NCBI RefSeq assembly: GCF_004339085.1
Contig: NZ_SMFX01000001.1
Span: 2,239,413-2,303,412, forward strand
Length of the DNA stretch: 64,000 bases
Reading direction: 5' to 3'
From: Thiogranum longum
GTDB taxonomy: Bacteria; Pseudomonadota; Gammaproteobacteria; DSM-19610
How positions within the stretch are numbered: position 1 is the stretch's first letter; every line of letters starts with the position of its first letter. A program made the position numbers and the translations under genes. The notes beneath the pieces were generated by a model that saw nothing but the letters and a program-made list of their open reading frames with translations, was not told where the DNA came from and did not search any database. Below are positions 1 to 64,000 of this stretch, piece after piece.

Positions 1-427
1 AACCAATATTGAAAACCCTTTCATCACCGCGGATTCCCGCACGCGCTGCAATCAGGGCAAATTTGGCTTCCTGTGCCTGTTCGAGTGTCGCCGCCGAATC
101 CCTGACCTCCTCCGCCGACTCACCATAATAAGCCATGGAGTAGGCCCTGTACTGCGTATCCAGAAAACCGGAGAAGAAGTCCTGTTGTTCATCATAGTGC
201 TGCTCCATCAGGGCTTCGGTCTCTTCCATGATGGGACCTTCATCTGTCGCAACACCATAGTCACGTGGAACACGACCTGAATCCCTGTAACGCGCGTATT
301 CCCGCTCAAAGAACCGCGTCAGCCTGCTTTCGTAGAGCTGCATTTCCTCGCTGGCAGGCCCGAAAATACCCGCCTGACGAAGACGCTCTTCAATATCTTC
401 AATATCTGTTTCCGCTTCGATCACCAC
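1..427 (-). CDS. Hypothetical protein, 3' part missing at window edge
   Basis: An open minus-strand frame runs from a GTG-GTG pair at 422-427 to the left edge with no stop. The product is acidic and helix-prone, with many Glu, Ala and Tyr residues (for example EETEALMEQHYDEQQDFF), and I do not recognise the family. The same frame stays open upstream to a TAA near 575 but has no ATG there. A different 48-codon frame that starts near 570 ends in a TGA overlapping the second GTG, so the start is uncertain. It is divergent from the HD-GYP gene at 675. The stretch 428-674 holds no convincing gene. Confidence 0.55.
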   Translation of the reverse strand, partial: MVIEAETDIEDIEERLRQAGIFGPASEEMQLYESRLTRFFEREYARYRDSGRVPRDYGVATDEGPIMEETEALMEQHYDEQQDFFSGFLDTQYRAYSMAYYGESAEEVRDSAATLEQAQEAKFALIAARAGIRGDERVFNIG

Positions 428-674
428 GATTCCCCATGAATATTCAATGCCGGGTACAGCTTTCGCGTAGATGATAGCATTATCGAAAATCCCTTTAACA
501 CAGCTGTTTTTTTGCCGCCCTTCGGGATGACCGTGATGCAGCGCACATACAAGCGTACTATGATCATCTATACCTTAACCCTGACGAACAGATGCCGATA
601 ACCTCACCACAACAAATGCGTCAATAAGCAGTCACAATAAACCGACAGACTCGAGAGAAAAGACAACCTGTATC

Positions 675-1739
675 ATGGCCACCGTACTTGTTATCGACGA
701 TCAGGCGACCAGCCGCCAGATCCTTGCCCAGATCGTCCGCTCGATTGACGAACTCCTGGAGATCAAATCCTTTGACAGCGCACAACCGGCGCTGGACTGG
801 CTGCGTGACAGGCAAGCCGACCTGATTTTGACGGATTACAAGATGCCCGGCATGAACGGTATCGAGTTCCTGGAGCAGGCGCGTATACTGGAACAGCTCC
901 GGAACGTGCCCATTGTCATGATCACCTCGCACGAAGAGACCGAAATCCGCTACCGCGCACTGGAACTGGGTGCCACGGATTTCATCAACAAGCCCATCGA
1001 CCATGCCGAGTGCCGCGCCCGCTTTCGCAACCTGTTGCAGATGCAACGCCAGCGTCTGATTATCGAGGATCGCGCCAACTGGCTGGAGGAGCAGGTCAGG
1101 GCCGCCACCCACGCCATTCGGGTACGCGAACATGAAACCCTGCTTCGGCTCGCCAAGGCCGGTGAATACCGGGATGAAGAAACCGGTAACCATGTTATCC
1201 GAATGGCGCGTTTTGCCCGGGTGATTGCGGAGACTCTGGGTGTCGATGAAATGGAATGCGAAACCATCGAGCTTTCCGCACCGATGCACGACATCGGTAA
1301 AATCGGTATTCCGGACCAGATCCTCCTGAAACCGGGCAAGCTCACGACAGAAGAGTTCGAAACCATCAAGCAACACACGATTATCGGCTACGAGATCCTC
1401 AGGGACAGCCCTTCCCGGTACCTGAAAATGGGCGCCGAAATCGCCCTCGGCCACCACGAAAAATATGACGGCAGTGGTTATCCACAAGGCCTTGTCGGTG
1501 AGGCCATCCCGCTACCGGCACGTATCGTCGCCGTTGCCGATGTTTTCGATGCACTGTCTTCACAACGTTGTTACAAACCGGCCTGGCGTGATCAGGATAT
1601 TATGAGCCTGATGGTGGAAGAGAGCGGGAAACATTTTGACCCGCAATGTATTGACGCGTTCCTCGGCCAGATAGATCGCATCCGGGACATACGTGCCTCG
1701 CTGTCCGACGACGATAACAGGAAGCAGGAAGTGACCTGA
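675..1739 (+). CDS. Response regulator with HD-GYP c-di-GMP phosphodiesterase output (RpfG-like)
   Basis: The 354-residue protein has a receiver domain at about 1-125 (DD acidic pair at 8-9, predicted phospho-acceptor Asp54 in LTDYKMPG, conserved Lys106 in NKP). A short helical linker leads to an HD-GYP domain from about 150. The metal site HDIGKIGIP (His205-Asp206) and HHEKYDGSGYP (261-270, GYP at 268-270) are intact. The family hydrolyses cyclic di-GMP, so an active, phosphorylation-controlled phosphodiesterase is expected. No cognate kinase is adjacent. The gene stands alone and is followed by a perfect inverted repeat that could end transcription. Confidence 0.93.
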   Translation: MATVLVIDDQATSRQILAQIVRSIDELLEIKSFDSAQPALDWLRDRQADLILTDYKMPGMNGIEFLEQARILEQLRNVPIVMITSHEETEIRYRALELGATDFINKPIDHAECRARFRNLLQMQRQRLIIEDRANWLEEQVRAATHAIRVREHETLLRLAKAGEYRDEETGNHVIRMARFARVIAETLGVDEMECETIELSAPMHDIGKIGIPDQILLKPGKLTTEEFETIKQHTIIGYEILRDSPSRYLKMGAEIALGHHEKYDGSGYPQGLVGEAIPLPARIVAVADVFDALSSQRCYKPAWRDQDIMSLMVEESGKHFDPQCIDAFLGQIDRIRDIRASLSDDDNRKQEVT

Positions 1740-1764
1740 ACAGGTCCGAACCTTTCAGAATCCA

Positions 1765-1846
1765 CGTCATTGCGAGCGAAGCGCGGCAATCTCCCGCAAC
1801 CTGGCACCAGGCCCTACAAGATTGCCGCGCTTCGCTCGCAATGACG
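1765..1846. repeat. Perfect 28-bp inverted repeat (family A, REP/MITE-like)
   Basis: The arms 1765-1792 and 1819-1846 are exact reverse complements, separated by 26 bases. Each begins or ends with CGTCATTGCGAGCG. The element lies between the convergent ends of the HD-GYP gene and alr, 2 bases from the alr stop codon. A single arm recurs at 16907-16934 and a degraded copy at 34161-34240. It may act as a transcription barrier for both neighbours. Confidence 0.85.
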
Positions 1847-1848
1847 AA

Positions 1849-2934
1849 TTAGTCAGAGACTCCGTCAGTTCTACGAGGCACCCTGGGTGTGACCCCGCAC
1901 AACAAGGCATAGCTGATCGTACCCGCGGCCCCGGCCACGGATTCCACCGGCAGCCCTTCACCCCACAACACAACCGGGTCCCCCGCACGGGCCTGTGGCT
2001 GGGTGCGCAGATCGACACACAGCATATCCATTGAAACACGCCCGATCAGTTCCGCCACTTCGCCATTGACCAGCACCGGGGTGCCGGACGGCGCATGGCG
2101 CGGGTAACCGTCACCGTAACCGGCCGCCACCACACCTACCGGCATATCTTCCGGGCAGACCCAGGCCTGGCCGTAGCCGACCGCATCACCCTTCCGGCAA
2201 TGATGTACGGCGATCAACTCGGAACCCAGCGTCATCACCGGGCGTAATTCAACCGGACAGGCATGCCCTGCGGCCATTGGCGAAGCACCGTACAGCATAA
2301 TACCCGGTCGCACCCATTCCACATGGCTGGACGGGCGCGTCAGTAATGCGGCTGAATTTGCCAGTGAACGCGGCGCTTCGCGTTGCATACATAATTGGCG
2401 AAAGGTACTTTCCTGATGGTCATTGGCAGTATGTTCCGGCTCATCAGCACAGGCAAAGTGAGACATCCATTGCAGCGTCTCCACCTGCGGCATGGCCTCG
2501 AGGCGATCCCAGGCCGCAAGCGCGTCACCCGGTGCAAATCCAAGGCGGTTCATACCGGTATCGACCTTGAGCCAGACCGACAAGCGGGCAGAAACATCCA
2601 GTGTTTCCAGCCACTCCAGTTGCAGTGCCTGGTGCACGACAAGTTCAAAATGGTGCTGCATAACCGCCGTCAGCTCAGTAGCGGAAAACACACCCTCCAG
2701 CAGCAGGACCGGCTTTTCGATACCCGCGTTACGCAGCTGCAACCCCTCATCGAGGCTGGCCACTGCAAAGGCATCAGCATCCTGCAACGCAGTGGCGACT
2801 GCCAGCATACCGTGCCCGTAGCCGTCTGCCTTGACGACTGCCATAACACGGCTGTCCGGTGCTGCGCGGCGCGCCTGGGAAAGATTAAACGTCAGGGCAG
2901 AAAGGTCAATATGCGCCCGGACGGGACGCGTCAT
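1849..2934 (-). CDS. alr: Alanine racemase
   Basis: This PLP enzyme interconverts L- and D-alanine for peptidoglycan synthesis. The 361-residue length is usual. The PLP-binding Lys35 lies in AVVKADGYGHG, and the second catalytic residue is probably Tyr254 in AVGYGQ. The VRPGIMLYG and VSMDM motifs are also present. Its ATG overlaps the end of dnaB by 4 nt, so the two genes are probably cotranslated, the arrangement seen in many gammaproteobacteria. The stop codon abuts the family A repeat. Confidence 0.97.
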   Translation of the reverse strand: MTRPVRAHIDLSALTFNLSQARRAAPDSRVMAVVKADGYGHGMLAVATALQDADAFAVASLDEGLQLRNAGIEKPVLLLEGVFSATELTAVMQHHFELVVHQALQLEWLETLDVSARLSVWLKVDTGMNRLGFAPGDALAAWDRLEAMPQVETLQWMSHFACADEPEHTANDHQESTFRQLCMQREAPRSLANSAALLTRPSSHVEWVRPGIMLYGASPMAAGHACPVELRPVMTLGSELIAVHHCRKGDAVGYGQAWVCPEDMPVGVVAAGYGDGYPRHAPSGTPVLVNGEVAELIGRVSMDMLCVDLRTQPQARAGDPVVLWGEGLPVESVAGAAGTISYALLCGVTPRVPRRTDGVSD

Positions 2935-4334
2935 CCGGCGTAGCCCTCGTCGGAATAGGACTGGATGGCAGTGAAGTTTTCGAAGCGTGTATGCTGGCCA
3001 AGGAAGGTCAGACGACGTATGCCAATGGGGCCATTACGCTGCTTGCCGATAATAATCTCGGCCGTTCCTTTATCCGGGCTGTCATCGTCATAGACCTCGT
3101 CGCGATAAATGAACATGATCACGTCGGCGTCCTGCTCGATAGCGCCCGATTCACGCAAGTCTGACATGACCGGGCGTTTGTTGGGACGTTGTTCAAGACT
3201 ACGGTTCAACTGTGAAAGGGCAATGACCGGTACTTCCAGTTCCTTTGCCAGCGCTTTCAGTGAACGGGAGATCTCGGAGATTTCCCCGGTACGGTTTTCC
3301 TTGTTGCCCGGCACCTGCATGAGCTGCAGATAATCGATCACGATCAGACCAAGATTGTGTTCGCGCTTTAAGCGCCGCGCACGGGCACGCAACTCGGTGG
3401 GCGACAGGGCCGGTGTGTCGTCGATAAACAGCGGAGCCTTGGAAAGGATGCTGACCGCCGAAGTCAGCCGTGGCCAGTCGTCATCGTCCAGTTTACCGGT
3501 ACGTACCTTGGTCTGGTCGATACGACCAAGCGAAGACATCAGGCGCATGGCCAACTGCTCGCCCGGCATTTCCATACTGAACACGGCAACCGGTACGTTG
3601 TCCCTGATGGCAGCATGTTCAGCAATGTTCATGGCAAATGTTGTCTTGCCCATGGAGGGACGCCCGGCGACAATCACCAGATCGGACGACTGCAGTCCGG
3701 CCGTCATTTCATCGACCTCGTTAAACCCGGTAGACACGCCGGTCAGCGGGTTATCCTGGTGAAAAAGGGTATCAATACGGTCGACCGCTCGCGTCAACAA
3801 ATCCTTGATATTGTGAAACCCGGAGCCACGGGTCGTGCCCTGGTCGGTAATGCGGAAGACCAGTTTTTCGGCATTATCAAGTAATGAAGGTGTATCACGC
3901 CCCTCGGTAAAATAGGCGCTGTTGGCGATCTCGGTGCCCACATCGGCCAGCTGCCGCAACACTGAATTATCGCGCACGATATTCGCATAGGCGCGAATAT
4001 TGGCTGCACTCGGCGTATCTTTTGCCAGCGTACCCAGGTAAGCCAGCCCGCCCACATCATCCAGCTGGCTGTTAGCTTCCAGCCATTCGGAAAGGGTGAT
4101 GACATCACAGGGATCACCACGTTCGATCAGGGCACCAATAGCCGAAAAGATGAGCCGGTGTTCGCGCCGGTAAAAATCTGCGTCGGTCAGGATATCCGCA
4201 ATCTGGTCCCAGGCACGGTTGTCCAGCAACAGGCCGCCCAGCAAAGACTGTTCAGCCTGCACGGAATGCGGCGGCACCTTCTGGCGGTCAGCACTGAATT
4301 CGACCGTAGTCGAGGATGAAACGGGTTCCGGCAT
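2931..4334 (-). CDS. dnaB: Replicative DNA helicase DnaB
   Basis: The 467-residue hexameric helicase has an N-terminal helical domain (about 20-120, starting PPHSVQAEQSLLGG), a linker, and a RecA-like ATPase domain. Walker A is GRPSMGKT at 224-231, and the Walker B region reads LGLIVIDYLQLM. The DLRESGAIEQDADV block typical of DnaB is present near the C-terminus. It lies downstream of rplI on the same strand, as in the classical rpsF-rpsR-rplI-dnaB order, and overlaps alr by 4 nt. Confidence 0.98.
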   Translation of the reverse strand: MPEPVSSSTTVEFSADRQKVPPHSVQAEQSLLGGLLLDNRAWDQIADILTDADFYRREHRLIFSAIGALIERGDPCDVITLSEWLEANSQLDDVGGLAYLGTLAKDTPSAANIRAYANIVRDNSVLRQLADVGTEIANSAYFTEGRDTPSLLDNAEKLVFRITDQGTTRGSGFHNIKDLLTRAVDRIDTLFHQDNPLTGVSTGFNEVDEMTAGLQSSDLVIVAGRPSMGKTTFAMNIAEHAAIRDNVPVAVFSMEMPGEQLAMRLMSSLGRIDQTKVRTGKLDDDDWPRLTSAVSILSKAPLFIDDTPALSPTELRARARRLKREHNLGLIVIDYLQLMQVPGNKENRTGEISEISRSLKALAKELEVPVIALSQLNRSLEQRPNKRPVMSDLRESGAIEQDADVIMFIYRDEVYDDDSPDKGTAEIIIGKQRNGPIGIRRLTFLGQHTRFENFTAIQSYSDEGYAG

Positions 4335-4396
4335 CTGCCCTCCGAGGCAGCCTGGGTCAGGATGACGTCAGGCAGTTAAACAATATCATATTCATT

Positions 4397-4464
4397 CGTC
4401 ATGCCGGCAAAGGCCGGCATCCATCAGGGTAAACGACATGGATTCCGGCCTGCGCCGGAATGAC
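4397..4464. repeat. Inverted repeat, family B (CGTCATGCCGGC type)
   Basis: Two imperfect palindromic arms (4397-4424 and 4438-4464) carry CCGGC...GCCGG cores and CGTCAT / ATGAC ends. A second copy with the same layout is at 37771-37838. It fills much of the gap between the rplI terminator and dnaB, where no gene is seen. Confidence 0.7.
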
Positions 4465-4569
4465 TGAACAGGTGCAGTCTAAAGCGATAAACACACGCGC
4501 TCAAGCACGCAATTTGCGGGCCGCGGCAGTGGCGGAACATGGAGAAAAACGGGATGCCAGACAAAACAA

Positions 4570-4597
4570 CGCCTTGCCACGGGAACGTGGCAAGGCG
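4570..4597 (-). terminator. Rho-independent terminator after rplI
   Basis: An 11-bp perfect stem (4570-4580 with 4587-4597) closes a 6-base loop. Read on the minus strand it is followed by a T-rich run, TTGTTTTGTC. It sits 18 bases past the rplI stop, so it should limit read-through into dnaB. Confidence 0.85.
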
Positions 4598-4614
4598 TTG
4601 CGGGGAACAGACTT

Positions 4615-5061
4615 TTACTCGGCTTCAATCACCAGCGTAATTCCGGCATCAACATCACTGTGCAAATGTAACTGCACGGGATACTCACCGATATTACGGA
4701 AAGCGCCTTCCGGCAGACGCACTTCGCTACGCTCGATCTCAACGCCTGCAGCAGCAATGGCCTCGGCGATATCGATAGCGCCGATCGAACCGAACAGCTT
4801 GCCTTCTTCACCGGCCTTGGCAGCAATGGTGATGGTCATATCCACCAGCTTTTCACGACGGGCCTCGGCTATTGCCAATGTGTCAGAAGCGGCCTTCTCC
4901 AGTTCGGCGCGACGTTCTTCGAAGGCCTTGATGTGTTCTTCAGTGGCCGGTGTCGCCTTGCCACTCGGGATCAGGAAATTACGCCCGTAGCCCGGCTTGA
5001 CGTTGACCCGGTCACCCAGGTTACCCAGATTTTCAACTTTTTCCAGCAGAATGACTTCCAT
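4615..5061 (-). CDS. rplI: 50S ribosomal protein L9 (bL9)
   Basis: The 148-residue protein starts with the diagnostic L9 signature [17 protein letters not shown] and [10 protein letters not shown] long connecting helix (about 40-75) and a C-terminal domain ending in a VTLVIEAE-like strand follow. It binds 23S rRNA at the base of the L1 stalk. It is the last ribosomal gene of the rpsF operon and is followed by a strong terminator. Confidence 0.98.
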
Positions 5062-5105
5062 CGTTCGACCCTACCCTATGCACACAGCTTTTGTTTTCGA
5101 AAAAT

Positions 5106-6047
5106 TCAGTTTTGACCCGGTGCGCCCTTGTCGGTGCGGCGGCGCGGATCCAGCCAGGGATCCAGTATGCCTACGGCGACAAGTAACTGCGGCGCTAACA
5201 GGGCCACGATATATACAATAACCAGCCAGACAAACCCGGCTTTCAGGTTGCTCAGCGTTGCATGTGCAACCGCCAACCCGACAAACATGAACGGCACCAT
5301 AACCACCAGCGCCCACTGCAGGGACAACACACTCGCTATCCCCAGATCCAGCGAAGCCAGTGCAAAAATCGCAATGCCCGCCAGCGACAGGCTGCGGTTG
5401 AAGCGCAGGGCATAAAACTCGGCCCGCACCGCACCCGGTCTTTCCAGTACGACTGCCTGCCACCAGCGCCCCAGTGTCAGGCACAGCAGGGCATTCATCA
5501 CCAACCCTGCCGAAATCGATCCGGCCAGCACCGGTGCAACCCGCTCAGCCAGTGCAGACAACTCTTCGAGCTGATCACGCAGTTCAGGCTGTACGGCAAT
5601 AGCAGCGTCCAGCTGCCTGCTGACATACTCAGGCCACCACTGCACCGGGTCACCGACGACAACATAGATCAATACCACGCCCAGCATGCCAAGCAGCGAG
5701 AGTGCCAGCATGGCCATGGCCAGTGAGCGTGTTTCCCGCAGTACTACACTGGCCAGCCACAGCGGTGCCCACAGCAGCAGCAGAATGACCACCACACCGA
5801 TCAGCACCTGCTGCCCGGCCATCAGGCTGGCCAGCAACGCCACAATGCCCGATGCGGCCAGTAACACAATTGCGCCAGACCGCGCACCCCGCTGCAGGCT
5901 GTTCAGCGCCAGCGCCGCCGCCGCAACATAACCCAGTACCGATGTCACCGGCGGCAGCAAAAAACTCAATATGGTACAGATCGCAACGACCAGTACCGCC
6001 TGATGCGGGCCTGCAACGACCAGCCTGCCAAGTGAACGCATCATCAC
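5106..6047 (-). CDS. DUF2232 polytopic membrane protein
   Basis: The 313-residue, very hydrophobic protein has about eight predicted membrane segments spread over its length, with a central loop around WWPEYVSRQLDAAIA. A DUF2232 (YybS-like) membrane gene between rpsR and rplI is a known arrangement in many gammaproteobacteria, and position and composition both fit. Its function is not established. It lies 44 nt upstream of rplI and 33 nt downstream of rpsR, so it is almost certainly in the ribosomal operon. Confidence 0.85.
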   Translation of the reverse strand: MMMRSLGRLVVAGPHQAVLVVAICTILSFLLPPVTSVLGYVAAAALALNSLQRGARSGAIVLLAASGIVALLASLMAGQQVLIGVVVILLLLWAPLWLASVVLRETRSLAMAMLALSLLGMLGVVLIYVVVGDPVQWWPEYVSRQLDAAIAVQPELRDQLEELSALAERVAPVLAGSISAGLVMNALLCLTLGRWWQAVVLERPGAVRAEFYALRFNRSLSLAGIAIFALASLDLGIASVLSLQWALVVMVPFMFVGLAVAHATLSNLKAGFVWLVIVYIVALLAPQLLVAVGILDPWLDPRRRTDKGAPGQN

Positions 6048-6080
6048 GTTCTGGTGCAGACGGCCCCAGGCCTCATGCGA

Positions 6081-6311
6081 TTAACCCTTATGGGAATCGC
6101 AATACGGCAGCAGCGCCAGAAAACGTGCGCGCTTGATGGCCGTGGCCAGCTGACGCTGGTACCTGGCCTTGGTGCCGGTAATACGGCTCGGCACGATCTT
6201 GCCGGTTTCAGACACATAGTTCTTCAGTGTCTGAAGATCCTTGTAATCAATTTCCTTTACACCATCTGCGGTAAAACGGCAGAACTTGCGACGACGAAAA
6301 AAACGGGACAT
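6081..6311 (-). CDS. rpsR: 30S ribosomal protein S18 (bS18)
   Basis: The 76-residue basic protein has the hallmark RRRKFCRF at the N-terminus and [19 protein letters not shown] in the middle, followed by [15 protein letters not shown]. It binds 16S rRNA as a heterodimer with S6, which is encoded just upstream at 6377-6823. Length and motifs are typical. Confidence 0.98.
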
Positions 6312-6376
6312 ATGCTTGACCTCTGGTTAGCCGTTACTCAGAACGACTGGTTTCCCAATACAGTATGAAAGGCGCT

Positions 6377-6823
6377 TCAGTCAGCGCTGCCGGGAGCTTC
6401 TTCAGCATCGGCTTCCGGTGCTGCCTCGACGGCTGGCGCTGCAGTTTCAGGCGCATCGCTGTCCGGTACGGCTGCAACCGGTCGCGGCCGCTCTTCACGA
6501 TCATCGGCACGCTTGACCAGTAACGATGGATCAGTCTCAGCCTCCTTGCGCACGATGATCAGGTTGCGCAGCACGGCATCGTTGAAACGGAAAGCGCTTT
6601 CCAGCTCTTTCAACTCTTCGGTGCCACACTCGACGTTCATCAGCACGTAGTGGGCCTTGGCCAGTTTCTGGATGGGATAGGCAAGCTGACGGCGACCCCA
6701 GTCTTCCAGGCGGTGGATCTTGCCGCCGCCGGATTCGATGGTCGAGCGGTAACGTTCGATCATCGCGGGCACCTGCTCGCTCTGGTCCGGGTGGACCAGG
6801 AACACAATTTCATAATGACGCAT
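6377..6823 (-). CDS. rpsF: 30S ribosomal protein S6 (bS6)
   Basis: The 148-residue protein begins [18 protein letters not shown] and contains the S6 core ([21 protein letters not shown]). An Ala/Pro/Glu-rich acidic tail (about 115-148) follows, like the variable tail that RimK glutamylates in enterobacteria. It is the first gene of the rpsF-rpsR-DUF2232-rplI operon. A Shine-Dalgarno AAGGAGC lies 5 nt before the ATG. Confidence 0.97.
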
Positions 6824-6849
6824 GTAAAGCTCCTTACGGATTATCAGCC

Positions 6850-6890
6850 TTCCGCCTTATGCGGAAAACAAGGAGAACGCGCTAAGCGCG
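6850..6890 (-). promoter_or_regulatory. rpsF leader hairpins
   Basis: Two hairpins lie in the rpsF 5' leader: 6850-6855 with 6861-6866 (TTCCGC/GCGGAA, 5-base loop), and 6878-6882 with 6886-6890 (CGCGC/GCGCG, 3-base loop). Many bacteria regulate rpsF by an S6:S18-binding leader RNA; whether this is that element cannot be decided from the primary sequence. Confidence 0.35.
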
Positions 6891-6903
6891 CGAAAGCGGA
6901 GGC

Positions 6904-6932
6904 ATTCTACGTGACGGGCCGGTAGCCCGCAA
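6904..6932 (-). promoter_or_regulatory. Predicted sigma-70 promoter of the rpsF operon
   Basis: On the minus strand, -35 TTGCGG (6927-6932) and -10 TAGAAT (6904-6909) are separated by exactly 17 bases. They lie about 80-110 bases upstream of the rpsF start codon. Confidence 0.45.
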
Positions 6933-6990
6933 GTTGGCGGTGTGAATCACCCGGACCGCCCCCAGAAAACCACATTCCCTGTACAGAAAT

Positions 6991-9375
6991 TCAAGGCGCA
7001 GCCGGGTTAAAAATATCCATATCCAGCGGCAAGGGGTTTACGGCAAAAGGCGCGCCGGCCATCGGGGAAAAATCCGTACTCTGGGTCGTATCGGCACTTA
7101 TGGTATAAAACGCGTAAAGATTATGCCAGTTGGTGCCACGGTAGGGTTGACCCAGAGCGTTTAGCGGGCTGGGGTTGAAGCTCCCGTCTGTCGCACGCTG
7201 CGCCGTGCGGGCAAGCCAGCTCTTCACCCGATTGACAACCAGCCCGGATGTCATTTCTCCACGGATCGTCAGAATAAACGGGCTGGTATCGGTCAGAATG
7301 GCAAGCCGAATAAAATTACCGACCGGCAAAGCACTCAGACCAGAGAGGGTCTCGTTCGAGGTTTCACTGAACCCTACCTGCAGACCACCCACGGTAAAAC
7401 TGTCAACAGCCACATCATCAACCGGCGTAATCACGCTGTTTTCGATCTTGAAATCACTACTGTTCACAATGGAAATGTAGGTCGGCTCAAAAAGATCAAC
7501 CGTTTCAACCACAACGGCGTCGTCTTCCGTGCCAAGCTTTCCACGGTAGACCACCTGCAGGAACAGATCCGTGGCCTGGAGAGGAATCGGGTTCTTGCTG
7601 AAATCGAAAACAAAATCGACCCGCTGTGTCCGGCTGAGGCTTTGGTTGCCAAGCGGTTCAGATACCACGATCTCTTCCACCGCAGCGGGATTAGGGGTGG
7701 TGCTACAGCCGTTAATGGTACTGCCGCTGGTGTCGACCTCACCCGACAAATCCGGCTGGTAACAGGGGTTGCGGCGAAACTTTGCGACCGCAAACAAGGT
7801 GCCGTTTGTCATCTCCTGTGGATACACGCCCGTCCCGTCATTGATGTCCGCCGTGGCATTACGCAGCTGAAGCTTTACCGTCGAAAAACCGTCATTCGCC
7901 TGGTTGGTCGCGGCATGGTCCAGCAATGCATAGATTCCTGCAGGGGACGGCCTGACCTCAAGACGGCCACGGAAGAAATAATTCAGGAACCCGGCGGAAT
8001 AGGCGACCCCGCGCGGCACCAGCAGGTCCGCTATGGCGTCATAGATACGGCTGTCCAGCAAATAACCGTGTGTCTCGGCCGCCGGTACATCTTCATTGAC
8101 CAGCTCGGCGCGCAGCAGGCCCTCAACCACCAGCGGAATACGGGTTGCCGTATTCGTCAGTGTGTCATCGACATCACCTTCCAGGTAGCGGCTCTCGGCG
8201 AAATCGTTGGGGTTAGGCTTCTCCAGGGATTCGGCATAAAAACTGTTATTCGGATCATTGGGCGGGTTCTGGTAATTGTTCAGCGTGTTGCTGAACGACC
8301 TGGGCAGGGAACGCACGGTAAAGAACCCCCGGTTGCTGTAATCCGCCAGGCCTCGCCCTGCCGTGACATCGCCGCCCGGCTGAGTGCTGAAGAAATCCGG
8401 GTAGCGGTTAAAGCTTGGGATCGGGTAACCGTTGTATACCAAGCCGTCGAGTTGGGTACCGCTGCTGGTAGCGCTATCTTGTAAGGAACTGCCCAACAAG
8501 CGATCATTCACCCTGAACTCGTAAACGCTTTCGCGACCTGTCACCGCGGCCTCAATAAACTCGAAACAGGCCCCGCTGTGCTGGTCATTCCGCGTATGCT
8601 GCGGCTGCGCCATATCCTCGATCAGGTGCATGACATCACCCAGTGCCCGGAAAGTGGTTGCCCAATATGCCTTGCGGAAGGCCTCGGCTTCGGCCGCATT
8701 ATTGGGTGCACTGCCGGTATTACCTGGACCGATATTTTCCTTCGGGTCGGTCAGTCGCTGCCCCGTCAACGCCCGGAACATCGCTTCTCGTGCATCCCGA
8801 ACGGTGAAGTGGTTGCGTCGGCCACTGTTATCCGGTGGCGGTGTTGCAAAGGCATCATTGCTGCCGAGCGCCCAGTTCACAGCAGTTTCACCAAGTGAAT
8901 TTACAACCGTCAGTTCCCGATTATTTACAGGGTCATAAAAGTGGTTGAATACTCGCGTAACATTATTTCCATAGGGGTCATCCTGGGGGTTATCCGCTTT
9001 TATAAGACAGGGGAAAGGCAGCGGTACAGTGTCGTCTTCACGAATGGCGCCACTCATCAACCAGCCCTGTATTTTTAGGCGTTCAGATTGACCGACGCCT
9101 AATTCATTCTCAAATATACTAAATTGAAAATTTCCTTCATTTATCGCTCGCTTTCCAACCTTTACTCCGGCAACATCGAAATAATCTTCACCAAACGGAT
9201 TACTGTCATTTGTATCTGTAATGCCCAGTCGAGTGATGGATTCATTAACATTGAGGCTCGAAGCAGCAAACGCCTCGTATGTCATGAGACCATGTGTTTC
9301 GATTTCGTACGCAGTTGCACAGTTAGAAACAAGCGCAAAAACAACTGGCAGCCAAGGTATTAATTTGATATCCAT
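6991..9375 (-). CDS. Secreted Zn-dependent phospholipase C / P1-nuclease-fold hydrolase with C-terminal extension
   Basis: The 794-residue protein has a signal peptide (1-22, ending NCATA). The catalytic-type domain carries the HxxxDxxxPxH zinc motif at His250, Asp254 and His260 (MHLIEDMAQPQH). Other probable metal ligands are His28 just after the signal peptide and His145. This motif set is that of the zinc phospholipase C / S1-P1 nuclease superfamily; the substrate is unknown. The C-terminal 400 residues are beta-rich and not recognised. A lipoprotein gene ends one base upstream, and the pair is duplicated next door. Confidence 0.75.
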   Translation of the reverse strand: MDIKLIPWLPVVFALVSNCATAYEIETHGLMTYEAFAASSLNVNESITRLGITDTNDSNPFGEDYFDVAGVKVGKRAINEGNFQFSIFENELGVGQSERLKIQGWLMSGAIREDDTVPLPFPCLIKADNPQDDPYGNNVTRVFNHFYDPVNNRELTVVNSLGETAVNWALGSNDAFATPPPDNSGRRNHFTVRDAREAMFRALTGQRLTDPKENIGPGNTGSAPNNAAEAEAFRKAYWATTFRALGDVMHLIEDMAQPQHTRNDQHSGACFEFIEAAVTGRESVYEFRVNDRLLGSSLQDSATSSGTQLDGLVYNGYPIPSFNRYPDFFSTQPGGDVTAGRGLADYSNRGFFTVRSLPRSFSNTLNNYQNPPNDPNNSFYAESLEKPNPNDFAESRYLEGDVDDTLTNTATRIPLVVEGLLRAELVNEDVPAAETHGYLLDSRIYDAIADLLVPRGVAYSAGFLNYFFRGRLEVRPSPAGIYALLDHAATNQANDGFSTVKLQLRNATADINDGTGVYPQEMTNGTLFAVAKFRRNPCYQPDLSGEVDTSGSTINGCSTTPNPAAVEEIVVSEPLGNQSLSRTQRVDFVFDFSKNPIPLQATDLFLQVVYRGKLGTEDDAVVVETVDLFEPTYISIVNSSDFKIENSVITPVDDVAVDSFTVGGLQVGFSETSNETLSGLSALPVGNFIRLAILTDTSPFILTIRGEMTSGLVVNRVKSWLARTAQRATDGSFNPSPLNALGQPYRGTNWHNLYAFYTISADTTQSTDFSPMAGAPFAVNPLPLDMDIFNPAAP

Positions 9376-9376
9376 T

Positions 9377-10069
9377 TCACTCTTCCGGTACTTTGTATCT
9401 GCACCCTGTCCTTATTGATGTTGTACTTGAGCATTCAGGGAGTTCATATTCTGACTCGCTCGCGCGCTTGAGCGCGCGCTGGGTCGCCAATTTACTACCA
9501 AACTCATAGACCTCAACGTTGTACAAAAAACCAATCAGGTGATATTTATCTTCAGCAGTTATCGCTACTTTTTTGGCTTCTTCACACAATGCAAGGTCTT
9601 TAATGTAAATATTACGTTTACTCTCAACATCCTTGATATAGCAAGATGTCAGTCTCTTATAATCATTTAGTGTTGCTATCCGCTCACTCGAAGACCCTTC
9701 AAACTTTTTCAGGTACTGAATACCCTCAACGCCCCCCACATAGTTAAAGCCTGCCTTGTATGGCACCAGCTCTATGTGTTGCCGATCAAAATAGGGAGAA
9801 TATAAATCCTTGTTGAACCATGAAGGTATGCGGTAAACACCATTCTCGTCAGTTTTCACTGTCTCTGCGTGGAAACACATTCTCCGACTGTATCCGCCAA
9901 CACCCTTCCACAATGCAACCACAAGCGCATCCCCAACCGGTTGCCCGGTGTCCTTGTCCAGCACCCGGCCCTCTATCGCCGGCCAGTGGCTTCTCGGAAT
10001 ACCACTACATGCCAATAATTGCCCAAGCAGCAGCACAATACATGCCCACAAAAAATTCCTCTTAGCCAT
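9377..10069 (-). CDS. Lipoprotein with carboxypeptidase-regulatory-like (Ig-type) domain, copy A
   Basis: The start at 10069 (MAKRNFLW) is chosen because AGGTGG lies 4 nt before it; an ATG 15 nt upstream would bury that site. The lipobox is LLAC, and the protein is probably anchored in an envelope membrane. The domain reads IEGRVLDKDTGQPVGDALV, typical of carboxypeptidase-regulatory-like folds. The rest, about 130 residues, is unrecognised and helical. It is coupled to the hydrolase that starts at 9375. A paralogue of 216 residues lies at 11150-11797. Confidence 0.8.
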   Translation of the reverse strand: MAKRNFLWACIVLLLGQLLACSGIPRSHWPAIEGRVLDKDTGQPVGDALVVALWKGVGGYSRRMCFHAETVKTDENGVYRIPSWFNKDLYSPYFDRQHIELVPYKAGFNYVGGVEGIQYLKKFEGSSSERIATLNDYKRLTSCYIKDVESKRNIYIKDLALCEEAKKVAITAEDKYHLIGFLYNVEVYEFGSKLATQRALKRASESEYELPECSSTTSIRTGCRYKVPEE

Positions 10070-10095
10070 AAAACCACCTGTCATTTTTTATAGGT

Positions 10096-11160
10096 TCAGC
10101 AAGATGCCAACCCGTCATTGATATCCGCCATGGCATCATAGATACGGCTGTCCAGTAAATAACCGTGTGTCTCCACAGCCGGTACGTCCTCGCAGCGGTT
10201 AAAGCTCGGGATCGGGTAACCGTTGTATACCAGGCCGTCCAGTTGACTCTTACTGGCGTTAGCGCTGTTGTATTCGATACCGCTCAAGGTGCGAGCTTTC
10301 ATTCGATCCTCATAAACACTTTTGTGTCCTGTCACCACATCCTGCACAAAAGGAAAGCAAAGCCCACTGTGCTGGTCATTCCGCGTATGCTGCGGCTGCG
10401 CCATATCCTCGATCAGGTGCATGACATCGCCCAGTGCCCGGAAGGTGGTCGCCCAATAGGCCTTGCGGAAAGCTTCAGCTTCGGTTGCATTATTGGGTGT
10501 GCTGCCCGTATCACCCGGGCCTATCGCTTTCACAGGATCAGTAAGACGCTGTCCCGTCAAAGCCCGGAACATTGCTTCCCGTGCATCCCGCACGGTGAAG
10601 TGGTTGCGTCGGCCACTGTTATCCGGTGGCGGTGTAGCGAAAGCATCGCTACTGCCGAGCGCCCAGTTGACGGCGGTTTCTCGCGGGTCTACGCCGATCG
10701 TCAGCTCACGATTATTTACGGGGTCAAAGAAATGATTGATTGGGCGATCTATGTTGCCGTAGGGGTCATCCTGGGGGTTATCTGCCTCAAGTCCACAAGG
10801 AAAGATTTTGGGCGTGAAATCATCTTCGCGGATGGCGCCACGCATTAGCCAGCCGAGTATTTTAAATTGTGCTTGCTGGGAGAGTCCTAAATTCTGCCTT
10901 AGAATTCTTCTCATATACACGCTTTTATCCGCAGGCCTTTTTCTTACTGTCGTACCTGCGACATCAAAATAGTCTTCGCCAAACGGACTTTCCATATTGG
11001 GATCTATACCAAGTCGGGTTATAGACTCATAGCTATCAAAATCCGAATTTTCGAAGGCCTTAAACGTCATGAGACCATGCGTGTCAACTTCATACGCGAG
11101 AACAAAGCATGGATAGAATAGAAGAAAGACCCATAGACAACTGAATAGTCTATTTGTCAT
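10096..11160 (-). pseudogene. Internally deleted paralogue of the Zn-dependent hydrolase
   Basis: The start at 11160 (MTNRLFSCLW) gives a signal peptide followed by a sequence closely matching the 6991-9375 protein, including an intact HLIEDMAQPQH zinc motif. Near 10190 the sequence jumps from the SFNR block directly to EDVPA, about 100 residues further on in the paralogue. Near 10125 it jumps again from IYDAMAD to INDG, at a short shared stretch (TCCGC..TGGC). It then ends after five unrelated residues. About 440 C-terminal residues of the full copy are missing. The catalytic half might still be made, but it is best regarded as a decaying duplicate. Confidence 0.75.
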
Positions 11161-11797
11161 TTTCCTGCTCCAGTCGCTTAAGCTCACGCACCCTTTGAGA
11201 TTCCCGCTTATAGGACTCCTCCGGACCAAGCTCATACATCTCTACCATCATTAAAAAATACAGCACCTCCATTTTATCCTCCATGGTCACTGCCACCTCA
11301 TCCGCTTCCTCATACAAGGCGCGATCAATAACATTAAGGGCCTTCTCACTCTCGTCATCATCTATAATGCAGGACACTAACCTGGAGTAATTACGTAAAT
11401 CTGCTATCCGCTCACTCGAATTTCCTTCAAACTTTTTCAGATATTGCGTAGGCTGATCAGGCTCTCCCCAGTAGCTGTAGCCATCCTTATACGCAATCAA
11501 ATCTACTCGCGGCTCCTGCAGGCTGAGACGATAACCCTTATTAAACCATTCAGGGATCCGGTACGTTCCCTGTTCGTCAGTTTTTGCTGTTTCCACATGA
11601 AAACACATTTCCCGTCCGTAACCGCCATACCCTCTCCATAGCGCAATCACGAGTGCATCTTCTATCGGTCGCCCTGTATCCTGATCCAGCACCTGGCCCT
11701 CTATCGCTGACCAGTGTCGCTTCGCAAAAACACTGCATGCCGATAATTGCGCAAACAACAGCACAATACATATCCACAAAAAATTCCTCTTAGCCAT
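11150..11797 (-). CDS. Lipoprotein with carboxypeptidase-regulatory-like domain, copy B
   Basis: This is the paralogue of the 9377-10069 lipoprotein, nearly identical over the signal peptide (MAKRNFLW...). The lipobox is LSAC, and the domain is IEGQVLDQDTGRPIEDALV with a CFHVETAKTDEQGTYRIPEWF-like strand region. The start at 11797 is preceded by AGGTGG. Its 3' end overlaps the start of the deleted hydrolase copy by 11 nt. The C-terminal half has diverged more than the N-terminal half and is rich in charged helices. Confidence 0.8.
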   Translation of the reverse strand: MAKRNFLWICIVLLFAQLSACSVFAKRHWSAIEGQVLDQDTGRPIEDALVIALWRGYGGYGREMCFHVETAKTDEQGTYRIPEWFNKGYRLSLQEPRVDLIAYKDGYSYWGEPDQPTQYLKKFEGNSSERIADLRNYSRLVSCIIDDDESEKALNVIDRALYEEADEVAVTMEDKMEVLYFLMMVEMYELGPEESYKRESQRVRELKRLEQENDK

Positions 11798-11919
11798 AAA
11801 ACCACCTGTCATTGATATCCAATGTCATCATGATGTCTGTAAACATGACCAATATAATTAATTTCATGACTTTATCCTCAACCCTGGCCTGATATTTCTC
11901 TGCCAACAACATCACACAA

Positions 11920-13839
11920 TCACATACTCTGGATTCGCCAGACGCCGTCGGCGCCGCGCACCAGTATGACCTTGTATGCCCTGGTTCCCCGCACCTCATC
12001 TCTTGTCACCAGCAGTTCGGCATAGCTACTACCAAAACGATTGCTTCTCACGGTGCCAAGACGGTCCGGCAGGGTAGTAATGTTGGCAGACAGTACATTG
12101 AAAGCTTCGAGATACTTTGCTCGCATGGAGCTTTCGAACATATCGACAGCTCCGCTGATATCACCGGCACGCAGACGGCCGAGCATGGCGTTATAGGCGC
12201 TCCGTCGGCGTGAGTCCGCCGCAAAAGGATCTTCTGCAACAACAATAAAGAAGAGGTCGTAAGCATCGCCGACACTGTCGACAATACTGACCTTGCCGGT
12301 GTAAAGACCGGCTGTGAAATAGGTATTGGGAATCTGAAGTGTTCCCTGCGGCACATCGAGGGTTGTGAAATCGAAGCTGCCGTCATTTTCAAAGTCGACC
12401 TGCAGGCTCTGCAGGTTGGCGCCGCTGCTATTCGTTACTGCAAGACTGACCACCAGTGGTGCAATACCGGAATCCGGTGTCAGGTTCATTTCAAACGGCA
12501 GCCCGGCGCTGCCTGTCAGGCTGATGGTTTGTGTGAGTGAAGCACCATCCGGCGCCGTTGCCGTAATATCGATATTGTTGGCGCCCGGCAACAGGGGCAG
12601 GTTATTGACGACAAACTGATCTCCATAGACCGCCGCCACCTGACCGTTCACGGCAATACCGGTATTGGCGGGACCTGCCCAGTTGCCGGTCAGATTTACC
12701 ACGTCGTCATTGATGGTGGAAGTATCGGTTGGCTGTATGTTGGTGAGCGACAGGGCGGGCGGCACACCGGCAATTGCGCTACTGGCCCACGCCGCCTGGT
12801 TACCCAGGTCGTCTTCCGCCACTATCGACAGGGTATCACCTGATCCTGCAGCGATGTTTGCTGAAAAGCTTCCATCACTGTTGGCCGTTACGCTGACGAC
12901 TTCCCCGGTACGGGCATTGACCAGGTTGATCATACTGCCGGCCTCGACGCTGCCGGCCGCACCGGTTACTGGCACATTGCCGGATGATGGAGTGCCGAAG
13001 GTAACCAGCTGGATATCAGGGTCGGCGGGCGGTGTTGCGTCCAGTGTGATGCCAACGGTCAATGTGGTGGTATTACCCGCCAGGTCCGTTGCGACCAGAC
13101 CAACCGTATTCGGGCCTTCGGCAAGTATCACCGGGCCCGTGGTAAAGCTGTTATCTGCGGCCACATTCACAGGCTGACCGTTGACGGTCAGCGTCACGGT
13201 TTCGTTCACTGAACCCGTGAATATTTGTTCGACCCGGTTTGTCAGGGTGCCATCGACCGGGCTCGTCAGGGTCAGTACCGGCGGAGTGGCATCCATTGTG
13301 ACGTCGATCGCATTGGAGTCTGTCGATTCCCGGATAGCTCTATAGCTACGTGCCGTTATCCGGTTAGCCCCCTCGGCAAGGGTGACCGAGCCCGAAAACC
13401 TGCCCGCCGCGTCCGCAACAAGCACTGCCTGCTGTACCCCGTCCACAAACAGGCGGATACCGGCATTCGGCGTCGATACACCGGCTACCGGGTAGTTCGC
13501 CAGGTTGGTCAATGTTGACGCTGTCGTCAGTTCGGGCGGCAGCGGGATGAATGCTGTTGCGAATGGTATGTATATGAGCGTAGGTAAAGAGGAAGGACCA
13601 TCAACATCATCGTAGATACCTGCCTGCACTTCGCTGTCGACCGTGGTACCCCACCAGTTGTCGTCAGCCGCCAGAAAGCGGCCCGTATTTGAAAAAATAC
13701 CGGTTTCGTAATTATAGCGTGCGTTATTCAGCAGGTTGTTGCCCTGAACCCGGACATCGGGGTCCCAGTTATAGCCGTTTTCCCTGCCTCTCGAGGCATA
13801 CACCCCCCTCTCGTTATTCTCGACCCAGTTGAACAGCAC
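11920..13839 (-). pseudogene. C-terminal part of giant beta-helix/Ig-like protein, cut off by an in-frame TAG
   Basis: This 639-codon frame is in the same phase as the 13885-16782 gene, separated only by TAG at 13885-13887 and 15 readable codons. It contains the end of the third beta-helix block (WDPDVRVQGNNLLNN), then two or three bacterial Ig-like repeats (PPVLTLTSPVDGTLTN; LAEGPNTVGLVATDLAGN). A PKD-like segment (FENDGSFDF) and a C-terminal region of about 100 residues (RRRSAYNAMLGRLRAG) follow. A GTG at 13839 could serve as a restart but has no clear ribosome site and no signal peptide, so it would not be exported on its own. The coding quality downstream of the TAG is intact. Confidence 0.7.
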
Positions 13840-13884
13840 AGTACTGTTGCTGCGACCGGTAACACTGATACCGTAAGCAGCCTC

Positions 13885-16782
13885 CTAGACGTGATTCCCC
13901 TGAATTGTGGCGTCATAGAAGGCGGCCCAGATCCCGCGCCCTGAACTCCTGTTGTTCACGGTGATGCGGTTGTTCTCGATATTGCCAGTGAAATAGCTGT
14001 CGGTATTCCCAGAGTAATAGATACACCTGGAACTGCAATTGGTAAATGTGTTGTATTTAACTGAAACATTCGTGGCATTGACCTCAACACCAGTCTGCAC
14101 ATTTTCAACCTGTAGGTGGTGGATGGTCTTGTTGGTACTGTTGACCAGCAAACCACCCCAGTAATCTGCTGTTGCCGGATTGTCGATGGTACTTGTGAGC
14201 AAGGCCGGGGCCGCTTCGGTTGTTTGCAGGTCCAGGTCGCCATTGACAACAAGACGGGCTCCGGGCGGGAACCTGACCACCGATCCGGGTTCGATGGTCA
14301 GCTGTATACCTGCTGGCACGAATACCGAGTCGGTTAGCGTATAGGAGCCATTCGCAGCACTCCAGACGGTATTCTGCGAGAGGACACCATCCACTCTGGC
14401 AGAGTAAACCGGCTCGCCGAGGCTGTTGAGATAGGGTGAGTACTGGATCTGGTTTGAATTCAACCCGGCAAGGATTACGGACTCGTCTTCACTTCCCCAC
14501 CAGTTCAGCGTTGCATCCAGAACGGAGGTGTCACCAAAGCCATTTATAAAATAATTGTATGTCGTGTTCCCGTATATCCGGTTATTCCGGATAACCGGAT
14601 TCACGTCATCAAGGTTCCCGTATTTCGTTATATTGATGCCGTAGTTATTGTTGCTTACCAGGTTACCTGAAATCGTCGGTGCTGCAGTAAACCCAGCAGG
14701 CACGTCACCCGAAATATTGATACCGTTGTTATTATTGATGACCCGGTTATTGGTAATAGCCGCCCCTGTCAGCCTGGCATATATTCCGCTATCGGCATTA
14801 TCTACGCTATTGTCCCGCACCACGCCATCAGCGGTATCGAAGGAGATACCAGTACCACTCTGCACGGTATTATTCAGAGTGTTATTGCTGACTTCGGCCT
14901 GTATAACGCCATTGGCTACCCGCACGCCATCCCTGGAAAAATCACTGATCTTGCTGTCGACAACCGTTGTATTGCTCCCCAGCACCTGGATTGCGCTTGT
15001 AGCAAAACGAATATCCGCACCTGCCACGCGGTTACCATTGGCATACAGGGAAATACCCAACCACTCGCCGGCCTGCGGAGTTGTACTCAATGCGTCGAAT
15101 CTGGCCGGGTTTGCAGTTGTACCATTGACCCAGAGGTTCCCGCGCGCGGAAAGGATGGAGTCCGCGGCAAAAAGTAACTGCGCACCTTCATCAATCGTCA
15201 GCACTGCCGTATTTGCCACAACGAATGCACCAAGCACTGTATACGTTGTGCCAGCAGGGAGTGTGGTACTTTGTGATATCAGTCCATTCAGGTAGTTACC
15301 CGGTACAGGGGAGCCGTTCTCGGCATCCAGGAACGGCACAAGGCGTGTAATGGGTGCATTAAAACCCTGCGCCCGTGCATAGTCATAGATACCGGCAGAG
15401 ATGACTGAGGGATCAGTACTGCCCCACCAGTTTTCGGAAAGATCCTGCTCAATACCGACAAGCGAAGCACCCAGGGGGCTTGTCGGGTCTACATAACCAT
15501 CCGTCACATAGGAACGCTGACTATTGTTGTAGAACGCATTACGTTTAATGGTTGGAGAAGGGTTATTAGCCACATTGCTGTAATCACCAAAGACGCCAAG
15601 CCCGTTGTTGTTATCACTGAAGGTTGTACCGTTGATAACGGGTGAGGAGCCCTGTTCTATGTACATACCAAAGCTGTGGTATCTGAAAGAACAGCCGGTA
15701 ATTGTCGGGCTGGCCCCCGTTAACCGCATACCCATGGCTTTAGAGGTATAGGTCGTCCCGGTATACGAACCACTATATTCAACCTGCGTATTGGTTATAT
15801 TCCCACCAGAACCCTGACGCATCCATATACCAGCTGTCTTTGAGTTCTTGATCGCACTACTTTCAAGGGCAAGTGTCTGCAGGTCTATAACATCAATGCC
15901 AATATCGGCCCATTCGATACTGGCGTTACGGATGGTCACATTGGTAGCGCCTGAATCAACCAGGACACCTTGCCAGTCACCGGTTCGCGGTATCGAGGCT
16001 GTACTGGTGAACTGAATTGGCGTTGCTGTTGTCCCCAGAAGTTCAAGTCCGCCAGACACCCGCAAACTGGCACCTGACTCAAACTGGAGCACGGCACCAG
16101 GCTGGATATACAAAGTCGCTCCCGCTGCAACAACAAGGTCACCACTGACAATATAGGGATCAACAGGATTTCCTGCAGTCCAGACAGTATTGGCTGCAAT
16201 GTAGGTATCGACCTGGTTACGGGCGATGGTATTGGTGTAGTTGACGGTGACGGAAGCGCTTGGCTGACTTTCCAGGAGACCATCCCAGGCGGTGAAATAG
16301 ATACTGTTTGCACCGTCATCCAGCTGAACACCCACAGAAAAACTGCCGTCTGTAACGGAAGCTTGGCTGCTTTGTTGCAACACGCCGTTTACGTAGACAC
16401 GTACTTCTTCGCCTGGCAAGGCATTTCCGGATGCCGTGACGGGATTCGTGGTGGATTGATCGGGAAGACTACCGATGACTGGCGCGTCAGGCCCGACATA
16501 AACATCGGGCAGTGTCACCTGCCCCAGCAGAGCGCGCGTGAGAACAAGAATATCCGCGGCATTTAATACGCCGTCAGGGCTGCCGAGAGGCGCCACATCC
16601 CCGATGCGTTTCTGACGCTCGGTAGGCACAGGATTTCCCTGGACCAGGCGGGTAAGAACAACAAGATCACCGGCATTACGCACACCGTCCGGATTACCCA
16701 GAGGCGCCAGATCACCACCGGGGCGGGTTTCTGCCAGGACCATGGTCGAAACGAGCAGTATCCATACCGCCAAATAGCGCAT
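13885..16782 (-). CDS. Secreted dockerin-like / right-handed beta-helix surface protein (N-terminal part)
   Basis: The 965-codon product has a signal peptide (1-17) and two dockerin-type calcium repeats at about 22-90 (GDLAPLGNPDGVRNAGDLVVL and GDVAPLGSPDGVLNAADILVL). An Ig-like domain follows (about 98-185). Three beta-helix blocks come next, each opening with an LVVAAGATLYIQPGAVLQF-like strand followed by many NosD/PbH1-type repeats (ITNNRVINNNNGINISG). Such proteins are usually surface carbohydrate-binding or adhesive. The frame ends in TAG after GNHV, but the homologous fold clearly continues for another ~655 codons. A CAG-to-TAG change is the simplest explanation. Confidence 0.75.
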   Translation of the reverse strand: MRYLAVWILLVSTMVLAETRPGGDLAPLGNPDGVRNAGDLVVLTRLVQGNPVPTERQKRIGDVAPLGSPDGVLNAADILVLTRALLGQVTLPDVYVGPDAPVIGSLPDQSTTNPVTASGNALPGEEVRVYVNGVLQQSSQASVTDGSFSVGVQLDDGANSIYFTAWDGLLESQPSASVTVNYTNTIARNQVDTYIAANTVWTAGNPVDPYIVSGDLVVAAGATLYIQPGAVLQFESGASLRVSGGLELLGTTATPIQFTSTASIPRTGDWQGVLVDSGATNVTIRNASIEWADIGIDVIDLQTLALESSAIKNSKTAGIWMRQGSGGNITNTQVEYSGSYTGTTYTSKAMGMRLTGASPTITGCSFRYHSFGMYIEQGSSPVINGTTFSDNNNGLGVFGDYSNVANNPSPTIKRNAFYNNSQRSYVTDGYVDPTSPLGASLVGIEQDLSENWWGSTDPSVISAGIYDYARAQGFNAPITRLVPFLDAENGSPVPGNYLNGLISQSTTLPAGTTYTVLGAFVVANTAVLTIDEGAQLLFAADSILSARGNLWVNGTTANPARFDALSTTPQAGEWLGISLYANGNRVAGADIRFATSAIQVLGSNTTVVDSKISDFSRDGVRVANGVIQAEVSNNTLNNTVQSGTGISFDTADGVVRDNSVDNADSGIYARLTGAAITNNRVINNNNGINISGDVPAGFTAAPTISGNLVSNNNYGINITKYGNLDDVNPVIRNNRIYGNTTYNYFINGFGDTSVLDATLNWWGSEDESVILAGLNSNQIQYSPYLNSLGEPVYSARVDGVLSQNTVWSAANGSYTLTDSVFVPAGIQLTIEPGSVVRFPPGARLVVNGDLDLQTTEAAPALLTSTIDNPATADYWGGLLVNSTNKTIHHLQVENVQTGVEVNATNVSVKYNTFTNCSSRCIYYSGNTDSYFTGNIENNRITVNNRSSGRGIWAAFYDATIQGNHV

Positions 16783-16906
16783 TCGTGTACCCCCCGTACA
16801 CGGTTTGCAACAGAACCGTTACTGAACTGACTTGATAATACCCCATTTTAACACTGGATACTTGCCCGCTCTGTTTCATACACTTTGAGCCATTGAAAGC
16901 AGAAAA

Positions 16907-16934
16907 AGATTGCCGCGCTGCGCTCGCAATGACG
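16907..16934. repeat. Single arm of family A repeat
   Basis: The 28 bases match the right arm at 1819-1846 with one mismatch (CTGCG for CTTCG). No second arm is nearby. It lies three bases past the rlmB stop, at the edge of the accessory region 7.0-16.8 kb. Confidence 0.75.
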
Positions 16935-16937
16935 GGT

Positions 16938-17690
16938 TTATTTTGTCCGGCGCTGGCGCTGCGCCTCGAACAGGCAGATACCGGTAGCGACAGAGACATT
17001 CAGACTGCTGACCGAACCGGCCAGGGGAATCGACAGTAACCCGTCACAGTGCTCGCGGGTAAGACGACGCAGGCCTTTACCTTCGCCGCCCAGCACCAGC
17101 GCCAGGGGACCGCTCAGATCAGTATCGTAGAGTGAGGTTTCCGCCTCGCCGGCCGCACCGTAGATCCACACGCCGGCATCGCGCACGGCTCGCAGGGTAC
17201 GCGCCAGGTTGGTCACCCTTACAACGGGTATGGTTTCTGCGGCACCACAGGCCACCTTGCGCACCGTGGCATTCAGCGGTGCGGACTTGTCCTTGGGAAT
17301 AATAACCGCATCGACACCCGCGGCATCGGCGCTACGCAGGCAGGCCCCCAGGTTGTGCGGGTCCTGAACGCTATCGAGAATCAGCAGAAACGGCGGTCGT
17401 TCCAGCGATTCGATGAACGCTGGCAGATCGTGCTCACCCAGACCTGGCGCACCACCGGTTTCCGCCAGTACACCCTGGTGAGTGACACCGGGCACGCGCT
17501 CATCCAGTTCCTGGCGGGCAACACGACGTACCGGCACGTTGGCCGTTTCGGCCAACGCCAGTATTTCATCCATACGAGCGTCACTGCGGGTTTCCAGCGC
17601 CAGCAGCAATGAGATACGCGCCGGGTTACGTTCCAGCAGGCTGCGTACAGCGTGGAGGCCAAACACCCGCTCGGTTCGCTTCACTGTCAC
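16938..17690 (-). CDS. rlmB: 23S rRNA (guanosine-2'-O-)-methyltransferase RlmB
   Basis: The 250-residue SpoU-family (SPOUT fold) enzyme methylates G2251 of 23S rRNA in E. coli. The N-terminal substrate-binding domain begins ERVFGLHAVRSLLE. The three SPOUT motifs are visible: LDSVQDPHNLGACLRSADAAG, LALVLGGEGKGLRRL, and IPLAGSVSSLNVSVATGI. The start is GTG. It is separated from rnr only by an OmpA-like gene, close to the rnr-rlmB pairing of E. coli. Confidence 0.96.
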   Translation of the reverse strand: MTVKRTERVFGLHAVRSLLERNPARISLLLALETRSDARMDEILALAETANVPVRRVARQELDERVPGVTHQGVLAETGGAPGLGEHDLPAFIESLERPPFLLILDSVQDPHNLGACLRSADAAGVDAVIIPKDKSAPLNATVRKVACGAAETIPVVRVTNLARTLRAVRDAGVWIYGAAGEAETSLYDTDLSGPLALVLGGEGKGLRRLTREHCDGLLSIPLAGSVSSLNVSVATGICLFEAQRQRRTK

Positions 17691-17723
17691 GTCCGGTACG
17701 TGTGCGTATGATCCACCCGCGTA

Positions 17724-18377
17724 TCAATCAGATGTAATCGGGCGCACCAGGATCTCGACACGACGGTTCAGTTGACGTCCGGCTTCTGTCGCATTGGTCG
17801 CCCTGGGCTGTGTCTCGCCACGACCCACAGCATCCAGCCGGTTTGCGGCGACGCCATGATCAATAAGGTAGTTCATAACGCTGCGTGCGCGACGCTCGGA
17901 CAGGGCCTGGTTATAGGCTTCGGAACCAATGTTATCCGTGTGCCCGATTACCGTCACTGTCGTTTTCGGGTAGCGGGAGAGAATACTCGCCACCTTGTCG
18001 AGCGTTGGAAGAAAAGCCGGCTTCAGACTGGCGCTGTTGAAATCAAACGACACTTCACTCGAAACATCGATCTTCAGACTCTCGTCCTGCAGACGCTGGA
18101 TTTCAAGATCATTGCGGCGTTGTTCCTCGGCAAGTTCTGCCTCGAAAGCACGTTGCTGTTCGTCCATGTAATTACCGGTCGCCGCACCGGCGAGGCCGCC
18201 CACCACTGCGCCTGTCAGGGCGCCTTTTTTACCGCCACTGACCTGCTTGCCAATCACAGCACCGGCAATGGCACCGACAACAGCACCGGTTTTTGCGCGC
18301 CGGTTGGGATCGTCTGTTGCGCAAGCAGACAGCGCTATCACCATTACGGCTATTACCGTATTACGAATCTTTTGCAT
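17724..18377 (-). CDS. OmpA-family lipoprotein with glycine-zipper segment (YiaD-like)
   Basis: The start at 18377 (MQKIRNTVIAVM) is preceded by GGGAGTGAG, whereas longer frames run into rnr. The 217-residue product has a lipobox (LSAC), a glycine-zipper hairpin (AVVGAIAGAVIGKQVSGG and GALTGAVVGGLAG), a short coiled coil and a C-terminal OmpA peptidoglycan-binding domain. The latter contains VIGHTDNIGSEAYNQALSERRA and NRRVEI. It probably tethers the outer membrane to peptidoglycan. It overlaps the rnr 3' end by 17 nt. Confidence 0.88.
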   Translation of the reverse strand: MQKIRNTVIAVMVIALSACATDDPNRRAKTGAVVGAIAGAVIGKQVSGGKKGALTGAVVGGLAGAATGNYMDEQQRAFEAELAEEQRRNDLEIQRLQDESLKIDVSSEVSFDFNSASLKPAFLPTLDKVASILSRYPKTTVTVIGHTDNIGSEAYNQALSERRARSVMNYLIDHGVAANRLDAVGRGETQPRATNATEAGRQLNRRVEILVRPITSD

Positions 18378-20829
18378 TTTTCTCACTCCCTTCTGGGCTA
18401 CGTTTTCTACGACCGCCGCGCCGGCGCTTTGGTTTCCGTTTCTTTGTTCCACCACTCTTTTCATCTGTAGAACTGCTGCTTTCCTGCCCGCTTCCTGTTT
18501 TGGCTTCGGGTTTGGCCTTGCTTTTACTTTTACGCTTGCGCTTTGACTTGCTCTTGCTCTTGCTCGTGTTCTTTCGAGGCGGCTTGCCACCTTCATCCGG
18601 AGCTCCTGGCAACTCGAAATCCATCTTGCGCTCATCGAGATCAACGCGTACCACCCGGACTCTGACTTCATCACCAAGGCGGTAGGACATGCCAGTCCGT
18701 TCACCACGCAAACGATGGCCGGCCGGATCAAAATGATAGTAATCATTGTGCAGGGCCGTGATGTGCACCAAGCCTTCCACAAAAATATCCTTCAGCTCGA
18801 CAAATATACCGAACGAGGTCACGCTGGTAACGATGCCGTCATATTCCATGCCGACCTTGTCCAGCATGTACTCACACTTCAGCCAGTCAACCGCATCACG
18901 CGTCGCATCATCGGCACGCCGTTCGGTCGTCGAACAATGCTCGCCGATCGCCGCCATGTCATCCACGCTGTAAGCAAATGATTCGGCGCTGTTGACCTTG
19001 CCGGTTTTCTTGCCCTGCTTCTTGTAACGCGCTTCGGTGCGTAAATGGTGACGAATAGCGCGATGAACCAGTAAATCCGGGTAGCGGCGGATCGGGGAGG
19101 TGAAGTGCAGGTACTCGTCTTGCGACAGGCCGAAATGCCCGATATTCTCCGGGCTATAGCGCGCCTGGGACAGGGAACGTAACATAACCGTCTGAATTAA
19201 ATGGGCATCGGGACGATTCTGGATCTTTTTCAGCAGCGCCGAAAATTCAGAGGCAGGCGGTTTGTCCCCGCCCCCCAGCGACAGCCCAAGTTCGGAAAGA
19301 AATTCGCGCAGGTCTGTCAGTTTGTCGGCCTTCGGCCCATCGTGCACCCGGTACAGGGTCGGTAATTTGTGCCGGTTGAGGAAACGCGCCGAACAGACAT
19401 TGGCGGCGATCATGCACTCCTCGATAATCTTGTGCGCATCATTGCGCACCACCGGCACAATCTTCTCGATCTTGCGGTCCTGGCCAAACACGATACGTGT
19501 TTCCGTCGTATCGAAATCTATTGCACCGCGCTTCTCGCGCTGTTTACGGAATGCCTTGTACAGGTCGTACAGCTGCTCCAGCGGTTTGATCAAGGGCTTG
19601 TATTGCGCACGAACCTCCGGGTCCCGGTCCACCAGCATGGCCGCCACTTCACTATAGGTAAGACGCGCATGCGAGCGCATGAGCCCTTCCATGAAGCGGG
19701 AACGGATTACCTTGCCTTCGGCATCGATATACATCTCGCAAACCATACACAGACGGTCTACATCCGGGTTCAGTGAACACAGTCCGTTCGACAGGACCTC
19801 CGGCAACATCGGGATAACGCGTTCGGGGAAGTACACCGAGTTACCGCGCACCTCTGCCTCGGTGTCCAGCGCTGTGCCCTTTTTAACATAGTGCGACACG
19901 TCGGCGATGGCGACCAGCAGACGCCAGCCTTTGGGTGTCTTGCTGCAATAAACGGCATCGTCAAAATCACGCGAGTCAGCACCGTCGATGGTCACCAGCG
20001 GCATTTCCCGCAGGTCCACACGCCCGCGTTTGGCGGCTGGCGGAACCTTGTCCGCAAGACCCTGGATTTCATCCTCGACGGCATCCGGCCATTCCAGCGG
20101 CAGTTCGTGTGCACGTATGGCCACGTCGATTTCCATACCGGGCGCCATGTGGTCGCCAATGACTTCCACGACCCGGCCAACCGGTCCGGAACGCTTGCTC
20201 GGTTGCTCGATAAGTTCAACGGTCACAAACTGGCCATGACGTGCGCCACCGACCTGGTCTGGTGGCACAATAATGTCGTGCGTCAGCCGTTTGTGATCGG
20301 GTACCACGTGACTGATACCATTTTCGAAATAGATACGCCCGACCACCCGGTGTGTACACCGCTCCAGCACTTCAACGATGGCGCCTTCCCTGCGACCACG
20401 CCGATCGATGCCGGTAACGCGCGCTACCACCCGGTCGCGGTGCATGACACCACGCATTTGTCTTGGCGACAGGAACAGGTCATCACCACCCTCTTCCGGC
20501 ACCAGGAAACCAAAACCGTCCGGGTGGGCAATGATGCGCCCGCGCACCATGTCCATGCGGTCGATCAGTCCGTAACCGCCCTTGCGGTTGCGCAGTAGCT
20601 GGCCATCTCGCTCCATGGCGCGTAATCGGCGCCGCAGGGCCTCCAGGGCTTCCTCGCCGGACAGCCCGAAGGACTCGGCTATTTCCTCACGGGTCATCAG
20701 GCGCCCGACTTCTTCGAGCCGCGACATAATGAATTCACGGCTGGGAATCGGGCTGCTGTATTTGGAGGCCTCGCGCTTGGCGTAAGGATCTTTAGATGAG
20801 GATTTCTTACTATTGCTTCGTTTTTTCAT
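18361..20829 (-). CDS. rnr: Ribonuclease R
   Basis: This 822-residue processive 3'-5' exoribonuclease degrades structured RNA. The order is an N-terminal helix-turn-helix (about 25-90), cold-shock domains, the RNB catalytic domain with the metal cluster DGADSRDFDDAVY, an S1 domain (YDGIVTSVTSFGIFVELKD) and a very basic Lys/Ser/Arg-rich tail of about 80 residues. The lysine-rich tail is usual for RNase R and not RNase II. It is cotranscribed with the OmpA-like lipoprotein gene and rlmB. Confidence 0.97.
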   Translation of the reverse strand: MKKRSNSKKSSSKDPYAKREASKYSSPIPSREFIMSRLEEVGRLMTREEIAESFGLSGEEALEALRRRLRAMERDGQLLRNRKGGYGLIDRMDMVRGRIIAHPDGFGFLVPEEGGDDLFLSPRQMRGVMHRDRVVARVTGIDRRGRREGAIVEVLERCTHRVVGRIYFENGISHVVPDHKRLTHDIIVPPDQVGGARHGQFVTVELIEQPSKRSGPVGRVVEVIGDHMAPGMEIDVAIRAHELPLEWPDAVEDEIQGLADKVPPAAKRGRVDLREMPLVTIDGADSRDFDDAVYCSKTPKGWRLLVAIADVSHYVKKGTALDTEAEVRGNSVYFPERVIPMLPEVLSNGLCSLNPDVDRLCMVCEMYIDAEGKVIRSRFMEGLMRSHARLTYSEVAAMLVDRDPEVRAQYKPLIKPLEQLYDLYKAFRKQREKRGAIDFDTTETRIVFGQDRKIEKIVPVVRNDAHKIIEECMIAANVCSARFLNRHKLPTLYRVHDGPKADKLTDLREFLSELGLSLGGGDKPPASEFSALLKKIQNRPDAHLIQTVMLRSLSQARYSPENIGHFGLSQDEYLHFTSPIRRYPDLLVHRAIRHHLRTEARYKKQGKKTGKVNSAESFAYSVDDMAAIGEHCSTTERRADDATRDAVDWLKCEYMLDKVGMEYDGIVTSVTSFGIFVELKDIFVEGLVHITALHNDYYHFDPAGHRLRGERTGMSYRLGDEVRVRVVRVDLDERKMDFELPGAPDEGGKPPRKNTSKSKSKSKRKRKSKSKAKPEAKTGSGQESSSSTDEKSGGTKKRKPKRRRGGRRKRSPEGSEKNAKDS

Positions 20830-20897
20830 GGCGGCATGCTAACCAGTTTGGCGGCTAAATGAAAATCCCGGGCCGAACAGGCCCAGTATAGCCGCCA

Positions 20898-20926
20898 TTG
20901 ACAACCCTGATAACGGGGGGTAAAGT
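20898..20926 (+). promoter_or_regulatory. Predicted promoter of tRNA-Leu
   Basis: A perfect -35 TTGACA (20898-20903), a 17-base spacer and TAAAGT at -10 (20921-20926) are followed by a GC-rich discriminator (GCGCGCC). The tRNA starts about 33 bases further on. A GC discriminator is typical of stringently controlled stable-RNA promoters. Confidence 0.65.
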
Positions 20927-20965
20927 GCGCGCCTCTCGCATATCTGCGATCCACCGATTTATATT

Positions 20966-21052
20966 GCCGAGGTGGTGAAATTGGTAGACACGCTAGCTTC
21001 AGGTGCTAGTGGGGGCAACCCCGTGGAGGTTCAAGTCCTCTCCTCGGCACCA
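20966..21052 (+). tRNA. tRNA-Leu (anticodon CAG)
   Basis: The 87-nt class II tRNA has acceptor arms GCCGAGG (20966-20972) and CCTCGGC (21042-21048), followed by A and encoded CCA. The anticodon stem CTAGC/GCTAG closes the loop TTCAGGT, giving anticodon CAG for CUG codons. The long variable arm and GGTTCAAGTCC T-arm are present. Confidence 0.97.
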
Positions 21053-21236
21053 AACATCCCAGCTGTTTTCCCCGGCGCAAGGCGCTAACGGGCACTCCCG
21101 GCAGTAACGCATTGCCTTTACACAAAATCCCCCTTAGGATGTCGCAAACACAGGCGACAGAACAGTTGACCCCAGGCCATACTTCCCTACCTGCGCACTG
21201 TGTACGTCTAAACCAGAACATAAACAGAGAACAGGC

Positions 21237-23255
21237 ATGTGCATTTTCAGGCCCCGTTCCCGGATATTGACTCGCGATATTACCGGCCACGGATTAAACG
21301 AAGGCTTTTTTCCGTTCATATCAGCCTTCCTTGTTGCGTCAATATCACCATTTACTCCCGCTTCAGCCAACGACGCTCTGTTATCAGAAGAGGCCTTCCT
21401 TGACGAGCTACCGATTGTACTCTCTGCCTCACGTCTGCCACAGTCGCCCGCAAATACCCCCATAGCCACCACTGTCATTGACCGGGAAATGATTGTCGCG
21501 TCCGGCTTTACCGAAATACCGGACCTGTTGCGACTGGCACCCGGCTTTATCGTCAACTATGAAAACGGGTATAACCAGGCTGTCGGATATCACGTACTCT
21601 CGGATCAGTACTCACGCCAGATGCAGGTGCTGGTGGATGGACGGTCAGTCTATGAACCGTCGCTGGGCGGAGTTTCCTGGACTGACCTGCCACTGGCCAT
21701 CGATGATATCGAGCGCATCGAAGTCATGCGCGGTCCGAATGCTTCCAGTTATGGCGCCAACGCCTTTACCGCCATCATTAATATTATTACCCGCCAGGCT
21801 GTGCTCGACCGCGGCCTGATGCTGAAGAGCAATATCGGAAGCGACGGGCTCACCGAAGGCTATATGCGTTACGGAGGCGCCCACAAAAACATGGATTACA
21901 GGGTCACGGCAGCTTACCGTGAAAACAATGGTTTTGATGACCGGTATGACGACATGCAGGTCAGGCTGATTACAGTACGCGGCGATTTTCAGCTCGATCT
22001 CGACAATACACTCATGGTGCAACTGGGGCACAACAGCGGCTCAAAAGAAGATGACGACGTTTTCGATGAACTGGTTCCCGATCACAAAAAGCAAACCTAC
22101 AGTCAGTTCCAGCAAATCAGACTGACGCACACGCTGACTGCAGACCAGGATGTCTCGGTTCAGTTCTACCACAACCAGAACAAGAATATTAATGATTTCA
22201 ACAGCACCCCGGTCGCGGCACTGGGCGGCACTCGACTCTATTTCGACGAAAGGGTCACGGCCGACCGCTGGGACATTGAGTTCCAGAACATACTGAAGCC
22301 TGCAAAACCCCTGCGTCTGGTCTGGGGTGCCGGCGCACGCAAGGATGAAGTGGTCGGACCCACGTTTTTCAATACAAACCGTCACGTTGTAAATGACTCC
22401 TGGCGAATTTTCACCAATAGCGAGTATTACCTGACTGACAAAACGCTGCTCAATGCCGGTGTCGTCTATGAAGACAGTGACACCGGCGGCAGAAATATTT
22501 CTCCTCGCGCATCTGTCAATCACCACTTCCACAAAAACCATACCCTGCGCCTTTCCGCGTCACGTGCGTATCGTGACCCGTTTGTCTTTGAGGAATCTCC
22601 TGACTACCGCTTCCCGCTCCCCGCGCCCAATAATGTACTGCTCTTTGATGCGGGCAATATCGATTCAGAACGTATTACAGCCCGGGAAATTGGCTATATC
22701 GGAAACTTCCCGCGTGTTCACACATCACTGGATGTCCGCTACTTCCACGAAAAACTGGAAAAACTGATTTCTTTCGATAAAGCCACATTTTCAGAGGGTG
22801 TCGATGGCACAGCCCTGTTCTTCAACAATTTAAACAGCGCACAAATAAAAGGGGTAGAAGTGTCTGCCAGCTACCGACCGGGGAATGGCAACCGCATTAA
22901 TATTAGTTACACACACCAGGACATTGACAGCCATGATATGGGCGGAAACGGCAACTACGCGGACGCCGGCCCGGAGAATATGCTGAATGCACTTGTCATC
23001 CACGACTTTAAAAATGGCTACTCTGCCAGCGCAGGCTTTTACTACCTGTCAAGCATGAAAGAACTGTCAACCAATGATGTACGTCGTGCACAGTATCGCA
23101 CCGATATCCGTCTCGCCCGCACACTCTCGACAGCCAGGCAGAACATCACGCTGGCACTGGTTGTCCAGAACCTGTTTGACAATGATGAAGAAACCCGGCT
23201 CAGGAACAACATTGACCGACGAGCCTACGGCTCAATCAGTCTCAGCTTCAAGTAG
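21237..23255 (+). CDS. TonB-dependent outer-membrane receptor
   Basis: The 672-residue protein has an N-terminal signal region (cleavage probably after PASA at about 44), a plug domain (about 60-180, with IERIEVMRGPNASSYGANAFTAIINI) and a 22-strand-type barrel ending SISLSFK. The ligand is unknown. Six bases downstream begins a periplasmic binding-protein gene, which itself overlaps a GGDEF/EAL gene. The three therefore look like one operon for sensing or importing a ligand linked to c-di-GMP. Confidence 0.92.
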   Translation: MCIFRPRSRILTRDITGHGLNEGFFPFISAFLVASISPFTPASANDALLSEEAFLDELPIVLSASRLPQSPANTPIATTVIDREMIVASGFTEIPDLLRLAPGFIVNYENGYNQAVGYHVLSDQYSRQMQVLVDGRSVYEPSLGGVSWTDLPLAIDDIERIEVMRGPNASSYGANAFTAIINIITRQAVLDRGLMLKSNIGSDGLTEGYMRYGGAHKNMDYRVTAAYRENNGFDDRYDDMQVRLITVRGDFQLDLDNTLMVQLGHNSGSKEDDDVFDELVPDHKKQTYSQFQQIRLTHTLTADQDVSVQFYHNQNKNINDFNSTPVAALGGTRLYFDERVTADRWDIEFQNILKPAKPLRLVWGAGARKDEVVGPTFFNTNRHVVNDSWRIFTNSEYYLTDKTLLNAGVVYEDSDTGGRNISPRASVNHHFHKNHTLRLSASRAYRDPFVFEESPDYRFPLPAPNNVLLFDAGNIDSERITAREIGYIGNFPRVHTSLDVRYFHEKLEKLISFDKATFSEGVDGTALFFNNLNSAQIKGVEVSASYRPGNGNRINISYTHQDIDSHDMGGNGNYADAGPENMLNALVIHDFKNGYSASAGFYYLSSMKELSTNDVRRAQYRTDIRLARTLSTARQNITLALVVQNLFDNDEETRLRNNIDRRAYGSISLSFK

Positions 23256-23261
23256 TACACG

Positions 23262-24278
23262 ATGTCAAAGCAGTACAGAAAAACCGGTATGCTGGAGTAT
23301 GTCCACAGCATCCCGATGGCCATTCTCCTTGTCACGACACTGACGTTAATCGTCTTTTTCATGGCGCCTGACTCCGTTCAGGCAAAAGAAACTGTCAATA
23401 TACTTTTCGTCAGCAGCCAGAATACATCGCCCTATCTCCGGTTTGTCGAGGAAGCAGAACTGGAACTTCGAAAAGGGGATTCACTTTCTGTTAACACCAC
23501 CACACTGTCGGCAAACCAGCTGGGTAATGACAAATTCACTAACACTGCACTGACCTACGACCTGATTGTCTCATTGGGGAAAAAGGCGGCCGAGGCCGTT
23601 TTAAAACTGAAACCAGAGACCCCGGTCCTGTATACGCTCATCCCGGAAGTCACCTATAACAGTCTGAAACAGTCCGGCAACCTTGCTTGTCCCGACCGAC
23701 AATGCTCGGCAGTCTATATAGACCAGCCCCTGAACCGGTTACTCCACATTGTGGCTGTCGCATTTGACGGACAACGGGAACTGGGAGTTCTGCTAGGCCC
23801 GCTGTCAGTGAAGCAAAGTGACATGCTCGACCAACTGGCGAAGAAAACGAGGTTCACCCTGCACACCGAACTCGCCAGGAACCAACAGGAAATTCTGCCC
23901 GCATTGAACAGCATACTTAAACAGTCAGGACTCCTGCTTTCGATACCTGACCCGGTCGTATACAACCGGAAGACAGCCAAAAGCATACTACTGACAACCT
24001 ATCGACACAGGGTTCCTGTCATCGCTTACTCACGCGCATACGCCGAAGCAGGAGCCACCCTGTCTGTTTTTTCGACACCGAAACAAATTGCCGTACAGAC
24101 GGTCAGTGTGATCCAGGATTTCTTCGACAGTGACACAAACGCACTACAGCCGCCACAGCACCCGAAACGCTACAGCATAAAAGTCAACCGGCATGTTGCC
24201 GAGTCACTGGGCCTGGACTTCGATGCAAACCCAACATTCCAGTCATTGCTAAAAGAGGCAGATGATGAAGAATCTTAA
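23262..24278 (+). CDS. Periplasmic ABC-type substrate-binding-like protein
   Basis: The 338-residue protein has an N-terminal hydrophobic signal or anchor at about 17-43 (ending VQAKE). Two Rossmann-like lobes with a VNILFVSSQNTSPYL opening follow, and LIVSLGKKAAEAVL and HRVPVIAYSRAYAEAGATLSVF-type segments resemble the TrpX/ABC substrate-binding family. No permease or ATPase gene is next to it. It lies between the receptor gene and a membrane GGDEF/EAL protein, so a signalling rather than transport role is plausible (inference). It overlaps the next gene by 17 nt. Confidence 0.75.
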   Translation: MSKQYRKTGMLEYVHSIPMAILLVTTLTLIVFFMAPDSVQAKETVNILFVSSQNTSPYLRFVEEAELELRKGDSLSVNTTTLSANQLGNDKFTNTALTYDLIVSLGKKAAEAVLKLKPETPVLYTLIPEVTYNSLKQSGNLACPDRQCSAVYIDQPLNRLLHIVAVAFDGQRELGVLLGPLSVKQSDMLDQLAKKTRFTLHTELARNQQEILPALNSILKQSGLLLSIPDPVVYNRKTAKSILLTTYRHRVPVIAYSRAYAEAGATLSVFSTPKQIAVQTVSVIQDFFDSDTNALQPPQHPKRYSIKVNRHVAESLGLDFDANPTFQSLLKEADDEES

Positions 24279-26748
24279 TATCCAGAGCAAAGTGCTGCTG
24301 GTGACATTGCTGCCGCTTATGATAACCGGGTTCCTGCTTTCCTCGTTCTTTATCTGGAGTCAGATTTCCGGGATTTCGACCGCACTCGACAGAAAAGGAC
24401 AGTCAATTGCCAACCTGCTGTCTTCCGCCGCTGAATACGGGGTGCTTTCAGGCAATGAAGTCGCGCTCACAAAACTGATCTACGCATCTGCACACGATCC
24501 CGACATCATGGCAATCGTTGTGTCTGACAAGCAGGATCAACCCATAGTACACACTCACCCGTCCGGCTGGGCAGACCTTGAAAAGGTCATTCAATCCGGC
24601 AATGACAGGTTATACAAAATATTCACCACACCGGTCTTCTACTCAAGCCTGCCCGTAGATGACTACGAGCCTGACGCCTCAGTCGGGGGTACTCCAGGTG
24701 CGGCCACAGACCTGATTGGCTATGTACATGTGATCGTTGACCGGAAACACGCGATTGCACAACAGACGGACGTTCTGGTAAATGGCCTGTTGATCACCGC
24801 AATCGCAATACTCATCACGGCTTACTTTGCCAGCCTGATGGCACGCAGCGTCACATCACCGATCCGATCTCTGACCTCGATCACAGACGCCATCAGCAAG
24901 GGTGAACTCGAGAAACGAATTGCTGTCGACACGGGTGGTGAAATCGGCATCCTGCAGAAAAGCATCAATTCAATGGCTACAGCACTGGAGCAGGCACGAA
25001 ACAAGGAAACAGAACGCGCGACCGACGCGTTGTTTATTGAAAAGGTCAAGGCCCAGACAACGCTCGAGTCACTTGGTGAAGGCGTCATTACCACCGATGC
25101 TTCCGGAATAATAACCTACCTGAACCCCGCAGCCGAGAAACTCACCGGCTGGACATTTTCCAGCGCTTGCCGCCGTCCACTGCACGAAGTTTTCAAGGTT
25201 GTCTCGTCAAATACGCGTGTGCCAATTGATTACCCGGTCTACGACTGCATTAATGGTGGAAATACAATACACCACGACTTTCTGCTGACACTCACCCGGC
25301 ACGACGGGAAAGAATTTATCATCCAGGATACGGCCACGCCCATCCGTGACAACTACGAAGATATCATCGGGATGGTCCTGGTATTCCATGACTTCTCAAA
25401 ACTGCACCGCATGTCAGAAAGACTTGCTTACCAGGCATCGCACGATGACCTGACCGGGCTGTTAAACCGGAGGGAGTTTGAAGCCCAGCTTTCCCGGGCA
25501 CTGATCGAGGTCAATGATGAAGCCACCGAGCATGCACTCTGCTACATCGATCTCGACCAGTTCAAGATCGTCAATGACACCTGCGGCCATAAGGCGGGCG
25601 ATGAACTTCTCAAACAGCTAACAGTCGAGATCAGGAAAAAAATCCGTAACCATGATGTCTTCGCCCGCCTGGGTGGCGATGAATTTGGCATTATCCTGAA
25701 AGACTGCCCGATGAGTAATGCGGAGAAGCTGGCCGCACACATCAAGGATGCAGCCAGCACTTTCCGCTTTTCCTGGCAGCAGCACACCTTTGAAATAGGT
25801 GCGAGTATTGGCCTGGTACCCATTACTCATGGTCACGCAACAACCAGCGACCTGATGATGACAGCCGACTCTGCCTGTTATATCGCCAAGGACAAGGGCA
25901 GAAACCGCATTCATATCTACGAACCGACTGACGAAGATATCATCCAGCGCAGTGGGGACATGCAGTGGCTGCAGACCCTTAACAAAAGTATCGACAACGA
26001 CAAGCTCGTCCTGTACAGCCAGTTAATCACGCCGATCAGCGAGACACAGGGACTGGGGCAACATTATGAAATCCTGCTTCGAATGAAAGGCATTGAAGGA
26101 GACATTGTCCAGCCGGGTCTGTTTATCCCTGCTGCAGAACGGTACCACCTGATGACTTCTATTGACCGATGGGTTGTCAGGAACACTTTTCTCACACTTG
26201 CTAAAGCGGGACTTTCCGGTATCAAGGCTGACCTTGATGTACCGGGATTCAGTCTGAATCTCTCTGCCCAGTCGCTAACCGAAAACAGTTTCCTTGATTA
26301 TGTTGTGGAACAGTTTGAAGACAGTGGTATCAATCCTTCACTCATCACCTTCGAGATCACCGAGACTGCCGCCATCGCAAACCTGGCACGTGCAACCGAA
26401 GTTATTGAAAAGTTGAAGCAACTTGGCAGCCGCTTCTCCCTGGACGACTTTGGCAGTGGCCTGAGTTCATTTGCCTACCTGAGCAATCTGCCGGTGGACA
26501 ATATCAAGATCGACGGGCATTTTGTTCGTGATATTGCCGACAACCCCGTAAGCCGGTCGATTGTTGAATCTGTTGCACAGATCGGACGGGTTATGGGGGT
26601 AAAAACGATTGCGGAGTTCGTGGAAAACGACTATATACTTCAGGAGGCAAAAGACTGTGGTATAGATTATGTTCAGGGCTATGGCATAGAGCGTCCGCGC
26701 CCGCTGAAAGACATACTGAAGCACCTCGGTCTGACCCGGATGACCTGA
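24262..26748 (+). CDS. Membrane HAMP-PAS-GGDEF-EAL c-di-GMP signalling protein
   Basis: The 828-residue protein has a transmembrane segment at about 10-32, a periplasmic sensor region, a second membrane segment near 170-190 and a HAMP domain. A PAS domain (from about 265) is followed by GGDEF and EAL. GGDEF is intact, with an RxxD product-inhibition site (RNHD) five residues before it. The EAL signature reads EIL (YEILLRM), but the other acidic and Lys/Gln positions are present (ITETA, DDFGSGLSSF, KIDGHF, VQGYGIERP). Both activities are therefore possible. The upstream periplasmic protein is a likely input partner (inference). Confidence 0.9.
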   Translation: MMKNLNIQSKVLLVTLLPLMITGFLLSSFFIWSQISGISTALDRKGQSIANLLSSAAEYGVLSGNEVALTKLIYASAHDPDIMAIVVSDKQDQPIVHTHPSGWADLEKVIQSGNDRLYKIFTTPVFYSSLPVDDYEPDASVGGTPGAATDLIGYVHVIVDRKHAIAQQTDVLVNGLLITAIAILITAYFASLMARSVTSPIRSLTSITDAISKGELEKRIAVDTGGEIGILQKSINSMATALEQARNKETERATDALFIEKVKAQTTLESLGEGVITTDASGIITYLNPAAEKLTGWTFSSACRRPLHEVFKVVSSNTRVPIDYPVYDCINGGNTIHHDFLLTLTRHDGKEFIIQDTATPIRDNYEDIIGMVLVFHDFSKLHRMSERLAYQASHDDLTGLLNRREFEAQLSRALIEVNDEATEHALCYIDLDQFKIVNDTCGHKAGDELLKQLTVEIRKKIRNHDVFARLGGDEFGIILKDCPMSNAEKLAAHIKDAASTFRFSWQQHTFEIGASIGLVPITHGHATTSDLMMTADSACYIAKDKGRNRIHIYEPTDEDIIQRSGDMQWLQTLNKSIDNDKLVLYSQLITPISETQGLGQHYEILLRMKGIEGDIVQPGLFIPAAERYHLMTSIDRWVVRNTFLTLAKAGLSGIKADLDVPGFSLNLSAQSLTENSFLDYVVEQFEDSGINPSLITFEITETAAIANLARATEVIEKLKQLGSRFSLDDFGSGLSSFAYLSNLPVDNIKIDGHFVRDIADNPVSRSIVESVAQIGRVMGVKTIAEFVENDYILQEAKDCGIDYVQGYGIERPRPLKDILKHLGLTRMT

Positions 26749-26873
26749 ACACCAGGCTAACCGGGCTTCTGGCAAGGCATTCACACCACCTTTGACCAGG
26801 ATCAATGCCACCTGCAGCACTTCTGCTTTAGCCTGCCATACATGGCTGGTCATCAGGTAACGGGGCCCGGTTT

Positions 26874-27710
26874 ATGAAACAGCTTTCTTTTCTGACAGCA
26901 CTGCTGCTAACACTTGTACAACCGGTGCAAGCCGATGTGCTGGTGCTGGTACATGGCTACATGGCAGATGCGCGCAGCTGGGAGGCAAGTGGCGTGACCG
27001 CAACGCTGGCCTCCCGAGGCTGGCAACCGGCCGGTGTATTAACCCCGACACCCAACGGAATAGTCAGTCCTGTTGCCCTGTCGCAAGCCGCGAATAAAAG
27101 TTACAGCGTAAACCTTCCGGCTGCTGCGCCACTGCAGGTTCAGGCAACAGCACTTGCCCGAGTGCTGGATGTTGTGCGTCAGCAGTATCCGCAAGAGCGC
27201 CTGGTTCTGGCAGGACATTCCGCTGGTGGTGTCGTTGCGCGAATGATGCTGACCGGACAAAACCCCTATGCGGTAGACACCCTGGTGAGCATCGCATCAC
27301 CACACCTGGGTACCGGCCGGGCCGCTCAGGGTCTCGACCTCGTGGATTTTAACCCGTTCTTCTGCCCGGGACCGGGAATCGACTTCATGAAACACGCGCT
27401 GGGAGGTGACGAATATGACTACCTTGAACATTCACGTGGCGCCCTGATCGACCTGCTGCCGGAAGCGTCCGGTAATATACTTGCCTGGCTGAACCGGCAG
27501 CCATACCCTGATATCCACTACTACGCTATCGTACATACACTGCCGTATGAGTCTGGAGACGATATCGTTCCCGCATACAGCCAGGACATGAATAATGTCC
27601 CAACCCTGAGAGGGCGGGTGAAAACACTGTATATACCTGCTTCACACAGCCTCAATCCACAGGACGGAATATTGCTCGCCACATTACTGGCACAACAGTC
27701 TCGCCGCTGA
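26874..27710 (+). CDS. Secreted alpha/beta-hydrolase (lipase/esterase-like)
   Basis: The 278-residue protein has a signal peptide (1-20, ending VQA). An LVHGYMADARSWE oxyanion-type loop and the nucleophile elbow GHSAGG are visible. The family normally uses a Ser-Asp-His triad, with the serine in GHSAGG; the C-terminal His may be in ASHSLNPQ. Substrate is unknown. The product is probably periplasmic or secreted. It is convergent with pqiC; the 40-base gap contains an 8-bp inverted repeat. Confidence 0.85.
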   Translation: MKQLSFLTALLLTLVQPVQADVLVLVHGYMADARSWEASGVTATLASRGWQPAGVLTPTPNGIVSPVALSQAANKSYSVNLPAAAPLQVQATALARVLDVVRQQYPQERLVLAGHSAGGVVARMMLTGQNPYAVDTLVSIASPHLGTGRAAQGLDLVDFNPFFCPGPGIDFMKHALGGDEYDYLEHSRGALIDLLPEASGNILAWLNRQPYPDIHYYAIVHTLPYESGDDIVPAYSQDMNNVPTLRGRVKTLYIPASHSLNPQDGILLATLLAQQSRR

Positions 27711-27751
27711 GACGTTACGAGGCCACAGTCTGCCGAGGTGCTAGTAACGTC
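27711..27751. repeat. Inverted repeat between convergent genes
   Basis: GACGTTAC (27711-27718) and GTAACGTC (27744-27751) are exact reverse complements around a 25-base interior. They start at the base after the lipase stop and end on the first base of the pqiC stop. There is no T-run, so terminator activity is uncertain. Confidence 0.4.
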
Positions 27752-28362
27752 TACCCGGAGGTGTTGTGGCAAACCGGGTATTTGACCAGCGCATGGGCAA
27801 TCTGGTCAGCAAGTTCATCAAGTCCGGCATCCAGCCCTTCAACCAGTGCGGCATGGTCGCCCCCGCCCAGTGCCATCTCGATAGTGAAGTTTTGAACATC
27901 CACCAGGCAGCCGCTTTTAACCCGCCAGTGTCCTTGCAGTACCGCATACTTGCCAGGAGTGCCGTCAAAGCGCTGAAAGTGAACGGCCAGCCGATACGCT
28001 GCATTTATATCGCCACCATCTGCCAGATGAACGGCGTTTTTACCAAGCCGTTGCGATAGCCCCTGTAACAGCACCCGTTCCACGTTGGCACGAAGATCCC
28101 CGGCCCAGCGGTGAAATTCCGCAAATACCATGCGGCCAGGCGCAGGGCGTGTCGCAATCTGCGGTCGAAGCACAACATCCGGCAATGTCACCGGACCCAG
28201 GGATACAGATTCGGACAACCCTTTATCAATCAAACCAGCCGGCCCTGCGGTAAGCACATAAAATTCCGACTCTGGTGTCTTGCCGCCCAGTGTACAGGCC
28301 GAAAGCCCGGCAGCCATCAGCATGGACAAGCCACGCCGCATATACCCTGTTACGGTGATCAT
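27751..28362 (-). CDS. pqiC: PqiC-like outer-membrane lipoprotein
   Basis: The 203-residue protein has a lipobox (LSAC) and the ABC-type transport auxiliary lipoprotein fold: SEFYVLTAGP near the N-terminus, LPDVVLRPQIATRP, WAGDLRANVERVLLQGLSQRLG. PqiC forms the outer-membrane side of the Pqi lipid-transport tunnel. Its ATGA overlap with pqiB indicates cotranslation. Confidence 0.85.
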   Translation of the reverse strand: MITVTGYMRRGLSMLMAAGLSACTLGGKTPESEFYVLTAGPAGLIDKGLSESVSLGPVTLPDVVLRPQIATRPAPGRMVFAEFHRWAGDLRANVERVLLQGLSQRLGKNAVHLADGGDINAAYRLAVHFQRFDGTPGKYAVLQGHWRVKSGCLVDVQNFTIEMALGGGDHAALVEGLDAGLDELADQIAHALVKYPVCHNTSG

Positions 28363-29984
28363 GGCGACTCATCCTTGCCCTTGAGCAGGGATTCCGGATG
28401 CCGTTCCAGGTACTCGGCCATCAAACGTACAGCGCGGGCCGCCAGCTGCAATTCGCGCACGGCTGCATAAAACTCTGTACCCAGCGCGCCTTCTTCCGCT
28501 ACCAGTGCATCGATTCCACGCATGGCTTCATCGGTAGCATCCAGCGCCTCATGCGTTTCATCGACCAGCGATGGTAATGCCTTGCTGGCTGCCTGTGCCA
28601 GCTTGTCCAGTGAAATCATCATTTGATCAGCATTACGCACCATACGATCCAGTGGTAATTTCTCCAGTTTTGCCAGTGTCCGCGTCAGCGCCTCACCAAG
28701 TTGTTCCATCTCGCCCGGGGCCGCTGGTATCACGGGATACCCGTCTCGTGATACCAGCTTCACCGGTTTGGCGTCTGCCATCAGGTCCAGCGCGATGATT
28801 TTTTGCCCCGTTAACAGGTTGGTTGTTTCCAGGCGGGCTCTCAACCCTCGCGCAAGCAATACTTCAACACGTGAGCCGACAGCTTTTTCCAGCTGCTCTC
28901 CTTCAAGATCAGCACGTTCTTCGATGCGCAGCATCTTTTCTGCTTCAAGCTCAATAAAGACCGTGCGCCTGGCCTGCTTTGTCTCAAGATCAAGATAGGG
29001 ATCGATCTGCATAACAGTTCCAACACGCACACCCATCAACTCCACCGGCGCGCTGACCAAAAGTCCCCGAATGTCTCCCGACAGATCGACACGATAACGA
29101 TACCCGCGGGAAACGGGTTTTTCCCGGGTGCGTGCATAATTTGGATACAGGCGGAACACGGTGTCTTCCGGTGCCTGCTCGCTGTCAGTCAGGGACAAAG
29201 GTGTCTCAAATGCTATGCCACCCGAGATCAGCGAAGCAAACGACTCCAGCTCAACCGTGACACCGGCAGGATCAATTGAAACATCCACACCACCGACATT
29301 CCAGAAGCGTGATCCCCTTCGTACGTAGAAATCATGTGGCGCCTCAACAAATACATCGACATCAACAAAAGCATGGTCTTTGGCCAAACGGTAACCTGTC
29401 ACCTGTCCGACCGCTATCTGCCGGTAGTAGACTGGTGCCCCCACAGACAGCGACGAAGCTTTCTCTGCACGCAGGTGATATACCGTGCCACGTTCATTTG
29501 ACTTGATAACCGGTGGTGTTTCCAGCCCGACAAACTCCCGGCTCTCGTCACCCTCCTTGCCCGGATCCATCGCGACATAGGCGCCACTGATCAGGGTTCC
29601 CAGCCCGCTGATCTCACCGGAATCAACACGTGGCCGGACTACCCAGAATCGGGTCGACTCGATAAGATGGCGCTCCATGCCCGGCACCATCTCGGCCTTG
29701 ACCAGCACATGCGTAAGATCTTCCGCAAAGCGAACCGTCTTGACCTTTCCGACAATGACATCCCGGTACTTGACCAGTGTCTTGCCTTCTTCGATACCTT
29801 CCGCAGTCTGGAACTGGATAACGACCTCTGGCCCCTGCTCAATGATGGCCTTGACCACCAGCCAGCCGCCAATCAACAGTGCGATCAGCGGTAACAACCA
29901 GATAACGGGAAACTGTTTTCCCCACTCGTCGACCACAGCCTCCGGCAGAGAGCCTGGAATAGCGGGTTTTTCAGCTTCGCTCAT
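28359..29984 (-). CDS. pqiB: PqiB-like MCE tunnel protein
   Basis: The 541-residue protein has one N-terminal transmembrane helix (about 28-48), three MCE/MlaD domains (about 50-150, 165-270 and 285-400) and a C-terminal coiled coil. These are the features of PqiB, which forms a hollow needle across the periplasm for lipid movement. E. coli PqiB is about 546 residues. It overlaps pqiA2 and pqiC by 4 nt each. Confidence 0.92.
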   Translation of the reverse strand: MSEAEKPAIPGSLPEAVVDEWGKQFPVIWLLPLIALLIGGWLVVKAIIEQGPEVVIQFQTAEGIEEGKTLVKYRDVIVGKVKTVRFAEDLTHVLVKAEMVPGMERHLIESTRFWVVRPRVDSGEISGLGTLISGAYVAMDPGKEGDESREFVGLETPPVIKSNERGTVYHLRAEKASSLSVGAPVYYRQIAVGQVTGYRLAKDHAFVDVDVFVEAPHDFYVRRGSRFWNVGGVDVSIDPAGVTVELESFASLISGGIAFETPLSLTDSEQAPEDTVFRLYPNYARTREKPVSRGYRYRVDLSGDIRGLLVSAPVELMGVRVGTVMQIDPYLDLETKQARRTVFIELEAEKMLRIEERADLEGEQLEKAVGSRVEVLLARGLRARLETTNLLTGQKIIALDLMADAKPVKLVSRDGYPVIPAAPGEMEQLGEALTRTLAKLEKLPLDRMVRNADQMMISLDKLAQAASKALPSLVDETHEALDATDEAMRGIDALVAEEGALGTEFYAAVRELQLAARAVRLMAEYLERHPESLLKGKDESP

Positions 29985-30592
29985 GGACAGTCTTCCTCGT
30001 GATCCCAGATCAGGCGGGGATCAAAACTCATGGCTGACAACATGGTCAGGATGACAACAGCAGCAAATGCACGTGCGCCCGGACCCGGCGTGATATCGGC
30101 AAGTACGCCAAGATGCACGAGTGCTGCCAGTAATGCGACCACGAATACATCCACCATTGACCAGCGTCCGACCAGTTCTGTCATGCGATACAACCGGGTC
30201 CGTTCACGTCGCCGCAGATTTGATTTTCGGTGTACGGAAAATAACAGATAGACCAGCACAATCATTTTCAGCAACGGAACAAGTACACTGGCAACGAAAA
30301 CCACCAGTGCAATCGGCCAGTCACCATGCATCATCAGGCGAATCACGCCACTGATAATGGTGTCCGGCTGACCGGATCCCAGGTACACCACCGTCATGAT
30401 GGGCAGCAGGTTGGCGGGGAAATACATAATGACCGCTGCAAGAAGCAGCGCCCAGCTATTCGAGAGACTGGCCGGTTTCCGCACGTGCACATGAGAACCA
30501 CACCGCGGACAAAGACCGGTACGGACAGCGGGCAGACGCATCAGCTGGTTACAGACTGCACAACTGGCAAGTCCAAGACAGCTAGCGCGCAC
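29981..30592 (-). CDS. PqiA-like membrane protein, second half
   Basis: This is a paraquat-inducible protein A domain with a two-CxxC zinc-ribbon type N-terminus (CAVCNQL...CPRCGSH) and four membrane segments (WALLLAAVIMYFPANLLPIM and later). In E. coli, PqiA is one protein with two such halves; here they are separate genes. A GTG at 30592 overlaps the end of the first half by 11 nt and is preferred. The open frame runs on to 30643. Confidence 0.8.
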   Translation of the reverse strand: MRASCLGLASCAVCNQLMRLPAVRTGLCPRCGSHVHVRKPASLSNSWALLLAAVIMYFPANLLPIMTVVYLGSGQPDTIISGVIRLMMHGDWPIALVVFVASVLVPLLKMIVLVYLLFSVHRKSNLRRRERTRLYRMTELVGRWSMVDVFVVALLAALVHLGVLADITPGPGARAFAAVVILTMLSAMSFDPRLIWDHEEDCP

Positions 30593-31232
30593 GATACCAA
30601 ACTCCCATACGATCCATCCGTGCCCAGATGATATGCGGCTCAAACTGGGACAGGGCTGCTGTCGAAACTACAATCAGTGCAACATAGGCATACAAGGCAG
30701 GCCCCACGACAAGGTTCGCCATATCGGATAACTTGACCGCAGCAACCAGCACACCGACCATGAAGACATCCAGCATTCCCCACGGCAGGACATGACCAAT
30801 CCATACCATAATATGCCGCAAGCCCGGCAACGGTTTGTACAACTGCACACTCAGCAGAACATAGAGCGAACCGGTCACCAGCAGGATCGGGCCAACCACC
30901 GTCGTCAGAAGCACCACGATACCGGTTTCGCCCATACCGGCATCGTAGAGCGCCTTCGCGGTCCCCGGCAAGGTTGTTTGCTGCGACCGACCCTGTATCT
31001 CAAGGGTCAGAAAAGGCAGAAAATAAGCCAGTAACATCAGCAGCAGCGCACTCATGTTCAGCACAATGGGTAACAACAGCCCCCCCGCCGGGTTGCGGGC
31101 CAGCAAGGCACCGCAGCGGTAACAGTGTGCTGACTGGCCAGGTGCCAGCATCCCGATACACTGCAACTCGTCACACTGGTGGCAAGCCACCAGTTCCCGC
31201 GCTCTACCTCTGCCTGCACCACTGTCGGGCAT
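30582..31232 (-). CDS. PqiA-like membrane protein, first half
   Basis: The 216-residue protein has CHQCDEL...CYRCGALL zinc-ribbon cysteines and four predicted membrane segments (VLNMSALLLMLLAYFLPFL etc.). It matches the N-terminal half of PqiA. It is first in the pqiA1-pqiA2-pqiB-pqiC operon and overlaps pqiA2. The operon moves lipids between membranes or supports envelope integrity in E. coli. Confidence 0.85.
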   Translation of the reverse strand: MPDSGAGRGRARELVACHQCDELQCIGMLAPGQSAHCYRCGALLARNPAGGLLLPIVLNMSALLLMLLAYFLPFLTLEIQGRSQQTTLPGTAKALYDAGMGETGIVVLLTTVVGPILLVTGSLYVLLSVQLYKPLPGLRHIMVWIGHVLPWGMLDVFMVGVLVAAVKLSDMANLVVGPALYAYVALIVVSTAALSQFEPHIIWARMDRMGVWYRAR

Positions 31233-31379
31233 GACTGCTCCGCCGCGATTCTATGTGCCCGCCAGGTGGTCGGACAACTGTTATCATGCGTACGATACTA
31301 TAGCGCTGGCGACAGGCCGGCAACCCGGCCCACGGGCCTGTAGACGAAACCCCCGCGGCCCATACCGGGAGACCAAAAT

Positions 31380-32012
31380 ATGCCGACCGACCGCCTGAAT
31401 GAAGCGCTGGAGCGCTTTTATAAACTGCAGAGAGAACTCGAAGTAGAGATCGACCGCCTGTTGCAGGAAAAGCGTGAGCAATTTCACTACCACCTGGAAC
31501 GCGGCAAGGTTCAGTTTGAACAGGGCATGCGAGCCCTGCACAAGCGCAAGCGGATCAGCGCATGGCAGTACCTGACCCACGCCCGCCTGAGACACGTTAT
31601 ATCAGCGCCCATTATCTACAGTGTATTTTTTCCCTTCCTGGCACTGGATATCGCTGTAACAATCTACCAGCAGATCTGCTTTCGCCTGTACGGCATTCCA
31701 CTGGTACGCCGTTCAGATCACATCGTCATTGACCGCCACAACCTGGCCTACCTGAATGTCATCGAAAAGTTGAATTGTGTGTACTGCGGCTACGGGAATG
31801 GCGTGGCTGAATACGTCCGCGAAGTCTCGGCGCGTACCGAGCAATACTGGTGTCCGATCAAACATGCCAGGCGATCACGGGAGCCTCATCATCTGGCAGA
31901 CCATTTCCTGGATTACGGTGATGCCGATGCCTGGCGGGAAAAACTGGAAACGCTGCGTAAAGACTGGTCTACGCTCGACACCACGGCACCACCTGACCAT
32001 CCGAAAGAATAG
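31380..32012 (+). CDS. Conserved hypothetical protein with coiled coil, membrane segment and Cys cluster
   Basis: The 210-residue protein has an N-terminal coiled coil (about 5-70, rich in Glu/Arg/Lys). A hydrophobic stretch at about 75-105 (ISAPIIYSVFFPFLALDIAVTIYQ) comes next. The C-terminal part carries CVYCGYGNGVAEYVREV...YWCPIKHA, a possible metal site. I do not recognise a named family. It is divergent from pqiA. GGGAGACC 6 nt before the ATG is a usable ribosome site. Confidence 0.75.
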   Translation: MPTDRLNEALERFYKLQRELEVEIDRLLQEKREQFHYHLERGKVQFEQGMRALHKRKRISAWQYLTHARLRHVISAPIIYSVFFPFLALDIAVTIYQQICFRLYGIPLVRRSDHIVIDRHNLAYLNVIEKLNCVYCGYGNGVAEYVREVSARTEQYWCPIKHARRSREPHHLADHFLDYGDADAWREKLETLRKDWSTLDTTAPPDHPKE

Positions 32013-32032
32013 TCAACCCAGGAACTGCTCTG

Positions 32033-32425
32033 TTAACTACCCATCGCGGAAAAACTGCGAATAAAAGGGCCCGCCATACGTGGATCCTTGATCATTGCAG
32101 TATAGTCACCAACGTTGAATTTGAGTTTGCGGGAAGTATACGCCATCCCCAGACCCATCATACCCGGTGGTTTCTTCATCCACTTGTTCCAGCTTTCCGG
32201 GGTAGCGCGCAAGTCCCAGTTCAACTCCTGATTATTATAATCGCCGGCTTCCACCACGTGTCCATTCTCGACACGGATAAACCCCCGCGGCGAAGCTTCG
32301 CCGTCAAAACCATAACCGATGGTAGAGTTAAACCCGATCTTCTCAAGCGCACCGGCAAGGTCGCTGTCAGCGTTCCATCGTTCCTTGAAACCGTTCATCC
32401 ACTCTGCAGAAAACATGTCAGACAT
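32033..32425 (-). CDS. SCP2-like sterol/lipid-binding domain protein
   Basis: The 130-residue product starts at 32425 (MSDMFSAEW), with AGGAGA 10 nt upstream; a longer frame to 32509 lacks such support. The sequence pattern (GFIRVENGHVVEAGD, LRATPESWNKWMKKPPG, YTSRKLKFNVGD) suits the SCP2 sterol-transfer fold, which binds lipids in a hydrophobic pocket. Ligand is unknown. Convergent with the gene ending at 32012. Confidence 0.6.
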   Translation of the reverse strand: MSDMFSAEWMNGFKERWNADSDLAGALEKIGFNSTIGYGFDGEASPRGFIRVENGHVVEAGDYNNQELNWDLRATPESWNKWMKKPPGMMGLGMAYTSRKLKFNVGDYTAMIKDPRMAGPFIRSFSAMGS

Positions 32426-32714
32426 CTCAATAGTCTCCTCTCGTTGACGTACTACAGCCAGATCGGCATGTCCGTACCGTATCCAGCCCAAAAGCGAGCC
32501 CCTGATCAATTACCTCCAGTAACTAATTCGATCACTCGACCCCTCTATGTATAAACATAGCATATTCCCACAATTTTCCTGCCTGAAAGTACATTCAACG
32601 CCAGGATATAGACCATTGGCCAGTTGTCTCTATTTGAGCCCGAATTTTGCATGATTGTTCGTCAACGACAAAAATCAGGCGCTGCGGTAGCACCTGGGAG
32701 ACTGGAGCAAAAGC

Positions 32715-33230
32715 ATGAAATCCTGTGATCTGCCAGTGATAGACAACAGTACGATCGAAATCTGCCAGGACAAGGTTGTACGCCTGGGATTCAGAGTGAC
32801 TGACCAGCAAAATGGCCATCTGCTGCAATATGGAGACGACCTGGTGTATTTGCACGGTGGTTACGGCGGCGCATTTCCAAAAATCGAACAGGCCATACAA
32901 GGGTGCCGGGTGGGCGACCAGATCAGCGTATCTTTATCACCCGAGGAAGGTTATGGACAACACAACCCGGAGCTGGTGATTGAACTTCCAGGAGAAGCGT
33001 TTTCTGGTGAGCTGCCACACACCGGAGAGGCCGTAGACGGACAACTGCCGGATGGAAGCAGCATGACCTTCACCGTCTCCGAGGTTAGCGGCGAGAGCAT
33101 ACGGATGGACGGGAACCATCCTTTTGCCGGCAAATACCTGGCTTTCGATTTCGAGGTCCTGGAGGTTCGCTCATCCACCTCGGCCGAACGCAGCGCAGGC
33201 TATGCTTTTGACGGCATGCTCAACTGCTAG
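32715..33230 (+). CDS. FKBP-type peptidyl-prolyl isomerase (SlyD/FkpB-like)
   Basis: The 171-residue protein has FKBP and insert-in-flap regions (LGFRVTD, LVYLHGGYGGAFPKIEQAIQGCRVGDQISVSLSPEEGYG) and FAFDFEVLEV-like C-terminal strands. There is no signal peptide, so it is cytosolic. It lacks the long His-rich tail of E. coli SlyD. A bidirectional terminator follows it. The 289-base gap upstream contains a 6-bp palindrome CTATGT/ACATAG at 32545-32560 but no gene. Confidence 0.85.
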   Translation: MKSCDLPVIDNSTIEICQDKVVRLGFRVTDQQNGHLLQYGDDLVYLHGGYGGAFPKIEQAIQGCRVGDQISVSLSPEEGYGQHNPELVIELPGEAFSGELPHTGEAVDGQLPDGSSMTFTVSEVSGESIRMDGNHPFAGKYLAFDFEVLEVRSSTSAERSAGYAFDGMLNC

Positions 33231-33260
33231 CCTCACAAGAGTAAAAAAGAACAGCAAAAA

Positions 33261-33290
33261 AAACGGCGAGCCAAAGGCCGCCGTTTTTTT
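33261..33290. terminator. Bidirectional rho-independent terminator
   Basis: A stem AAACGGCG/CGCCGTTT (33261-33268 with 33279-33286) plus inner GCC/GGC pairs has A-runs on the left and seven T on the right. It ends the FKBP gene (+) and, read on the other strand, adk (-). Confidence 0.9.
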
Positions 33291-33314
33291 ATTTACCACA
33301 CCTTCGCGTATAGA

Positions 33315-33962
33315 TCAGGCCGCGAGACGTTCCTTGATAGCGTTGATCACATCGTCGCTGTTGGTAGCATTGACAGTGACGCACAGGCCTTCATTCTCGT
33401 AGAAACCAATCAATGGTGCAGTCTTTTCGTTATAGGTTTCAAGACGGTGGCTGATGGCCTCCTCGGTCTCGTCTGCACGCTGTATCACAGGGCTACCACA
33501 TTTATCGCAGATACCTTCGACCTTGGGCGGGTTGCTCTTGACGTTATAGATTGCCTGGCAGTCCGTATTGGAGCAGGTACGACGTGTGGTCAGACGATCC
33601 AGGATCACATCACGTGGCACATCGATGTTGACGGCCATGTCGAGCTTGATACCCAGCTTGTCCAGCAGCACCTTGAGGGCTTCGGCCTGGGGAATGGTGC
33701 GCGGGAAACCATCGAGCAGAAAGCCCTTCTCACAATCCGGTTCCTGCAGACGCTTTTCCATAATGCCCATGATCAGCTCGTCAGGCACCAGGTCACCGGC
33801 GTCCATGTAAGCCTGGGCCTGCTTGCCCAACTCGGTGCCGGCCTGTACGGCGCCACGCAGAATGTCGCCGGTGGAAATCTGTACAGAGCCATCCATCTCG
33901 GTCAGCATCTTGGCCACGGTACCCTTGCCGGCACCCGGCGCACCTAAAAGAATCAGTTTCAT
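33315..33962 (-). CDS. adk: Adenylate kinase
   Basis: The 215-residue enzyme begins MKLILLGAPGAGKGT (P-loop) at 33962, with GAGGAA 6 nt upstream. It catalyses ATP + AMP to 2 ADP. The NMP-binding part (STGDILRGAV) and DGFPRT are intact. The LID carries four cysteines (CSNTDC ... CDKCGS), so this is a zinc-type LID, unlike the E. coli enzyme. The open frame continues to 34067, but the extension has no support. Confidence 0.96.
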   Translation of the reverse strand: MKLILLGAPGAGKGTVAKMLTEMDGSVQISTGDILRGAVQAGTELGKQAQAYMDAGDLVPDELIMGIMEKRLQEPDCEKGFLLDGFPRTIPQAEALKVLLDKLGIKLDMAVNIDVPRDVILDRLTTRRTCSNTDCQAIYNVKSNPPKVEGICDKCGSPVIQRADETEEAISHRLETYNEKTAPLIGFYENEGLCVTVNATNSDDVINAIKERLAA

Positions 33963-34160
33963 TGCGTGTTCCTCTTGAACGGTAGATAAAATCGGGGTTT
34001 TCGGCAGCAGGTCTGCCCGGGCCGAAAAGCAGGTGCGCATTGTGCTTGCGAAGGCGCAGGCAATCAATAGCCTGCGCGGTTTCGGGGCCAGGATTTACAC
34101 AAGAAAGCCCGAAATCATTACATTATTAGTGGGAATACTGCCGGAAAACTCCTGCTTGTT

Positions 34161-34240
34161 CGTCATTGCGCGGAACGAAGTGACGCGGCAATCTCTAACA
34201 GACTGATCCCATTGTGTAAGATTGCCGCGTTTCGCTCGCG
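34161..34240. repeat. Degraded copy of family A inverted repeat
   Basis: The left arm (34161-34194, CGTCATTGCG...GCGGCAATCT with an insertion) and right arm (34219-34240, AGATTGCCGCG.TTCGCTCGCG) flank about 24 bases. Another GCAATGACG lies at about 34283-34291. This repeat is the only structure seen in the 357-base gene-free stretch 33963-34319. Confidence 0.6.
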
Positions 34241-34319
34241 CCCTGAAGGATGGCGAAGACATTCTGAGGAAGTACTTCTGGGGTGCAATGACGTGAATGC
34301 TGAGTCAGTCAGCGGCCCG

Positions 34320-34655
34320 CTAGAGATGGGAAACCAGGCGTGCGTCGGGAATCGACAGGCGCAGCGCATCGGCAATTTCCAGGCGGATACCTGCCACCGG
34401 CCGGATCGACACCCACAGCAGGTTCAGCTTCAGGTTCAGCTCCGCAAACACCACCGCATCCCCAAAACACGCCAGGACACGATGGATCTCTTTCAGGGTC
34501 TGCTGGATGCGCACCTGCGATTTCTTGCGCAAGCCCGGGATGATCACCATGAAATCGGATAACGGCCTGCCGTTCTCATCAACAGCCGGCGCCCGTTTGC
34601 GCAACGGCTCGGAGGCATCGAGTAGAGGCAACAGTGTGACACGCGGCAGGCTCAT
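34320..34655 (-). CDS. Hypothetical protein
   Basis: The 111-residue product from ATG 34655 (MSLPRVTLLPLLDASEP) is not recognised. It has FMVIIPGLRKKSQVRIQQTL in the middle, and the C-terminal part LNLLWVSIRPVAGIRLEIADALR looks like a packed alpha/beta domain. A longer open frame extends to 34721. It lies next to tRNA-Arg on the opposite strand. Codon use looks like a real gene, but there is no family evidence. Confidence 0.5.
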   Translation of the reverse strand: MSLPRVTLLPLLDASEPLRKRAPAVDENGRPLSDFMVIIPGLRKKSQVRIQQTLKEIHRVLACFGDAVVFAELNLKLNLLWVSIRPVAGIRLEIADALRLSIPDARLVSHL

Positions 34656-34751
34656 GAATCTGACTATAGACTGCACCGGAAGGACTGACAACAGAACACG
34701 CATTACAGCTGTGGCTGACACTGGCCGGCTTTGCTAGTATGCCCGCGGAAA

Positions 34752-34828
34752 GTCCCGGTAGCTCAGCTGGATAGAGCAAGCGCCTCCTAAGCGCTAGGTC
34801 GGAGGTTCGACTCCTCTCCGGGACGCCA
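34752..34828 (+). tRNA. tRNA-Arg (anticodon CCT)
   Basis: The 77-nt tRNA has acceptor GTCCCGG (34752-34758) and CCGGGAC (34818-34824), then G and encoded CCA. The anticodon stem AGCGC/GCGCT with loop CTCCTAA gives anticodon CCT, reading AGG. A TAGTAT (34735-34740) and a GC-rich stretch lie just upstream as a possible -10 and discriminator. Confidence 0.97.
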
Positions 34829-34848
34829 TTTGTCCGTGCCCGACAGCA

Positions 34849-37056
34849 TCAGGTTTTGCGACGCACTTCGATAATGTTGGGTAATTGGCCGATACGGCTG
34901 AGTATGCGACTCAGTTGTCCGATATCAGTTACCTCGACATGTAAATCCATACGTGCAATCAGTTCTTTTCCGTCAGTATTGGTGCTGATGCCCGTGACGT
35001 TTATCCTGTCATTGGCGAGTACCGCAGTGACGTCACGAAGCAGCCCCGGCCGATCATAGGCCTGGATGCGAATATCCACCGGGAACACACGATCCGGCAA
35101 CGCCCCCCACTCGACTTCTATGAGCCGGTCACGATCTTCTTCCTTGAGACGCAACACATTAGAGCAGTCACTGCGATGAATCGTGACACCTCGCCCACGT
35201 GTAATATAACCCACGATTGAATCGTTGGGCACCGGGTTACAGCAACGTGCTGTCGTGGTGAGCAGATTACCTACGCCCAGTATACGGAAGCCGTCCTGTG
35301 TTCCCTTTTCATTACGCCTTCCGGTTGTCGGCAGGGTAAGTGGCTCGTCTTCTGTGCGTTCCAGATCAAGCAGGACACTGACAACCTGGCCATAGGGCAG
35401 ATCGCCGCGCCCCAACGACGCCATCAGACTATCGACATTACTGAAGTTGAGTTTTTCAGCAACTTCAGCCATGCGCTTTGCTGACAGGCCCAGGCGATGC
35501 AGTTCACGCTCCAGTGCCGTACGGCCAGCCGCAATATTGATTTCCCGGTCCTGTAATTTGATCCAGTGCCGCACCTTGGCGCGGGCACGGGAAGTCTTGA
35601 GATAACCCAGGTGCGGGTTCAGCCAGTCGCGACTGGGGTGTGCCTGGCGTGCGGTCAACACTTCAACCTGTTCGCCGTTTTTGAGCACATAGTTAAGTGG
35701 CACAATCCGGCCATTGACCTTCACACCACGACAGCGATGTCCGACATCAGTATGAATGTGGTAGGCAAAGTCCAGTGCTGTCGCACCCGCCGGCATATCA
35801 ATGACCTCACCCTGTGGCGTCAGCGCATAAACCCGCTCCTCGACAGATTCTGATTTAAAGCGATCGACAAATTCGTGTGCCGAGGGCTCTTCATCCTTCC
35901 ATTCCAGCAGCTGGCGCAGCCAGGCAATCTTTTTCTCGAAACCTTCGTCATAGCGCGAACCTTCCTTGTAGCGCCAGTGCGCAGCAATCCCCAGCTCCGC
36001 GTGCTCGTGCATTTCACGGGTGCGGATCTGTACTTCCACCGGCTTGCCCTCGGGGCCAATCACAGCGGTATGCAGTGACCTGTAATTGTTGGCCTTGGGA
36101 TTGGCAATGTAGTCATCGAACTCGTGCGGCACATGTCGCCACAGACCGTGCACAATGCCCAGCACGGTGTAACACTCGGCCGTCGTGTCCACCAGCACGC
36201 GAACGGCCTGGACATCGAAAATCTGGTGAAAGTCGACATTCTTGCGACGCATCTTCCGCCAGATACTGTAGATGTGCTTTGGCCTGCCCACCACATCGGC
36301 CTGGATTCCGGCACGATCGAATTCCTCGATCAGGCTTTCCTTGACCAGTTCGATGTGCCGCTCGCGGTCTATGCGGCGACCGTCCAGCAGTGCAGCGATA
36401 CGGTGATAGGCATCAGCATCGAGGTAGCGTAACGCCAGGTCTTCGAGCTCCCACTTGACCTGCCAGATACCCAACCGGTTAGCGAGCGGGGAATAAATAT
36501 CCAGTGTCTCGCGGGCTATACGCTTTTGCCGCTCTTCGCTGAGGTGGCGCAGGGTGCGCATGTTATGCAAGCGGTCCGCAAGCTTGATGAGTACCACGCG
36601 AACATCTTCCGCCATCGCCAGCAACAATTTTCGCACATTCTCGGCACGACCATGATCGAGTTGCTGCTGTAGTGACAGGGGCTCACGGATTTCACTGATG
36701 CGACCCATTTTGGTGACACCATCCACCAGGTGTGCCACCTTTTCACCAAACTCCTCACGGATATCATCGAGACTGACATCCGTGTCCTCTACCACATCAT
36801 GCAATACGGCGGCAGTAACGGCCTCATGGTCAAGCTGAAGATGATGGACGATTTCGGCGACGGCCAGGCAGTGCACAAGATAAGGTTCACCGGAAGCGCG
36901 GGTCTGGTCACGGTGTGCTTTTTGCGCACGATCAAGCGCAGCACGAATCATCTGCTGTGCAGATTCATCGCGTCCAAAGCTGACTGACGACAACCAGGCA
37001 TCCACATCCGGCAATTGCCCGTCGTTCGACGTCGTGGTTTCCGCGCGCGCTACCAT
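34849..37056 (-). CDS. relA: RelA-class (p)ppGpp synthetase with an intact hydrolase HD site
   Basis: The 735-residue protein has HD hydrolase, synthetase, TGS and ACT domains in order. The C-terminal half is RelA-like (PSRDWLNPHLGYLKTSRARAK), and the synthetase carries the acidic EFDD at 312-315 that marks RelA rather than the basic RxKD of SpoT. Unusually, the hydrolase residues that E. coli RelA has lost are all here: Arg53, His62, His86-Asp87, Glu90-Asp91 (HDVVEDT) and Asn165 (ADRLHNMRTL). The enzyme may therefore both make and break (p)ppGpp. It is a single gene next to tRNA-Arg. Confidence 0.9.
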   Translation of the reverse strand: MVARAETTTSNDGQLPDVDAWLSSVSFGRDESAQQMIRAALDRAQKAHRDQTRASGEPYLVHCLAVAEIVHHLQLDHEAVTAAVLHDVVEDTDVSLDDIREEFGEKVAHLVDGVTKMGRISEIREPLSLQQQLDHGRAENVRKLLLAMAEDVRVVLIKLADRLHNMRTLRHLSEERQKRIARETLDIYSPLANRLGIWQVKWELEDLALRYLDADAYHRIAALLDGRRIDRERHIELVKESLIEEFDRAGIQADVVGRPKHIYSIWRKMRRKNVDFHQIFDVQAVRVLVDTTAECYTVLGIVHGLWRHVPHEFDDYIANPKANNYRSLHTAVIGPEGKPVEVQIRTREMHEHAELGIAAHWRYKEGSRYDEGFEKKIAWLRQLLEWKDEEPSAHEFVDRFKSESVEERVYALTPQGEVIDMPAGATALDFAYHIHTDVGHRCRGVKVNGRIVPLNYVLKNGEQVEVLTARQAHPSRDWLNPHLGYLKTSRARAKVRHWIKLQDREINIAAGRTALERELHRLGLSAKRMAEVAEKLNFSNVDSLMASLGRGDLPYGQVVSVLLDLERTEDEPLTLPTTGRRNEKGTQDGFRILGVGNLLTTTARCCNPVPNDSIVGYITRGRGVTIHRSDCSNVLRLKEEDRDRLIEVEWGALPDRVFPVDIRIQAYDRPGLLRDVTAVLANDRINVTGISTNTDGKELIARMDLHVEVTDIGQLSRILSRIGQLPNIIEVRRKT

Positions 37057-37093
37057 ATCTATCTACCAGTGTAGCCACAGAAACGGGCGTCTG

Positions 37094-37714
37094 CTATTCA
37101 TTGCCCGCGTCAGTGGCTTTCAAATCCCCGATTAACCGTTCAAATATCTGTTCCAGGCTCTTCCGCATGGCATCAGCCAAGGCGTGCATATCGCCGCTGC
37201 GCGATGAAGTCTGCTGACGATAGACCTTCGTCCATAATGATTTCCCATCACGGGTTGAGTGCAGGACAGCTTCCAGCTCAATATCTGCAAGTGCCCGCCC
37301 CGACTCGACCAGCGACTCGAAACGAAGCACTCTCACAGCGAGCTCGTAACGGAACTGCGGGCGCTTGCCCTCCGTTTCAACCCGGTCTGCGACACCACTC
37401 TGGCGAAGTGTTTCCAGCAGCGCTTGCTGGATCATGCGAGGAGGCTGGTCCGCCCAGAACTCATAATGGTAGCGTCTCAGCTCAAGGGGTCTGTCGGCAT
37501 GCCGGTAGAGTATTGCCCGGCCGTTGCGCAGCGGGTCGGCTTCGACACGGCCAACCAAAAGCCCACCTGTCAACGACGGCTGCGCCTGCACCGCAGGGCT
37601 GGAAAGACCGATTTCATAAAAGCGATCCTCGGGTGCCGGCACGCCGGCCGAACAGGCGGCAAGCACAAGCAGCACCAGGCCCACGGCAACAGACCTGCAT
37701 AACCCGTAATGCAT
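37094..37714 (-). CDS. ABC-type transport auxiliary lipoprotein of the MCE operon
   Basis: The start at 37714 (MHYGLCRSVAV) is preceded by GAGGAGAGAGGG. The 206-residue product has a lipobox (LAAC) and the same fold as PqiC: DRFYEIGLSSPAVQ, LLVGRVEADPLRNGRAILYR, QPPRMIQQALLETLRQ. It should be the outer-membrane partner of the MCE transporter encoded upstream. A family B repeat sits between this gene and the mlaD-like gene. Confidence 0.85.
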   Translation of the reverse strand: MHYGLCRSVAVGLVLLVLAACSAGVPAPEDRFYEIGLSSPAVQAQPSLTGGLLVGRVEADPLRNGRAILYRHADRPLELRRYHYEFWADQPPRMIQQALLETLRQSGVADRVETEGKRPQFRYELAVRVLRFESLVESGRALADIELEAVLHSTRDGKSLWTKVYRQQTSSRSGDMHALADAMRKSLEQIFERLIGDLKATDAGNE

Positions 37715-37770
37715 CCCTCTCTCCTCATGCAGATGTAACCTGCTTCTATCATGCCGGCACATCCTGCTTC

Positions 37771-37838
37771 CGTCATCCCGGCGAATGCCGGTATCCGGAA
37801 AGCCCGCAGCCATAGATACCGGCTTGCGCCGGTATGAT
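37771..37838. repeat. Inverted repeat, family B, copy 2
   Basis: The arms 37771-37795 (CGTCATCCCGGCGAATGCCG...) and about 37815-37838 (ATACCGGCTTGCGCCGGTAT) have the same CCGG-cored layout as 4397-4464. It lies inside an operon, between the mlaD-like gene and its lipoprotein gene. Confidence 0.65.
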
Positions 37839-37856
37839 GTAGCCGTGGTATTTTCT

Positions 37857-38807
37857 CTAGCGGTCACGCTGCACCCCCTTGTCTCTGGGCGCCGAGCCAC
37901 CCAGCAAGGTGCCGGGGTTATCCCGGATCTTGCGACTGAACTCGTTCATATTCCGACTCGTGTCATCCATGTTCTGCAGGATACCGCTGCTGTAACGCGA
38001 CACCTGCTCCAGGATATGTCTTAGCTCTGCAGTGGCCTGCTGCATATCGGGACCACTCTCACTGACCAGGCCATCCAGCTTCGCCATCAACACCTGTGCA
38101 TCGCGCTTCACTTCGGTGAGACCTGCCGTCAGTTTGCTGAGATCAGCAGAAGCCTGATCGATATTTGTCAAAATACGTTTGGCCTTGCGTTCGCCCTCTT
38201 CATCCATAATGCCGGAAAGGTGCGTTGCACTCTCGTTGAGACGTCCGACCAGATGCTCCACATCCGACACGATAACGGGTACACGGCTCTCGAGGACACC
38301 GCCAACCTGCTGCACTGTCTGGTTGAGCGACTCGATCAGGGGACGTATTGCATTCTCGCTCAGGTCACCGAAATCACCGGCAACCTCACCGATAACAGCA
38401 AACAGATCTATACCCTGCTCTCCCTTGATGAGACCGCCGGGTTCGAGGAATGTTGTGGAATGCCCTTCAGAAATATTAACGACCGTATCAGCAAGCAAGC
38501 CTTCAGAATAAATACGCGCAACGCTGTCAGAGGGAATCTCCCAGTCCTTTCTGAGTCCCAGCATGACACGATAGGCAATGCCTTCGTCGGTCCGCTCGGG
38601 CGCTATACCCTCGACCTTGCCAAGCACGTAACCTTCATAAGTCACCAGTGTGCCATTAGAAAGGCCCGCCACATTACGGTACTGCGTATAATAAATATCG
38701 CGCTCACCGGCACCTCCGCTGATCCGGTACAACGCCCAGAACAGAACACCTAGTCCCGCAAGAACAAACAGGCCCACCGCAAAATAGTTGATGGTATCGC
38801 GCTTCAA
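37857..38807 (-). CDS. mlaD: MlaD-like MCE-domain substrate-binding protein
   Basis: The 316-residue protein has an N-terminal transmembrane helix (about 8-28, YFAVGLFVLAGLGVLFWALY) and one MCE domain (about 38-120, TQYRNVAGLSNGTLVTYEGYVLGKVEGI). A long helical C-terminal part follows. The start is TTG, overlapping the TGA of the ATPase gene (TTGA). MlaD-type proteins form periplasmic rings that pass phospholipids between permease and outer membrane. It is longer than E. coli MlaD (183 residues). Confidence 0.9.
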   Translation of the reverse strand: MKRDTINYFAVGLFVLAGLGVLFWALYRISGGAGERDIYYTQYRNVAGLSNGTLVTYEGYVLGKVEGIAPERTDEGIAYRVMLGLRKDWEIPSDSVARIYSEGLLADTVVNISEGHSTTFLEPGGLIKGEQGIDLFAVIGEVAGDFGDLSENAIRPLIESLNQTVQQVGGVLESRVPVIVSDVEHLVGRLNESATHLSGIMDEEGERKAKRILTNIDQASADLSKLTAGLTEVKRDAQVLMAKLDGLVSESGPDMQQATAELRHILEQVSRYSSGILQNMDDTSRNMNEFSRKIRDNPGTLLGGSAPRDKGVQRDR

Positions 38808-39628
38808 AACCGCATCGCTCCCTCGGTAAGCCGGTGCAGGTAGTCATCGGCATCGACTGGTTCATCCTCTGATGTTCGTGTCAGCAGGTTACGTATCCTC
38901 GGATTATCAGAGTTGCGCACTTCTTCCACACTACCAACCATAAGGATGCGCCCGCGATCCAGTACCGTGATGCGGTCCGCTATTTTAAAAGCGCTGTCCA
39001 GCTCGTGGGTAACGACAACAATGGATACCGGCATGGCCTCACGAATACGCAAAATCAGGTTATCAAGATCTGCTGCCACGACCGGGTCCAGTCCGGCAGA
39101 GGGCTCATCGAAAAAAAGAATTCCAGGATCCATTACGATCGCGCGCGCCAGCGCAGCACGTTTGATCATGCCGCCGGAAAGTTGTGCCGGCATCAGGTGC
39201 TCATAACCGGCCATGTTAACGACTTCGAGCTTCATCCGGCTCATGATCTTCATGGTGTTCTCATCAAGCGCAGTATGTTCACGCAGTGGCATACGCACGT
39301 TTTCACCCACCGTCATGGAATTGAACAACGCCCCGCCCTGAAACGACACACCGATTCTCTTGCGGATCTCCATCCATTCATGACTGCTCAGCGAATTGAC
39401 ACATTTCCCGAACAAGCGGACTTCACCACTATCGGCGCGGTGCAGACCAAGAAGATAGCGCAACAGGGTGGACTTTCCGGAGCCGCTCCCGCCCATGATG
39501 ACCATAATTTCCCCGGGGGCTACTGACAATGAAACATCATCCAGAATTTTCTGGTCTCCATAGTAGGTTACGAGGTTATCAACCTCGATAACCGGCTGTG
39601 TCGATGTTTCTGGAAGTGTCGTATTCAT
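38804..39628 (-). CDS. mlaF: MlaF-like ABC transporter ATPase
   Basis: The 274-residue ATPase has Walker A GGSGSGKST, the signature LSGGM and Walker B ILFFDEPSAGLDP, with the H-loop in VVTHELDS. This is the MlaF/MKL branch that powers MCE lipid transport. It is coupled to the permease gene (one-base gap) and the MCE gene (4-nt overlap). Confidence 0.94.
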   Translation of the reverse strand: MNTTLPETSTQPVIEVDNLVTYYGDQKILDDVSLSVAPGEIMVIMGGSGSGKSTLLRYLLGLHRADSGEVRLFGKCVNSLSSHEWMEIRKRIGVSFQGGALFNSMTVGENVRMPLREHTALDENTMKIMSRMKLEVVNMAGYEHLMPAQLSGGMIKRAALARAIVMDPGILFFDEPSAGLDPVVAADLDNLILRIREAMPVSIVVVTHELDSAFKIADRITVLDRGRILMVGSVEEVRNSDNPRIRNLLTRTSEDEPVDADDYLHRLTEGAMRF

Positions 39629-39629
39629 C

Positions 39630-40445
39630 TCAACGGCTCAGGAAAAAAGTGAATATCATGTCTGCAACAACAATTGCCGCAATACAGAGTACGACAGACC
39701 GCGTCGTGGCACGGCCCAGCCCCTCGGCCCCGCCACTGGCATTAAAACCATTACTGGTTGCCACCAGAGTGATCAGAACCGCAAACACCAGGCTTTTGAT
39801 GAGTCCCTGGAAAATATCACCCGGAACCAGCTCACTGAAAACGCGTATCGCATAGGTATCAAGTGTTATGTGCAGCTCGATAACAGCAATAACGCCACCA
39901 CCCAGGATTGCCATGGCATCCGAGAGGATGGACAACATCGGCATCATAACCAACATTGCTGCCAGAATAGGTGACACCAGGTAGCGTACCGGCGACACCC
40001 CCATGACACGTAATGCATCAATCTCCTGCGCCATCTGCATGGTGCCAATGCGGGCGGCAATAGCCGAGCCAGAGCGGCCGGCAACTACAATGCCCGCTAT
40101 CAATACGCCGAACTCACGCGTCACCGACATGGCAATGCCTGATACAACCTGTGATTCGGCACCGAAGTCGCGCAGTGTGTAAATACCCTGCATGGCCATC
40201 ATTGCACCATTGGCAAACGCCAGTATGATCACGACAGGAACCGCCTGCACACCGATGGTCATCATTTCCTGGACAATTGCACTCAGCCGTACGCGTTGCT
40301 GTCGCCAGCGTCCTGCCAGCAACCAGAACACACTTTCAATCAGCAATGCAGCGCCGTAGCCGAAGTCCTCGACACCGGATACAAACTTCCTTCCCACCTT
40401 TTCTGTCAACAGGCGAAAACGGTTTGCGCTGATTTCAGCCGCCAT
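39630..40445 (-). CDS. mlaE: MlaE-like ABC permease
   Basis: The 271-residue permease has five or six membrane segments and the MlaE signature (MAMQGIYTLRDFGAESQVVSG, GRSGSAIAARIGTMQMAQEIDALRVMGVSP). The start at ATG 40445 overlaps the STAS gene by 11 nt; an upstream in-frame start at 40493 is possible. The N-terminus has an extra soluble stretch of about 40 residues. Confidence 0.93.
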   Translation of the reverse strand: MAAEISANRFRLLTEKVGRKFVSGVEDFGYGAALLIESVFWLLAGRWRQQRVRLSAIVQEMMTIGVQAVPVVIILAFANGAMMAMQGIYTLRDFGAESQVVSGIAMSVTREFGVLIAGIVVAGRSGSAIAARIGTMQMAQEIDALRVMGVSPVRYLVSPILAAMLVMMPMLSILSDAMAILGGGVIAVIELHITLDTYAIRVFSELVPGDIFQGLIKSLVFAVLITLVATSNGFNASGGAEGLGRATTRSVVLCIAAIVVADMIFTFFLSR

Positions 40446-40767
40446 CTTCCAGCCGCTCGTCCAGTGAGGCATAAATGGTGAAGACCTGATCAAGTCGTGC
40501 CAGTCGTAATACGCTCATGGCTGCCTCGCTCACACCTACCAGGCCAAATTCCAGGTCATTGGTACGTGCGTACTGGAACCCTTCAACCAGACTGGCGACG
40601 CCTGAACTGTCGATATAGGCAACATCAGACAGATCCACCATGACATGATGCTTCTTCTTCAGGTTGTTCAGAATCACCTTGCGCGCATCCGGCGAATTAT
40701 TCAGATCAATTTCACCGTTCAGCAAGACAACAGAAAAACCCTGCCTGTCTTCAACCGGAAATGTCAT
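40435..40767 (-). CDS. STAS-domain protein (MlaB- / anti-anti-sigma-like)
   Basis: The 110-residue protein is a single STAS domain with the motif YIDSSGVASL at 51-60, that is, a phosphorylatable Ser pair as in SpoIIAA/RsbV. In canonical mla operons a STAS protein (MlaB) binds the ATPase and is needed for its activity. Here the gene directly precedes the permease and directly follows a GHKL kinase-type gene with a 17-nt overlap. A role as a switch on the transporter is inferred. Confidence 0.88.
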   Translation of the reverse strand: MTFPVEDRQGFSVVLLNGEIDLNNSPDARKVILNNLKKKHHVMVDLSDVAYIDSSGVASLVEGFQYARTNDLEFGLVGVSEAAMSVLRLARLDQVFTIYASLDERLEDGG

Positions 40768-41200
40768 TACCTTCTCCCTGTTCCCTGGTAAACAATTTCA
40801 TCTGGAAAACATTACCGCCACCACGGGGTGGTTCCAGAAACCCGCATTCATCCATCAGGCTGTTAATGAGATAAACCCCGAGACCACCCGGGCGAATATC
40901 GTCAAGCTCACGTGAACGCACCTGTTCGACATCAATCGCATCGGCGTAATCCCTGACGCGCATCACCAATGCATCCTGTTCCTGCAATACACTGACATCG
41001 ATCTGCCCGTCGGGGTTCATGCCGTAGGCGTGCTGGATAATATTCATGCATGCCTCATTGACGGCCAGCACCATAGCTTCCGTCTGCGACTCATCCAGAC
41101 CCGCAAGATCTGCCGTGTCCCGCATTACGCTTCGTAACAGCCGTAACCGGCTCGCTCGTGAGCAGAAACTGACTGTCACCAGCAGTTCGCCACACTCCAT
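40751..41200 (-). CDS. GHKL (RsbW/SpoIIAB-type) serine kinase / anti-sigma-like
   Basis: The 149-residue HATPase has an N-box NEACMNIIQHAYG and a GGLGVYLINSLMDE G-box, as in anti-sigma-factor kinases. There is no receiver or histidine phosphorylation site. ATG 41200 (MECGELLVTV) follows AAGGAACG; a TTG start 18 nt upstream overlaps the PP2C gene. The expected substrate is the STAS protein encoded immediately downstream. Confidence 0.88.
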   Translation of the reverse strand: MECGELLVTVSFCSRASRLRLLRSVMRDTADLAGLDESQTEAMVLAVNEACMNIIQHAYGMNPDGQIDVSVLQEQDALVMRVRDYADAIDVEQVRSRELDDIRPGGLGVYLINSLMDECGFLEPPRGGGNVFQMKLFTREQGEGNDISG

Positions 41201-41201
41201 G

Positions 41202-42947
41202 TTATTTCGTTCCTTCAATAATCATTAGTGTCAGATCGTCTTCAAGTACACGGTCAGTACCCACTACCGAATCGGTGATAGCCAGCGGCCGGTCGTCGAG
41301 CAGGATGCTGGCATGCTCTTTCAGTACCCGTATCAGTCCATCCCGCTCGAGCCGGCTGCCGTCTTCCATTCGTGCTTCCAGCAAGCCATCTGTATACAGG
41401 TATAGACAACCTCCCTGTAGTTCGAAAGTATTGTTGGGAAAAATACTGTCAGGACTGATGCCCAGTGGCGGGGCTTCGGCCGGGTACTCGGCAATAAGTG
41501 CCGCGCAGCCCATGTGTACAGCCGGCAAATGACCGGCGCTGGCCAGTATGACTTCACCGGAGGCCTGGTCCACCACTCCAGCCAGCATGGTGACGAACAT
41601 TCCGCGCACCGAAGTCTCGAAAATTTCCCGGTTGATCATTGCCAGCAACTTCCCGGGATCATGGATCCCCTTGCCAAGGCAACGAAACAAGCTGGCTGTT
41701 TTGGCCATGAGTAACGCGGCATTCATGCCTTTTCCGGATACATCCGCAAGACAGAATGCCATTTTGTTCTCGCCAACCCGGTAGTAATCGAAAAAATCGC
41801 CTGATACGGCCTTGGCCGACAGGTTCAGGCCGGTGATACCTGCCAGCTTTGTCCCTGCATCGGGTAACAGGCTCTTTTGTACTTCCCGCGCCAGCTCCAG
41901 TTCGCGGTTCAGTTCTGCTGCATAGCGGTCACGCTCACCCAGCGCCTGCTCGAGACGCCAGGTGAGTTCCTGGTAACTGAGATTTTCCTCGGCAAGACGC
42001 AGGTTGGCTTCGCGCAGCACCTGGTCGAAGGTCTGTTGCTCACCAACACGCATACCCATGGCCGTTGCCGCTTCAGCCACCGACTCCGCAACCTGCTGCA
42101 ACAGGTAATCACTGTGTTCGGGGCTGGCATCAAAATTCTCGGCCAGCAGGGCGCGCACTTGCTGGATAGCGACACGTTTATCCGCGCAGCGGTATACCGA
42201 CGCCATCCAGTCAGCACAGGTGGCAACCTTGCACAGCATCCGGGTCTGGCTATCGGTCTCCTCCGGTGGACCATCGTGGTGATAGCCCATGGCAAATGCC
42301 AGGTCCTGTGGCAGGTCCCAGCTATTCGCCAGCGTCAGCCCGACCTCGTCGTGGGTCGAGTGAAACAGGTCTATCTCAATATCGCGACGATCCCCGGGTG
42401 TGGATGCCGCCAGCCGGTCCCAGTGCTCCACTTGCTCTGGGTTGATGAACAACAACACCAGCAGACCGAAATCCTGCAACAGACCGGCCGTGAAACACTC
42501 CTCGGGGTCGAGGCTGGCAAGCTCGGCGAGCATGCGGGCACTGACAGCACGGCGCAAGGCATCTTCCCAGTACACGTCGATATTGAAACCGGGGATAGCG
42601 TCCGAACGGAGCGCATCGCGCATCGACAGGCACAGCATCAGGTTCCTCAGTGCCCGGTTACCCAGTACCGTAACGGCCCGGCTCACCGATTTCACCTGGC
42701 TGACCAGACCGAAATAAGCGGAATTGGAAATACGCAAAAGCTCGGCCGTCAGGACAGGGTCATTGGCCACCAGGTGCGCGAGATCCCGGCTGTCGACACC
42801 CGGGCGCGAACAGGCCTGCACAATACGAATGGCGTCCTTTGGGGGCGCGGGTAAGTCACTCGGCCGCACCGAATGTTCTGCAACGGTTTCTTCCATAACC
42901 TGTTGATCTGGCATCCTGGGGTTAATTTGCTCCACTTGTGAGCACAT
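41202..42947 (-). CDS. HDOD-PP2C (RsbU/SpoIIE-type) protein phosphatase
   Basis: The protein is about 580 residues. An N-terminal HDOD domain (about 30-250, LRISNSAYFGLVSQVKSVSRAVTVLG) is followed by a coiled coil (about 305-365). The SpoIIE-type PP2C phosphatase domain has its metal-binding acids in SGDFFDYY, LADVSGKGMNAALLM, and YTDGLLEARM plus EDDLTLMII. It should dephosphorylate the STAS protein. The start is uncertain between 42947, 42914 and a TTG at 42956. First gene of the operon. Confidence 0.88.
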   Translation of the reverse strand: MCSQVEQINPRMPDQQVMEETVAEHSVRPSDLPAPPKDAIRIVQACSRPGVDSRDLAHLVANDPVLTAELLRISNSAYFGLVSQVKSVSRAVTVLGNRALRNLMLCLSMRDALRSDAIPGFNIDVYWEDALRRAVSARMLAELASLDPEECFTAGLLQDFGLLVLLFINPEQVEHWDRLAASTPGDRRDIEIDLFHSTHDEVGLTLANSWDLPQDLAFAMGYHHDGPPEETDSQTRMLCKVATCADWMASVYRCADKRVAIQQVRALLAENFDASPEHSDYLLQQVAESVAEAATAMGMRVGEQQTFDQVLREANLRLAEENLSYQELTWRLEQALGERDRYAAELNRELELAREVQKSLLPDAGTKLAGITGLNLSAKAVSGDFFDYYRVGENKMAFCLADVSGKGMNAALLMAKTASLFRCLGKGIHDPGKLLAMINREIFETSVRGMFVTMLAGVVDQASGEVILASAGHLPAVHMGCAALIAEYPAEAPPLGISPDSIFPNNTFELQGGCLYLYTDGLLEARMEDGSRLERDGLIRVLKEHASILLDDRPLAITDSVVGTDRVLEDDLTLMIIEGTK

Positions 42948-43026
42948 TAACGGCAAAAATCACCCGAGCTAGAGCAATTTTTTGACTAACGATCAATCAA
43001 TTAGGTTTTTTCCGGTAGACAGGCGT

Positions 43027-43953
43027 TCAGATCAGAGACTCCAGTGTCGATGGAAACTGCTCTGCGGCCTCTTCGAAGGCAAAAAACAGCTCGTCTTCCG
43101 TCAAGCGAACCACTTCCAGCATGTTCTCGGGAATACTGATATCGGCACGAGGTGACCCGGCATAGTTACCCTGCTCTGATTCATTTACCAGGTGATTGGC
43201 GAGATACAGGATGTGTGACTCCATTCTGGCTGTTTCCGCCAGCTCCGGCTGATGGTGCCACTTGATAGAAAACACCAGTTCCTCAGGTAACTGCCACACA
43301 TCCATCAGGTGAGCCGCAACACTCGCATGACTGAAGCCAAAGCGGCTGATTTCCGACTCATACAGCACCTCTTCATCGCCATCCGCAACCAGCAGTAAAT
43401 CGCGCATGGCCGCGGGCCGCTGGTGATACAGCACCAGGCTACCAATATCGTGCATCAAGCCGGCAATGAACAGGCGTTCCGGATGCAGGACACTGGCACG
43501 CTCCGCCAGCGCACGTGCCAGCAGCCCGGTATAAACACTGTGCCGCCAGAATGTTTCCATGCTGACCAGTTCATTGGGAAGATTATTGAATGATTTGACA
43601 GTGGATATCGACAGCACCAGCTGGTACAGCTCGGCAGTACCTATCACAGTGATGGCACGACTGACCGTATCAATCTTGCGGCGGAACCGATAAAAGGCAC
43701 TGTTGGCCATTCTCAGCAGCCGGGTGGTGAGATTCGGGTCGACTGAAATAACGTTGGCTATGTCGGCGGCGCTGGTCGAAGGTGACTGGATCAGCTCGAA
43801 CATCCGCATACAAACATCCGGTGGAGAAACCAGGCCTTCCACATCGTCGAGAAGCGTGACGAGGGATTCCTGTTCCGGTGACTTTCTGGCAATCAGGTCA
43901 GGGCTGTTCATGGGCACACCGATGGTTATCGTTTCTACAGGTAGCGACGTCAC
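43027..43953 (-). CDS. HDOD-domain signalling protein
   Basis: The 308-residue protein has one HDOD domain (about 35-240, VDPNLTTRLLRMANSAFYRFRRKIDTVSRAITVIG). It keeps an HD-like pair (GLMHDIGSL) and HASVAAHLMDVWQLPEELV. HDOD proteins act as scaffolds in signalling and motility; an enzymatic activity is not established. It lies 70 nt upstream of the HDOD-PP2C gene on the same strand, so the two may be coregulated. The GTG start at 43953 could be replaced by ATG 43911. Confidence 0.85.
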   Translation of the reverse strand: MTSLPVETITIGVPMNSPDLIARKSPEQESLVTLLDDVEGLVSPPDVCMRMFELIQSPSTSAADIANVISVDPNLTTRLLRMANSAFYRFRRKIDTVSRAITVIGTAELYQLVLSISTVKSFNNLPNELVSMETFWRHSVYTGLLARALAERASVLHPERLFIAGLMHDIGSLVLYHQRPAAMRDLLLVADGDEEVLYESEISRFGFSHASVAAHLMDVWQLPEELVFSIKWHHQPELAETARMESHILYLANHLVNESEQGNYAGSPRADISIPENMLEVVRLTEDELFFAFEEAAEQFPSTLESLI

Positions 43954-44080
43954 AAAAGAAAACTGGAGAGCCTGAAAGATGTGATTTATGCCTAATCGCT
44001 CACATATTCCGTCATCCGGGCATGATATTTATCTATTCCAGTCGTAATACTAACCGGAACATCAAAAAGCGGATATCACC

Positions 44081-46300
44081 ATGTCAAACTCAAGCAGGAA
44101 AAAAGTAGTCAGCCTTGAAGACTACGGCCAGATACGCCGCAGCATCGGATCCGGCCCTGGATCGAAGGCGCTGCGCATCATCCGTGACCAGTCCTTGTCA
44201 ACACTGGAGAAGCATATCGAAACAATGCTGGACAGTGTTGACGATGCCCTGTTCTCGCGCGCCGAAAAAGCCGAAAGCAACATGGTCCAAACACAGTATT
44301 TTGATGCCATGCGGGAATTGCGCATTATCCGCAAAGATATCGAGGGTGATTTCCTGACGCAGTTCAAAAGCCACTTTGATCGCGGCATTCCCCGCCCTTC
44401 ATTGCAGAACAGCACGTCGGGACTGGGCATGGACGGTGATTCCGACCTGGGCCTGATTGACAAGAACGATCTTGAAGAAGATCTTGCCGTTTCCAATATG
44501 GTCAACAAAATCCGCAGTCACTGTGTGCAGTCACTGTATGCGCTGGACAAACGTATCGGGTTCCTGATTGGCGACCTGGATCTTGAACGCTTCGAGAATC
44601 CGGTTGGCCCGGAAGCCATCTGTAATGCATTCAGGGAAGCGGCTGACCGTATCGAAACCGGTCTGGAGATCCGTCTTGTCATCTTCAAGTTGTTCGACAA
44701 GCACGTTGGCGTAAATATTGACGCCCTGTATCGCGAACTTAACCAGCATCTGGTCAAGATGGAAGTTTTACCGGAGATCCGTACTGTTATACGCAAATCG
44801 GCCAACCCTCATCATCACGCCGGCAGCACAGGACAGCCCGGAGTAACGGGCACCAGCGACACTGGCGGAGCTGGTGTTACAGGAAGCGCATGTCCCGGCG
44901 GCATTGCGGGACATCCGGCTGGTGGTAGTGTGCAGAGCCATGGTTACACACAGTACGTTGAGCCTTCCATCAGTGCCCTGACATACCTGCAGCAGGGTTG
45001 CGACACGTTTGACGAAGCCGGCCTCCCGACCGATATCCCGGTGCTCGATCCGGCACTCGTGCAGACAGGCACGGTCAATATCCTGCGCAATATGCGTGAC
45101 ACCAGCATTATCCAGAATCTTGGCAAATCAGGCGGTATGACACTCGATATTGTGGCCATATTGTTCGACTATATTCTCGACGACCGGAATATTCCCGATG
45201 CAATGCGTGCGCTCATTGGCCGCCTGCAGATTCCCCTGCTCAAGGTCGCACTGCTGGATAGCAACTTCTTTTCCCGGAAATCGCACCCTGCACGACAACT
45301 TCTGAACAGACTGGCATCCGCGGCCGTGGGCTGGGATGAATCGCAAGGTACGGATGACCCGCTCTTCACCCGGATCGAATCGATTGTGCAAACCATACTC
45401 GACGATTTCGAAGATGACCTGGGCCTGTTCGAAACACTTCTCTCAGAACTTGATGATTTCCTCGCACAGGAAGAGAAACTGGCTGAAATACGTGCCGAAC
45501 GTTCGGCAAAAGTCATGGAGGGTACCGAACGCGTGGCCGTAGCCGAATCCACAACCATGGAAGAAATACAGCCCAGAATCGAGGCCGACTTCAACCTCGA
45601 CTTCGTTCGTGAGTTTGTTGCGACACACTGGAAGAATCTGCTTTTCATCTGTTGCGCCCGCAATGGCAAGGACAGCGAGGAATGGAAGCATTCCGTCCAG
45701 ACCATGGACGAGCTGATCTGGAGTGTTAAACCCAAGACCACACCGGCTGACCGGCAGCGCCTGGTCGCCATTCAGCCGCGTTTACTGGAGAAACTTCGTA
45801 TCGGCATGGAACGGCTGTCTGTTCCGGCCACAGAACGTGACGACTTTATAGCAAAGCTGGTTCGTGCTCACGGAAGGACAGCCATCAATACCCCCGATAC
45901 TGACGAGACAACGCACAACAGGGAAGCCACAGTAAACACCACGACAACCGAAAAGAATCCGGACGAAAAAGCTTCCACGACCGTGGAACAGTCCCAGCCA
46001 GCCCCGGAACCGTCTCCCGCTATTGATGATGCCTTTACCGCCCGGGCCCGGCAAATGAAGGCCGGCACGTGGATGGAATTCCGCGGCAGCGAAGCTGAGC
46101 GTATCCGCGCCAAATTAAGCTGGGTGAGTCCGATTACCGGGACTTGTCTGTTTACCGACCGGAAAGGTCTGAAAGTCGGTAACTATACGATTGAAGAACT
46201 TGCCCACCTGTTGCGTAGTGCCCGGGCCAGGGTACTCAACGCCGCACCCCTGATGGATCGCGCGGTTCGTACTGCACTTAAGGAATACGATAAAAAATAA
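44081..46300 (+). CDS. DUF1631 family protein
   Basis: The 739-residue protein opens like the DUF1631 family (IRDQSLSTLEKHIETMLDSVDDALFSRAEKAESN, YFDAMRELRIIRKDIEG). A low-complexity Gly/Thr/His linker lies at about 245-290, and a C-terminal part (WVSPITGTCLFTDRKGLKVGNYTIEELA) resembles a small beta domain. There is no signal peptide. The family is widespread in gammaproteobacteria and of unknown function; c-di-GMP links have been suggested for some members. It ends one base from a convergent gene. Confidence 0.85.
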   Translation: MSNSSRKKVVSLEDYGQIRRSIGSGPGSKALRIIRDQSLSTLEKHIETMLDSVDDALFSRAEKAESNMVQTQYFDAMRELRIIRKDIEGDFLTQFKSHFDRGIPRPSLQNSTSGLGMDGDSDLGLIDKNDLEEDLAVSNMVNKIRSHCVQSLYALDKRIGFLIGDLDLERFENPVGPEAICNAFREAADRIETGLEIRLVIFKLFDKHVGVNIDALYRELNQHLVKMEVLPEIRTVIRKSANPHHHAGSTGQPGVTGTSDTGGAGVTGSACPGGIAGHPAGGSVQSHGYTQYVEPSISALTYLQQGCDTFDEAGLPTDIPVLDPALVQTGTVNILRNMRDTSIIQNLGKSGGMTLDIVAILFDYILDDRNIPDAMRALIGRLQIPLLKVALLDSNFFSRKSHPARQLLNRLASAAVGWDESQGTDDPLFTRIESIVQTILDDFEDDLGLFETLLSELDDFLAQEEKLAEIRAERSAKVMEGTERVAVAESTTMEEIQPRIEADFNLDFVREFVATHWKNLLFICCARNGKDSEEWKHSVQTMDELIWSVKPKTTPADRQRLVAIQPRLLEKLRIGMERLSVPATERDDFIAKLVRAHGRTAINTPDTDETTHNREATVNTTTTEKNPDEKASTTVEQSQPAPEPSPAIDDAFTARARQMKAGTWMEFRGSEAERIRAKLSWVSPITGTCLFTDRKGLKVGNYTIEELAHLLRSARARVLNAAPLMDRAVRTALKEYDKK

Positions 46301-46301
46301 C

Positions 46302-47054
46302 TCACCTGCCAGCCATCGCTGCATACAGGCTGATCACACCAAACAACAGCGGCTGGTGTAGCAGATAAATCAACAAACTGTGCCTGCCGGAAAAAGCCAG
46401 CAGGCGGACAGGCGTATTGCCGGAAGGCAGTACACCGTCCAGCCTCTCCAGCCGTCTTTCGCGCAACACAATATTTCCCGCAAATATCCCTGCAAGCACA
46501 ACGCCAAACCAGGGTAACAGGGGAACATAATCTTCCGTGGCAGGCTTATGCGTCATCAGGCCTATCCAGCGCCAGCCTGTCTGATCGAACCCGGGAAACT
46601 GCACACTGTTACCTATCACCAGCAACGCTATTCCCAGTACCAGGGCAATGACAGGCTTGCGTACAAACAACAGTCCGAGCAAGCTTGCCAACGCAATAAA
46701 ATGCAGCACACCAAAAAAAACGAACCGGTCACCGAACATCCACCATGTCGCAACACTCACCAGCAGTGCAGCGCCAATGATACGTATCAGCCGCGCTGTA
46801 AAACGCCTGACATTGATTCCTTTTTGCGTCGAGAGCACAAGGCTGAGTCCGACCAGGAACAGGAACAGACTCAAAATGAAAGTACGGAAGTTCAACCAGA
46901 ATGCGTCGTGGTAAAAATCAAACCTGGCAAAGCCAAAATGGGCAAGGTCGAAACAGAAGTGGTAAATCACCATAAGCGCGATAGCCATACCACGCATCAC
47001 ATCGACGATCACTAATCGCCGGAAATCACTGCTGTTTTCCCCCGGGGAACTCAT
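46302..47054 (-). CDS. DUF1624 heparan-alpha-glucosaminide acetyltransferase-like membrane protein
   Basis: The 250-residue protein begins VDVMRGMAIALMVIYHFCFDLAHFG (motif RGMAI plus His). About seven membrane segments follow, and a conserved ending SGRHSLLIYLLHQPLLF. It fits the acyltransferase-like DUF1624 family; substrate is unknown. It is convergent with the DUF1631 gene with only one base between stops, and divergent from a small lipoprotein gene. Confidence 0.85.
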   Translation of the reverse strand: MSSPGENSSDFRRLVIVDVMRGMAIALMVIYHFCFDLAHFGFARFDFYHDAFWLNFRTFILSLFLFLVGLSLVLSTQKGINVRRFTARLIRIIGAALLVSVATWWMFGDRFVFFGVLHFIALASLLGLLFVRKPVIALVLGIALLVIGNSVQFPGFDQTGWRWIGLMTHKPATEDYVPLLPWFGVVLAGIFAGNIVLRERRLERLDGVLPSGNTPVRLLAFSGRHSLLIYLLHQPLLFGVISLYAAMAGR

Positions 47055-47149
47055 ACCTGAAACATACCAGATAATGATGGCCGCGCCACGAATACTGTCT
47101 CAATATGGCAACAATTACCCCGCTATAGGCAAATTAGGCTCTCGTTATA

Positions 47150-47178
47150 ACGACATTGTTATTAGCCATGTATATACT
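47150..47178 (+). promoter_or_regulatory. Predicted promoter of small lipoprotein gene
   Basis: ACGACA (47150-47155) and TATACT (47173-47178) are 17 bases apart. The predicted start of transcription leaves a leader of about 100 bases before the ATG at 47285. A short palindrome CGTTATAACG lies just upstream. Confidence 0.4.
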
Positions 47179-47284
47179 ATGGCAAGCGGCCTTATACAGG
47201 CCCTGTAATCAATTATCCGCTCTATTTCCAGATATGTTGCTGAAGCATACGCGGATACATATAAAACTAACGAGGAGTACACAC

Positions 47285-47698
47285 ATGAAAGCATTAATTG
47301 GCGTAACACTTTGCAGCGCTTTACTACTGGGTGGTTGCAGCAAAAGTGATGATAGTGACAAGACCAGCGAATCCCTGATAGACAAGGCAAGCTCCACTGT
47401 GAGCTCCATGACTGAAAAAGCCGGGGACGCGACATCAACAGTTGTTGACTCTGCAAAAACCGCTGGCGCTGACGCGATAGACGCCACCAAGGACGCCGCC
47501 TCGGATGTAGCTGACGCTGCTGCCAAAAGTGGCGACGCCGCTGCAGAACTGGCAACAGAAAGCTACGATGCCGCAAAGAAAGCCGGCAGTGATGCCATTG
47601 GCACAGCCGTTGACAAGGCCAGCGACATGGCAAGTGTCGAAGGAAAGGATGCAGCCGATAATGCTGTCGATGCAGCCAGTGGAATGATGGAAAAATAA
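47285..47698 (+). CDS. Small Ala/Asp/Lys-repeat lipoprotein
   Basis: The 137-residue product (MKALIGVTLCSALLLGGC) has a lipobox and then an almost pure amphipathic-helix repeat of Ala, Asp, Lys and Ser (DSAKTAGADAIDATKDAASDVADAA), resembling LEA-like or apolipoprotein-like helices. GAGGAG lies 7 nt before the ATG; an upstream extension of the frame is rejected. A stress or envelope role is possible but not shown. Confidence 0.75.
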   Translation: MKALIGVTLCSALLLGGCSKSDDSDKTSESLIDKASSTVSSMTEKAGDATSTVVDSAKTAGADAIDATKDAASDVADAAAKSGDAAAELATESYDAAKKAGSDAIGTAVDKASDMASVEGKDAADNAVDAASGMMEK

Positions 47699-47849
47699 AC
47701 CAGCTTGCTTGCTGTAATCCATACACGCCCTGCAGGTCTCCTGGAGTTTATAGAGTCTGTGGGGCGTTTCTGCCTGAAACGATGCTATGGCTGTTTGCGA
47801 ACAGCACACCAGGTATAGACTTTCGTCTAGACACACCTGTAACACATCA

Positions 47850-47878
47850 TTATCAAAGTTAATAACCGTGTGTATACT
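47850..47878 (+). promoter_or_regulatory. Predicted promoter of OmpA-like gene
   Basis: TTATCA (47850-47855), a 17-base spacer and TATACT (47873-47878) lie about 60 bases before the ATG at 47937. The 238-base gap before the gene otherwise shows only a weak hairpin (ACGCCC...GGGCGT, about 47730-47770). Confidence 0.5.
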
Positions 47879-47936
47879 TCCGGCCTGGTCTTGCATACGC
47901 ACATTCAAAATAGTCAATGAACTGAGGAGATCGACC

Positions 47937-48587
47937 ATGGAAACAAAGTCCCGGATTATCGGACTCACCGCCCTGACCTGCATTGGAATGCTGACAGTAC
48001 AGGGAGCAGCGGCACATGATGCCGGCAAGGCAAACTCCGGCTACGTCGGTGAAAACGACTCGCACCTGATTACTGATGGCTTTGGAAACTGTGTAAAAAC
48101 AGGATTCTGGTCCAGTGAAGATGGTCTTGCGGACTGCGGAGACAAAATGAACGAAGAAGCGGCTGCTGAACCGGCACCAGCACCGGCACCCGTCGCAGCT
48201 GCACCAGCCCCCGCACCTAAAGTTACAACCAAATCGGTTTCCCTGTCAGCAGGTGCCCTGTTTGATGTTAACAGTGACGTTATCAAAGATGCCGGTAAAG
48301 CCGAACTCCGTGCCCTGGCCGACCACATCAACAAGCTGGCCGATGTCCAGAGTGTCGATATCGTTGGTTACACGGATAGCTCCGGTGCTGCAGACTACAA
48401 CCAGAAATTGTCACTGCGCCGTGCGACTGCAGTCAAAAACTTCCTGATGGACAACGGCGTATCACCCAAGGTAATGACAACCCTCGGTCTTGGCGAAGAA
48501 AAACCGGTAGCCAGCAATGCTACACGGGAAGGTCGCGCAAAGAACCGTCGTGTTGAAATCACCATTCGTGGTACCCAGGCACAGTAA
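47937..48587 (+). CDS. OmpA-family protein (peptidoglycan-binding domain)
   Basis: The 216-residue protein has a signal peptide (1-26, ending GAAA). A short Cys-containing segment (NCVKTGFWSSEDGLADC) and an Ala/Pro hinge (APAPAPVAAAPAPAP) follow. The OmpA C-terminal domain has VDIVGYTDSSGAADYNQKLS and KNRRVEI. There is no beta-barrel. GAGGAGA precedes the ATG at 47937. It probably lies in the periplasm and binds peptidoglycan. Confidence 0.9.
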   Translation: METKSRIIGLTALTCIGMLTVQGAAAHDAGKANSGYVGENDSHLITDGFGNCVKTGFWSSEDGLADCGDKMNEEAAAEPAPAPAPVAAAPAPAPKVTTKSVSLSAGALFDVNSDVIKDAGKAELRALADHINKLADVQSVDIVGYTDSSGAADYNQKLSLRRATAVKNFLMDNGVSPKVMTTLGLGEEKPVASNATREGRAKNRRVEITIRGTQAQ

Positions 48588-48600
48588 ATCCGGATAATCA

Positions 48601-48640
48601 CTCCCGTGCTACAAGCCATAAAAGGCTTGCGGCGCGGGAG
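48601..48640. terminator. Strong hairpin between convergent genes
   Basis: CTCCCG...CGGGAG (48601-48606 with 48635-48640) continues through CAAGCC/GGCTTG to a 6-base loop. There is no T-run on either side. It lies between the OmpA-like gene and arsS, whose ends face each other. Confidence 0.45.
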
Positions 48641-48645
48641 CTGAT

Positions 48646-49614
48646 CTAATCTCCGGCTATCGCACCACCACAGCTGCTACCCTGCCCCGCCGTACAGCCA
48701 AAGCAGTGATCTGCAATGGCAATCTCCCTGCCTTCAATAGGTTCTTCTGCAAGATCTGAAATATGAATTCGCGTGCCCTGCCCTGATTGCCAGACCAGAC
48801 CCAGCATCTGGTTAAAGTCACAGTCATAAACATAACCCTGCCAGTCAATGCTGACCAGGGAACGACACATAACCGTACTCAGGTTTTCGGGCCGGTGCGC
48901 CCCTCTGAGCAATTCCATGTACGACTCGAACTCCCCCCGGGAGACCAGGGTACTGCCAAATCGCTGAATCGGCATATTGGCCAGCACAAATAACTGGCTG
49001 AACCCGATACCATAGCGCGCACGCAAGGCCTCCCGGTAATCCGCTTCCAGTTGCTGCTGGGAAGGCGGCAGCGAAGGGCCGACAGGGTTATACATCAAAT
49101 TAAGCACCAGGCCGGTATCCGGCCTGCCGTAGCCCAGATGATTCAACTGTTTTAATGCAGCAAGGCTTTTTTCAAATACGCCATCACCGCGCTGACCATC
49201 AACATTTTCTTCCAGGTAGCAGGGCAAAGATGCGACCACCTCGACACGATGGTCTGCCAGAAATACAGCAAGGTCTTCAAACCCCGGCTCCATGAGTATG
49301 GTGAGATTACAACGATCAGTAACACGAATACCTTCCCGGGTAGCGCACTCAACGAGATAACGGAAGTTGCTATTCATTTCCGGTGCACCACCGGTCAGAT
49401 CCAGCTGTTGAACACCGGCATGCCTCATGAACTGCAGCACGGCATCAACCGTTTCACAATCCATTTCCTCTTTGCGGCCCGGACCAGCATTCACATGACA
49501 GTGCAAACAGCTCTGGTTACACCGGTAGCCGAGGTTGACCTGAAGTGTTGCCAGGCCGGCTCGCCTGATCGCGGGAAAATTCGTTTCCGAAAGCAAAGGA
49601 AGCGTTGCGTGCAT
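48646..49614 (-). CDS. arsS: Radical SAM protein ArsS (arsenosugar biosynthesis)
   Basis: The 322-residue protein has the radical SAM cluster CNQSCLHCH (CxxxCxxC) near residue 32 and the GGAPE loop. It has the C-terminal Cys-rich region HCFGCTAGQGSSCGGA characteristic of ArsS. ArsS joins a deoxyadenosyl group to dimethylarsenite in arsenosugar synthesis. No arsM is seen nearby. Between 49615 and 49860 there is no complete gene, only a 26-codon frame ending MNVYHYNC that could be a remnant. Confidence 0.9.
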   Translation of the reverse strand: MHATLPLLSETNFPAIRRAGLATLQVNLGYRCNQSCLHCHVNAGPGRKEEMDCETVDAVLQFMRHAGVQQLDLTGGAPEMNSNFRYLVECATREGIRVTDRCNLTILMEPGFEDLAVFLADHRVEVVASLPCYLEENVDGQRGDGVFEKSLAALKQLNHLGYGRPDTGLVLNLMYNPVGPSLPPSQQQLEADYREALRARYGIGFSQLFVLANMPIQRFGSTLVSRGEFESYMELLRGAHRPENLSTVMCRSLVSIDWQGYVYDCDFNQMLGLVWQSGQGTRIHISDLAEEPIEGREIAIADHCFGCTAGQGSSCGGAIAGD

Positions 49615-49860
49615 AAGTAGAGGCTATACCCTGAAAGAGACGAGCTGTATCAACAACCTCCTAAACTAAACCGGTTCAGGCAGTGAATCAAGTGCATAGA
49701 CCTTTATCAGTGGCAGCCTTTGCCGCTCCGGCAGGGCGAGGCCTATGAACGCTATCTGAACATGAATGTTTACCACTACAACTGCTGACTGTATGGGCAA
49801 AACAATAGTGCTATCCACGCTGCCATGTCGCCTGGTCATCGATGGTTGTGCAATTGGGCG

Positions 49861-51327
49861 TCAGTCCTCCGGCATACGCAACACGCCCTCATACGATTCC
49901 TTGAAGGCGTTACACGCCGCCAGTTGTGCTTTTGCTTGCGCATAATCGGAAAAATCGATCCTTGATGTGAAACGGTGGGCACGGTCCATCATACTGATGA
50001 AAGGCAGCGGCTCGTCATCGCGCGACAGTCGCCGCAGATTCAGCAGGTAGTCTTCGCGATAGACGGTGGGGATGAGGATTCGCGACTGGCCGCTTGATAC
50101 GAGTTCCGCATTCATGAACAGGCGGCTTAAACGGCCGTTGCCGTCCACCATGGGGTGTACTTCGGAGATCAGAAACATCAGGTAGGCGGCACGTTCAAAG
50201 CCGGGGGCCAGCCCCTGGTACAGGTCAAAGCCACGCAGTAACGTACCGCGCACCAGTTCCGGGTGGACAAAAACGGTGTCACCGGCACGGTTGATCTCTG
50301 TTTTGAACTCACCGGCACGGATTTCAGGCCGCTGGGCGAAAAGGGCCAGGTGGCGACGTTTGATCAGTTGCAGGAGGTCTTCAACGCTTTCTGGCGTGGT
50401 TTGCATGGCGGCGCGATTACTGGTGACCTGGTAGGTGCCGAGGATGTCGTGTGAATCTTTTGGGCGATCCTGCATGATGCGGCCTTCAAAGATCACCGCT
50501 GCCGCCTGATCCACCTCGAATTCAGTGCCTTCGATGTAGTTTGAGAAATAGGCATCGAAAAACGCACTGTTTTCCCAGCCCTGTGCGGATTCGCCCCGAA
50601 ACTCGACGGGGTTGCGCTTGAGGGCGTCGACCAATAGCTCGAACCGGGTCAGCCGGTCCGGGTCGTAAGGCTCCCCGCGCGCACGTCCGAGACCTGCCCG
50701 GGTATGCAGCGTGGCAGCGGGCCGGGTTCTCAACAAGGCTCCGATCAGCTGGTCCAGCTGCGTGAATTCGCGGGTCAGGCCCAGGCGCTTTGACACCACC
50801 CGCGCATCGTCGCGCAGCGCATTCACCGCCGCCTCCCCCTTGATGCGCAACTGCCGCTCCAGGAAGGACTCTACCTCGACGACGCCCACCGACTTTGCCA
50901 GGGTTTTACGCGCCCGTGACGGTTGCAGGTTTTCCAGCAACTGGCGGGGCACCGAAGCGAGGAACAGGCCCATGGGTAATGCCATGTCCAGCGCATCGGG
51001 GCCGGGGCCCTCGATGGCACGCAGGGTCAGGCCCGGCAACACGATGCGCCGGTTTCGGGTGGTGGTGACAAATGCCTCCTGCACGCCTTGCAGGGACAGG
51101 CCCCGGAACGCAGTACGGTGGCTCAAGGTAGCGCCCGGAAAATAATGCGCCACAATCTCCAGCCAGTTCCGGCGTATCAGGGTTTCAGGCGGTTCATCGC
51201 TGGCGCCGTAGATGCGCGGCGCGATCTTCCGCAAACGCCCCGCCTTGACCTGGCGGGAGATGCGCTTTGACTCGGCCGGATCCGATGAAGAGAACACGAT
51301 CTCCGCAAGTGGCGGCGTTTTTTTCAT
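49861..51327 (-). CDS. Fic-domain AMPylator with winged-helix-like N-terminus
   Basis: The 488-residue protein has an N-terminal region (about 10-100, RKIAPRIYGASDEPPETLIRRNW) resembling AbiEi-type antitoxin/transcription-factor domains. A Fic domain follows. The inhibitory helix motif SxxxEG is present (S262-G267, SNYIEG), and the catalytic loop is HPMVDGNGR (391-399), with Met where Phe is usual. Fic enzymes transfer AMP to protein hydroxyls; the in-cis inhibitory motif suggests a regulated enzyme. It stands at the left border of the defence island. Confidence 0.88.
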   Translation of the reverse strand: MKKTPPLAEIVFSSSDPAESKRISRQVKAGRLRKIAPRIYGASDEPPETLIRRNWLEIVAHYFPGATLSHRTAFRGLSLQGVQEAFVTTTRNRRIVLPGLTLRAIEGPGPDALDMALPMGLFLASVPRQLLENLQPSRARKTLAKSVGVVEVESFLERQLRIKGEAAVNALRDDARVVSKRLGLTREFTQLDQLIGALLRTRPAATLHTRAGLGRARGEPYDPDRLTRFELLVDALKRNPVEFRGESAQGWENSAFFDAYFSNYIEGTEFEVDQAAAVIFEGRIMQDRPKDSHDILGTYQVTSNRAAMQTTPESVEDLLQLIKRRHLALFAQRPEIRAGEFKTEINRAGDTVFVHPELVRGTLLRGFDLYQGLAPGFERAAYLMFLISEVHPMVDGNGRLSRLFMNAELVSSGQSRILIPTVYREDYLLNLRRLSRDDEPLPFISMMDRAHRFTSRIDFSDYAQAKAQLAACNAFKESYEGVLRMPED

Positions 51328-51411
51328 GTTAAGACACAGTCAATAGGGGAAAGTGTTGAATATTGTAACTTAATATGTCATTTGTGTCAAATTTTTATAT
51401 TTAAGAATCGC

Positions 51412-51520
51412 TGCCGGGCAATCAACTCGTCATAGCTAAAGGACTGCCAGTGCTCGATCTTTTTGGATTCGCGCCGCTTGCTGCGTTTTGGAGGCAGGTT
51501 TGGCATCGAAGAAGATGCCG
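51412..51520 (-). pseudogene. Scar fragment of hsdM
   Basis: About 73 bases (51412-51485) match the hsdM copy at 52922-52996 with only a few differences. About 30 bases matching 53117-53148 follow directly, then a few more matching the region near 53177. Two internal deletions therefore fused three pieces. No open frame remains. The whole gap 51328-51589 has no other feature. Confidence 0.75.
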
Positions 51521-51589
51521 GTGTACGTGGGCATAGTTCCAGACTTTGTTTACTCTTTCCGATGCACTCATATTTTTCTACTGGCTCAA

Positions 51590-52036
51590 CTATTTTAACA
51601 ATTCTGGCTTATTGTCTTTTAACCAGCCTGTAACATCATGCAGTAAATTCTCTGCATGCTTCACGCATTCATCCACAGCACTGGCAGGTATAATATCACC
51701 TGAATAGTCAGCTACATTCCGTTGCTTCCTTAATGCATCAAGCACAATCACTGTCTGTTTATCCAAACCTATTGTTTGGCCAAGAACCTGAATCATCGTC
51801 ATATGATGCCCAGGCTTACTCGTCAGTGTTCTAAACCCATTCGCCTGCAACGCAGTGTTCGATAATTGCATAATCGCTTTATAAGCTGCATCAAACCGGT
51901 TTTCAGAACTCACCTCTAAAATGTGAGAATCTGCAATATTACGCTCAGCCGCAGCGATTAAACGGCTGATGACAGACACATCAGGCTCAACACGTTCCAG
52001 ACTCACACCCACCAGATTTTCCAAGCTCATTGCCAT
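51590..52036 (-). CDS. HEPN-domain toxin-like protein
   Basis: The 148-residue, all-helical protein has the segment LDALRKQRNVADYSGD near residue 100, in the position of the HEPN catalytic helix (Arg with downstream polar/Tyr). N-terminal helices carry NRFDAAYKAIMQLSNTAL. HEPN partners of MNT nucleotidyltransferases are commonly RNases. The start overlaps the MNT gene by 50 nt, so they are cotranslated. Confidence 0.75.
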   Translation of the reverse strand: MAMSLENLVGVSLERVEPDVSVISRLIAAAERNIADSHILEVSSENRFDAAYKAIMQLSNTALQANGFRTLTSKPGHHMTMIQVLGQTIGLDKQTVIVLDALRKQRNVADYSGDIIPASAVDECVKHAENLLHDVTGWLKDNKPELLK

Positions 52037-52598
52037 CTCCCATCACATCCATTTGTGGTTTCGACAACACATCTTTAATAAAACTGTCTTTAGCGTTCAG
52101 CCTTTGAATCCATTCTTTCTTGCTATAGATCTTTGGGTTTATTTCACGCCCCAGTATTTCCTGCACCGAATAAAGCGCACTAACGGCCTCTGAAAAACCT
52201 ACTTCACCGATGATCATCAAATCGATATCACTCGATGATGATTCCTTTCCACCCGCCACCGAACCAAAGACAAATGACCAGTCTATATGCTCTGCAAGCG
52301 GAGCAAGCGCCAGTCTAATAACATCCACCACGCCAAAGGTTTTCTTAACAATGCTCAGTAATTCAGAATAAACAGGACAATCCGGATCAGCCATATAGTG
52401 ATGCTGATTGCCAATTTTCGTCATGCTCAAAATACCTGCTGCCACCATACGGTCCAGCTCCCGTTTAATGGTAGCCACCCCCATCCCCGTCAAACGAATA
52501 ATCTGTTTGGTGTAAAAGCTCTTTTCAGGCTGTGAATACAACAGCCCCAGCACCTTTTGTTGGGTCGTAGTAAACAGCGCGTCACCAAGCTGGCTCAT
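51987..52598 (-). CDS. Winged-helix / MNT nucleotidyltransferase antitoxin
   Basis: The 203-residue protein has an N-terminal winged helix (about 8-75, TQQKVLGLLYSQPEKSFYTKQIIRLTG). A minimal nucleotidyltransferase domain follows (FGSVAGGKESSSSDIDLMI, the GSx10DxD motif). This class pairs with HEPN toxins and can modify the toxin with AMP. The winged helix suggests self-repression; a perfect palindrome over the predicted promoter (52631-52659) fits. Confidence 0.85.
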   Translation of the reverse strand: MSQLGDALFTTTQQKVLGLLYSQPEKSFYTKQIIRLTGMGVATIKRELDRMVAAGILSMTKIGNQHHYMADPDCPVYSELLSIVKKTFGVVDVIRLALAPLAEHIDWSFVFGSVAGGKESSSSDIDLMIIGEVGFSEAVSALYSVQEILGREINPKIYSKKEWIQRLNAKDSFIKDVLSKPQMDVMGDGNELGKSGGCESGTC

Positions 52599-52611
52599 GC
52601 CGCTAAATCTC

Positions 52612-52659
52612 GATAGTTCATAATATGTGTACGATAGTTCATATTTTATGAACTATCAA
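52612..52659 (-). promoter_or_regulatory. Promoter with palindromic operator for the MNT/HEPN operon
   Basis: On the minus strand, TTGATA (52654-52659), a 17-base spacer and TATCGT (52631-52636) form a promoter. An exact 11-bp inverted repeat (GATAGTTCATA at 52633-52643 with TATGAACTATC at 52647-52657, 3-base centre) covers it almost end to end. A second direct copy of GATAGTTCATA lies at 52612-52622, 21 bases away (two helical turns), between promoter and start codon. Confidence 0.75.
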
Positions 52660-52748
52660 CTGTGCCTCATCGCCAGCTCCGGCCTGAATATGCCCCTACT
52701 TGTGGATCAATCAAAATAAAGGCCGGCTACCCACGCTCGTTCTTGCCC

Positions 52749-53723
52749 TCAGCCATCGCACGCACCATTCCCGCCCAACACCGCCTCAACACTTCGAAAC
52801 TCCTCCAACGCCGCTTCCAGCTGCTCCACAATCTCCTGCGCCAGCACCCCGGGCGCCGGCAGATTCTCCGTATCCTCCAGCGAGTCATCCTTCAGCCAGA
52901 AGATATCCAGGTTGGTCTTGTCCCGGGCAATCAGCTCGTCATAGGTAAAGGACTTCCAGCGCTCGATCTTTTTGGATTCACGCCGCTTGCTGCGGTCATC
53001 CGCCTTGTAGCATTCAATAAACTCATCAAAATCACCCTTCACCAACCGCTTGGTCTTCAGCGTCATGTGCACATTGGTGCGGAAATCATAAATCCACAGC
53101 TTTTTGGTCCAGGCGGTTTTGGAGGCGGGTTTGGCGTCGAAGAAGATGACGTTGGCCTTGACGCCCTGGGCGTAGAAGATGCCAGTGGGCAGGCGTAGCA
53201 AGGTGTGGAGGTCGGTGCGTTCGAGCAGGTTTTTGCGCACGGCTTCGCCGGCGCCGCCTTCGAAGAGGACGTTATCCGGCACCACCACGGCAGCTTTGCC
53301 GTCGATCTTGAGCATGTTGGCGATGTGTTGCACGAAGTTGAGCTGTTTGTTGGAGGTTGTAGCCCAAAAGTCTTCGCGCTCATAGACCAGCTTTTCCTGC
53401 TCTTTTTTACCGGACTTTTCGTTGATGACGGTAATGGAGCTCTTTTTACCAAAGGGCGGATTGGCCAGGACCATATCGACACGGTCATCCCCCACTTCTT
53501 TGGCCAGGGCATCATTGGCGGTAATCGGGCATTCATCGCCTCCGATACCGTGCAGGTATAAGTTCATACCCGTGGGGGCACAAGTGGCACATAAGCGCAC
53601 CATGCTATCGACAATATCGTTACCGCGTAAGGCGTGTTCTTTGAGATGACGTTGTTCTTTTTTGGTGCCACTATGTTTTATGCGATAGAAAGCACGTATA
53701 TCTAAGAAGCTCGTCACGCTCAT
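52749..53723 (-). pseudogene. 5'-truncated hsdM of a second type I system
   Basis: The 324-codon frame aligns with the C-terminal 295 residues of the intact HsdM at 53772-55277 (NPPFGKKSS, NVLFEGGAGE, RLPTGIFYAQGVKANV, IERWKSF, LDIFWLKDDS). It lacks about 205 N-terminal residues, including the SAM site DPACGTGGF. The first 15 residues are unrelated. It is visibly more GC-rich than the intact hsdM, so it is a different, older gene, not a recent duplicate. Cannot act as a methyltransferase alone. Confidence 0.8.
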
Positions 53724-53771
53724 CGGTTACACTTTTTCGCTATTGGCGGAGGCGTGACAGTTCACGTTAGC

Positions 53772-55277
53772 TCAATTCTCTAACTTACTCACGGGTAACC
53801 CCGCAGCCACATCACGAAATGCATTTAATGCGGCTTCCAGATGATCGATTATCTCCTGCTGCAATATATCTGGTGGAGGTAAATTATCCAAATTTTCCAA
53901 ACTATCATCTTTGAGCCAAAAGACGTCTAGACTCGCTTTGTCGCGAGCAATAAGGTCTTTGTATTTGTAATATTTAAATCTTTCTGCTTCTTTTCTCTTG
54001 TGCCTATCTACTGGGTTGTAGCATTTGATAAACTCCTGAAGATCGTTCAGCTGCATGGACTTCGTTTTCAGGGTAAAATGTTTATTGGTTCTGAGATCAT
54101 AGAACCAAATACCCTTTGTATGTACTTTTCCATCTTTTGGCTTGTTATCAAAAAACACCACATTCGCCTTCACGCCATTGGCGTAAAAGATACCTGTAGG
54201 TAGACGAAGGATAGTATGCACATCACAGTTATCTAACCATTTACGGCGTATTTTTTCGCCGACACCTCCTTCGAAAAGCACATTATCCGGCAATACGACC
54301 GCAGCTTGGCCGTCCGGCTTGAGCATAGATACTATGTGTTGTAAGAAATTTAACTGTTTATTGGTCGTAGTCGCCCAGAAATCTTGGCGCTCATAGGTCA
54401 ACTGGTCTTTGTCCTCTTCACCTTCTTCATTGGTAATGGTCATACTGCTTTTTTTACCAAAGGGGGGATTTGCAAGCACGTAGTCATACAATGTAGACGG
54501 TTGTGTTAGTAAGGCATCTGCTCTTTCTACAGACGGCTCCCCATCTAATTCACCAATGTTATGCAAAAACAGGTTCATAAGGCATAGTCGGCGTGTAGAG
54601 GGAACTATCTCATTCCCGTGGAACGTCTCATCTCTCAAGAATTCTTTTTGTCGTTTAGTTTGTTTCGGAGTATCTAGTTTCTTATCCAATTCATATTGCG
54701 GATGCTGGCCTGATAACCAGTTATATGCACTTAAGAAAAAACCGCCCGTTCCACAAGCAGGGTCAGCGATCGTCTTCATGGGCTCAGGTCTAACACAGGC
54801 AACTATAGCGTCGATTAATGCACGTGGCGTAAAGTATTGCCCCGCGCCACTTTTGGTATCTTCCGCATTTTTTTGCAGAAGTCCTTCATACATATCACCC
54901 TTCGTATCAGTACCGAGACTAATCCAACTCTCACCATCAATCATTTGGACGAGGCGACTCAATTTGGCAGGGTCTTGTATTTTATTTTGCGCCTTAAAGA
55001 ATATCGCACCCAACATACCCGACTCTTTACCGAGTTTATTAAGCGTTTTTAGGTATTGGGACTCTAGCTTTGAACCGCTTAACGATCGCAATGTTGTCCA
55101 GTCATATTCTTTCGGCACATGTGTGTCACGCTTATAGGGTGGTTGTGAATACTCGTGCGCAAGTTTTAAAAATAATAAATATGTAATCTGCTCTAAATAA
55201 TCGCCATAGCCTATGCCATCATCACGCAACGTATGACAGAAATTCCATATTTTTTGTATTAACGTGGATGAATTCAC
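53772..55277 (-). CDS. hsdM: Type I restriction system DNA methyltransferase HsdM
   Basis: The 501-residue protein has the HsdM N-terminal helical domain (1-130), the SAM-binding DPACGTGGF (172-180) and the catalytic NPPF (270-273). It methylates adenine with HsdS. The start is GTG, overlapping by GTGA the end of a tiny upstream frame. It is the last intact gene of the R-S-ATPase-HNH-M operon. Confidence 0.95.
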   Translation of the reverse strand: MNSSTLIQKIWNFCHTLRDDGIGYGDYLEQITYLLFLKLAHEYSQPPYKRDTHVPKEYDWTTLRSLSGSKLESQYLKTLNKLGKESGMLGAIFFKAQNKIQDPAKLSRLVQMIDGESWISLGTDTKGDMYEGLLQKNAEDTKSGAGQYFTPRALIDAIVACVRPEPMKTIADPACGTGGFFLSAYNWLSGQHPQYELDKKLDTPKQTKRQKEFLRDETFHGNEIVPSTRRLCLMNLFLHNIGELDGEPSVERADALLTQPSTLYDYVLANPPFGKKSSMTITNEEGEEDKDQLTYERQDFWATTTNKQLNFLQHIVSMLKPDGQAAVVLPDNVLFEGGVGEKIRRKWLDNCDVHTILRLPTGIFYANGVKANVVFFDNKPKDGKVHTKGIWFYDLRTNKHFTLKTKSMQLNDLQEFIKCYNPVDRHKRKEAERFKYYKYKDLIARDKASLDVFWLKDDSLENLDNLPPPDILQQEIIDHLEAALNAFRDVAAGLPVSKLEN

Positions 55278-55330
55278 TTCTCTATCTCAAATGTAATGAC
55301 ACAGCCATTTTGTGCTATATTAAGCTTCAT
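55274..55330 (-). CDS. 18-codon minigene between HNH nuclease and hsdM
   Basis: ATG 55330 opens the frame MKLNIAQNGCVITFEIEK, ending in a TGA that overlaps the hsdM GTG (GTGA). A good Shine-Dalgarno, GAGGTGG, lies 7 nt before this ATG, inside the end of the HNH gene. It may couple translation of hsdM to the HNH gene, or simply be a leader. No homologue is known to me. Confidence 0.45.
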   Translation of the reverse strand: MKLNIAQNGCVITFEIEK

Positions 55331-55332
55331 TA

Positions 55333-56442
55333 TTAGGCCACCTCGCCTAAATCAATGCCGACAACAGCATCTCTTATCATCCGAATAATTCTTTCGTTAC
55401 CTTCATCAAATTCGCTCAGAAGAAACTTAAAAGCCTTTGGTTCCAAAAAATCTCCCCCAATTGCAGGACTGTCTTCTTTATCTTGCTGATAATTCGCAAG
55501 TACCACTCTTACTTCAGCATCATTAAATTCTTGTTGAATCAGTCCTCTTACTCTGTCTCTCTCACATTTTTTTGCAAAACCACGCATCCATCTATCGAAA
55601 CTATTATCTAATACATCACGTTTATAACGTTTTCGAATAGAAAATACATTATCCCAGGTTTCAGCCTCATTTGAACTTGGTTGAAATTCTATTTGCCACG
55701 ATGGTATTGGACGCCCTGAACCAGAATCCATTGCGCTATTATTTAGTTCCACAGTTACAGGCTGACAGTTATATGGATCAAATGCAGTCCGACGATTCCC
55801 TTGGTCATCTCTAATTACGTCAATATCTTTTTTATAATCTCTATTACAAACTCGACACATGGGCACTAGGTTTCTCATATTTGCAGCCGCAAATGGATAT
55901 ATACTTTTAGCCAAATAGTGATCCTGATCTTGCGCCGTTTCCTCAGGGTTCATAAGTCGCTCAATACCACAAAATGGACATATTTTGTCTGGAATTGCAT
56001 TAAATACAATCGCGTATTGTCTTTCACGCACCTCCAAGTCCGTTAACTTCCCATAACAAAACTCAAACAATTCTCGAGCCCGTGTATTGACTAGAGGAAA
56101 ATCTTGTTCGATCGAGCTTATGGGCTCAGCATCGGCCAGCAAATTCACAATCTGATTCTGACTTTCTAAGACACCGAATATTTGCGCTCTTTCTCCATTT
56201 GAAAGGTTCGCTACTTCTCTTTTGTACGCAAACAACCTATCTCTGACGCCCCTTAGTGGAATTAGCAATCGCTTGTGTGGATTATTGATCACGACATCCA
56301 GCAGCGCACGCCATCGTTGTTGGGTTTCTGGAATAGCTTGACTTGCATCTAATTTCTGGTGTACTAATTGAATAAGCGCTACCAAAGTCTCGTGAAGCCA
56401 ATTCTCCTGCGTGGCAGCAAGAGGATAACACGCTAACATCAC
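55333..56442 (-). CDS. HNH endonuclease (PtuB-like)
   Basis: The 369-residue protein has a helical N-terminus and a Cys4-type HNH domain: CPFCG (155-159), DHYLAKS (174-180, metal/catalytic His175), NLVPMC...CN (191-200). This arrangement resembles PtuB of the Septu anti-phage system. It overlaps the ATPase gene by 4 nt, so both are made together. It is AT-rich compared with the host genes. Confidence 0.8.
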   Translation of the reverse strand: MMLACYPLAATQENWLHETLVALIQLVHQKLDASQAIPETQQRWRALLDVVINNPHKRLLIPLRGVRDRLFAYKREVANLSNGERAQIFGVLESQNQIVNLLADAEPISSIEQDFPLVNTRARELFEFCYGKLTDLEVRERQYAIVFNAIPDKICPFCGIERLMNPEETAQDQDHYLAKSIYPFAAANMRNLVPMCRVCNRDYKKDIDVIRDDQGNRRTAFDPYNCQPVTVELNNSAMDSGSGRPIPSWQIEFQPSSNEAETWDNVFSIRKRYKRDVLDNSFDRWMRGFAKKCERDRVRGLIQQEFNDAEVRVVLANYQQDKEDSPAIGGDFLEPKAFKFLLSEFDEGNERIIRMIRDAVVGIDLGEVA

Positions 56443-58034
56443 TCCCCCTCTTTTCTTTTCAACATTCTAATTCTGTCAGCCAGATACATTCGGTCTACAG
56501 AATCGCCAAATCGATGCATGGCATTTTTAAGTTCATCAATATCATCAGACTGTAGCAATCCTTCCATTTCTATCTTTGGAAGATCTGACATTGGTGGCGA
56601 TACTTCAAAACACTCTTCAAGAATCGTATCGAAAGTACTGCCATAGGTTTCTATATTTGGTCGACGAACTTCAATACGGTCACTTTCGATGTCTTTCTTG
56701 AAAATAAGAACATCCTCACTCTTCATGTCTGAAGCAATAAATGGTGAATGTGTCGTTACCAAGCAATCTTGTTGTGACGCTTGTGATTTTCCTGAGCGTG
56801 TACCACCACACGTTGGCAACCCAATTATTTTTGAAATAAATTCTACTCGCCATCGTGGATTAAAATGACTCTCTGGCTCATCTAATAAAAACAAAACATT
56901 TGGGAATGACGCCATACAAACGGTACCAAGTAGCTGCGCCAATTGATGCTCGCCATCGGAGAGCGATACATAGTCAACAGGCTCATCGCTCTTTTTAGAT
57001 ATAAACTCGACCCGCTCAAACCTGAAAACTTTTTGCCTTTCCATAGGTTCGGGTAGACGGGATGCAAATCGACGCTCGGTCACACCTTTCTCATATGCCT
57101 CTCTATCCTGTCTGGGAATAACGAGATCATTCAACATTGCCAACTTGTGAAAACAAGAATAGAGCTCTAATGCACCAACCTTCCAATAATTTTCGAAAGC
57201 CTTATGTGTGGCATACTGCACAAGAAAATCGAAGGTATAGATCTGCTTCTTTTCATCCACATCGAAACATGTAGCGCTTTTTTTCAAAAACTCAATATTA
57301 TCTTTGAGCTCATTAGTTAACTTAACGCCACCGGTTGGTGCTGCAGTATGTTTTAACTGAATCACACAGCGAAATGAACGAAGCATTTTTAAATTTGGTT
57401 CTTCAAGTAATTTCGAACGCACTTCAACTGGGTTTAATAGCAGATTTGCCACCAGCACTTCTAGATTTGTGCCGTAATCAATCAAGAGCATACGCGGATC
57501 TTTGATAGGCAAATGCTTCCTGTTTTCATCTTTGGCATTTGTCCTCACTTGATTCGCGTAGCCTGCCCGACTTACAAAGAATGGAATACTTAATGTTTCG
57601 TTATTGCCAGACGTGTACCCTACAATCTTTTCAGGTAATAGCTTTTCTATTTCAGAGATATCACTTACTAAAGACCAATTATCTGATACATACTTTTCTA
57701 TAGTTATATCGGCTTTCTTTTTATTACTGGGAACGATTCGAAATATTCTTACTTTAATCGGCTCCGGGGTATTAATTAAATACTCTATTTCAAACTGAAT
57801 ATCTTCATTGGGTTTGCCTCGTTCTTCTTCAGGAAGGTATTTCGCGAAAACCGCTTGAAATATTTCAGCTATTATTTGCAGCACCTGTGACTTACCGGTG
57901 CCGTTGGGACCAATTAGACACAATGGGGAAAATACGCTCGTATCGGGCTGGCCATTTCTAAAGGGTATTACCAAGTCATTTAGCAAACCACCGCAAGTGT
58001 CCGCCTCGACAATTTTCAGTTTAAGTATTTTCAT
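56439..58034 (-). CDS. AAA/SMC-like ATPase (PtuA-like, restriction-associated)
   Basis: The 531-residue ATPase has Walker A GPNGTGKS (42-49) and an ABC-type signature LSDGEHQ. Walker B is LFLLDEPESHFNP and the switch His is in TTHSPFIAS. The long middle part is the usual lid insertion. Related ATPases are PtuA of Septu and the AAA proteins reported with type I restriction operons. It overlaps hsdS and the HNH gene by 4 nt each. Loose base composition (AT-rich) suggests recent acquisition. Confidence 0.85.
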   Translation of the reverse strand: MKILKLKIVEADTCGGLLNDLVIPFRNGQPDTSVFSPLCLIGPNGTGKSQVLQIIAEIFQAVFAKYLPEEERGKPNEDIQFEIEYLINTPEPIKVRIFRIVPSNKKKADITIEKYVSDNWSLVSDISEIEKLLPEKIVGYTSGNNETLSIPFFVSRAGYANQVRTNAKDENRKHLPIKDPRMLLIDYGTNLEVLVANLLLNPVEVRSKLLEEPNLKMLRSFRCVIQLKHTAAPTGGVKLTNELKDNIEFLKKSATCFDVDEKKQIYTFDFLVQYATHKAFENYWKVGALELYSCFHKLAMLNDLVIPRQDREAYEKGVTERRFASRLPEPMERQKVFRFERVEFISKKSDEPVDYVSLSDGEHQLAQLLGTVCMASFPNVLFLLDEPESHFNPRWRVEFISKIIGLPTCGGTRSGKSQASQQDCLVTTHSPFIASDMKSEDVLIFKKDIESDRIEVRRPNIETYGSTFDTILEECFEVSPPMSDLPKIEMEGLLQSDDIDELKNAMHRFGDSVDRMYLADRIRMLKRKEGE

Positions 58035-59752
58035 CTACCAACCTTTTTAAACTGAATGCCAATTTCCGGTTTATCGAAGACTTGCTCTATCGGTGCATTT
58101 GATTCAGACAAAATTGAAAAGATAACGTCCTTCAGAGTTTCATAATCACCACCAACAGCACTTCGAATTTCCTCAAATGAAAACTTATCTTTTGTCTGAC
58201 TGTTAATCCAGTCTTTGACACTATCGCTATTTAACTTTGGCATGGTACTTGTCTTTTTTTTTACTCGTTTCGGTTTCACTTTATTGACTCGCTCTTCCCT
58301 CTCTACTTTTATACGTTCTAGTAAAATACTAGCTGGCTCGTCATTTGGATCTTGCCCCACCAATTCACCAGCAAAAGCAGATTTAAGAATATTCTTCCGT
58401 TGGGCTTCTATTTGTTTCAACGAAACACTCACAGCTTCAAGCTGCAACTTAATTTCTTCTTGTGCTTGCCTAGTCTTTTCAACGATTTCATTCTGTTCTT
58501 CAATAGGCGGAAGTGGAATTGCCAAAGCACCCAATTTAGTGCCGTTTACATTTGCCTGGCCGGCAGTCTGATTTACAACAGACAGAATCCAAGCTTTTCC
58601 TAATGTAGAATTGATAAAATAGGCCGCTAAATCCGGCAAATATGATTCAGAGAACGTTACTGATATTAGATAAGATGCATATGAGCAAGGTCTACCAATA
58701 TCTCTATAGATTGCTGTTTTTCCAACTAACTCAGCACTATTTGTCCTATTAAACAGCAAGTCCCCATCATTAAGTAGTAACCTAGGAAACTCACTGTGTT
58801 TTTTGGGTAGATATTTTAAATTTGTGTAATCAATATCCCCATCTTGAATATTTCCCATCCTTAAAATAGGAACACCTTTAGAATCATCATTTGTTTTTGA
58901 AGACGATCCGTATTTTTTATCTACTGCAAGCTGATCAATCGTTGCCCACACCCATCCCTCTGGTAGTTCTGGTAACTCGCTTGTATCGGGCTCAACGGGT
59001 TCGGGGTATTTCTTTTGCCAGTCTTTGGGTGGTTTTTTGCCTTTTTCTTTAAACTCTTGGAGCTTGCTTTCTTCCCAACGTTTGCGGCGTTCGATGAGGA
59101 TGCGTTCGAGGAGTTGGGTACCGGTTTCTTTTGGTTTGTGGGTTTCACGCCATTGTTGGGTTAGCGTACCTTCGACGGCGCTTTTTAGTAATGATTGGCG
59201 GTATTGGGTTAGTTTGGTTTGTGCGGCCTTGAGTTCGGTTACACCGTTATCCAGATCGGAGAAAACTTCTTCGAGTTTGTTATAAATTCTTACTTGTTCA
59301 TTAAGTGGTGGAATATATGTTTTATGTGCAAGAAAAGGACCCCGATTAATATGTTTCATGGTGCTCCCATGAAGATGCTCTGTATCTATCATTTCACTGA
59401 TAGCTATTTTCATCCAATAATAAAGCAATCCTGGATCGAATAATTTTTTTATTGGAACAACTTTAAATATATGCTGATTAACCCATGCATCCTCTCCGCG
59501 CCATATAAATGCATCTAATGTTGCGGACCAGCTGACCAACAAATCACCATTTTTTACCTTATATACTTCTGGAAAGTCTAGTGTTGTTCTATTATATGGT
59601 TTAGTACTATCAGTTAAATTTTGAATTCTAATAATGGGCAATCCTGTAGCAGTTCTGTGTGCTGGCTTAAATGCAAATCCATTTATATATTCGGCCAAAT
59701 CACCAACCGTAGCTTCTGCCCATCTTTGTGGTAACTTTGCCGCCACACTCAC
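58031..59752 (-). CDS. hsdS: Type I restriction specificity subunit HsdS
   Basis: The 573-residue protein has two target-recognition domains (about 1-150 and 255-415). The first ends in IPPLNEQVRIYNKLEEVFSDL and the second in IPLPPIEEQNEIVEK. Each is followed by a conserved spacer helix. A C-terminal extra domain (about 490-573) with Lys-rich linker is unusual for HsdS. It sets the DNA sequence recognised by the HsdR/M complex. Confidence 0.93.
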   Translation of the reverse strand: MSVAAKLPQRWAEATVGDLAEYINGFAFKPAHRTATGLPIIRIQNLTDSTKPYNRTTLDFPEVYKVKNGDLLVSWSATLDAFIWRGEDAWVNQHIFKVVPIKKLFDPGLLYYWMKIAISEMIDTEHLHGSTMKHINRGPFLAHKTYIPPLNEQVRIYNKLEEVFSDLDNGVTELKAAQTKLTQYRQSLLKSAVEGTLTQQWRETHKPKETGTQLLERILIERRKRWEESKLQEFKEKGKKPPKDWQKKYPEPVEPDTSELPELPEGWVWATIDQLAVDKKYGSSSKTNDDSKGVPILRMGNIQDGDIDYTNLKYLPKKHSEFPRLLLNDGDLLFNRTNSAELVGKTAIYRDIGRPCSYASYLISVTFSESYLPDLAAYFINSTLGKAWILSVVNQTAGQANVNGTKLGALAIPLPPIEEQNEIVEKTRQAQEEIKLQLEAVSVSLKQIEAQRKNILKSAFAGELVGQDPNDEPASILLERIKVEREERVNKVKPKRVKKKTSTMPKLNSDSVKDWINSQTKDKFSFEEIRSAVGGDYETLKDVIFSILSESNAPIEQVFDKPEIGIQFKKVGR

Positions 59753-62520
59753 GCCACTAACTCCTGATTCATTTCGTTCATCACTTCATCCAATTCATTA
59801 CCAAAAAGCCCCCAGGCCTTTTGTAAACCACCTTTATCCGCAAACGGGCTGTAGTCAAAGTCATCCCGCGCTACTGAACAACTCGCGGATATATGATCTT
59901 TTATCAAACGTAACCATTCGGTTTGCTCTGGGCTAAAGGCAGTTTTACGTTGGGCATTGTGGCGGAAAATCCACTTTTTGAATCGCCCGTCGACTTGCTC
60001 AGAGAATGGTTTAAGTTCTTTATCTTGCCCCAAGGCAAAGCGCACTAAGGCAATGATGTCGGTCAGCTGTCTTTTGAGGCTGGTACCTTTGACTTTCGTT
60101 TCTTGCACACGCGCATAGGCATTCCACAAACGCTCGGTGGTGAGCATGAGTGGTGGTTTGCTCAGGGCCTCGTGCAGTTCTTCGATCATATCGAAGGTGA
60201 GTTGCCTGCGCTGGTAGGGCTGTTGGTAAAAAAAGCTCAAGGCTGCAATCTCGTCTTTGTGTTGTTGAATAAAGTCGGTAAAGTTTTGTATGACTTTTTG
60301 TGCTTCTGCTTCGGCTTGTTCACTAAACCCTGAGAAGGTCACCTGGTCTAGATTGATATTATCAATTAATTGCTCGCGTTCGCGCCGGGCGGATTCTACC
60401 AAGTCCCGCACCTCTGGGTCATCAAATACCTGACATGCCTTATTGACCAGAGACTCCCTCGCGGTTTGTAGCTCTTCCTCGGTTAAGATTTCTTCACTGC
60501 GGGTGATGCCTTGCGCTTTGGCATTTTCCAACGCGAGCGTTACGATTTCGTCTGGATCGGTCGCCTTAACAAGTGTTTTGGCGATATTGTGTAATGATTG
60601 ACCTACGGTCTTTTCAATTTGGGTTAATGCCTTGGGTTCCAACTGTTTATTTAAGCGGATGAGGCGATTCGCCAGGCTAAGCACGGTGTCATCATCGCGA
60701 TGGCCCAGGGCGACGCCTTGCAGCAGGTCTTTTAAGGGAATATTGGGTTTACGCTCTAGTGGTCTTGTTTCTGTTTTGCAGGATTTTTCGACACCTACTG
60801 CATCGATCAGGACAAAGCGGGTTTTGGCACTGTCGGCACTTTTACTGACGTTTTGCAGACTCTCTTTATTAAGACTGCGCACTCCACGGCCTTTCATTTG
60901 CTCGTAATAGCCTTTACTGCGAACATCGCGCATGAATAGCAGCACTTCGAGTGGTTTAACATCGGTGCCGGTGGCGATCATATCGACGGTTACGGCTATG
61001 CGTGGATAGTAATCATTGCGAAAGTCACTGAGGATAGTGTCTGGATCTTCCGTGGCTTTATAGGTGACTTTCTTACAAAAGGCATTACCTTCGCCATACA
61101 CTTCGCGCACGGTTTTAATGATGTCATCGGCATGACTATCGGTTTTGGCGAAGATGAGGGTTTTGGGTACTTCTTTTCGATTGGGGAATATTTTGGTTTC
61201 TATGGCCAGTTTCATTGCCTTGATCACCTGGCGAATCTGGCTAGGATTGACGACTGAACGGTCGAGTTCTTTGGCAGTGTAAGCCGTGTCTTCCTCTGTT
61301 TGCGCCCAACGCTTTTTGCGGGTGAGGCGGTCGCGGTGATCTACCCATTCTTTGGCTTTAAGCTCAGCACCTTTTTTGGAGATTTCAGTTTCGATCTCAA
61401 AGACGTCGTAACCCACGTTTACACCATCGGCAACGGATTCTTCGTAGCTGTATTCTGCAACAATATTTTCGTTGAAAAAGCCAAAGGTGCGTTTGTCAGG
61501 CGTGGCGGTGAGACCAATCAGGAAGGCGTCAAAGTAGTCCAACACTTGTTTCCACAAGTTGTAGATGGAACGATGACATTCATCGATGATAATAAAATCG
61601 AAGCTCTCGATGGGAACAGCAGGGTTGTATTTAACGAGCTTTGGTTTTTTCTCAAGGGTTTTGACTTCGGCTAATGGCACGTCTTCGGCACTTTCGTCTA
61701 TCGGTTGGCCGCTTAAAATGGAATACATGCGCTGGATGGTGGAGATACATACTTCGGCATGGGAATCGATTGTACTACTACTCAAACGCTGCACGATATG
61801 TAACTCAGGGAAGAAGCGCTTATCATCCGGCGGTGTATAGGCATGAAATTCTTGAAACGCCTGCTTACCAAGGTTGCGGGTATCCACCAGGAACAAGATT
61901 CTTTTTGCACCGCCGTATTTTAGTAATCGATATACAGCTGTTATGGCGGTAAAGGTTTTACCAGAACCTGTTGCCATGTGAATCAATGAGCGAGGTTGAT
62001 CCGTGGCGAGTGACTTTTCAAGGCCGTTAATTGCCTTTATCTGGCAGTCACGAAGGTTTTCTTCTGGTAAAGCCGGTATTTGCTCTTTGAGCCTGCGACG
62101 TAAGGTTTCTGGCTGGTTGGCCCACTCTTCTAAGGTTTCTGGTTTGAAGAAATAGAATATTTCACGTGATCTGGGCGCTGGATCACGTGCATCGGTGAAT
62201 TGAATAACTTCGCCGGTCGCTTCAAATAGAAATGGTAGAGGCTCTTCTTCTTTACGCCATTTTAGTTTGCTGAGGGAATAGCGTAATGTCTGGTCTTCAA
62301 CTGTGGTCAGAATGGATTCGTTCTTTTTTGCCTCGATAATGCCAACCGCCTTGCGGTCAACAAAAAGGACATAATCGGCGGGACCTGTATCGGTGGGATG
62401 CTCACGTACTGCGACACCATAGTTAGCACTAAGATTGATCTTTTTCCAATCCTGCACCAGCCAGCCAGCTTGCTCTAGCTTTTTGTCGATTTGTTGTCGG
62501 GCTTTGGCTTCAGGTGTCAT
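59749..62520 (-). CDS. hsdR: Type I restriction endonuclease subunit HsdR
   Basis: The 923-residue subunit (start MTPEAKARQQ at 62520) has a PD-(D/E)xK nuclease core (GPADYVLFV...GIIEAKK, Asp49, Glu63, Lys65). SF2 motor motifs follow: MATGSGKT, DECHRS, GLTATPDKR, KGRGVRSL. It translocates and cuts unmodified DNA. Its ATG overlaps the stop codon of an hsdR remnant (ATGA). First intact gene of the operon. Confidence 0.94.
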   Translation of the reverse strand: MTPEAKARQQIDKKLEQAGWLVQDWKKINLSANYGVAVREHPTDTGPADYVLFVDRKAVGIIEAKKNESILTTVEDQTLRYSLSKLKWRKEEEPLPFLFEATGEVIQFTDARDPAPRSREIFYFFKPETLEEWANQPETLRRRLKEQIPALPEENLRDCQIKAINGLEKSLATDQPRSLIHMATGSGKTFTAITAVYRLLKYGGAKRILFLVDTRNLGKQAFQEFHAYTPPDDKRFFPELHIVQRLSSSTIDSHAEVCISTIQRMYSILSGQPIDESAEDVPLAEVKTLEKKPKLVKYNPAVPIESFDFIIIDECHRSIYNLWKQVLDYFDAFLIGLTATPDKRTFGFFNENIVAEYSYEESVADGVNVGYDVFEIETEISKKGAELKAKEWVDHRDRLTRKKRWAQTEEDTAYTAKELDRSVVNPSQIRQVIKAMKLAIETKIFPNRKEVPKTLIFAKTDSHADDIIKTVREVYGEGNAFCKKVTYKATEDPDTILSDFRNDYYPRIAVTVDMIATGTDVKPLEVLLFMRDVRSKGYYEQMKGRGVRSLNKESLQNVSKSADSAKTRFVLIDAVGVEKSCKTETRPLERKPNIPLKDLLQGVALGHRDDDTVLSLANRLIRLNKQLEPKALTQIEKTVGQSLHNIAKTLVKATDPDEIVTLALENAKAQGITRSEEILTEEELQTARESLVNKACQVFDDPEVRDLVESARREREQLIDNINLDQVTFSGFSEQAEAEAQKVIQNFTDFIQQHKDEIAALSFFYQQPYQRRQLTFDMIEELHEALSKPPLMLTTERLWNAYARVQETKVKGTSLKRQLTDIIALVRFALGQDKELKPFSEQVDGRFKKWIFRHNAQRKTAFSPEQTEWLRLIKDHISASCSVARDDFDYSPFADKGGLQKAWGLFGNELDEVMNEMNQELVA

Positions 62521-63000
62521 TCTTTGTATATCCCCACACCTTGATATATCCAGCAATGTGATTCACCACGCCTCCTATGCCAGAGATTGACGAGCCATTC
62601 TTCTTCCTGGTCGAGCACTTCGAGGCGTTTTTGTTTGGTGAGGCGGTCGCGGATTTCGACGGCAGTGCCGGCTTCGATTTTGTTACCCTGTTCGGTGAGC
62701 TCGGTTTTGATGCGGTAGATGTCGTAGCCCACATTGACCTTGTCGACCACGGCGGACTCAAAGGTGTATTCGGAGACGAGGTTTTGCCCAAAAAAGCCGA
62801 TGGTCTTTTTGGTGGGTGTGGCGGTGAGGCCAATGAAGAAGGCAGCGAAATATTCTGGCACCTGGCACAAGAGCAGGTGCGCACCCAACGTTTCATACAG
62901 GTTGAGGCGTTTTTTGTCCTGAATCACCCAGCCGGCCGCTTCGAGTTTGACGTCGATTTCCTCGCGGGTTTCGGCTTCGAGTTTTGGATATTCCGGTGCC
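62517..63000 (-). pseudogene. Remnant of a second hsdR
   Basis: The frame reads from an N-terminus like HsdR (PKLEAETREEIDVKLEAAGWV) straight into the motor region (FFIGLTATPTKKTIGFFGQNL), then stops. About 310 residues between them and everything after the middle are missing. The sequence is only moderately like the intact hsdR and more GC-rich, so it comes from another system. Its TGA overlaps the intact hsdR ATG. Confidence 0.8.
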
Positions 63001-63038
63001 AGAGTAATTCCCCCGATTCCCTGGTGAGTCTGATCACG

Positions 63039-63067
63039 ATTGTCGCCGTTCGATCGATAAACAGCAA
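63039..63067 (-). promoter_or_regulatory. Predicted promoter of the restriction operon
   Basis: Minus strand: TTGCTG (63062-63067), 17-base spacer, GACAAT (63039-63044). It lies between tRNA-Ser and the hsdR remnant and so would drive remnant, hsdR, hsdS, ATPase, HNH and hsdM. Confidence 0.4.
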
Positions 63068-63099
63068 GGAAGTTAGGGGTTTAGTCTGTGCCAGTGAGA

Positions 63100-63190
63100 T
63101 GGCGGAGAGGAAGGGATTCGAACCCTTGTGGGGCTAACGCCCCCAACCGATTTCGAGTCGGTGCCGGTATGACCGCTTCGGTACCTCTCC
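63100..63190 (-). tRNA. tRNA-Ser (anticodon CGA)
   Basis: The 91-nt class II tRNA on the minus strand has acceptor GGAGAGG (63184-63190) and CCTCTCC (63104-63110), then G and encoded CCA. The anticodon stem ACCGA/TCGGT closes CTCGAAA, giving anticodon CGA for UCG. A long variable arm is present. Its 3' end points at the defence island. Confidence 0.97.
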
Positions 63191-63358
63191 AGGATATTTC
63201 TACTTGAAAATCAACGGGAAGTAGCACAAGCTGGTTCCGCCTCGTTGAGCGGGCGCTATTGTAACCCAGCGTCTGCAAGGAAGGCTAAAAAATTCTGTCA
63301 CCAGCCGCTAACCCGGGTAACTGTCAGTCATGACATAACATTTGCTTGCCTCCCGCCC

Positions 63359-64000
63359 ATGCGCCTTACCCTGCTACTTCCACTTTTATTATTATCCGGA
63401 TGTGATCTCCAGAAATCACATCTTGACCGCGTTCAGGATAATGATGAGTTGGTGGTGCTGACACGTAACAGTGCAACCACCTATTACCAGGGCCCATTCG
63501 GGCCGACCGGTCTTGAATACGATCTGGCCAAGGGCTTCGCGGAGTTTCTCGGCGTCAAGCTCCGGCTGGTAACGCCCGACACGCTGTCGGATATCCTCGA
63601 TGACATACAGTCAGGCAGGGGCGATGTTGCTGCCGCCGGTTTGACCATTACCGAAGAGCGTAAACGTATTCTCAACTTTGGTCCGGCCTACCAACACATT
63701 ACCCCGCAGCTGGTCTACCGCAGTGGTCACCGTGCCCCGGGCAATATCGAGGACCTGGCCGGCACGCTTGAAGTCGTGGCGCAAAGCAGTCATGCGGAAA
63801 AATTACGTCAGCTGCAAAAGTCCTATCCGGAGCTGACCTTTCTGGAAAACCCGGAACTGGAAAGTGAAGAGTTGCTGTATCTGGTGTGGGAGCAGGTCAT
63901 TGACTACACCGTGGCAGACTCGAATGAGATTTCCATCAACCGGCGGTTCTACCCGGAGCTTCGTGTCGCATTCGACATCAGCGCACCGGAACCGCTTGCA
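63359..64000 (+). CDS. mltF: MltF-like lytic transglycosylase, N-terminal part (runs off window)
   Basis: ATG 63359 opens a lipoprotein signal (LLLLSGC) followed by a type-3 solute-binding domain typical of the MltF N-terminus: LVVLTRNSATTYYQGPFGPTGLEYDLAKGFAEFLG, RGDVAAAGLTITEERK, YTVADSNEI. The transglycosylase domain would lie beyond the window. MltF cleaves peptidoglycan at the outer membrane. At least 214 residues are encoded here. Confidence 0.88.
   Translation, partial: MRLTLLLPLLLLSGCDLQKSHLDRVQDNDELVVLTRNSATTYYQGPFGPTGLEYDLAKGFAEFLGVKLRLVTPDTLSDILDDIQSGRGDVAAAGLTITEERKRILNFGPAYQHITPQLVYRSGHRAPGNIEDLAGTLEVVAQSSHAEKLRQLQKSYPELTFLENPELESEELLYLVWEQVIDYTVADSNEISINRRFYPELRVAFDISAPEPLA

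Follow-up and report, generated by a model that had tools for sequence, protein, structure and literature searches.

A putative partner-switching cassette linked to an Mla/Mpc-like lipid ABC transporter in Thiogranum longum and other proteobacteria

The 64,000-nucleotide stretch of Thiogranum longum DNA analysed here (the window) carries genes for a phosphatase, a kinase and a STAS protein next to those of a lipid ABC transporter, which raises the question of whether the former control the latter. A kinase, a phosphatase and their STAS target are found in many bacteria beside the genes of a pump that carries membrane lipids from one of the two cell membranes to the other, which suggests on/off control by phosphorylation. 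We favor the reading that the locus encodes a partner-switching module of the RsbU/RsbW/RsbV type with an Mla/Mpc-like ABC lipid transporter as its output, and put its probability at about 0.64.

Gene content and catalytic motifs of the operon

A run of seven minus-strand genes had been described from the letters alone, and Pfam confirms all seven at the locus. The first (41202..42947, ATG start) encodes a SpoIIE/RsbU-type PP2C phosphatase with an HDOD domain (Pfam HDOD 1.1e-50, SpoIIE 4.8e-35), in which four metal-site motifs, SGDFFDYY, ADVSGKG, YTDG and EDDLTL, can be recognized by eye. It is followed by an RsbW/SpoIIAB-type GHKL serine kinase (40751..41200; HATPase_c_2 2.7e-27) and an RsbV-type STAS protein (40435..40767; STAS 1.6e-18). 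The transporter genes of the same operon encode a type 1 MlaE-family lipid ABC permease (39630..40445; MlaE 8e-68, TIGR00056 above cut-off), an MlaF-type ABC ATPase (38804..39628; ABC_tran 3.8e-31), whose best PDB matches are MlaF chains, and an MCE protein of 316 aa (37857..38807; MlaD 2.7e-10) with a single MCE domain and a long helical C-terminal part. Last comes a PqiC-type auxiliary lipoprotein (37094..37714; ABC_trans_aux 1e-15) with the lipobox LVLAAC.

The tight packing claimed for the run holds from the phosphatase to the MCE gene, six genes that overlap or nearly touch. Read from the sequence, the junctions are a 1-nt gap (phosphatase/kinase), a 17-nt overlap (kinase/STAS), an 11-nt overlap (STAS/MlaE), a 1-nt gap (MlaE/MlaF) and a 4-nt overlap (MlaF/MCE). 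It does not hold for the lipoprotein gene, which is separated from the MCE gene by 142 nt with palindromic GCCGG repeats; in one relative (L049) these two genes overlap.

Both kinase motifs, the N-box NEACMNIIQHAY and the PGGLG box, are intact, and residues N48, E49, N53, D84 and G105–G108 are invariant in 21 relatives. The operon kinase is the only strong HATPase_c_2 match in the 2.9-Mb genome, the next (1.6e-5) lying inside a 534-aa frame, and a search for plasmid carriage of the kinase gave no match.

The STAS protein and the MlaF clasp

The sequence-only reading had called the STAS protein MlaB-like. This does not stand as to family: the protein scores above cut-off for TIGR00377, the anti-sigma-antagonist superfamily, and reaches only 26.9 bits against the mlaB_1 profile, with its cut-off of 90, and is therefore not an MlaB equivalog. 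Nor does it stand as to fold, since the nearest fold of the AF2 model (pLDDT 91.9) is that of the RsbV/SpoIIAA group rather than MlaB. The protein is an RsbV-type protein in the position of MlaB, not an MlaB orthologue; by comparison it most likely replaces MlaB on MlaF, and to this extent the earlier description survives. The predicted phospho-acceptor is Ser54, where helix 2 starts, within Y-I-D-S54-S-G (codon 40606..40608, minus strand), a position equivalent to Thr52 of E. coli MlaB and Ser58 of SpoIIAA. The DSSG motif is present in 72/72 kinase-linked STAS proteins of a first set and in all 112 of the complete ones.

The partner surface on the ATPase is retained as well. E. coli MlaF contacts MlaB through Tyr261 and Leu265, and the window MlaF keeps the matching pair (Tyr, Leu+4) as Y263 and L267 in the C-terminal clasp D262-Y263-L-H-R-L267-T (38825..38845, minus strand). 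The same Y...L pair is found in nearly all complete kinase-linked MlaF proteins, and is missing from 16/16 MlaF proteins of transporters in which STAS is fused to MlaE. These fused, kinase-free STAS domains (n = 16) carry DTAG or DTTG in place of DSSG, and no kinase was found near the fused-type loci examined; the window, where STAS and MlaE are separate overlapping genes, differs from them in every one of these respects.

These observations fit a scheme in which unphosphorylated STAS would take MlaB's place on MlaF, gripped by the clasp, and the ATPase would thereby assemble with MlaE. The dedicated kinase would then phosphorylate Ser54, which lies centrally on the docking face, so that STAS would be released and lipid transport switched off. 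A sensor domain would gate the PP2C phosphatase, which would strip the phosphate and restore transport. Two computations bear on the docking. A single chain was made by reading through the in-frame stop between STAS and MlaF of a relative (L320), and AF2 gave this artificial STAS-linker-MlaF chain, run with no negative control and with the pose unseen, a pTM of 0.77, close to the ceiling of ∼0.80 that we estimate for a chain with its disordered linker. Mean-field coevolution over 114 STAS–MlaF pairs (Meff ∼85), where over 500 loci exist, gave no interpretable contacts; its alignment comprised paired rows only, the STAS-only and MlaF-only rows, with STAS misaligned onto MlaF, being excluded.

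Data from E. coli bear on whether phosphorylation would act through release. There MlaF requires MlaB, and the T52E variant of MlaB shows reduced or lost MlaF binding, as release would predict, while T52A stays on MlaF and yet abolishes ATPase activity (PMC7367683, PMC5016091). The acceptor site therefore need not work by simple release, and STAS could instead be a permanent MlaF subunit whose phosphorylation tunes the ATPase allosterically, giving phosphorylation control with no partner switch. Retention of the clasp would suit such a stable complex. However, STAS–MlaE fusion, the rule in the kinase-free class, occurs in none of the kinase-linked loci checked, and this suggests that it is important for STAS to be releasable; we consider the permanent-subunit alternative unlikely.

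Linkage and co-occurrence across genomes

A survey started from MlaE, and thus unbiased by a kinase query, found 45 gammaproteobacterial genomes with this MlaE type. The kinase lies directly upstream of MlaE in 41 of the 43 assessable loci, as does STAS where checked, and all 12 alphaproteobacterial loci of this MlaE type have an adjoining kinase. Across 369 gammaproteobacterial genomes, the kinase and this MlaE type occur together in 43/45 (Fisher p 3e-40, phylogeny ignored). In the reverse survey, the cassette is linked to an mla-type transporter in 51/56 assessable kinase-bearing gammaproteobacteria, although all such linkage counts are inflated by phylogenetic non-independence. Since the same gene order recurs across Gamma- and Alphaproteobacteria, the arrangement is not due to chance, and uniqueness to this genome is refuted. 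The proposal that STAS is switched by its own kinase and phosphatase is in part supported, in that comparison places the cassette with the transporter; phosphorylation of Ser54, docking on MlaF and the polarity of the switch are what we infer.

Two transporter classes carry the cassette. In the second (MlaF-MlaE2-MlaD-MlaC/MlaA; L110, L311, L315, L318, L313/L319/L323), STAS directly adjoins MlaF, an arrangement that also suits a permanent STAS subunit. Where the operon is split, the cassette is often retained with the ATPase: in six orphan loci (L067, L088, L095, L115, L314 and L320) STAS adjoins MlaF with no MlaE, and the first four of these genomes hold a matching MlaE-MlaD(-MlaA) set elsewhere, itself without MlaF.

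Some cassettes lie apart from any transporter, and they bear on the alternative that the cassette acts on another target, such as a sigma or anti-sigma factor or a diguanylate cyclase, and is merely co-transcribed, in the manner of HsbR-HsbA in Pseudomonas. The RsbV-like character of STAS would agree with this, as would the 14 sigma-70 region-2 matches across the genome, which make a second target besides the transporter possible. Against it, no sigma factor lies between positions 34 and 47 kb of the window, the cassette is kept beside two classes of transporter and across two classes of proteobacteria, and the orphan loci keep STAS with MlaF. Moreover, the six genomes with an unlinked cassette that were checked (L106, L112, L122, L131, L136 and L145) encode, at another site, a kinase-linked-type MlaF whose clasp is intact and which has no adjoining STAS. 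The cassette is also unlinked in 4/56 gammaproteobacterial genomes beyond those checked for MlaF elsewhere. We regard a merely co-transcribed cassette as improbable. FHA-linked cassettes lacking a transporter were considered as counter-evidence and set aside, as synteny identifies them as the same locus minus the transporter block, and a matching MlaF is encoded at another site.

Losses are also seen. One locus (L120) has phosphatase and kinase with no STAS. Two genomes (G233 and G720) retain the transporter with no detectable kinase, so the switch is dispensable; in these the clasp Tyr is lost, replaced by F and H.

On the input side, the sequence-only reading had suggested that c-di-GMP or stress might act through HDOD, which is at most a possible input. 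The HDOD-PP2C phosphatase is kept in gammaproteobacterial relatives, and other relatives have a GAF or receiver domain in place of HDOD, so that sensors vary while the output is constant. In alphaproteobacterial relatives phosphatase and kinase form a single fusion gene, resembling HsbR; one cultured relative with such a fused gene is Terasakiella pusilla DSM 6293 (L132). Partner switches are symmetric in principle, and information could flow in reverse: MlaF would titrate STAS, and the state of assembly or of lipid would be signalled to the two enzymes of the cassette and from them to a further downstream partner. Sensors as diverse as these could integrate several inputs, as such a scheme would have it, but no conserved downstream regulator occurs in the cassette neighborhoods examined, and we judge reverse flow very improbable.

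Relation to known systems

The cassette resembles RsbU/RsbW/RsbV and SpoIIE/SpoIIAB/SpoIIAA of B. subtilis in its PP2C phosphatase, GHKL kinase and STAS protein with a phosphorylatable Ser, and these provide the nearest STAS fold. Their output, however, is a kinase-bound sigma factor, whereas here none is linked and a lipid ABC transporter stands instead. HsbR-HsbA and SiaABC of P. aeruginosa are likewise proteobacterial phosphatase/kinase switches, with biofilm, RpoS and c-di-GMP outputs (PMC6482189, PMC5085249, PMC7647112), but have no transporter target. Brucella Mpc, termed an Mla-Pqi chimera, encodes STAS, MlaE and MlaF together with a long MCE protein in one operon of four genes (PMC12436622), and shares with the window the long MCE protein and an auxiliary lipoprotein in the operon. 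Its STAS is fused to MlaE (MpcE) and no kinase is mentioned (PMC12436622), unlike the separate STAS here.

E. coli MlaFEDB shares MlaE, MlaF with its clasp, an MCE protein and a STAS protein that is likewise separate and has its acceptor residue at the same place (PMC7367683, PMC5016091). It differs in using MlaC/MlaA where the window has a PqiC-type lipoprotein, and its MlaB has neither the fifth strand nor the final helix. Nor has MlaB a known kinase or phosphatase: its phosphoregulation was proposed in two eLife papers, from 2016 and 2020, neither of which knew of a kinase (PMC5016091, PMC7367683), and the later of them describes as an open question how active MlaB is regulated (PMC7367683). 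In the literature searched, which covered few subscription papers and no bioRxiv preprints, no prior report wires a kinase and phosphatase to such a transporter.

The kinase and phosphatase that the operon places beside the transporter are natural and conserved, which makes the question of MlaB phosphoregulation directly testable. It is quite likely that these loci represent a family of lipid ABC transporters, widespread in proteobacteria, that is switched by reversible STAS serine phosphorylation through a dedicated kinase and sensor-phosphatase, with a membrane transporter rather than transcription as the output. If so, partner switching would extend to acutely controlling the traffic of membrane lipids and the homeostasis of the outer membrane, and there would be several sensor types, HDOD, GAF and receiver, whose signals could be sought.

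The operon in the window and its surroundings

The sequence-only reading had described seven genes running from a phosphatase to a lipoprotein, and this arrangement is confirmed, with six genes tightly packed and the lipoprotein gene 142 nt away. On the minus strand, a gene encoding both HDOD and SpoIIE phosphatase domains (41202–42947) is followed by an RsbW-type kinase gene (40751–41200) with an intact N-box (NEACMNIIQHAY) and PGGLG box, a STAS gene (40435–40767) with the motif Y-I-D-S54-S-G, and the genes for the MlaE permease (39630–40445), the MlaF ATPase (38804–39628) and the MCE protein (37857–38807). As the window sequence shows, the junctions among these six are overlaps of 17, 11 and 4 nt plus 1-nt gaps. 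The spacer before the ABC_trans_aux lipoprotein gene (37094–37714) contains palindromic repeats, TACCGGC..GCCGG at 37778–37834 (3 matches in the window vs 0.07 expected by chance), and is absent from the relative L049. A RelA/SpoT-type gene (34849–37056, same strand) begins 37 nt past the lipoprotein gene; the adjacency is conserved genus-wide and in L092, and a stringent-response tie to the operon via this gene is possible. Immediately upstream of the operon lie a stand-alone second HDOD gene (43027–43953) and a divergent DUF1631 gene, both kept in most genus-level loci.

In the rest of the T. longum genome (2.9 Mb, single contig), the only other MlaE belongs to a canonical mla operon at 794–796 kb, which has its own MlaB (motif DSAG), an MlaF with the C-terminal sequence DYREDLL, and no kinase beside it. 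The window kinase is the sole strong RsbW-type match in the genome.

Linkage of kinase and transporter across genomes

Relatives of the genome are Thiogranum/Thiohalobacter-like Gammaproteobacteria. The cassette of phosphatase, kinase and STAS protein precedes the transporter in the same order in 19 of 20 relative loci fetched via the kinase (L051 stops within the phosphatase), including other families, where kinase and permease identity falls to 38–58%; the remaining locus, L067, has the cassette and MlaF and lacks the permease. Among 550 relatives from a genome-wide kinase scan, neighbourhoods were judged in the best 80, of which 65 reach far enough, and 57 of these 65 have STAS, MlaE, MlaF and MCE genes downstream of the kinase. 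Phosphatase and kinase form one bifunctional polypeptide in 26 loci, mostly from Rhodospirillales (among L083–L143), which argues that the two act together; in the fused proteins tested, the sensor is GAF, not HDOD. In two alphaproteobacteria (L224:588–1492; L225), the kinase and MlaE genes flank two STAS genes in tandem, each with DSSG, possibly one for each partner. The public MAG L112 bears the title Klebsiella pneumoniae and the public MAG L121 the title Candidatus Marinimicrobia; their loci resemble those of other Gamma- and Alphaproteobacteria, and both titles are probably wrong.

A survey starting from MlaE covered 369 gammaproteobacterial and 385 alphaproteobacterial genomes, with counts uncorrected for phylogeny. 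The window-type permease is found in 45 of the 369, and the kinase lies directly upstream of it in 41 of 43 assessable loci; STAS was also seen in all of the kinase-linked loci but G024, for which the comparison was limited to the coordinates of kinase and MlaE. Kinase and STAS accompany this permease type in 12/12 assessable alphaproteobacterial loci. In a more distant permease class, STAS is fused to MlaE in all 16 loci (by motif in all, by Pfam in two), and the kinase is absent from the 1.5 kb flanks of all 16. Starting instead from the kinase, we found it in 59 of the same 369 genomes: 41 loci are window-type operons, 10 belong to a second transporter class (MlaF-MlaE2-MlaD-MlaC/MlaA), 3 are cut by a contig end, 4 show no linkage and the last is a module of another kind. 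Kinase and permease type co-occur in 43/45 (Fisher p 3e-40, with no account taken of phylogeny). Several genomes of another proteobacterial family (L183–L186, L190, L191) have a divergent permease/MCE/TPR-lipoprotein operon with a more distant kinase-STAS pair, then ubiD, downstream of it; the arrangement is not seen in L182 or L187, and may be a third, independent wiring.

MlaF and the STAS protein

In six orphan loci (L067, L088, L095, L115, L314, L320; L088 and L115 extend to near a contig end), the kinase and STAS genes stay next to MlaF although MlaE is missing, and the genomes of the first four carry an MlaE-MlaD(-MlaA) operon without MlaF. Six genomes have the cassette at a syntenic locus, nth-DUF1841-cassette-FHA-PPM, with the transporter block missing; elsewhere they carry a kinase-linked-type MlaF (HMM E 1e-121 to 1e-127) beside a type-2 MlaE, and no STAS gene beside that MlaF. 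L209 is the mirror case, with DUF1841 then the transporter, no cassette there and no kinase found in the genome. In one genome (G891) STAS accompanies the transporter, and the kinase is encoded at a separate site.

In E. coli, Tyr261, Leu265 and Leu266 of the MlaF C-terminal extension occupy the MlaB-MlaF groove, and MlaB Thr52 is the centre of the interface (PMC7367683). The window MlaF C-terminus, D-Y263-L-H-R-L267-T, has the same Tyr/Leu+4 spacing. This clasp is retained by nearly all complete kinase-linked MlaF proteins and is missing from 16/16 fused-STAS MlaF; in G233 and G720, which have the transporter and no detectable kinase, its Tyr is replaced by F or H. The acceptor motif is DSSG in 112/112 kinase-linked STAS proteins, and DTAG (14) or DTTG (2) in the 16 fused ones.

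In the AF2 model of the window STAS protein (pLDDT 91.9), Ser54 opens helix 2 and a SpoIIAA-type C-terminal helix is present. Since the closest solved folds are the anti-sigma antagonists RsbV and SpoIIAA (Z 16–17), with P. aeruginosa MlaB at Z 12.1, the model indicates an RsbV-type protein occupying MlaB's place. We also modelled an artificial L320 STAS-linker-MlaF chain, with the intergenic TAA read as Gly and a 51-residue disordered linker. The pTM of 0.77, from a single artificial chain with no negative control and the pose not inspected, is near the ceiling of about 0.80 that we estimate for such a chain, versus roughly 0.55 if the domains floated; the relative placement of STAS and MlaF therefore seems confident, a suggestive result.

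A proposed phosphorylation switch with the transporter as its likely output

In E. coli, retention of MlaF in the complex requires MlaB, MlaB T52E reduces MlaF binding, and phosphoregulation of MlaB has already been suggested (PMC5016091, PMC7367683). In the window operon, docking of the unphosphorylated STAS protein would permit transport, phosphorylation of Ser54 by the kinase would release it, and the sensor phosphatase would restore it. No kinase-linked locus has STAS fused to MlaE, whereas kinase-free loci of the other class regularly do; this pattern fits a STAS protein that must leave. Phosphorylation of Ser54 might instead act allosterically, without release, and this version is left open by E. 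coli MlaB T52A, which keeps binding and abolishes ATPase activity (PMC5016091, PMC7367683).

The proposal that the STAS protein of an MCE lipid transporter operon is switched by its own kinase and phosphatase is partly supported, and comparison has strengthened it. The variant appears new, with priority not certain as the literature was covered without preprints and many journals. The system is read as a variant of partner switching in which the transporter is the likely output.
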